A stretch of 21,339 nt of DNA from a virus. Below the pieces are notes generated by a model. That model saw nothing but the letters and a program-made list of their open reading frames with translations, was not told the origin of the DNA and did not search any database. The stretch lies in the IMG/VR virus record IMGVR_UViG_3300025120_000673, positions 1 through 21,339 of that record. One strand, given 5' to 3'. Positions 1 to 21,339 of the stretch are shown here, one piece after another. Within the stretch, counting starts at the first letter, position 1. Every line of letters begins with the position of its first letter. The translations under genes were made by a program, and so were the position numbers.

Positions 1-510
1 AAAAATAAAACAAAACAAACTAAAAATATAAATCGTAGAAACTCTATTCAGAATAAAACTACTGGTCAAATAAAAACTAATCAAGGCACAGGTACTAAGG
101 TAGGTGTTACTCAAGCTCAAGATAAAGTAACAGGTCAAATAAAAACTATTAAAAAATCTAGACAAAATGTTATAGATAAAAAAGTTCAAAATGCTAAAGC
201 ATTAGCAGGTGGTAAAAATATAATTAAGACTGGTGCAGTAGCATCAGCAGTTATTGCTACAAATAAAGCAGTTGATAATAGAGCTATAGCTAAACCTATT
301 CCTAAACGTAGACCTAAAGATTTAAAAACAAATACACAAAAGAAAAAGAAAGTTGTTACAGATAAAAAACAATACATGGTTGAAGGTAGTGGTTTACCTT
401 ACAGTGATAAGAAACCTAAAAAATTATCTAATGTAGAATTTAAATCAGAAGTTATTAAAAAAAGTGTTGGTGGTAAATTATCATCACCTAGCCACAATAG
501 ATTATACTAA
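1..510 (+). CDS. Lysine-rich probable virion protein, 5' end missing
   Basis: Frame 1 is open from the first base to TAA at 508-510, giving 169 residues with no start visible, so the gene begins upstream. The product is very rich in Lys, Asn, Thr and Gln. It has one short hydrophobic stretch at residues 76-87 of the visible part (KTGAVASAVIAT), flanked by lysine-rich sequence. It ends with GGKLSS (residues 157-162) followed by a short polar tail. The same GG[KS]LSS motif lies near the end of the genes ending at 1850 and 3335, and the gene ending at 3335 also has a comparable lone hydrophobic stretch. I do not recognise a named family. Position before the head-tail genes and resemblance to low-complexity proteins of marine phages suggest a virion-associated protein, which is inference. 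Confidence 0.75.
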   Translation, partial: KNKTKQTKNINRRNSIQNKTTGQIKTNQGTGTKVGVTQAQDKVTGQIKTIKKSRQNVIDKKVQNAKALAGGKNIIKTGAVASAVIATNKAVDNRAIAKPIPKRRPKDLKTNTQKKKKVVTDKKQYMVEGSGLPYSDKKPKKLSNVEFKSEVIKKSVGGKLSSPSHNRLY

Positions 511-521
511 GGAGTTAAGCA

Positions 522-1850
522 ATGGCATCGACAGCAATAATGGGATTAATGAAAGCTTTAGGACAAAAACTTCCTAAGACTGTAACTAAAACTAAACCTA
601 TTATAAAAAAAGACAAAAATAAATCTAATGAAATAACTAAAAAACAATTTATAAAAATTAGAAAAACTAAAAAAGATTTAGGAAGTCAAGTTTCAACAGC
701 AGATAAAGGTAAGTATAATATTTTAAATAGAAAGTTAGATGATGCTTTAAAAGATAAAGATAAATCTTCTGCATTAGAAACTATTTCTAAAATGGAAAGT
801 TTTATAAGTAAAACTAAAACATCTAAGTTTGGTTCTTTAGCTGAAGCTAAGATAGCTGCTCAAGAAAGAGGAGCTAAAACTTTTAGATATGAAGGTAAGG
901 TTTATAAAACTCCTGTAAAAGATTCTAAAAGAGTGAGACAAAATTTAAGTGATGATTCTAAATCACCTAAAGAAAGACAAAAAGAAAAAAAATATTTAAT
1001 AGATAAAACATTAAATAGCTTGCCGGGTGGAAAGAATAGATTTAAAGTTGATCCTAAAAATAAAAATAAACTTATAGATAAACAAACAGGTAAAACTGTA
1101 GGCATAACTGAAATGTCTCAAATGTTTAAAACTGGAAAAACTCCTACTCCTATGAGAAAACAAACATTAACTAAAAGAGGAGAAGAACTTTTAGATGAAG
1201 GTAACTTTAAAAAGATTTTAAATAATCCTAAAAAATATATGTATGAAGGTACAAACTCTCCTTTAACTCCTAAACAACAACCACCAAAAACAAAAGCAGA
1301 TAGAGAAGTAGCTAAAGAAAAATTTGAAGAATTGTCTGAGGATCAAAAAGTAGATTTTATTAGAAATATAATTGAACCTGAATTAACATCAAAACAAATT
1401 TCAGATGTCTTAGGAACTACAAGTAGATCACAAGCTGTTAAACTACCTAAATCTACTATTAGAAAAATAGATAAGTCTAAGTCAATTCCTAAAGGAGAAC
1501 TTATTAAAAGATTAATAGATGTAGCTGAAAGAAAACTAAAAGATAAAGCTTTATCAAATGCAGCTAAAGATAAGTTAAATGCTCAAATTAAAAAATTAGC
1601 TTTACGATTTAATAAAGGTAAAAATATAATAGACGATGTAACTGAAGGAGCTACTTCTAAATCTATAGAAGATGAGATTACAAGTGTGGGTGGTTTTCAA
1701 ATTAAACAATTTAAAAAAGGTGGTAAGTTATCATCTAAAAAGAAAAAAATTATTAAACCAAAAACAATTAAGGTAGCTAAAAAGAAATCTGCTCCTCGTG
1801 GTGTAGGTGTTGCTAAACGTGGTTATGGTAAAGCTATGGGGAGAGCATAA
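522..1850 (+). CDS. Lysine-rich virion-associated protein with C-terminal GG / RGxG motifs
   Basis: 442 residues. The start at 522 follows AAGGAG (509-514) with 7 bases spacing. The protein is strongly basic and of low complexity. Residues 117-130 read GAKTFRYEGKVYKT, a short motif I recall from phage structural proteins of the form G-x-x-TF-x-[YW]-x-GK-x-Y-x-T. The C-terminus has GGKLSS at 400-405, a run of lysines, then RGVGVAKRGYGKAMGRA at 426-442, an RGxGxA element that marine podovirus virion proteins often carry at their ends. There is no membrane segment and no catalytic motif. It starts 11 bases after the preceding basic protein and is followed after one base by another, so it belongs to one block. 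The role could be internal head protein, decoration or DNA-binding protein; the sequence alone does not decide. Confidence 0.8.
   Translation: MASTAIMGLMKALGQKLPKTVTKTKPIIKKDKNKSNEITKKQFIKIRKTKKDLGSQVSTADKGKYNILNRKLDDALKDKDKSSALETISKMESFISKTKTSKFGSLAEAKIAAQERGAKTFRYEGKVYKTPVKDSKRVRQNLSDDSKSPKERQKEKKYLIDKTLNSLPGGKNRFKVDPKNKNKLIDKQTGKTVGITEMSQMFKTGKTPTPMRKQTLTKRGEELLDEGNFKKILNNPKKYMYEGTNSPLTPKQQPPKTKADREVAKEKFEELSEDQKVDFIRNIIEPELTSKQISDVLGTTSRSQAVKLPKSTIRKIDKSKSIPKGELIKRLIDVAERKLKDKALSNAAKDKLNAQIKKLALRFNKGKNIIDDVTEGATSKSIEDEITSVGGFQIKQFKKGGKLSSKKKKIIKPKTIKVAKKKSAPRGVGVAKRGYGKAMGRA
1838..1845 (+). promoter_or_regulatory. Ribosome binding site that decides the start at 1852
   Basis: GGGGAGAG lies 6 bases before ATG 1852. 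This supports ATG 1852 over the longer reading that would begin with GTG at 1807 inside the previous gene. Confidence 0.6.
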
Positions 1851-1851
1851 C

Positions 1852-2196
1852 ATGAGTCAAAAACAAGTAAAGAAATTATATCCTAAGTTATATGGTAAGA
1901 TACGACAAGATATGGTAAATCAAATTTATAATAAAGGTGCTGAGACTAAAGGTATTAAAGGTGCAGAAAATATACCTTCTAATTTATTAACAGGCATGTA
2001 TGATGAAATACATAAAAACATGAAAAAAACTGGAGACATTAAAAAGAAATATGGAGGTTCTATGAAAAAAATGAATACAGGTAGTAAAGTAGGTACAACC
2101 AAAAAGTCTTATGGTGGTCCTATTAAAAAAATGAGATCTGGTAGTAAGGTTGGTATGACTCAACAACAGATGATGGCTTGTGGGAGGAAAAAATAA
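1852..2196 (+). CDS. Small basic protein with two tandem GG-type 20-residue repeats
   Basis: 114 residues from ATG 1852. The N-terminal half (MSQKQVKKLYPKLYGKIRQ and on) looks helical and basic. The C-terminal half holds two copies of a 20-residue unit: YGGSMKKMNTGSKVG at 67-81 and YGGPIKKMRSGSKVG at 87-101, each a GG-[ST/P]-hydrophobic-KKM core. The end is CGRKK. The GG core looks like another version of the GGKLSS motif in the neighbouring proteins, here duplicated. It starts one base after the previous stop, and its own stop overlaps the next start as TAATG. I do not recognise a family; a virion-associated role is inferred from the neighbours and the motif. Confidence 0.75.
   Translation: MSQKQVKKLYPKLYGKIRQDMVNQIYNKGAETKGIKGAENIPSNLLTGMYDEIHKNMKKTGDIKKKYGGSMKKMNTGSKVGTTKKSYGGPIKKMRSGSKVGMTQQQMMACGRKK
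2050..2160 (+). repeat. 60-base tandem repeat within the gene 1852-2196
   Basis: Two in-frame copies begin at 2050 and 2110 (period 60 bases, 20 residues), both encoding YGG-x-x-KKM-x-x-GSKVG. The second copy has diverged at silent and replacement positions, so the duplication is not recent. Confidence 0.75.
2182..2187 (+). promoter_or_regulatory. Ribosome binding site that decides the start at 2196
   Basis: GGGAGG lies 8 bases before ATG 2196, inside the end of the upstream gene. It favours ATG 2196 over an in-frame TTG at 2178. Confidence 0.6.
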
Positions 2197-3335
2197 TGGG
2201 TATTGTTACTTTTTTAATGGGGTTACTTAGAAGTACTAAAACTCCTCTTACTGATAAAAATCTTATTAAAAAGTTTTTAAAAGATAATCCGGGAAATAAA
2301 CCTGATTTATCAAGCATGGATTTACCTGTGGGTCTTCAAAAAGTTATTACTAAAAATATAAATAAAGTTCCTAATAAACAAATAAAAGGAAAACCTAATA
2401 TAGATCAAATAGCTAAAGATTTTACAAACAAACAATCAGGAGCTAAAAATAGTTTATCTATTTTAAAAGATAAGAAAAAACCTAATGGTACATCTTTAGT
2501 TATATCTAAAAATAAAAATGTAGCTAATCCTAATAAAAAAATAGTGATTGATGGTAACCCTATAAATAAAATAAAAAAAGTAGGTGGTTCAGATGTTTCT
2601 GTTAAATCAGGAGCTAAAAGTCTTTTAAAGAAAAAAACTCCTACAATGACAAATAAAAATAATAAAACATTTATTAGTAATATAAAAAATATAGCACGTA
2701 AGGGATTAAATAATAAAAAGAAATTAGCAGCTATTGCTGCAGGTACTACTGTATTAAGTACATTACCATCTAAGACATTAGGTGATGCAACTCTTAAAAA
2801 AAATAAAAATACTATAATTAAAGACCCTAAAATTAAAAAACCTATTATACCTAAAGTAATAAAAAAAGAATTACCTAAACTTAAATCTAATGACTACACA
2901 GGTAGATTTATAGATAAGGAAGGTAGAGTTGCCTATGATAGTGCATCAGACTTTTTTGCACATATGTTTGGTACTCCTAAGAAAAGAGCAATGCCTAAAA
3001 AATCTGCAAGAATATTCGGTGGTACAGGTGACAAACTAAAAAGAAAAGATGCAGATACTAAAGGTGCTGGTAAAGGTGTAAAGTTTAAGGCATTTAAGTC
3101 AGGCACTAAGGATAAGACTATAGGTAAACCTAAATCTTTAAAAAGTGTAATGAATAAAAAAATCAGAGATGCAGAAAAAAAAGATTCTACATTTGGTTTG
3201 TTAAAGACTTCAATAGATTATCCTGAATTATTTGATAGAGTTACTACTAAAAGAACAGGTGGTAGTTTATCTTCTGATAAGTATGTGGCTAAACAAATTA
3301 GAGGTTGGGGTAAAGCTAGAAAACCTAAAGGATAA
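2196..3335 (+). CDS. Lysine-rich virion-associated protein with a short hydrophobic helix and C-terminal GGSLSS / RGWGKA
   Basis: 379 residues from ATG 2196, which overlaps the previous stop (TAATG). It is mostly Lys/Asn-rich low-complexity sequence. Residues 175-190 (KKLAAIAAGTTVLSTL) form the only hydrophobic stretch, probably too short and weak for a certain membrane helix. Residues around 235-260 contain an acidic/aromatic patch (YDSASDFFAHMFGTPKKR). The C-terminus has GGSLSS (355-360) and RGWGKA (369-374). The order basic region, lone hydrophobic stretch, GG[KS]LSS matches the truncated gene 1-510, so the two may be diverged paralogues. I cannot name the family. The block position before the tail adaptor suggests a head-internal or decoration protein. 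Confidence 0.78.
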   Translation: MGIVTFLMGLLRSTKTPLTDKNLIKKFLKDNPGNKPDLSSMDLPVGLQKVITKNINKVPNKQIKGKPNIDQIAKDFTNKQSGAKNSLSILKDKKKPNGTSLVISKNKNVANPNKKIVIDGNPINKIKKVGGSDVSVKSGAKSLLKKKTPTMTNKNNKTFISNIKNIARKGLNNKKKLAAIAAGTTVLSTLPSKTLGDATLKKNKNTIIKDPKIKKPIIPKVIKKELPKLKSNDYTGRFIDKEGRVAYDSASDFFAHMFGTPKKRAMPKKSARIFGGTGDKLKRKDADTKGAGKGVKFKAFKSGTKDKTIGKPKSLKSVMNKKIRDAEKKDSTFGLLKTSIDYPELFDRVTTKRTGGSLSSDKYVAKQIRGWGKARKPKG

Positions 3336-3337
3336 AA

Positions 3338-3442
3338 ATGACTAAAGAAAAAAAATGTGATACTTGTGAGTGCTACGAATGTGATTGTGAAGAATGTAAT
3401 TGTGATTGTCATGAAGAGGAGGTACAAGGAGTACCTATATAA
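3338..3442 (+). CDS. Cysteine-rich 34-residue metallothionein-like microprotein
   Basis: ATG 3338 follows AAAGGA (3327-3332) with 5 bases spacing and sits 2 bases after the previous stop. TAA at 3440-3442 abuts the next start at 3443. The 34-residue product has 8 cysteines at positions 7, 10, 12, 15, 17, 20, 22 and 24 plus His25, i.e. CxxCxCxxCxCxxCxCxCH. The residues between are mostly Asp/Glu, and a short acidic tail ends in VQGVPI. This density of CxC and CxxC pairs is typical of metal-thiolate binding peptides such as metallothioneins, but I see no specific family match. Tight packing, a good ribosome site and the ordered Cys spacing argue that it is a real gene. Metal binding is inference. 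Confidence 0.7.
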   Translation: MTKEKKCDTCECYECDCEECNCDCHEEEVQGVPI

Positions 3443-3625
3443 ATGATTGAGTTTGTTCTTGTGTTTATGATGGGATTAAGAGTAGTAGACCAGACACAAA
3501 CTTTTCAAGATATTAATAGATGTTTATATTTTTCAGAGAGATTACACAATCAACCTTCTATACCTCAAAAGGAAGGACCTAACCTACAGATAACTGCATA
3601 CTGCAAACCTATAAGGAAAAAGTAA
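3443..3625 (+). CDS. Small phage protein with hydrophobic N-terminus and two cysteines
   Basis: 60 residues. The start abuts the preceding stop (TAAATG), with GAGGAGG-type purines some 20 bases upstream and AAGGAG nearer (about 3425-3431). The stop overlaps the next start (TAATG at 3623-3627). The N-terminus (MIEFVLVFMMGLRVV) is hydrophobic but short for a membrane helix; a weak signal-like segment is possible. The rest is polar, with Cys27 in DINRCLYFSERL and Cys54 in ITAYCKPIRKK, which could pair or bind a ligand. I recall similar short proteins in ocean phage genomes but no function. Confidence 0.7.
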   Translation: MIEFVLVFMMGLRVVDQTQTFQDINRCLYFSERLHNQPSIPQKEGPNLQITAYCKPIRKK

Positions 3626-4158
3626 TGGACCCAGTAACTATATCACTTGCAGTTGGAGTAGCATCTAAAGCATTTAGTGCAATTAAACAAGGCTTTGCTG
3701 TAGGCAGAGACTTAGAGCAGATGTCAGGAGACATTAGCAGATGGATGGGAGCAGTTTCAGATGTTGATAATGCAGAGAAACAAGCAAAAAATCCGGGAGT
3801 GTTTGGCAAAGTCTTTGGTAGTGGAAGTATTGAAACTACTGCACTACAGGCTTATGCAGCCAAGAAGAAACTTGAGGAACAAAGATACGAACTCAAGATG
3901 TTTTTAAATATGACTCATGGACCACAAGCCTATGATGAACTTTTAGAAATGGAAGGTAAGATACGTAAACAAAGACAAGCTACTATTTATAAGCAACAGC
4001 AGATACGAAAGCAAATAGGTGAAGGTATAGGATGGTTATTTCTTGTACTTGTAATAGGTGGATTTTTATTATTATTAACAAGTATATTTGTAAGTAAGGC
4101 AGAAGCATTTGAAGACACCCAACCTAAAACTTTTATTTTCAGAGAAGAACTAGAATGA
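3625..4158 (+). CDS. Membrane-anchored coiled-coil phage protein
   Basis: 177 residues starting at MDPVTISLAVG. Residues 5-25 form an Ala/Val-rich amphipathic stretch. Residues 73-130 are highly charged and helical (AAKKKLEEQRYELK, EGKIRKQRQ), likely a coiled coil. Residues 135-156 (GWLFLVLVIGGFLLLLTSIF) are a clear transmembrane helix, followed by a roughly 20-residue polar tail. Proteins with the order MDP[VI]TI, GSIE, coiled coil and C-terminal membrane helix recur in marine phages without known function. A lysis role (holin or spanin-like) is possible because of the membrane helix, but an i-spanin would have the helix at the N-terminus, so I do not assign one. TGA 4156-4158 overlaps the next ATG. 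Confidence 0.8.
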   Translation: MDPVTISLAVGVASKAFSAIKQGFAVGRDLEQMSGDISRWMGAVSDVDNAEKQAKNPGVFGKVFGSGSIETTALQAYAAKKKLEEQRYELKMFLNMTHGPQAYDELLEMEGKIRKQRQATIYKQQQIRKQIGEGIGWLFLVLVIGGFLLLLTSIFVSKAEAFEDTQPKTFIFREELE

Positions 4159-4262
4159 CACCATGTAGAGGTATATGTAAATTAGTAAATGATGTGTGTG
4201 TAGGGTGTTATAGAACTATAGAACAAATAAAAGAAGCTTATAAAGTATTACCTAAAAATTAA
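4155..4262 (+). CDS. DUF1289-like four-cysteine microprotein
   Basis: 35 residues, start in an ATGA overlap with the preceding gene, TAA at 4260-4262. The sequence begins MTPCRGICKLVNDVCVGCYR and continues TIEQIKEAY. Cys4, Cys8, Cys15 and Cys18 follow CxxxC-x6-CxGC with RT after the last Cys, matching the core of DUF1289 proteins (pattern PC-x-x-C-x-[LI]... C-x-GC-x-RT-x-[DE]-E-I). Family members are small and thought to bind a metal or Fe-S cluster; function is unknown. This copy stops right after the core helix. It is the second tiny cysteine-rich gene within 1 kb. Confidence 0.75.
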   Translation: MTPCRGICKLVNDVCVGCYRTIEQIKEAYKVLPKN

Positions 4263-4268
4263 AATGAT

Positions 4269-4297
4269 TTGTAAGTAATTACTATGTTTGGTATAAT
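4269..4297 (+). promoter_or_regulatory. Possible sigma70-type promoter in the 45-base gap
   Basis: TTGTAA (4269-4274), 17 bases, then a perfect TATAAT (4292-4297), in one of only two gaps longer than 15 bases. Transcription would begin about 4304, leaving almost no leader before ATG 4308, so the AGGA site at 4298-4301 would not be transcribed from it. AT-rich DNA makes chance matches likely. Confidence 0.25.
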
Positions 4298-4301
4298 AGG
4301 A
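4298..4301 (+). promoter_or_regulatory. Ribosome binding site supporting start 4308
   Basis: AGGA lies 6 bases before ATG 4308, while the in-frame upstream ATG at 4284 has no purine-rich site at proper distance. This favours the shorter start. Confidence 0.45.
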
Positions 4302-4307
4302 ACTAAT

Positions 4308-4646
4308 ATGACATTATATAAAAGAATACCATCTGGAGGAATTGAATATCGTGGCAAGAAATTTGCAGGATTTAATAAACCTAAAAAATCTGATAGACCC
4401 GGTAAAAAAGGTATGGTCTTGGCTAAAGAAGGAGATAAGGTTAAGCTTATTCATTTTGGAGATTCGTCTATGGGTCATAACTACTCTCCTACAGCTAGAG
4501 CAAATTTTAAAGCTCGTCATGGAAAAAATATTGCTAAAGGAAAAATGTCTGCAGCTTATTGGGCAGATAAAAAATTATGGACTGCAGGAGGTAGCAAAAA
4601 GTCTCCTCCAAAAAATCAAAAACATAAAAAATTGGGTAGTGCATAA
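4308..4646 (+). CDS. Recurrent small basic phage protein (FKARHxKNIAKGKMSAAYWA family)
   Basis: 112 residues from ATG 4308 (120 if ATG 4284 is used). The strongest feature is FKARHGKNIAKGKMSAAYWA at residues 67-86, followed by DKKLW. I recognise this as a signature of a widespread small protein in marine and other tailed phages, with an N-terminal half containing a KPKRTP-like basic segment and a V-K-x-I-x-FGD segment (VKLIHFGDSSMG here). The C-terminus is Lys-rich with an AGGSKK element. The family has no established function that I know; a virion-associated or nucleic-acid-related role is only a guess. The stop overlaps the next start (TAATG). Confidence 0.78.
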   Translation: MTLYKRIPSGGIEYRGKKFAGFNKPKKSDRPGKKGMVLAKEGDKVKLIHFGDSSMGHNYSPTARANFKARHGKNIAKGKMSAAYWADKKLWTAGGSKKSPPKNQKHKKLGSA

Positions 4647-4795
4647 TGTCTATTACAAGAGCAAGCATAAGATTTCAAGTTACCAAACCAAACAAAAAAA
4701 TAAAAAAAATCAACTTGAACTCTTTGAAGAAAAAAAAGCAACTGAAAATTGGTATAGGTGGCTCTATAAAAACAAATAAAAGAGGTAGAGCATAA
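4646..4795 (+). CDS. 49-residue basic protein ending in GGSI...KRGRA
   Basis: The start ATG 4646 and the stop TAA 4793-4795 both overlap their neighbours by one base (TAATG on each side), which fills the space between 4308-4646 and 4795-5469 exactly. The product is very basic (KPNKKIKKIN, LKKKKQLK) and ends GIGGSIKTNKRGRA, echoing the GG[KS]L and RG..GRA C-terminal elements of the large lysine-rich proteins upstream. No known family recognised. It could be a degenerate or minimal member of the same motif-bearing group. Confidence 0.65.
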   Translation: MSITRASIRFQVTKPNKKIKKINLNSLKKKKQLKIGIGGSIKTNKRGRA

Positions 4796-5469
4796 TGAGT
4801 ACATCAGGTACATATACATTTTCTATGGACATAGATGAAGTAATTCAAGAAGCTTCTGAAATGATTGGTGGAGAACAGACATTAGGACATGAACCTAAGT
4901 CAGCAAGACGTTCTATTAATTTATTATTACAAGATTGGCAGAATAGAGGAGTAATGCTTTGGACAGCAGAAACTTCTGTATTTAATGTATCAGTTAGCAC
5001 TACAACTTATGACTTAGCTAGTTCTAGTATAGATATTTTAGAAGCAGTTGTCAATAGAGATGATACAGATATACAACTAGAACGTATATCAATGCAAGAA
5101 TATTTAAAAATACCTTCTAAAGGACAGACAGGTAGACCAACTCAATTTGCTGTTAGAAATGGTAGGGATAATCCTACTGTATATCTATGGCCCGTTCCTG
5201 AAAACTCTACAGACAAAGTTAAAGTTGAATTAATTAGATACATACAAGATGTAAATAAATCAGCAGTACAAACAGCAGACATATCTAGAAAATTTTTACC
5301 TTGTCTTACAGCAGGTCTAGCTTATCATATGGGATTAAAAAGACCCGGAGTAGACTTAGCACGTATTAATTTAATTAAAGCAGAGTATGAAGAACGATTA
5401 GGTAGAGCTTTAGATGAGGATAGAGAAAGAGTTAGTTTATATTTAAGACCTAAGTTAAATATTTATTAA
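4795..5469 (+). CDS. Head-to-tail adaptor candidate, P22 gp4-like
   Basis: 224 residues. The N-terminal half is helical: an EVIQEASEMIGG helix, then SARRSINLLLQDWQNRGVMLWTA, with LLLQDWQNRG at residues 43-52. This last element is the hallmark I recall from marine podovirus adaptor proteins and resembles the helix pair of P22 gp4, which binds the portal ring and starts the tail. The middle is beta-rich (TTTYDLASSSIDILEAVVNR, then PVYLWPVPE-like text), and the C-terminal part is helical (FLPCLTAGLAYHMGLKRPG). The order adaptor, later gp10-like hub, then large internal proteins supports a P22-type short tail. It could alternatively be called a tail tubular A-like protein. TAATG overlaps on both sides. 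Confidence 0.62.
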   Translation: MSTSGTYTFSMDIDEVIQEASEMIGGEQTLGHEPKSARRSINLLLQDWQNRGVMLWTAETSVFNVSVSTTTYDLASSSIDILEAVVNRDDTDIQLERISMQEYLKIPSKGQTGRPTQFAVRNGRDNPTVYLWPVPENSTDKVKVELIRYIQDVNKSAVQTADISRKFLPCLTAGLAYHMGLKRPGVDLARINLIKAEYEERLGRALDEDRERVSLYLRPKLNIY

Positions 5470-5714
5470 TGGTAAACAGAAATAAAATCCATGGTATATG
5501 TGATGTATGTGGATTTAAATATCGTTTAAGTGATTTAATGAAAAATAGTTTTGGATTAATGGTATGTCCAACTGATAACGATGGAAGATATGATCTGAAG
5601 AATCATCCTCAAAATAAAACTAAAGGTGGGGTTGATAGTGAAAATGTTAAGTTTCATAGACGATCACCAATGCCACCAACAAATGTGACTGTTACAGATT
5701 GGTTACCTAATTAA
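5469..5714 (+). CDS. Zinc-ribbon-like small phage protein (copy 1 of tandem pair)
   Basis: 81 residues. CDVCGF holds Cys11 and Cys14. Cys33 sits in LMVCPTD, and a conserved YDLKNHPQN contains His46. The spacing C-x2-C-x18-C-x12-H is identical in the next gene. This resembles a common small phage protein near tail genes, with CxxCG, a [FW]xGLxVC core and an HPQ motif. A three-Cys plus His/Asp metal site is likely but inferred. The C-terminal 30 residues (HRRSPMPPTNVTVTDWLPN) are unlike copy 2. No ribosome site is evident; TAATG overlaps at both ends suggest translation by reinitiation. Confidence 0.78.
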   Translation: MVNRNKIHGICDVCGFKYRLSDLMKNSFGLMVCPTDNDGRYDLKNHPQNKTKGGVDSENVKFHRRSPMPPTNVTVTDWLPN

Positions 5715-5992
5715 TGGCAAGAGCAAAAAATTTAATAGTTGAATGTGACGTTTGTGGGTTTGAATATAAACGACCTTCTATGAAATTAAATAGCTATGGA
5801 ATGTTAGTTTGCCCTGAAGACTATGAAGGACAGTATGATTTAAAAAATCATCCTCAAAATAGATCACCTGTTTTACGTGAAACAAATTTTATTAGAGATG
5901 TAAGACCTGAAAATAATAATGACAGAAATGTATTATGGGAAAATGCTTCTACTAATTGGGAAGACACTAATAATTATTGGAATACAATATGA
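5714..5992 (+). CDS. Zinc-ribbon-like small phage protein (copy 2 of tandem pair)
   Basis: 92 residues. Cys11, Cys14, Cys33 and His46 are in the same places as in the preceding protein, and I count 24 identical residues of 40 over positions 10-49. The tail differs: it is Asn/Trp-rich (WENASTNWEDTNNYWNTI). The arrangement shows an old tandem duplication with divergent C-termini. The place between the head-tail adaptor and the first fibre suggests a minor tail or tail-assembly component. TGA at 5990-5992 lies in an ATGA overlap with the fibre gene. Confidence 0.78.
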   Translation: MARAKNLIVECDVCGFEYKRPSMKLNSYGMLVCPEDYEGQYDLKNHPQNRSPVLRETNFIRDVRPENNNDRNVLWENASTNWEDTNNYWNTI

Positions 5993-7605
5993 CAACTTTT
6001 ACTGGTAAGACCATTGCTAATACCTATAAAGATTTATTACAAATAAGTAATAATAATGCAGGTATAGATACGACTCTAAGAAATATTTCTGATGGGGAAG
6101 GAACTTCTTCACCTTTACAATTATCAAATGATACCATTAATTTAACAGGTACAATAAAACTTCAAGGTACAACTCTTACAGCTAATGTATCAGCTTTAAA
6201 TAATATGGCTGACATTACAGGAGCTACAGGTTTAATAGCTGTTAATAGTGGAACAGCTTATGGTAGAACAATAGAAGTTAACTCTCCTATGAGTGTAACT
6301 AATGCTAATGGTACAGCAGGTAATCCAAAATTAGGATTAGCTGTAACAGGTTTTGCAGCAGGTACATATGGACCTTTAGGTAGGTTTGTAGTGGATACTT
6401 ATGGTAGAGTTATGGGTGTTAGTGTAGCTACTACAGTATCAGCTAACTCTTTTATTGGTGGTGTATTTGATGGTTCTTCTTTAACAATAGAAAATAATAC
6501 TACAATAGGTAATGATTTAATTGTAAAAGGTACTACTAACATGAAAGCTGTTAGTGCTACTAATATTACTTTTAATAATGGAACAGCTACAACAAAAATA
6601 ACATCACCTATTGTTACTGCTACTACAATTAATACAACTAATTTAAATGTTGCAGTGGCTAGTATAACTGATTTAACTGCTGCTAATTTAACATTTACTG
6701 CTGCATCTATAGCTGAATTAAATGCAACTAACTTTTTTGCTGTAAGTGCTAATGCAACTAGATTATTTAAAAATGGAGCAGACGTAGCTACAAGTGCTAC
6801 TGTTGCTGCTTTATCAACCACTATGGCTACTAGTATAGGAAACAGAACATCAGCTATTACAGCTTTATCAGCTACTATGGCTACAAGTATTGCTAATAGA
6901 ACAACTGCTATAGCAACTAACGTAGCTGCCATAACATCTATTAATACATTTGTAACAAACTTATCAGCCACTATGGCAACCTCAATAGCTAATCGTACAG
7001 CAGCTATTACAAGTATTAATACAGTTGTAACAAACTTATCAGCTACCATGGCTACAAGCATAGCTAATCGTACAGCAGCTATAACTTCTATAAATGCTAT
7101 CATAGGTGATGGAGGTAACTATGCTACATCAGCAGAGCTTCATGCAGTATCTGTATTAACTAAAACAAATTTAAATGCCATAACATCTATAAATACAGTA
7201 GTGGGTAATCTATCAGCTACTATGGCAACTTCAATAGCTAATAGAACAACTGCTATAGCAACAAATACTGCAGCTATAACATCTATTAATACATTTGTAA
7301 CAAACTTATCAGCTACTATGGCAACTAGTATTGCTAATAGAACTGCAGCTATAACTTCTATAAATACAGTAGTAGGTAATCTATCAGCTACTATGGCAAC
7401 TAGTATTGCTAATAGAACTTCAGCTATAACTAGTATTAACACAGTAGTAACAAACTTATCAGCTACTATGGCTACTAGTATCAACAACAGAACAACTGCT
7501 ATAGCATCTAATGTGGCTGCTATTACAGCTTTATCAGCTACAATGGCTACAAGTATTAATAATGCTAATGGATCAGCAGTAAGTTTTGCTATTGCATTAG
7601 GATAA
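5989..7605 (+). CDS. Tail fibre / appendage protein with repetitive coiled-coil shaft
   Basis: 538 residues from ATG 5989 (ATGA overlap); an in-frame TTG at 5977 is less likely. Residues 1-270 are Ser/Thr/Asn-rich beta-type fibre sequence, with GETTL-free but typical text such as SVTNANGTAGNPKLG and RFVVDTYGRVMGVS. From about residue 275 the protein is built of nine units beginning LS[AT]TMATSI (codons starting at 6811, 6865, 6961, 7036, 7210, 7306, 7381, 7456 and 7531). Spacings are 18, 32, 25, 58, 32, 25, 25 and 25 residues. Regular Leu/Met/Ile positions point to a parallel, probably trimeric, coiled coil with many N/T core or surface residues. The end (ANGSAVSFAIALG) is short, with no receptor-binding domain, so this may be a shaft or connector rather than a tip. 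Confidence 0.8.
   Translation: MTTFTGKTIANTYKDLLQISNNNAGIDTTLRNISDGEGTSSPLQLSNDTINLTGTIKLQGTTLTANVSALNNMADITGATGLIAVNSGTAYGRTIEVNSPMSVTNANGTAGNPKLGLAVTGFAAGTYGPLGRFVVDTYGRVMGVSVATTVSANSFIGGVFDGSSLTIENNTTIGNDLIVKGTTNMKAVSATNITFNNGTATTKITSPIVTATTINTTNLNVAVASITDLTAANLTFTAASIAELNATNFFAVSANATRLFKNGADVATSATVAALSTTMATSIGNRTSAITALSATMATSIANRTTAIATNVAAITSINTFVTNLSATMATSIANRTAAITSINTVVTNLSATMATSIANRTAAITSINAIIGDGGNYATSAELHAVSVLTKTNLNAITSINTVVGNLSATMATSIANRTTAIATNTAAITSINTFVTNLSATMATSIANRTAAITSINTVVGNLSATMATSIANRTSAITSINTVVTNLSATMATSINNRTTAIASNVAAITALSATMATSINNANGSAVSFAIALG
6811..7605 (+). repeat. Nine-unit degenerate repeat encoding the coiled-coil shaft
   Basis: Units share LSATMATSIANRT and AITSINT blocks. 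Periods of 54, 75 and 96 bases differ by 21 bases, one heptad of coding sequence. The 174-base interval from 7036 holds a break (GDGGNYATSAELHAV). Copies differ at silent sites (TTA/CTA, ATG GCT/ATG GCA), so the array is old or under selection against perfect repeats. Confidence 0.85.
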
Positions 7606-7645
7606 AAAATACTATATAATAATTATATAATTCAAAGGGTAAGAA
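7592..7645 (+). promoter_or_regulatory. Possible promoter and leader before gene 7646
   Basis: TTGCAT (7592-7597), 17 bases, TATAAT (7615-7620), then AAAGGG (7634-7639) 6 bases before ATG 7646. The TATAAT is also the left arm of an imperfect inverted repeat, TATAAT-A-ATTATA (7615-7627). Only the -10 is a full match. The 40-base gap is unusual here, so an internal promoter for the appendage genes is plausible but unproven. Confidence 0.35.
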
Positions 7646-7981
7646 ATGGCAAATGCATTTAAAGTTTCAGTGGTTGCAGGAGTAGGTACATCACCTACAG
7701 CAGCTTATGTTTGTCCTGCAAGTAGAGAAACTACTATCATAGGTTTAAGTTTAGCAAATATATCAACATCACAAATAACTGTTGATGCAGTATTAAGTAT
7801 AGGTGATGCAGGAAATGCTGTAGCAAGATTAATTAAAGCTGCTCCTATACCTGTTGGTTCAAGTTTAATAGTTGTTGGAGGAGATCAAAAATTAGTTTTA
7901 AATGCTGCAGATCATATAATGATTACATCAAGTATAGCTAGTTCAGTAGATGTGGTTACGAGTTATTTGGAGATTGCTTAA
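7646..7981 (+). CDS. Small beta-rich phage structural protein
   Basis: 111 residues with AAAGGG 6 bases upstream. The sequence pattern (ANAFKVSVVAGVGTSPTAAY, IIGLSLANISTSQITVDAV, VGGDQKLVLNAADHIMITSS) alternates beta strands and turns. It matches a small protein I recall next to fibre genes in many marine phages; there the GGDQK-[IL]-VL and D-x-I-x-ITSS blocks are conserved. The fold is probably a beta-sandwich, so a minor tail or fibre-attachment protein is the likely role. It is the first gene after the longest gap in the appendage cluster and overlaps the next fibre gene by one base (TAATG). Confidence 0.75.
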   Translation: MANAFKVSVVAGVGTSPTAAYVCPASRETTIIGLSLANISTSQITVDAVLSIGDAGNAVARLIKAAPIPVGSSLIVVGGDQKLVLNAADHIMITSSIASSVDVVTSYLEIA

Positions 7982-9036
7982 TGCCTTTTTTAGGTAACCA
8001 ACCTGCTGCTCAATTTACAACTATACCTACTGTTCAAAGATTTAATGGTGGTAGTGCAGCTAAAGAATTTACATTAGCTAGGCATGTAGCTAGTTCTCAA
8101 TCTATTATGGTTTCAGTAGATGGTGTTATCCAAGACACTTCAGCCTATAGTGTTCCTGATGGAGTTACTCTTACATTCAGTGATACTCCGAGTACTGGTA
8201 CTGGTAATATATTTGTAAACTATTTAGGTTTAGTTTTAGGTACAGTTGCTCCTGCAGAAGGTTCTATAACAACAAACCTACTTGCTAACGATGCAGTAAC
8301 ATCTTCTAAAATAGATAGCACATCTACAGGAATGTCTTTAGCTGACTTAACTGTAGGAGGAACACTCGGTGTTACTGGTATTGGAACATTTACTGATGAT
8401 ATAATTATAGGTAATGGTAAGACTATAGGTTCTGCTTCAAAAGTTGATGCAATAACAATAGCAAGCAGTGGTTTAACACAATTAAGAAGCACAGGTATAG
8501 GTGCAGGAAGTCCAGTTCTTCAAGTTATAGATGATGGAACAACTATATTAAATGTAAGAGCAGAAGATGGTAATATAAGTTTTCCAGTAGCAGGAGCAGG
8601 AATTTATCTTGGTGTTACTTCTGGTACTGATTCAAATTTATTACACGATTATGAGCAAGGAAGTTGGACTGCAACTTTAGCAGGAAGTACATCAAACCCA
8701 TCTACAGCAGTTACAGTAGCAGGAACATATACAAAAATAGGCAATATGTGTTATGCACAATTTCAATTTAGTAATGTAAATAGCACAGGTGCTGCAGGAG
8801 GAGCAAGAGTTACTGGATTACCTTTTACAGCTAGTGGTTCTCAAGCAACTGGAAACGTAATGACTTATGTTCGTTTTACATTAGGTACTGGTTCTACAAA
8901 TATATCTCCATATGTTGAAGGAACACAAATAGCTTTTTATCAATCAACTTCTAATGGTGGTTGGAGTGAGATAGCACATAATGCTGGAACTGGTGCTTAT
9001 TTATCAGCATCTGTATTTTACAAAACTAATACTTAG
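7981..9036 (+). CDS. Tail fibre protein with beta N-domain and DYEQGSWT C-terminal domain
   Basis: 351 residues. Residues 1-95 form an attachment-type domain (VQRFNGGSAAKEFTLAR, SIMVSVDGVIQDTSAYSV, GNIFVNYLGLVLGTVAPAEG) that recurs in phage fibres with a VnGvxQ ... Y ... iFvnYLG pattern. Residues 96-210 are shaft sequence (SITTNLLANDAVTSSKID, LTVGGTLGVTGIGTF). From about 217, HDYEQGSWTATLAG starts a C-terminal domain that I recall as LxDYEEGTWTP in many fibres, likely the receptor-facing or trimer-locking part. TAATG overlap at the start; TAG stop at 9034-9036. Confidence 0.8.
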   Translation: MPFLGNQPAAQFTTIPTVQRFNGGSAAKEFTLARHVASSQSIMVSVDGVIQDTSAYSVPDGVTLTFSDTPSTGTGNIFVNYLGLVLGTVAPAEGSITTNLLANDAVTSSKIDSTSTGMSLADLTVGGTLGVTGIGTFTDDIIIGNGKTIGSASKVDAITIASSGLTQLRSTGIGAGSPVLQVIDDGTTILNVRAEDGNISFPVAGAGIYLGVTSGTDSNLLHDYEQGSWTATLAGSTSNPSTAVTVAGTYTKIGNMCYAQFQFSNVNSTGAAGGARVTGLPFTASGSQATGNVMTYVRFTLGTGSTNISPYVEGTQIAFYQSTSNGGWSEIAHNAGTGAYLSASVFYKTNT

Positions 9037-9045
9037 GAGTTAAAA

Positions 9046-9339
9046 ATGGCAATAACAAAATCAACAGAAATAGCAAAAGTAGAGGTAGTCCAAAAATGGG
9101 TTATACAAGTTGCCACAGATATAGTCATTAAAGAAGATAATGTAGAGATATCAAGGTCAAGACATAGAACTAGTATAGTTCCTTTTTCTTCTTTAGTTGA
9201 TGCAGATGGAGTATGGACACATACAGCTACAGATATAAGTAATGAAGAAGCAAGTGTACAAGCAGTAGCAAATTCTATATGGACTGATGCAGTTAAAAAT
9301 AATTATAAAGTATGGGCAGAAGCACAAGGGATTATATAG
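9046..9339 (+). CDS. Small conserved phage protein next to fibre genes
   Basis: 97 residues. AGGAG (9035-9039) lies 6 bases upstream. The pattern begins MAITKSTEIAKVEVV, then a beta hairpin (VIKEDNVEISRSRHR), D-[IV]-S-x-E-[ED] and a C-terminal helix (VANSIWTDAVKNNYKVW). I recognise the whole from fibre regions of marine phages. Function is unknown; small size and constant company of fibres suggest a minor tail component or assembly factor. The next gene starts immediately after the TAG stop. Confidence 0.75.
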   Translation: MAITKSTEIAKVEVVQKWVIQVATDIVIKEDNVEISRSRHRTSIVPFSSLVDADGVWTHTATDISNEEASVQAVANSIWTDAVKNNYKVWAEAQGII

Positions 9340-10173
9340 ATGGCATTTACTAAAGTATTAACTGGTGGTATAGCTGACGATGCAGTAACAACAGCAAAAG
9401 TTAATCCTAGTCAAACTGATATAACAGCAGTTGGTACTTTAACTGGAGTTCTTACAGCCAATGGAGGTGCAGTATTCAACGAAGCTAGTGCTGATGTGGA
9501 TTTTCGTGTTGAATCAAATAACAATGCCTTTATGTTAGTGGTTGATGCTAGTACAGATAATGTTCTTATTGGAACAGGAACTGTTAGAAATGGTGGTTTA
9601 TTATCTATAGATTTTAACTCTGCTGCTGATGGTGGGGTAGGAATAAATGATACTGCAAGTGGAAATGGTGCAGTTTTTATTGGATTTTTAACTGGTGGTA
9701 CATTTAGAGGTTCTATTACAAATAATAATAATGGTGCAGTTGCATACAATACAACATCTGATTACAGGTTAAAAGAAAATGTATCCTATAGTTTTGATGC
9801 AACTACAAGATTAAAACAATTAAAACCTGCTAGATTTAACTGGATTGCAGATTCAGATAACACAGCTATAGATGGTTTTTTAGCACACGAAGTTTCTAGT
9901 ATTGTTCCAGAAGCAATTACTGGAGATAAGGATGAAACAAAAACCACAGAAAATGTAGTCTTAGATGTACATGAAAATATAATTGGCTCTGACGTAACTG
10001 AAGTTGATTGGTTAAAGGGTAAAGTTGAGGGTGTTTATGATTCAAACTCAACTTGGAAATCAACAATAACTCAAAAACATTATCAACAAATAGACCAATC
10101 CAAGCTAGTACCTCTACTAGTAAAAACCATACAAGAATTAGAAGCTAGAATTACAGCATTGGAAAATAAATAA
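9340..10173 (+). CDS. Short tail fibre/spike with C-terminal S74 intramolecular chaperone
   Basis: 277 residues. Residues 1-45 carry fibre sequence (GGIADDAVTTAKVNPSQ). Residues 46-139 look like a beta-helical or beta-rich shaft (DFRVESNNNAFMLVVD). Residue 140 opens a Peptidase_S74 / endosialidase chaperone domain: SDYRLKENV gives the self-cleaving Ser140 and Lys145, five residues apart as in the catalytic pair known for this family. It is followed by LKQLKPARFNWI, DGFLAHEV and a terminal coiled coil, LVPLLVKTIQELEARITALENK read in two parts. In known cases the domain drives trimer folding and is cut off. It follows a small conserved protein and precedes another fibre (TAATG). Confidence 0.85.
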   Translation: MAFTKVLTGGIADDAVTTAKVNPSQTDITAVGTLTGVLTANGGAVFNEASADVDFRVESNNNAFMLVVDASTDNVLIGTGTVRNGGLLSIDFNSAADGGVGINDTASGNGAVFIGFLTGGTFRGSITNNNNGAVAYNTTSDYRLKENVSYSFDATTRLKQLKPARFNWIADSDNTAIDGFLAHEVSSIVPEAITGDKDETKTTENVVLDVHENIIGSDVTEVDWLKGKVEGVYDSNSTWKSTITQKHYQQIDQSKLVPLLVKTIQELEARITALENK

Positions 10174-11687
10174 TGGCATATATAGGTACATCACCTAGCA
10201 ATGGAGTACGTAGAGTTCTTACGTATACTGCTACAGCTAACCAAACAACTTTTACTGGTACTAGTAGTGAAGGTATTACTCTTACTTATTTTGATGGTAA
10301 CTATGTAGACGTATATCAGAATGGAGTATTATTAGGAACTGCTGACTATACTGCAACAAGTGGTACATCTATTGTATTAGTTCAAGGTGCATCAGTAAAT
10401 GATATTATTGTTATTATTGTATATGATGTATTTAGTGTAGCAGATACAGTTAGTCAATCAGGAGGTGGTACGTTTGAAGGTAATGTTACTATGGCTGGTA
10501 CTCTTGGAGTCACAGGTGAAACTACTTTAGCTAATAATTTAAACATGGGTGATGCAGATATAATTAAACTTGGTGCTAGTGCAGATTTGCAAATCCAACA
10601 TGATGGTACAAATAGTTACATACAAGATATTGGTACTGGGAATCTTCTTATTGAAGGAAGTCAAATAACTATTAGAAACAGTAATGGTACAGAAGCATTA
10701 GCTAGTTTTACTCCAGATGGTGCAGTTACACTTTATCACGATAATGCTGCTAAATTGGCTACCAGTTCTACAGGTGTTACTGTTACTGGAACTGCAACAC
10801 AAGCAACAAATGGCTCTGCTTCAGCACCAAATTATGCAATCACAAGTGGGTCTGTTGGTGTTAATGGTATGTATGTAGACTCAGCTAACGAACTTAAATT
10901 TGCAAGTGGTGGTGCTGAAAGATTAAAATTAAGTAGTGCAGGAATTGATGTAACAGGAACTACTACAACTGACAATCTAACAGTAGAAGGTTCAGGAGTT
11001 AACTTTACAGTAAATCAAACTGCAAATAATCTTACTGCATCATTTATAGGTGCAGGACTTGGAACAATGGAACTACAAGGCACATCAAGTGGTGGTTTTA
11101 TTGATATTAAACAAGGTGACAACGACTATGATGTAAGAATTGGTGGCAATAATAGTGGTGGTTATATAGCTAATGGAAGTGCAGCTTTTTCTATTTCAGG
11201 TACAAGTGGTTTTAGTTTAAATGTAAGTGGAGCAGTATCTAAATCTTCAGGTTCATTTAAAATAAATCATCCTTTAGAGTCTAAAAAAGATACTCATCAT
11301 TTATTTCATTCATTTATTGAAGGTCCACAATGTGATAATTTATACAGAGGTAAAGTTGCATTATCTAATGGGTCTGCAACAATAAATCTTGATACTAAAT
11401 CTAATATGACTGAAGGAACATTTGTTGCTCTTAATAGAGATGTACAATGTTTTACTACAAATGAAACAGGATGGACTGCAATCAAAGGTTCTGTAAGTGG
11501 AAACGTGTTAACAATAACTGCACAAGATAATACTTGCACAGATACAATTAGTTGGTTAGTAATAGCTGAAAGACAAGATGATGAAATTAAGGCATCAAGT
11601 TTAACAGATGATGATGGTAATTTAGTTGTTGAAAAACTTAAATCAGAAGCACCTGATGCAAATCAAAATTATGGAAATGTAGAATGA
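10173..11687 (+). CDS. Tail fibre protein with shared shaft module and KDTHHLFHSFIEGP-type C-domain
   Basis: 504 residues. Residues 1-92 form an N-terminal attachment-like beta domain (YVDVYQNGVLLGTADYTATS). Residues 110-210 form a shaft module (TLGVTGETTLANNLNMGD, IKLGASADLQIQHDGTNSYI, GTGNL, LYHDNAAKLATSSTGVTVTG), which also appears in the gene 13133-14338. Residues 211-365 are further repetitive shaft. From 366, HPLESKKDTHHLFHSFIEGP starts a C-terminal domain of about 140 residues that I recall from many environmental phage fibres and that contains RGKVALSNGSATINLD. Receptor binding or a carbohydrate contact is plausible. The TGA stop is in an ATGA overlap with the next gene. Confidence 0.82.
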   Translation: MAYIGTSPSNGVRRVLTYTATANQTTFTGTSSEGITLTYFDGNYVDVYQNGVLLGTADYTATSGTSIVLVQGASVNDIIVIIVYDVFSVADTVSQSGGGTFEGNVTMAGTLGVTGETTLANNLNMGDADIIKLGASADLQIQHDGTNSYIQDIGTGNLLIEGSQITIRNSNGTEALASFTPDGAVTLYHDNAAKLATSSTGVTVTGTATQATNGSASAPNYAITSGSVGVNGMYVDSANELKFASGGAERLKLSSAGIDVTGTTTTDNLTVEGSGVNFTVNQTANNLTASFIGAGLGTMELQGTSSGGFIDIKQGDNDYDVRIGGNNSGGYIANGSAAFSISGTSGFSLNVSGAVSKSSGSFKINHPLESKKDTHHLFHSFIEGPQCDNLYRGKVALSNGSATINLDTKSNMTEGTFVALNRDVQCFTTNETGWTAIKGSVSGNVLTITAQDNTCTDTISWLVIAERQDDEIKASSLTDDDGNLVVEKLKSEAPDANQNYGNVE

Positions 11688-12733
11688 CTAAAGCAGCAGA
11701 GTTAGCAAAATGGGGTGAAGTCTCCACCAATGGTCAGGTGTCAGGCAGACGTAATGCTTTAATAAATGGACAGATGCAGTGTTGGCAAAGAGGAACTGCA
11801 TTTGCAAGTATAGCTAATGGTTTAACTTATACTGCTGATAGATGGGTTGCTTTTGTGGCAGCAGGTGCAGCACAAGCTCAAGTTAATCAAGATGCAAGTG
11901 TACCAGAAGGATTTAGATATTCTTTAGAGTTTGGAAGAGCAAATGGAGAAACAGATAATGTTTTTCAATATGTATGTCAATTATTAGAAACACAAGACAG
12001 CTTACAATTTGCTAATAAAACAGTAACTTTTTCATTTTATGCAAAGGCAGGAGCTAATTTCTCAGCAGCAAGTAGCAATATAAATGTTAAGGTTTCAACA
12101 GGAACAGGTACTGATGAAAGTTCTGCTACCTTTAGTGGTGGTCCTGCTACAGGTTTTACTGGAAATGCAGTTGTAGTTAATGCAACACAAGCTATTACTA
12201 CAAGTTGGACTAGATATACATTTACAGGAACTGTTGCATCTACAGCTAAACAAATTGCAGTTGCTATTGGATATGACCCTGTAGGAACAGCAGGAGCAGA
12301 CGATAATTTTTATATGACAGGATGTCAATTAGAAGTAGGCTCACAAGCCACACCATTTGAGCATAGGTCATTTGGGGAAGAACTAGCTTTGTGTCAGAGG
12401 TATTATTATCAATTTCAAGCAGCAACAAGTTTTATGAAAATAGGTCATGGCAGAGCATACAGCACTTCTAATACAACTTGTACTTATACTGTACCTGTTC
12501 CCATGAGAGCTAGTCCAACAGGAGGTGTGTCTGCTGCTTCTGATGTTGGTGTGGCAGGATTAAGTAGTGGTGGCACTACAGGGTTTACAACAAATAGTGA
12601 AAGAATGGATGACCTTGTACGTTTTGCAGCAGCTGTTACAAGAAGTGGTGCAGATATGTCATCAGGGACAATTTATCAAATTGAAGCAGATAATAATACA
12701 AATATGAAATTAACATTAGATGCAGAATTATAG
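11684..12733 (+). CDS. Fibre/adhesin protein with jelly-roll, sugar-binding-like domain
   Basis: 349 residues. NALINGQMQCWQRGTAF (residues 24-40) and YTADRW are a familiar opening in phage tail proteins (N-x-x-I-N-G-x-x-x-x-WQRGT ... ADRW). Beta-strand text to about 205 (QLLETQDSLQFANKTVTFSF, YAKAG, TTSWTRYTFTGTV, IAVAIGYDP) resembles a carbohydrate-binding jelly roll. It closes with CQLEVGSQATPFEHRSFGEE (about 212-231) and ELALCQRYYY, a standard linker in this family. The last 110 residues are a variable beta domain. It probably binds host surface glycans, which is inference. ATGA overlap at the start, TAG stop. Confidence 0.8.
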   Translation: MTKAAELAKWGEVSTNGQVSGRRNALINGQMQCWQRGTAFASIANGLTYTADRWVAFVAAGAAQAQVNQDASVPEGFRYSLEFGRANGETDNVFQYVCQLLETQDSLQFANKTVTFSFYAKAGANFSAASSNINVKVSTGTGTDESSATFSGGPATGFTGNAVVVNATQAITTSWTRYTFTGTVASTAKQIAVAIGYDPVGTAGADDNFYMTGCQLEVGSQATPFEHRSFGEELALCQRYYYQFQAATSFMKIGHGRAYSTSNTTCTYTVPVPMRASPTGGVSAASDVGVAGLSSGGTTGFTTNSERMDDLVRFAAAVTRSGADMSSGTIYQIEADNNTNMKLTLDAEL

Positions 12734-12741
12734 AGGATAAT

Positions 12742-12924
12742 ATGAAAGTAACAAATGCTAAATATTGGAAATATCCGTTAACTGGAAAAGTTACACATAT
12801 TTTTTGCACTATTGAAGGAAGAGAGTTTCAACAACAAGTGCCAATAGATGAAGCAAATACAGATTATAAAAATATTAAAGAACAAGTAGATGCAGGTACA
12901 CTTACAATAGAGGAAGCTGATTAG
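12742..12924 (+). CDS. Small conserved phage protein (KVTNAKY ... TLTIEEAD)
   Basis: 60 residues. AGAGGA (12732-12737) lies 4 bases before ATG 12742. The sequence begins MKVTNAKYWK, has a short beta segment (VTHIFCTIEGREFQQQVPID) and ends VDAGTLTIEEAD. This pattern is common in fibre regions of tailed phages: a short protein whose end usually reads V-x-x-G-x-L-x-I-x-x-A-D. Function is unknown; it is often near fibre or lysis genes. The TAG stop shares its G with the next GTG start. Confidence 0.75.
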   Translation: MKVTNAKYWKYPLTGKVTHIFCTIEGREFQQQVPIDEANTDYKNIKEQVDAGTLTIEEAD

Positions 12925-13118
12925 TGCAAATGAAAATACAACCTGAATTAAAAGTACAAATGGAATTAGAAGCACATGAAAAAGAATGTGCTATTAGATA
13001 TGAAATGGTTAATGATAAATTAAGTGGATTAGATAAAAGATTGTGGAGAATGGAAGCTATGTCTATGGTTGGTACGTTAGGTATAATAGCTTTAGTTGTA
13101 ACACTAGTTGTAAAATAA
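12924..13118 (+). CDS. Small membrane protein, XhlA/holin-like candidate
   Basis: 64 residues from GTG 12924, 7 bases after AGAGGAAG (12909-12916); ATG 12930 is an alternative two codons later. Residues 8-44 form a charged helix (VQMELEAHEKECAIRYEMVN, LSGLDKRLWRMEAM) with an EAHEKECA[IL]RYE block I recall from small phage proteins. Residues 47-63 (SMVGTLGIIALVVTLVV) are one membrane helix with a lysine at the very C-terminus. The N-terminal coiled coil plus C-terminal membrane helix resembles XhlA-type holin-associated proteins. It is the best lysis candidate in this window, but no endolysin is beside it. Confidence 0.7.
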   Translation: MQMKIQPELKVQMELEAHEKECAIRYEMVNDKLSGLDKRLWRMEAMSMVGTLGIIALVVTLVVK

Positions 13119-13132
13119 AATAGGAAAAGAAA

Positions 13133-14338
13133 ATGGCATCAACATATACATCAAGAATTAGATTAGAAAAACAAGCAGATGGTGAAAATCCTAACTCATG
13201 GGGTTTAATACTAAATCAAAATGTTATTGATTTAATAGATGAATCAATAGCAGGATATGAAACTGTATCTGTTTCTAGTGTTGCAGTAAGTTTAACTAAC
13301 AATAGTGGAGCTACAGACCAATCAAGAAACTTTGGTTTGAAAGTTATGGGAACATTAACTGCTAACGTAACTATAGGCATACCTGCTCAAGAGAAAATTT
13401 ACTTTATACATAATGGAACTTCAGGTGATTATGATGTATTTATTAAACCTACTGGAGGTACTGCTGTTACTGCAGCTCAACAAGGATTTAGTTCTGTTGT
13501 AGCCACTAATGGAACTCTAGTAAATAGATTAGATACAGGATCAGCAAATTCTTTAACAGTAATTGCTAATGCTTCTATAGGTGGTACACTTACTGTTAAT
13601 GGAGAGACTACTCTTAAAACTCATCTTAATATGGCTGATAATGATAAAATTAAATTAGGTGATTCAGGAGATTTAGAAATATATCATGATGCTTCTAACT
13701 CATATATAGCTGATACTGGAACTGGAGAGTTAAGAATTAAAACTAATAATCTTAATGTTCAAAATGCAGCAGGAAATGAATCATTAATAGGAGCTACTGA
13801 AGATGCAGGAGTCTCATTATATTTTAATAATGCTTCAAAGTTAGTAACTAATAACACAGGTGTTACAGTAACTGGAATTGTATCAGCAACTTCATTTGCA
13901 GGTAATGGTTCAACACTAAGTAATGTAGGTAAGACTTTACAAGTAGTTCAGGCAGGTTATGGTACTTCTTATGCTTTAACAACATCTTATGCAACAACAA
14001 ATTTAGCATTAGCAATTAGTACTGCTGCTGCTTCTAATAAAGTATTAGTACAATTTAATGTATATACTGATACAAGGTCACAATCTACAGATGGTAAAGC
14101 AGTATTTAAATTATATAGAGGAAGTACTGATTTAGGTTATATTGGTTCATATGCTTCTGAAGGAGCTAGAACTCAAGCTATGGTTGCTATGCAATTTTTA
14201 GATTCTCCCGGATCAGCAGCTTCACATACATATACTTTATATGCAAAAAAAGAAAATGGTTCAGTTGATTTACATGATAGTGATATGATTGCTGAAGCAT
14301 CTCAAAGTCGTATAACCTGTACAGAGTTAGTATATTAA
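13133..14338 (+). CDS. Podovirus-type tail fibre protein
   Basis: 401 residues; AGGAAAAG lies just upstream of ATG 13133. Residues 1-135 (YTSRIRLEKQADGENPNSWG, LIDESIAGYETVSV, DQSRNFGLKVMGTLTANVTI, IYFIHNGTSGDYDV) match a conserved fibre N-domain of marine phages, probably the tail-attachment part. Residues 151-250 repeat the shaft module found in 10173-11687 (TLTVNGETTL, KLGDSGDLEIYHDASNSYI, GVTVTG). Residues 250-266 are ATSFAGNGSTLSNV-type linker. The last 130 residues are a separate beta domain ending SRITCTELVY, likely receptor-facing. The stop overlaps the hub gene start (TAATG). Confidence 0.82.
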   Translation: MASTYTSRIRLEKQADGENPNSWGLILNQNVIDLIDESIAGYETVSVSSVAVSLTNNSGATDQSRNFGLKVMGTLTANVTIGIPAQEKIYFIHNGTSGDYDVFIKPTGGTAVTAAQQGFSSVVATNGTLVNRLDTGSANSLTVIANASIGGTLTVNGETTLKTHLNMADNDKIKLGDSGDLEIYHDASNSYIADTGTGELRIKTNNLNVQNAAGNESLIGATEDAGVSLYFNNASKLVTNNTGVTVTGIVSATSFAGNGSTLSNVGKTLQVVQAGYGTSYALTTSYATTNLALAISTAAASNKVLVQFNVYTDTRSQSTDGKAVFKLYRGSTDLGYIGSYASEGARTQAMVAMQFLDSPGSAASHTYTLYAKKENGSVDLHDSDMIAEASQSRITCTELVY

Positions 14339-16209
14339 TGTCATCAACAGATTCAAAACTTCAATCATTAAAATTTTTACCCGGATTTCATAGAGAGTCA
14401 ACTCAATATGCTGAAGAAGGTAAATGGTTTGATGGTAATAGAGTTAGGTTTAGAGAAGGTAAACCTGAAAACATACGAGGTTATTCAAAACATAATTCAA
14501 CAGTTTTATCAGGTCAAATTAGAGATGTGTTAACATGGTCAGATAATAATACTAAAAAAATGATAATAGCTGGTTCAAACAAACAAGCTTATGTTGAATT
14601 AGGAGATGTTATTTATGATGTAACTCCTATTACTTCTATCGTATCTGTTCAAAATATTTTTACAACAGCTAATGGTTCTATAGAAATTGTTACAAGCATA
14701 ACTAATCATGGAAGATCAGAAGGTGATAGAATTATTATTGAAGGTTCAGATGCAGTAGGTGGTGTAACTTTACCTAGACTATTACCTTATACTATTACAA
14801 GTGTTACTAATATAAATAAATTTACATTTAATGGTCCTACTACAGCAACAGGAACAGCTACAGGTGGAGGTACTGCTGTATCAGTAGCATATTTATTAGA
14901 TAATGAATTATCTGATAGTATACAAGGTTTAGGTTATGGTGCTGCTATTTTTAATGCAGGTGCTTCTGTAACAGGAGAAAGAGCATGGAATGTTGCAGCT
15001 TCATCTTCAGGAATTACCTTTCAAGGTAGCCAATGGAAGTTTGATAATTGGGGTCAAGATGTACTAGGACTACGTAGAGGTGGTAATATATTTTATTTTG
15101 ATACTGCTGCTTCTATAACACCTTCAAGAATGTTGCCTATTACTAGTTCAACTAATGCTACTCATGTTACAGCTACGTCTGCTCCTTCAAAGTCTAATTT
15201 TTTAGTTGTTTCTCCTAATGATAGACATGCTATTTGTTTTGGTACTAATGAATTTTCAGGAGCAGCTTTTAATCCTCTGTTAGTTAGATGGTCAGACCAA
15301 GAAGACTTTACTAATTGGACTCCTTCTATAACAACAACATCAGGTGAGACTGTGTTAACTGATGGTACAGAAATTATAGGAGCAGTTCGTTCTAGAAATA
15401 ATATAGCTATATGGACTGACAATGCTATGTATACAATGCAATATGTAGGTCCTCCTTTTATATTTAGTTTTACTCAAGTAGGTACTAACTGTGGTTTAAT
15501 AAGTCCTCATGGAGCTATTGATTATGATGGTATTTCTTATTGGATGAGTGATAATAACTTTTATGCTTTTGATGGAAGAATAAATAATTTACCTTGTACT
15601 ATACGTAGACATTTGTTTGGTAATTTTAATAATACAAATAAAGATAAAGTTTATGCAGGAATTAATTCTGAGTTTAAAGAAATTATTTGGTTATATCCTA
15701 AAGCAGGATCAACTGAACCTAATGCTTATGTTATATATAATGTAGAAGAAAAGACATGGGTATATGGAGATTCTTTTTATAGTACGTTTAATGATCGAAC
15801 AGTATTTAGTAATACAATTACAACAGGAAATACATCTGATACTGCTACTCCTTATCTTTATGATAATGAACCTACAGGTGTTTATACTGGAGATGGAGTA
15901 GCTTTATCTTCCTTTCTTGAATCTTCTAAGTTTGATCTAGACGAAGGAGATGATATAATGTACATGGATAAGATTATTCCTGACTATGCTATTGATTCAG
16001 GAAATCAAATAGAAATATTTATTCAAACAAATGCTTATCCTAATGGACCATTAACAACTAAAGGACCTTTTATTATTCAACCTTCTACAGAAAAAATAAA
16101 TTTTAGAGCTAGAGGTAGACAGGTTTCAGTTATTGTTTCAGGAACTAATGATGGTTCTTGGAGATGGGGTGAGGTTAGACTATCTACTCAAAAAGATGGT
16201 AGAAGATAA
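14338..16209 (+). CDS. Tail hub / nozzle candidate, P22 gp10-like
   Basis: 623 residues. The N-terminus (LKFLPGFHRESTQYAEEGKW, FDGNRVRFREGKPENIRGYS) and the central blocks VRWSDQEDFTNWTPS (about 314-328), IAIWTDNAMYTMQYVGPP (about 356-373), NCGLISPHGAIDYDGISYWM and FYAFDGRINNLPC are signatures of a large beta-propeller-like tail protein common in marine podoviruses. It occupies the place of P22 gp10, the packaged-DNA stabilisation/tail hub protein that follows gp4. The insert at about 100-185 (SIVSVQNIFTTANGSIEIVT and on) looks like an added beta domain. The C-terminus (RARGRQVSVIVSG ... WGEVRLST) resembles the end strands of gp10. The link to gp10 rests on context and pattern, not alignment. 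TAATG overlaps at both ends. Confidence 0.68.
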   Translation: MSSTDSKLQSLKFLPGFHRESTQYAEEGKWFDGNRVRFREGKPENIRGYSKHNSTVLSGQIRDVLTWSDNNTKKMIIAGSNKQAYVELGDVIYDVTPITSIVSVQNIFTTANGSIEIVTSITNHGRSEGDRIIIEGSDAVGGVTLPRLLPYTITSVTNINKFTFNGPTTATGTATGGGTAVSVAYLLDNELSDSIQGLGYGAAIFNAGASVTGERAWNVAASSSGITFQGSQWKFDNWGQDVLGLRRGGNIFYFDTAASITPSRMLPITSSTNATHVTATSAPSKSNFLVVSPNDRHAICFGTNEFSGAAFNPLLVRWSDQEDFTNWTPSITTTSGETVLTDGTEIIGAVRSRNNIAIWTDNAMYTMQYVGPPFIFSFTQVGTNCGLISPHGAIDYDGISYWMSDNNFYAFDGRINNLPCTIRRHLFGNFNNTNKDKVYAGINSEFKEIIWLYPKAGSTEPNAYVIYNVEEKTWVYGDSFYSTFNDRTVFSNTITTGNTSDTATPYLYDNEPTGVYTGDGVALSSFLESSKFDLDEGDDIMYMDKIIPDYAIDSGNQIEIFIQTNAYPNGPLTTKGPFIIQPSTEKINFRARGRQVSVIVSGTNDGSWRWGEVRLSTQKDGRR

Positions 16210-16481
16210 TGGCTAACTATCCACAAGTACCTAGCTTTACTTCTTTTTCTACTTCTGAATTAAATAAAATGTACACTTTAATAAGAGAATGGAGTAATCA
16301 ATTAAGTTTTGAATTAGAAACAAGAGATGCTTTAGTTGATTTTAAACCAGCAACAAATGTATATGCAGTAGTTACTGTTACAGAAATAGGAAGACCTAGT
16401 TCAGGTGATATAGCTTACTCAAAAAGCCAAGGTAAATTTAAAGGTTATGTAGATGGAACAGGATGGGTAAATTTTAACTAA
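16209..16481 (+). CDS. Small conserved phage protein after the tail hub
   Basis: 90 residues. The N-terminal helix (TSELNKMYTLIREWSNQLSF, ELETRD) and the C-terminal beta part (VTVTEIGRPSSGDIAYSKSQ, GKFKGYVDGTGWVNFN) match a small marine podovirus protein that regularly sits after the hub gene. The last part resembles a fibre-like or baseplate-like beta hairpin ending in GTGW-[VL]-[ND]-FN. Possibly a tail-tip or needle-base component; no direct evidence. TAATG overlaps on both sides. Confidence 0.75.
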   Translation: MANYPQVPSFTSFSTSELNKMYTLIREWSNQLSFELETRDALVDFKPATNVYAVVTVTEIGRPSSGDIAYSKSQGKFKGYVDGTGWVNFN

Positions 16482-16735
16482 TGAATAAACAAGAATATTT
16501 TAATTTAATAAATAATAGTACTTATATTGAAAATATTAATACAGGAACTGTGAAAACAAATGATTATTTTGGTACAAAAACTGTACAAGGTATGGCATTA
16601 AACATTGGTTCGTTGTATAATAAGAGTAATGATATGCAAAGTAATATAAGTAATTTTCAATCTAATATGACAAAGGCACAGTCTAATTATACTATGCCAA
16701 ATAAGGTGAAAAATAATAATGGCATACTTAGTTAA
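16481..16735 (+). CDS. Small Asn/Ser-rich protein with heptad QSN repeats, unknown
   Basis: 84 residues, rich in Asn, Ser and Thr. Near residues 53-70 the triplet QSN occurs three times at exact 7-residue spacing (QSNISNF, QSNMTKA, QSNYTMP), which suggests a short coiled coil with polar positions. No family recognised. The start overlaps the previous stop by one base. Its end overlaps the next gene by 17 bases, the largest overlap in the window. Codon use is like its neighbours, so it is probably real. Confidence 0.6.
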   Translation: MNKQEYFNLINNSTYIENINTGTVKTNDYFGTKTVQGMALNIGSLYNKSNDMQSNISNFQSNMTKAQSNYTMPNKVKNNNGILS

Positions 16736-17435
16736 TAGAGAAGCTCCTATGAGTGGGTTATCAAATCTCCTTTCTTTAAAAGGTAGGAAAGGTGATACTG
16801 AATTAATTCATATGTCTAAACCTGAAGTAAACGTGTTAGAACGTATGGGTAAATTAACAGTTAATCCTCGTACAGGTTTACCTGAAGCTTTTCGTTTAAA
16901 TGAAAAGATACAAAGTATAGGTGATATGTCTTTAGAAGAAGACTCTGAATCAGCTATGCAACAATTAATTAATTATGGTAGAAATAAATTAGAAAAACTT
17001 AATGTAATATCTACACCTAATGAAGGACTACAACAGATAATGCCTAAACCTCCTTTAGAAATGAAACAACCTATGCCACCACAACCTATGCCACCACAAC
17101 CTATGCCTAATCAAGGTGGTTTATCTGCTATGTTAGCTGAAGGTGGTCAAGGTAAAAGTGGTTACTTTGAAGGAATGGTTGAAGGAGAAGGTGATGGAAT
17201 GGATGATACAGTTGATTTTAAAGTTGAAGGTGATCCAATTATTAAACGTGCTAAACTAAGTAATGAAGAGTATGTAATGCCAGCAGATAGTGTTGCTATA
17301 TTAGGTAATGGTTCTTCTGATGCAGGTGCAGAAAAATTAGATGACTTTATAAAATATATAAGAAGTAAAGCTTTTGGTACAACAGAACAACAGAATGAAA
17401 TAAATGCTAGTAAAGAATTGAAGGGATTAGTATAA
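16719..17435 (+). CDS. Phage virion-type protein with GGLSAM and GDGMDD...MPADxVxxLGNGSS motifs
   Basis: 238 residues; AAGGTG (16703-16708) lies 10 bases before ATG 16719. Residues 1-115 contain an uncommon N-domain (LLSLKGRKGDTELIHMSKPE, LERMGKL, NPRTGLPEAF). Residues 117-130 are a QPMPP repeat. Then come GGLSAMLAEGGQG, GEGDGMDDTV (about 156-165) and LSNEEYVMPADSVAILGNGS with SSDAGAEKLDDFI. This last half is a well-known phage block (G[DS]G-[MT]-[DS]D ... R-LS-x-[GN]E-[FY]-V-[IM]-PA-D-V-V-x-x-LG-[ND]G) found in or near internal virion proteins of podoviruses. The function is not established; a virion-internal or ejection-related role fits the position. Confidence 0.75.
   Translation: MAYLVNREAPMSGLSNLLSLKGRKGDTELIHMSKPEVNVLERMGKLTVNPRTGLPEAFRLNEKIQSIGDMSLEEDSESAMQQLINYGRNKLEKLNVISTPNEGLQQIMPKPPLEMKQPMPPQPMPPQPMPNQGGLSAMLAEGGQGKSGYFEGMVEGEGDGMDDTVDFKVEGDPIIKRAKLSNEEYVMPADSVAILGNGSSDAGAEKLDDFIKYIRSKAFGTTEQQNEINASKELKGLV
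17067..17108 (+). repeat. 15-base tandem repeat encoding QPMPP
   Basis: Two full copies plus 12 bases of a third of CAACCTATGCCACCA, perfect at DNA level. It makes a proline-rich hinge between the N-domain and the GG-type C-domain of the gene 16719-17435. Perfect copies suggest recent slippage. Confidence 0.8.
17115..17155 (+). repeat. Dispersed repeat, copy 1 (encodes GGLSAML...GGQG)
   Basis: 21 bases are identical with 18314-18334; then 6 differing bases, then 14 identical bases (17142-17155 versus 18341-18354). I count about 36 of 41 bases equal to the copy in the next gene. Confidence 0.75.
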
Positions 17436-19099
17436 TGGCAGTAGATATAACAGGTAGGTATAGTGTTCCTAATGATTATAAATCAGGATTAGCTGATGTA
17501 TTAAAAGAATCTAAAAATATATATGAAACTAAAAAAGAGTTAGGTTATCCAACTTATACTGGTGATAGATATTCCGGGTTTAATCCTGAAGAACTAGCAG
17601 GTATGTCAGGTATTTCTAGTTTAGTAGGTAAAGGTCAAACATATTTTGATCCTGCTGAAAGTTTTTATAAAGGTCAGTCTGATAAATTTAGTGATAACAT
17701 GGCTTCATATATGAATCCTTATCAACAAGCAGTTATTGATGTAGAAAAAAGAGAAGCAGGTAGAGACTTTGACACAGGCTTACAGACTATAGGAATGGGT
17801 GCAGTAGGTGCAGGAAGTTTTGGAGGTTCTAGACAAGGTGTAGTTGAGTCTGAAGCATTAAGAGATTACCAATCAAAGTTAGGTGACATACAGACTAAGG
17901 GAAGTAAGGCAGCTTTTGAAAATGCACAGAAAGCTTTTGAATCTCAGAAGTCTAGAGAAAAATCTGCTGCTGCAGGTCTATCATCTTTAGGACAATTAGC
18001 TCCTCAACAAGCTTTAAAAGAATATACAGGTATGACAAGTGTAGGTGAAGCTCAAAGAGATATGACTGATAAAGGACTAGGTCAAAACTATGCTGACTAT
18101 CAAGCTCAATTAAATTTTCCAAATACCTTATTAGATAGATATCAATCAACCTTATATGGTTATCCTTATCAATCTACTGAGGTAGCTGATGTATATAGAA
18201 AACCTTCAGGCATGAGTAACTTTATGAACCTTGTAGGAACAGGAGCTAAACTATATGGTATGTCTCAAGGTATGCCTTTTAAAACAGGTGGTCAAGTAGC
18301 TTTTGATTCTGATGGTGGTTTATCTGCTATGTTACAAACAGGTGGTCAAGGTAATAGTAATACTAATCCTTCTATATTTGATAATCAAAAAAGTAATAAG
18401 AATCAACTTACTAATAAAGATCAACTTATGAAAATGTTATTAGGTTCATATGGGGATTTATCTAATACAATAACTGAAAGTCAAAAACTTCAAGAAGAAA
18501 TGGCTAATAAACAATTAGCTAGATTAGATAATACTTCTGGAAACATGGCTAATTTTATTGGTGATGCTTTAATTAATGCAGCTCAAGTTGATCCAAGAGC
18601 AGGAACATTTAGTGCATTAGCTCAAGGTGCTGCTGAAGCTACAGAAAATTTACCTAATGTTGAAGAAGAGAAATATAAAATACAACAAGCTTTATTACAA
18701 GGTAAGATATCTGCAGCTGAAGCTAAAGCAAAGCTTGCAGGATTAAATATAAAAGGTTATACTGATCTAGCAGCTTTAAGTGCAGGAAAATTAGATGCTC
18801 CAATTTTATCAGCTTTATCAAAACAAATAGCTGCAAAAAATAATATGGTGTTTAGTGATGAAAATGGTTTTACACTTATTAATGGACAAGCTGTAGATCA
18901 AGCAACTAAAGATTTAATGCAGAAACAATTAAAAGAAGTTTTAAATTTTTATAATCAATCTGGAAATTTAAACGATACTATGAATTATCTTTTTGATTTA
19001 AGTGCAGTAAAAAAAGATAAAGAATCTCAGGATAAAATAGAAGGTGATCCTGATATTATTAGTCAACTTATAAAAAACAAAACAACTCAGGATAATTAA
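17435..19099 (+). CDS. Putative internal/ejected virion protein with SYMNPY...GAGSFGGSRQGV motif
   Basis: 554 residues, TAATG start. Residues about 91-137 contain SYMNPYQQAVIDVEKREAGR and GAVGAGSFGGSRQGV. I recall this pair from large virion proteins of marine podoviruses, in which a long Ala/Gln-rich helix region follows, as it does here (residues 138-230). At about 281-308 a GGQVAFDSDGGLSAMLQTGG element appears, normally seen near protein ends, so residues 310-554 look like a second, helical module (AEAKAKLAGLNIKGY; LQQALLQGKISA-like text). Possibly a fusion of two virion proteins. No enzyme motif seen. Role in DNA ejection is inferred from the place after the tail hub. Confidence 0.7.
   Translation: MAVDITGRYSVPNDYKSGLADVLKESKNIYETKKELGYPTYTGDRYSGFNPEELAGMSGISSLVGKGQTYFDPAESFYKGQSDKFSDNMASYMNPYQQAVIDVEKREAGRDFDTGLQTIGMGAVGAGSFGGSRQGVVESEALRDYQSKLGDIQTKGSKAAFENAQKAFESQKSREKSAAAGLSSLGQLAPQQALKEYTGMTSVGEAQRDMTDKGLGQNYADYQAQLNFPNTLLDRYQSTLYGYPYQSTEVADVYRKPSGMSNFMNLVGTGAKLYGMSQGMPFKTGGQVAFDSDGGLSAMLQTGGQGNSNTNPSIFDNQKSNKNQLTNKDQLMKMLLGSYGDLSNTITESQKLQEEMANKQLARLDNTSGNMANFIGDALINAAQVDPRAGTFSALAQGAAEATENLPNVEEEKYKIQQALLQGKISAAEAKAKLAGLNIKGYTDLAALSAGKLDAPILSALSKQIAAKNNMVFSDENGFTLINGQAVDQATKDLMQKQLKEVLNFYNQSGNLNDTMNYLFDLSAVKKDKESQDKIEGDPDIISQLIKNKTTQDN
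18314..18354 (+). repeat. Dispersed repeat, copy 2 (encodes GGLSAML...GGQG)
   Basis: Matches 17115-17155 as described there, in the same reading frame relation. It lies at the junction of the two apparent modules of gene 17435-19099. Confidence 0.75.
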
Positions 19100-21339
19100 A
19101 TGGCTATAGCTTTTGGTACTCAAGAGTATGAAGATATTTCTAATGAAGTAGCTTTACTAGCAAAAAATAATCAAATAAAAAATAACCAAGATTTAAATAA
19201 TTATTTAACTTCTAAAGATGTTTCTATTCTTGATTTTAAAAGAGCAGTTGATGAAGAGACTACACAAAAAACTCGTGTAAAAAGTGGTGAAGCTTATGGA
19301 ACTGTTGCTGATGGTATTGAACTATTTGGTGTAGGTGTTCCTATGCCTACTAAAATAATAGATCGTGCTTTAGGAAATATAGCTGATGATATTACAAGTG
19401 CTGTAGGATCAGGTATAGAACTTACTGCAGGTAAAGAAGCTAGAAAAAATGTAAGTAATTTTTTTGGGGAAGCAGGAAACATTATTAAAAATGTTATAGG
19501 TCAAGAAAACACTGATTCATTAAAAAGAACTTTTGATCCTAAAACTAATACAGCAGAACAAGTAGCTAGTTCTTTTGCTGAGTTTGCTTTACCTTTTGGA
19601 ATTGCTACTAAAACTTTAGGAACATTAGGAAAGATTGCTAAGATTCCTAAAGCTACTACTAAAGCTCAAAAAAGAATTAGAGATTATTCTAAGTATGGTA
19701 CAGCAGGTGTAGCAGCAGATGTTTTTACAAGAGATGAAGATGAACAACTTACTATGAATTTAGTACAGATGATTCCCGGTATGGAAGATTCTTTATCTTC
19801 TTTAGCTATAGACCCTGATGATTCTTTTGCAGAAAAAAAACTTAAGCAGTCTGTTGATTCTTTACTAGGTCAAATTGCTTTTGGTGGTCTTATAATTGGT
19901 GGTATTGGTGTAACAAAAAGTGGTATTAATGTAGGTGGAAAAATAATTTCAAAAACTGATCTTGTTAATAAACTTAAAAAAGGTTCATCTTCTTTAACTA
20001 ATAAAGTTAGTGCAATAAAAAATAGTAAGATTATGACTCCTATTAATAATAGTGCTAATACTATAACATCTAATGTAAAAGCAACTAAAAATTCTTTAGG
20101 TCAGTATATGCAAACAGGTACTGCTAAAAATGTATTAGGAAAAATAGGAAATATAAATAGTTTTTTAGGTAAAGCTTTTACTTCTAAAGCAGGAATGAGT
20201 GATCCTTTATTTAAAGCTAATATTCTTAGAAGAGAATATGCAGAAGCTAGAGATATTCTTGCTAAAAAAGAAGCTAAAGAATTAGAACGACTTATAAAAA
20301 AATATAACTCTGATAGAGACTTAGTTAACAAAGTTTTACAAGGTGCTTATGTTTCTAATCCAAATAATAATCCTAAGATAGCTAAAGAAGTTATTGACCA
20401 AGCTCAAAAAATGAATAAGATGATACAAGATAATACTCCTATAATTAAAAGCTTATTAAAATTAAAGGATGATGATGTATTATCTTTACAATTAGATGCT
20501 AATAATGGTACGTATTTAACAAGAACATATCAATTTAGTAGCAATCCTCAATGGACAAAACAAATAGGTAAAGTATTAGATGGTAAATTAAAACCTAACT
20601 CTCAAAATAATCAAGACTTAATTAATATAGTTGAAAATGCTAGATCATATATTTTAAAACAACATCCTTCATTAAATAGGGATCAAGCAGATAACATATT
20701 AAATGAAATGTTATTAAAAGGCAAAGCAGGAGAACAAGTTAATTTATTTGAAACATTATTATATGAAGGTGTAGGTGGTGTTGGTAAAAAAGTAGGAGTA
20801 AGAGTAGGTAAAAAAAGAAAAAATATTGATAAACCTATCTTAGAATTTTTAGGAGAAATAAAAGACCCTACTAAAAATTTTGTAACAACTATTCAAAATC
20901 AAAATAGATTAATAGCTAAAGCAAAATATTTAAATGATATTAAAAGTATTGCTGAAAATTCTTTAGGAAGACAAGTTAAGTTAGAAGGTTTATTTCCTTC
21001 TCTTCCTACAGAAGTAAGTACTTTTGTTAAAGCAAACATTGCTCCTAATAAATTTATTAATAAAAAATTAAGTGACTTAGAAGCAGTAAAAGAGTTAGAA
21101 GGTTTAGGTGTATCTTCTAAACGATTAGGTCTAGATGATATATATACAACACCTGAGATGGGTACAGTTTTTGATAGAGGTTTAGATGTTTTTGGTTTTG
21201 AAGGGTCAAAAAATTTTTATTTAAATGGGTTTGCTAAACTTGCAGGTATAGGACAAGCTAATCAAACAGTTCTTGATAATGCTACTCATGTATTAAATGT
21301 TTATGGTGCTGCTCAACAAGTAGCTATGAATGGACATTT
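19100..21339 (+). CDS. Large putative internal/ejected virion protein, 3' end missing
   Basis: ATG 19100 abuts the preceding TAA, with AGGA (19089-19092) 7 bases before it. The frame stays open to the window end, giving 746 residues so far. Residues 156-180 (SSFAEFALPFGIATKTLG) and about 258-275 (GQIAFGGLIIGGIGV) are Gly/Ala-rich hydrophobic segments. Residues 208-265 contain FTRDEDEQLTMNLVQMIPGM and a D-x-D-D-x-x-AE-x-[KR]-[LF]-K stretch, matching a block I recall from very large phage virion proteins (D-x-x-E-R-L-S-x-[LI] ... DPxDs-x-AExR-[LF]-K-x-x-x-[ED]-G). Later parts are helical and polar. No transglycosylase or protease motif seen in the visible part. Last in the tail/ejection order, so an ejection protein is likely but inferred. 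Confidence 0.72.
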   Translation, partial: MAIAFGTQEYEDISNEVALLAKNNQIKNNQDLNNYLTSKDVSILDFKRAVDEETTQKTRVKSGEAYGTVADGIELFGVGVPMPTKIIDRALGNIADDITSAVGSGIELTAGKEARKNVSNFFGEAGNIIKNVIGQENTDSLKRTFDPKTNTAEQVASSFAEFALPFGIATKTLGTLGKIAKIPKATTKAQKRIRDYSKYGTAGVAADVFTRDEDEQLTMNLVQMIPGMEDSLSSLAIDPDDSFAEKKLKQSVDSLLGQIAFGGLIIGGIGVTKSGINVGGKIISKTDLVNKLKKGSSSLTNKVSAIKNSKIMTPINNSANTITSNVKATKNSLGQYMQTGTAKNVLGKIGNINSFLGKAFTSKAGMSDPLFKANILRREYAEARDILAKKEAKELERLIKKYNSDRDLVNKVLQGAYVSNPNNNPKIAKEVIDQAQKMNKMIQDNTPIIKSLLKLKDDDVLSLQLDANNGTYLTRTYQFSSNPQWTKQIGKVLDGKLKPNSQNNQDLINIVENARSYILKQHPSLNRDQADNILNEMLLKGKAGEQVNLFETLLYEGVGGVGKKVGVRVGKKRKNIDKPILEFLGEIKDPTKNFVTTIQNQNRLIAKAKYLNDIKSIAENSLGRQVKLEGLFPSLPTEVSTFVKANIAPNKFINKKLSDLEAVKELEGLGVSSKRLGLDDIYTTPEMGTVFDRGLDVFGFEGSKNFYLNGFAKLAGIGQANQTVLDNATHVLNVYGAAQQVAMNGH

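Follow-up and report, generated by a model that had tools for sequence, protein, structure and literature searches.

A conserved Cys-rich peptide gene of uncultured phages located directly upstream of the tm60 gene

The short fungal metallothioneins of the Neurospora type (about 25 aa) are CxC-rich and comparable in size and number of Cys residues to the 34-aa phage peptide described here but, unlike it, they have Gly/Ser spacers and contain no His or Tyr. Acidic residues alternate with Cys in the peptide as they do in phytochelatins and synthetic (Glu-Cys)n. Phytochelatins are made by an enzyme, whereas the peptide is encoded by a normal gene and has fixed Thr, Tyr and His residues; in place of a gamma-linked, enzymatically made (Glu-Cys)n chain, a ribosomal ORF with a start, a Shine-Dalgarno (SD) site and a stop was found. 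Metallothioneins usually contain about 30% Cys, and those of invertebrates and plants can hold aromatic and His residues (PMC6981760); the aromatic content of the peptide is one invariant Tyr. The cyanobacterial SmtA, a 56-aa Zn4Cys9His2 protein (PMC10119931), resembles the peptide in being small and Cys-rich with a CxCxxCxC motif, and a His ligand is expected in the peptide. In contrast to SmtA, the peptide has 34 rather than 56 residues, acidic spacers and an invariant Thr and Tyr inside the array, and is tied to a partner gene; the profile similarity between the two does not go beyond composition, and metal binding of the peptide is only predicted.

Pfam Phage_zn_bind_4 (PF24128) is also a small phage family and is called zinc binding; a single one of 27 members of the peptide family matched it, insignificantly (E 3.3). 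DUF1289 (PF06945) is represented in the same gene cluster by a second tiny Cys protein (35 aa, E 3.5e-9, positions 4155-4262), 0.7 kb downstream of the peptide gene, and a DUF1289 member recurs close to the peptide in 80 of 134 loci. Its Cys layout differs, and the peptide has no match to DUF1289.

The window, that is the whole stretch of DNA analysed, is a 21.3-kb virus record (21,339 nucleotides) with 32% GC. Its near-twin, a 52.8-kb contig, has ORFs for terminase, portal, GroES-like, capsid and adaptor-like proteins, all named by position and similarity to annotated relatives rather than by profile except the terminase, which is 39% identical to that of Pelagibacter phage HTVC023P. The peptide gene is located among late and virion genes, as had been supposed from the window alone. 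The nearest cultured relatives are the sole ground for the putative label 'marine'. The features of the window referred to below are as follows.

2178-3335, + strand: upstream Lys-rich 385-aa ORF ending 2 bases before the peptide start; not a constant neighbour (11 of 134 loci)
3327-3332, + strand: SD site AAAGGA serving the Cys peptide, located in the terminal part of the upstream gene (from the sequence; 5-base SD match by script)
3338-3442, + strand: Cys-cluster peptide gene, 34 aa (ORF reading and conserved family)
3356-3412, + strand: conserved core CDTCECYECDCEECNCDCH with invariant C, T, C, C, Y, C, C, C, C and H (codon-level conservation, alignment)
3417-3431, + strand: tail codons (EEVQGV) holding the tm60 ribosome site(s) AGGAGG and AAGGAG (every tail class carries an SD site or overlaps the next start)
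3443-3625, + strand: tm60, 60-aa partner gene, predicted beta-beta-alpha-beta, two conserved Cys (linkage, AlphaFold2, alignment)
3625-4158, + strand: 177-aa protein with a C-terminal hydrophobic segment, a common downstream neighbour that also occurs without the pair

The product of the ORF at 3338-3442, read from the window sequence, is MTKEKKCDTCECYECDCEECNCDCHEEEVQGVPI, with Cys at residues 7, 10, 12, 15, 17, 20, 22 and 24, followed by His25. Its ATG at 3338 is separated by 2 bases from the TAA of the upstream ORF (3333-3335), and its stop codon (3440-3442) is directly followed by the tm60 ATG at 3443. The earlier note had described a short gene with a good ribosome site that fits exactly between its neighbours and encodes a regular array of eight Cys, and the coordinates, length, SD site, abutting stop and start codons and Cys positions all agree with that description. 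When the window was copied 60 times by a first-order Markov model, the richest run of 19 residues contained 4-6 Cys in 58 copies, 7 in two and 8 in none; eight Cys within 19 residues thus exceed chance. The ORF is confirmed as a real gene, for which conservation is stronger evidence than Cys density.

Homologues were collected by several routes. Of 80 viral contigs found via the neighbouring 177-aa protein (3625-4158), 33 carry the peptide, and no degraded form was seen in the others. A DNA pattern describing the Cys spacing, in which Thr and Tyr were left free, added at least about 100 further members from viral_contigs after a minority of matches, chance Cys-rich frames, had been removed. 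With all routes pooled, including loci found via tm60, the family comprises at least 207 records (a few contigs, fetched by several routes, are counted repeatedly), at least 107 distinct proteins and at least 58 distinct cores, with the peptide at the same place. The core reads CxTCxCY[DE]CDCxxCxCxCH with fixed spacing, and every core fits the looser CxTCxCYxC[DN]xxxCxCxCH. No insertion or deletion occurs in the 19-residue core among the at least 58 distinct cores, a result that counts mainly for the neighbour-selected loci, as the search pattern itself fixes the spacing. A conserved homologue at the same place in related phages, the requirement on which the first reading had staked itself, is thus present, syntenic and with no lost frame.

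The family is unannotated and comes from uncultured phage contigs; no cultured phage with the peptide was found. The search by tblastn of 50,697 phage records, in which low-complexity filtering may conceal some matches, gave none to the peptide, and the strict Cys pattern had none in 84,980 bacterial and archaeal genomes. As its members have about 34-40 residues and a biased composition, the family is invisible to current libraries; it is a selected, widespread family missed by gene-length cut-offs. A stretch of similar flavour was noted in a 105-aa hypothetical protein near the packaging genes of Roseobacter phage CRP-901 (gp70, locus L205), which contains the acidic Cys/His sequence EEDCDCEHGEDCDCHHDE with a spacing different from that of the peptide.

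For the codon comparison, loci were taken only if a neighbour gene had led to them, which avoids the bias of the Cys pattern and left 59 distinct DNA cores. In all 59, seven of the eight Cys as well as Thr3, Tyr7 and His19 (core numbering) are constant while their codons vary: Tyr is TAC in 30 and TAT in 29, His is CAC in 36 and CAT in 23, and TGT and TGC are mixed at every Cys. Asp10 is changed in one core of 59 and Cys11 is replaced in about one in ten. The pN/pS ratio is 0.15 for the whole core, 0.06 for Cys, 0.004 for Thr/Tyr/Asp/His, 0.40 for the other seven positions and 0.23 for the non-Cys codons as a set; these Nei-Gojobori ratios are too low in absolute terms owing to two-fold degenerate codons and inflated pS, which leave the plain residue counts unaffected. 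Constant residues with varying codons exclude chance, and the codon comparison points to strong purifying selection at the predicted ligand positions and at Thr, Tyr and His.

One test placed the gene tm60 directly 3' of the peptide gene in 133 of 134 loci, the sole exception being a 313-base contig end, and another did so in 208 records. The two genes are a few bases apart or overlap (-1 and -5), with an overlap of up to 62 bases in one subgroup. AlphaFold2 gave a confident beta-beta-alpha-beta model of tm60 (pLDDT 91), and on this predicted fold the initial idea of a membrane protein was rejected, tm60 being a working name that predates the fold; the alignment shows two invariant Cys. A search with the fold returned only uncharacterised tiny phage proteins, and the PDB gave nothing useful. 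In L283 and L284, contigs of Neomarinimicrobiota MAGs, a tm60-like protein (33% identity) lies beside an apparent T4-type head-completion gene, which places tm60 in a far broader family of tiny proteins in marine phages. In L123 and L218 the peptide-tm60 pair is kept together, and insertion of two genes (249 and 112 aa) separates tm60 from the 147-aa gene.

A divergent tm60 query retrieved 80 loci, of which 56 carry the peptide, one breaks off at a contig end and 23, whose tm60 is 61-71% identical to the query, lack it. As such close relatives exist, tm60 does not need the peptide and an obligate pair is ruled out; the linkage is one-way, the peptide occurring with tm60 and tm60 sometimes without the peptide. 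In loci L358-L365 the flanking genes match those of peptide-bearing phages and tm60 starts after the upstream stop codon with no peptide gene in between, which by comparison of these sequences is a clean empty site. A profile search of 12 peptide-less records, several of them fragments, found no peptide elsewhere in them. On a tree built on the downstream 177/146-aa gene, the peptide is present in both of two deeply separated clades and its presence changes 13 times, at least six of these forced by well-supported branches, the counts being approximate since two contig-end truncations (rows of the L240 and L216 type) were scored as lacking and very long branches join the clades. The constant adjacency to tm60 can also stem from a single insertion in an ancestor, together with short-range linkage. 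Given the partner gene and the sites at which the peptide is cleanly present or absent, its function lends itself to a direct test.

From these features we infer that the peptide binds metal, zinc being the likeliest, and acts on tm60, and we hold tentatively, as the first choice, that it is a metal-thiolate peptide which folds only with metal and assists tm60. The late gene would give a short acidic peptide without a fold of its own, probably organised around metal ions bound by the thiolates of its Cys and by the last His. Two four-coordinate (tetrahedral) zinc sites would be just filled by the invariant ligands, which are seven Cys and one His; all eight Cys, the eighth being usually present, together with the His could form a bridged cluster with as many as three ions. 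Modelled by itself in AlphaFold2, the peptide has no predicted fold (pLDDT 57, disordered), which is compatible with a metal-organised fold, although low confidence for 34 residues lends this weak support. Once built on metal, the peptide, including its invariant Thr, Tyr and His, might be a stoichiometric helper that binds tm60 or passes metal to it, either of which seems probable since their genes overlap or abut in translation. It is unlikely, though conceivable, that the peptide is an optional phage-specific metal-cluster module, added to or removed from tm60, so that during infection the activity of a phage protein would follow the zinc or copper inside the cell. If metal-binding, it would be a phage-encoded metallothionein-like peptide linking infection to metal handling in oligotrophic waters; no report of a phage or viral metallothionein was found in the open-access literature searched.

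A possible but more doubtful explanation is a lone metallothionein-like buffer that, inside the infected cell, stores or sequesters zinc, copper or cadmium, with tm60 as a mere neighbour. The layout agrees with it: Cys makes up 24% of the peptide, CxC occurs four times and CxCxxCxC twice, with overlap, as set beside SmtA and MT2A, and the peptide is strongly acidic, resembling (Glu-Cys)n chelators. The metallothionein-like arrangement noticed at the outset is thus borne out, but no family similarity accompanies it. Pfam, PHROG, NCBIfam and PDB gave no match to the peptide, in line with the original remark that no known phage family could be connected with it, and SmtA, human MT2A, Neurospora MT and MymT scored against the family profile no better than the best of their own shuffles, while the window peptide scored 82.7 bits (shuffled maximum 27.9). 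With no library match and shuffle-level scores, the peptide is metallothionein-like in layout and at most works like one, membership being unsupported. The buffer is also at odds with the invariant Thr and Tyr and the fixed spacing, which exceed what a buffer requires, with the fixed adjacency to tm60, and with the lack of a homologue in the bacterial and archaeal genomes and phage records searched. A specific partner fits the invariant Thr and Tyr, and the constant position ahead of tm60, better than a general buffer does. The earlier note was right on the short gene, its layout and its lack of a family, and the roles that it proposed (metal storage, sensing, redox, virion loading) are hypothetical. 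It had missed that the linkage to tm60 is fixed and one-way, that Thr, Tyr and His are invariant, that the gene is cleanly present or absent, and that the tail is largely SD-driven.

It is quite improbable that the Cys of the peptide act without metal, by exchanging disulfides or by donating thiols to the conserved Cys pair of tm60. Its many thiols and the two invariant Cys of tm60 would suit such a role, and lysozyme and holin-like genes are close by in many relatives, but dense CxC spacing and a fixed His suit metal better than a redox CxxC, and the lysis genes are elsewhere in the near-twin of the window, which also rules out a general linkage to lysis. The 177-aa protein has more than 570 relatives in viral contigs, distant ones adjoining terminase or lysis genes in roseophages.

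The Cys-dense ORF abuts tm60 and contains its SD site, as would a leader peptide that senses cysteine supply and controls translation of tm60, and in which the Cys codons alone matter. Such a leader is disfavoured and very improbable: Thr, Tyr and His are invariant in the 59 cores despite synonymous changes, the rarely changed Asp10 and the other non-Cys codons are constrained too, no Rfam element was found, and the ORF is missing from some tm60 relatives. The precursor of a modified Cys-rich (RiPP) peptide deserves hardly any credence, as the one weak match of a member to NCBIfam FibroRumin RiPP is insignificant (E 0.47), there is no cleavable leader, and no radical SAM or other maturase occurs among the neighbour proteins scanned, a subset of the ORFs.

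The C-terminal tail varies by subgroup. The tail EVQGVPV is encoded by GGAGGTACAAGGAG, upstream of the tm60 ATG, and the tail AEKGND by AAGGAAATGATTGA, with the tm60 start inside. As the tail encodes the SD site or the start of tm60, its conservation is largely that of a ribosome site; the junction alone may suggest that the pair is coupled. The subgroup tail EEQLELDF(V/I)N (L004, L164, L176, L253 and L273) is like the bacterial sliding-clamp binding motif, an assignment that was set aside as the tails vary by subgroup and track the tm60 start.
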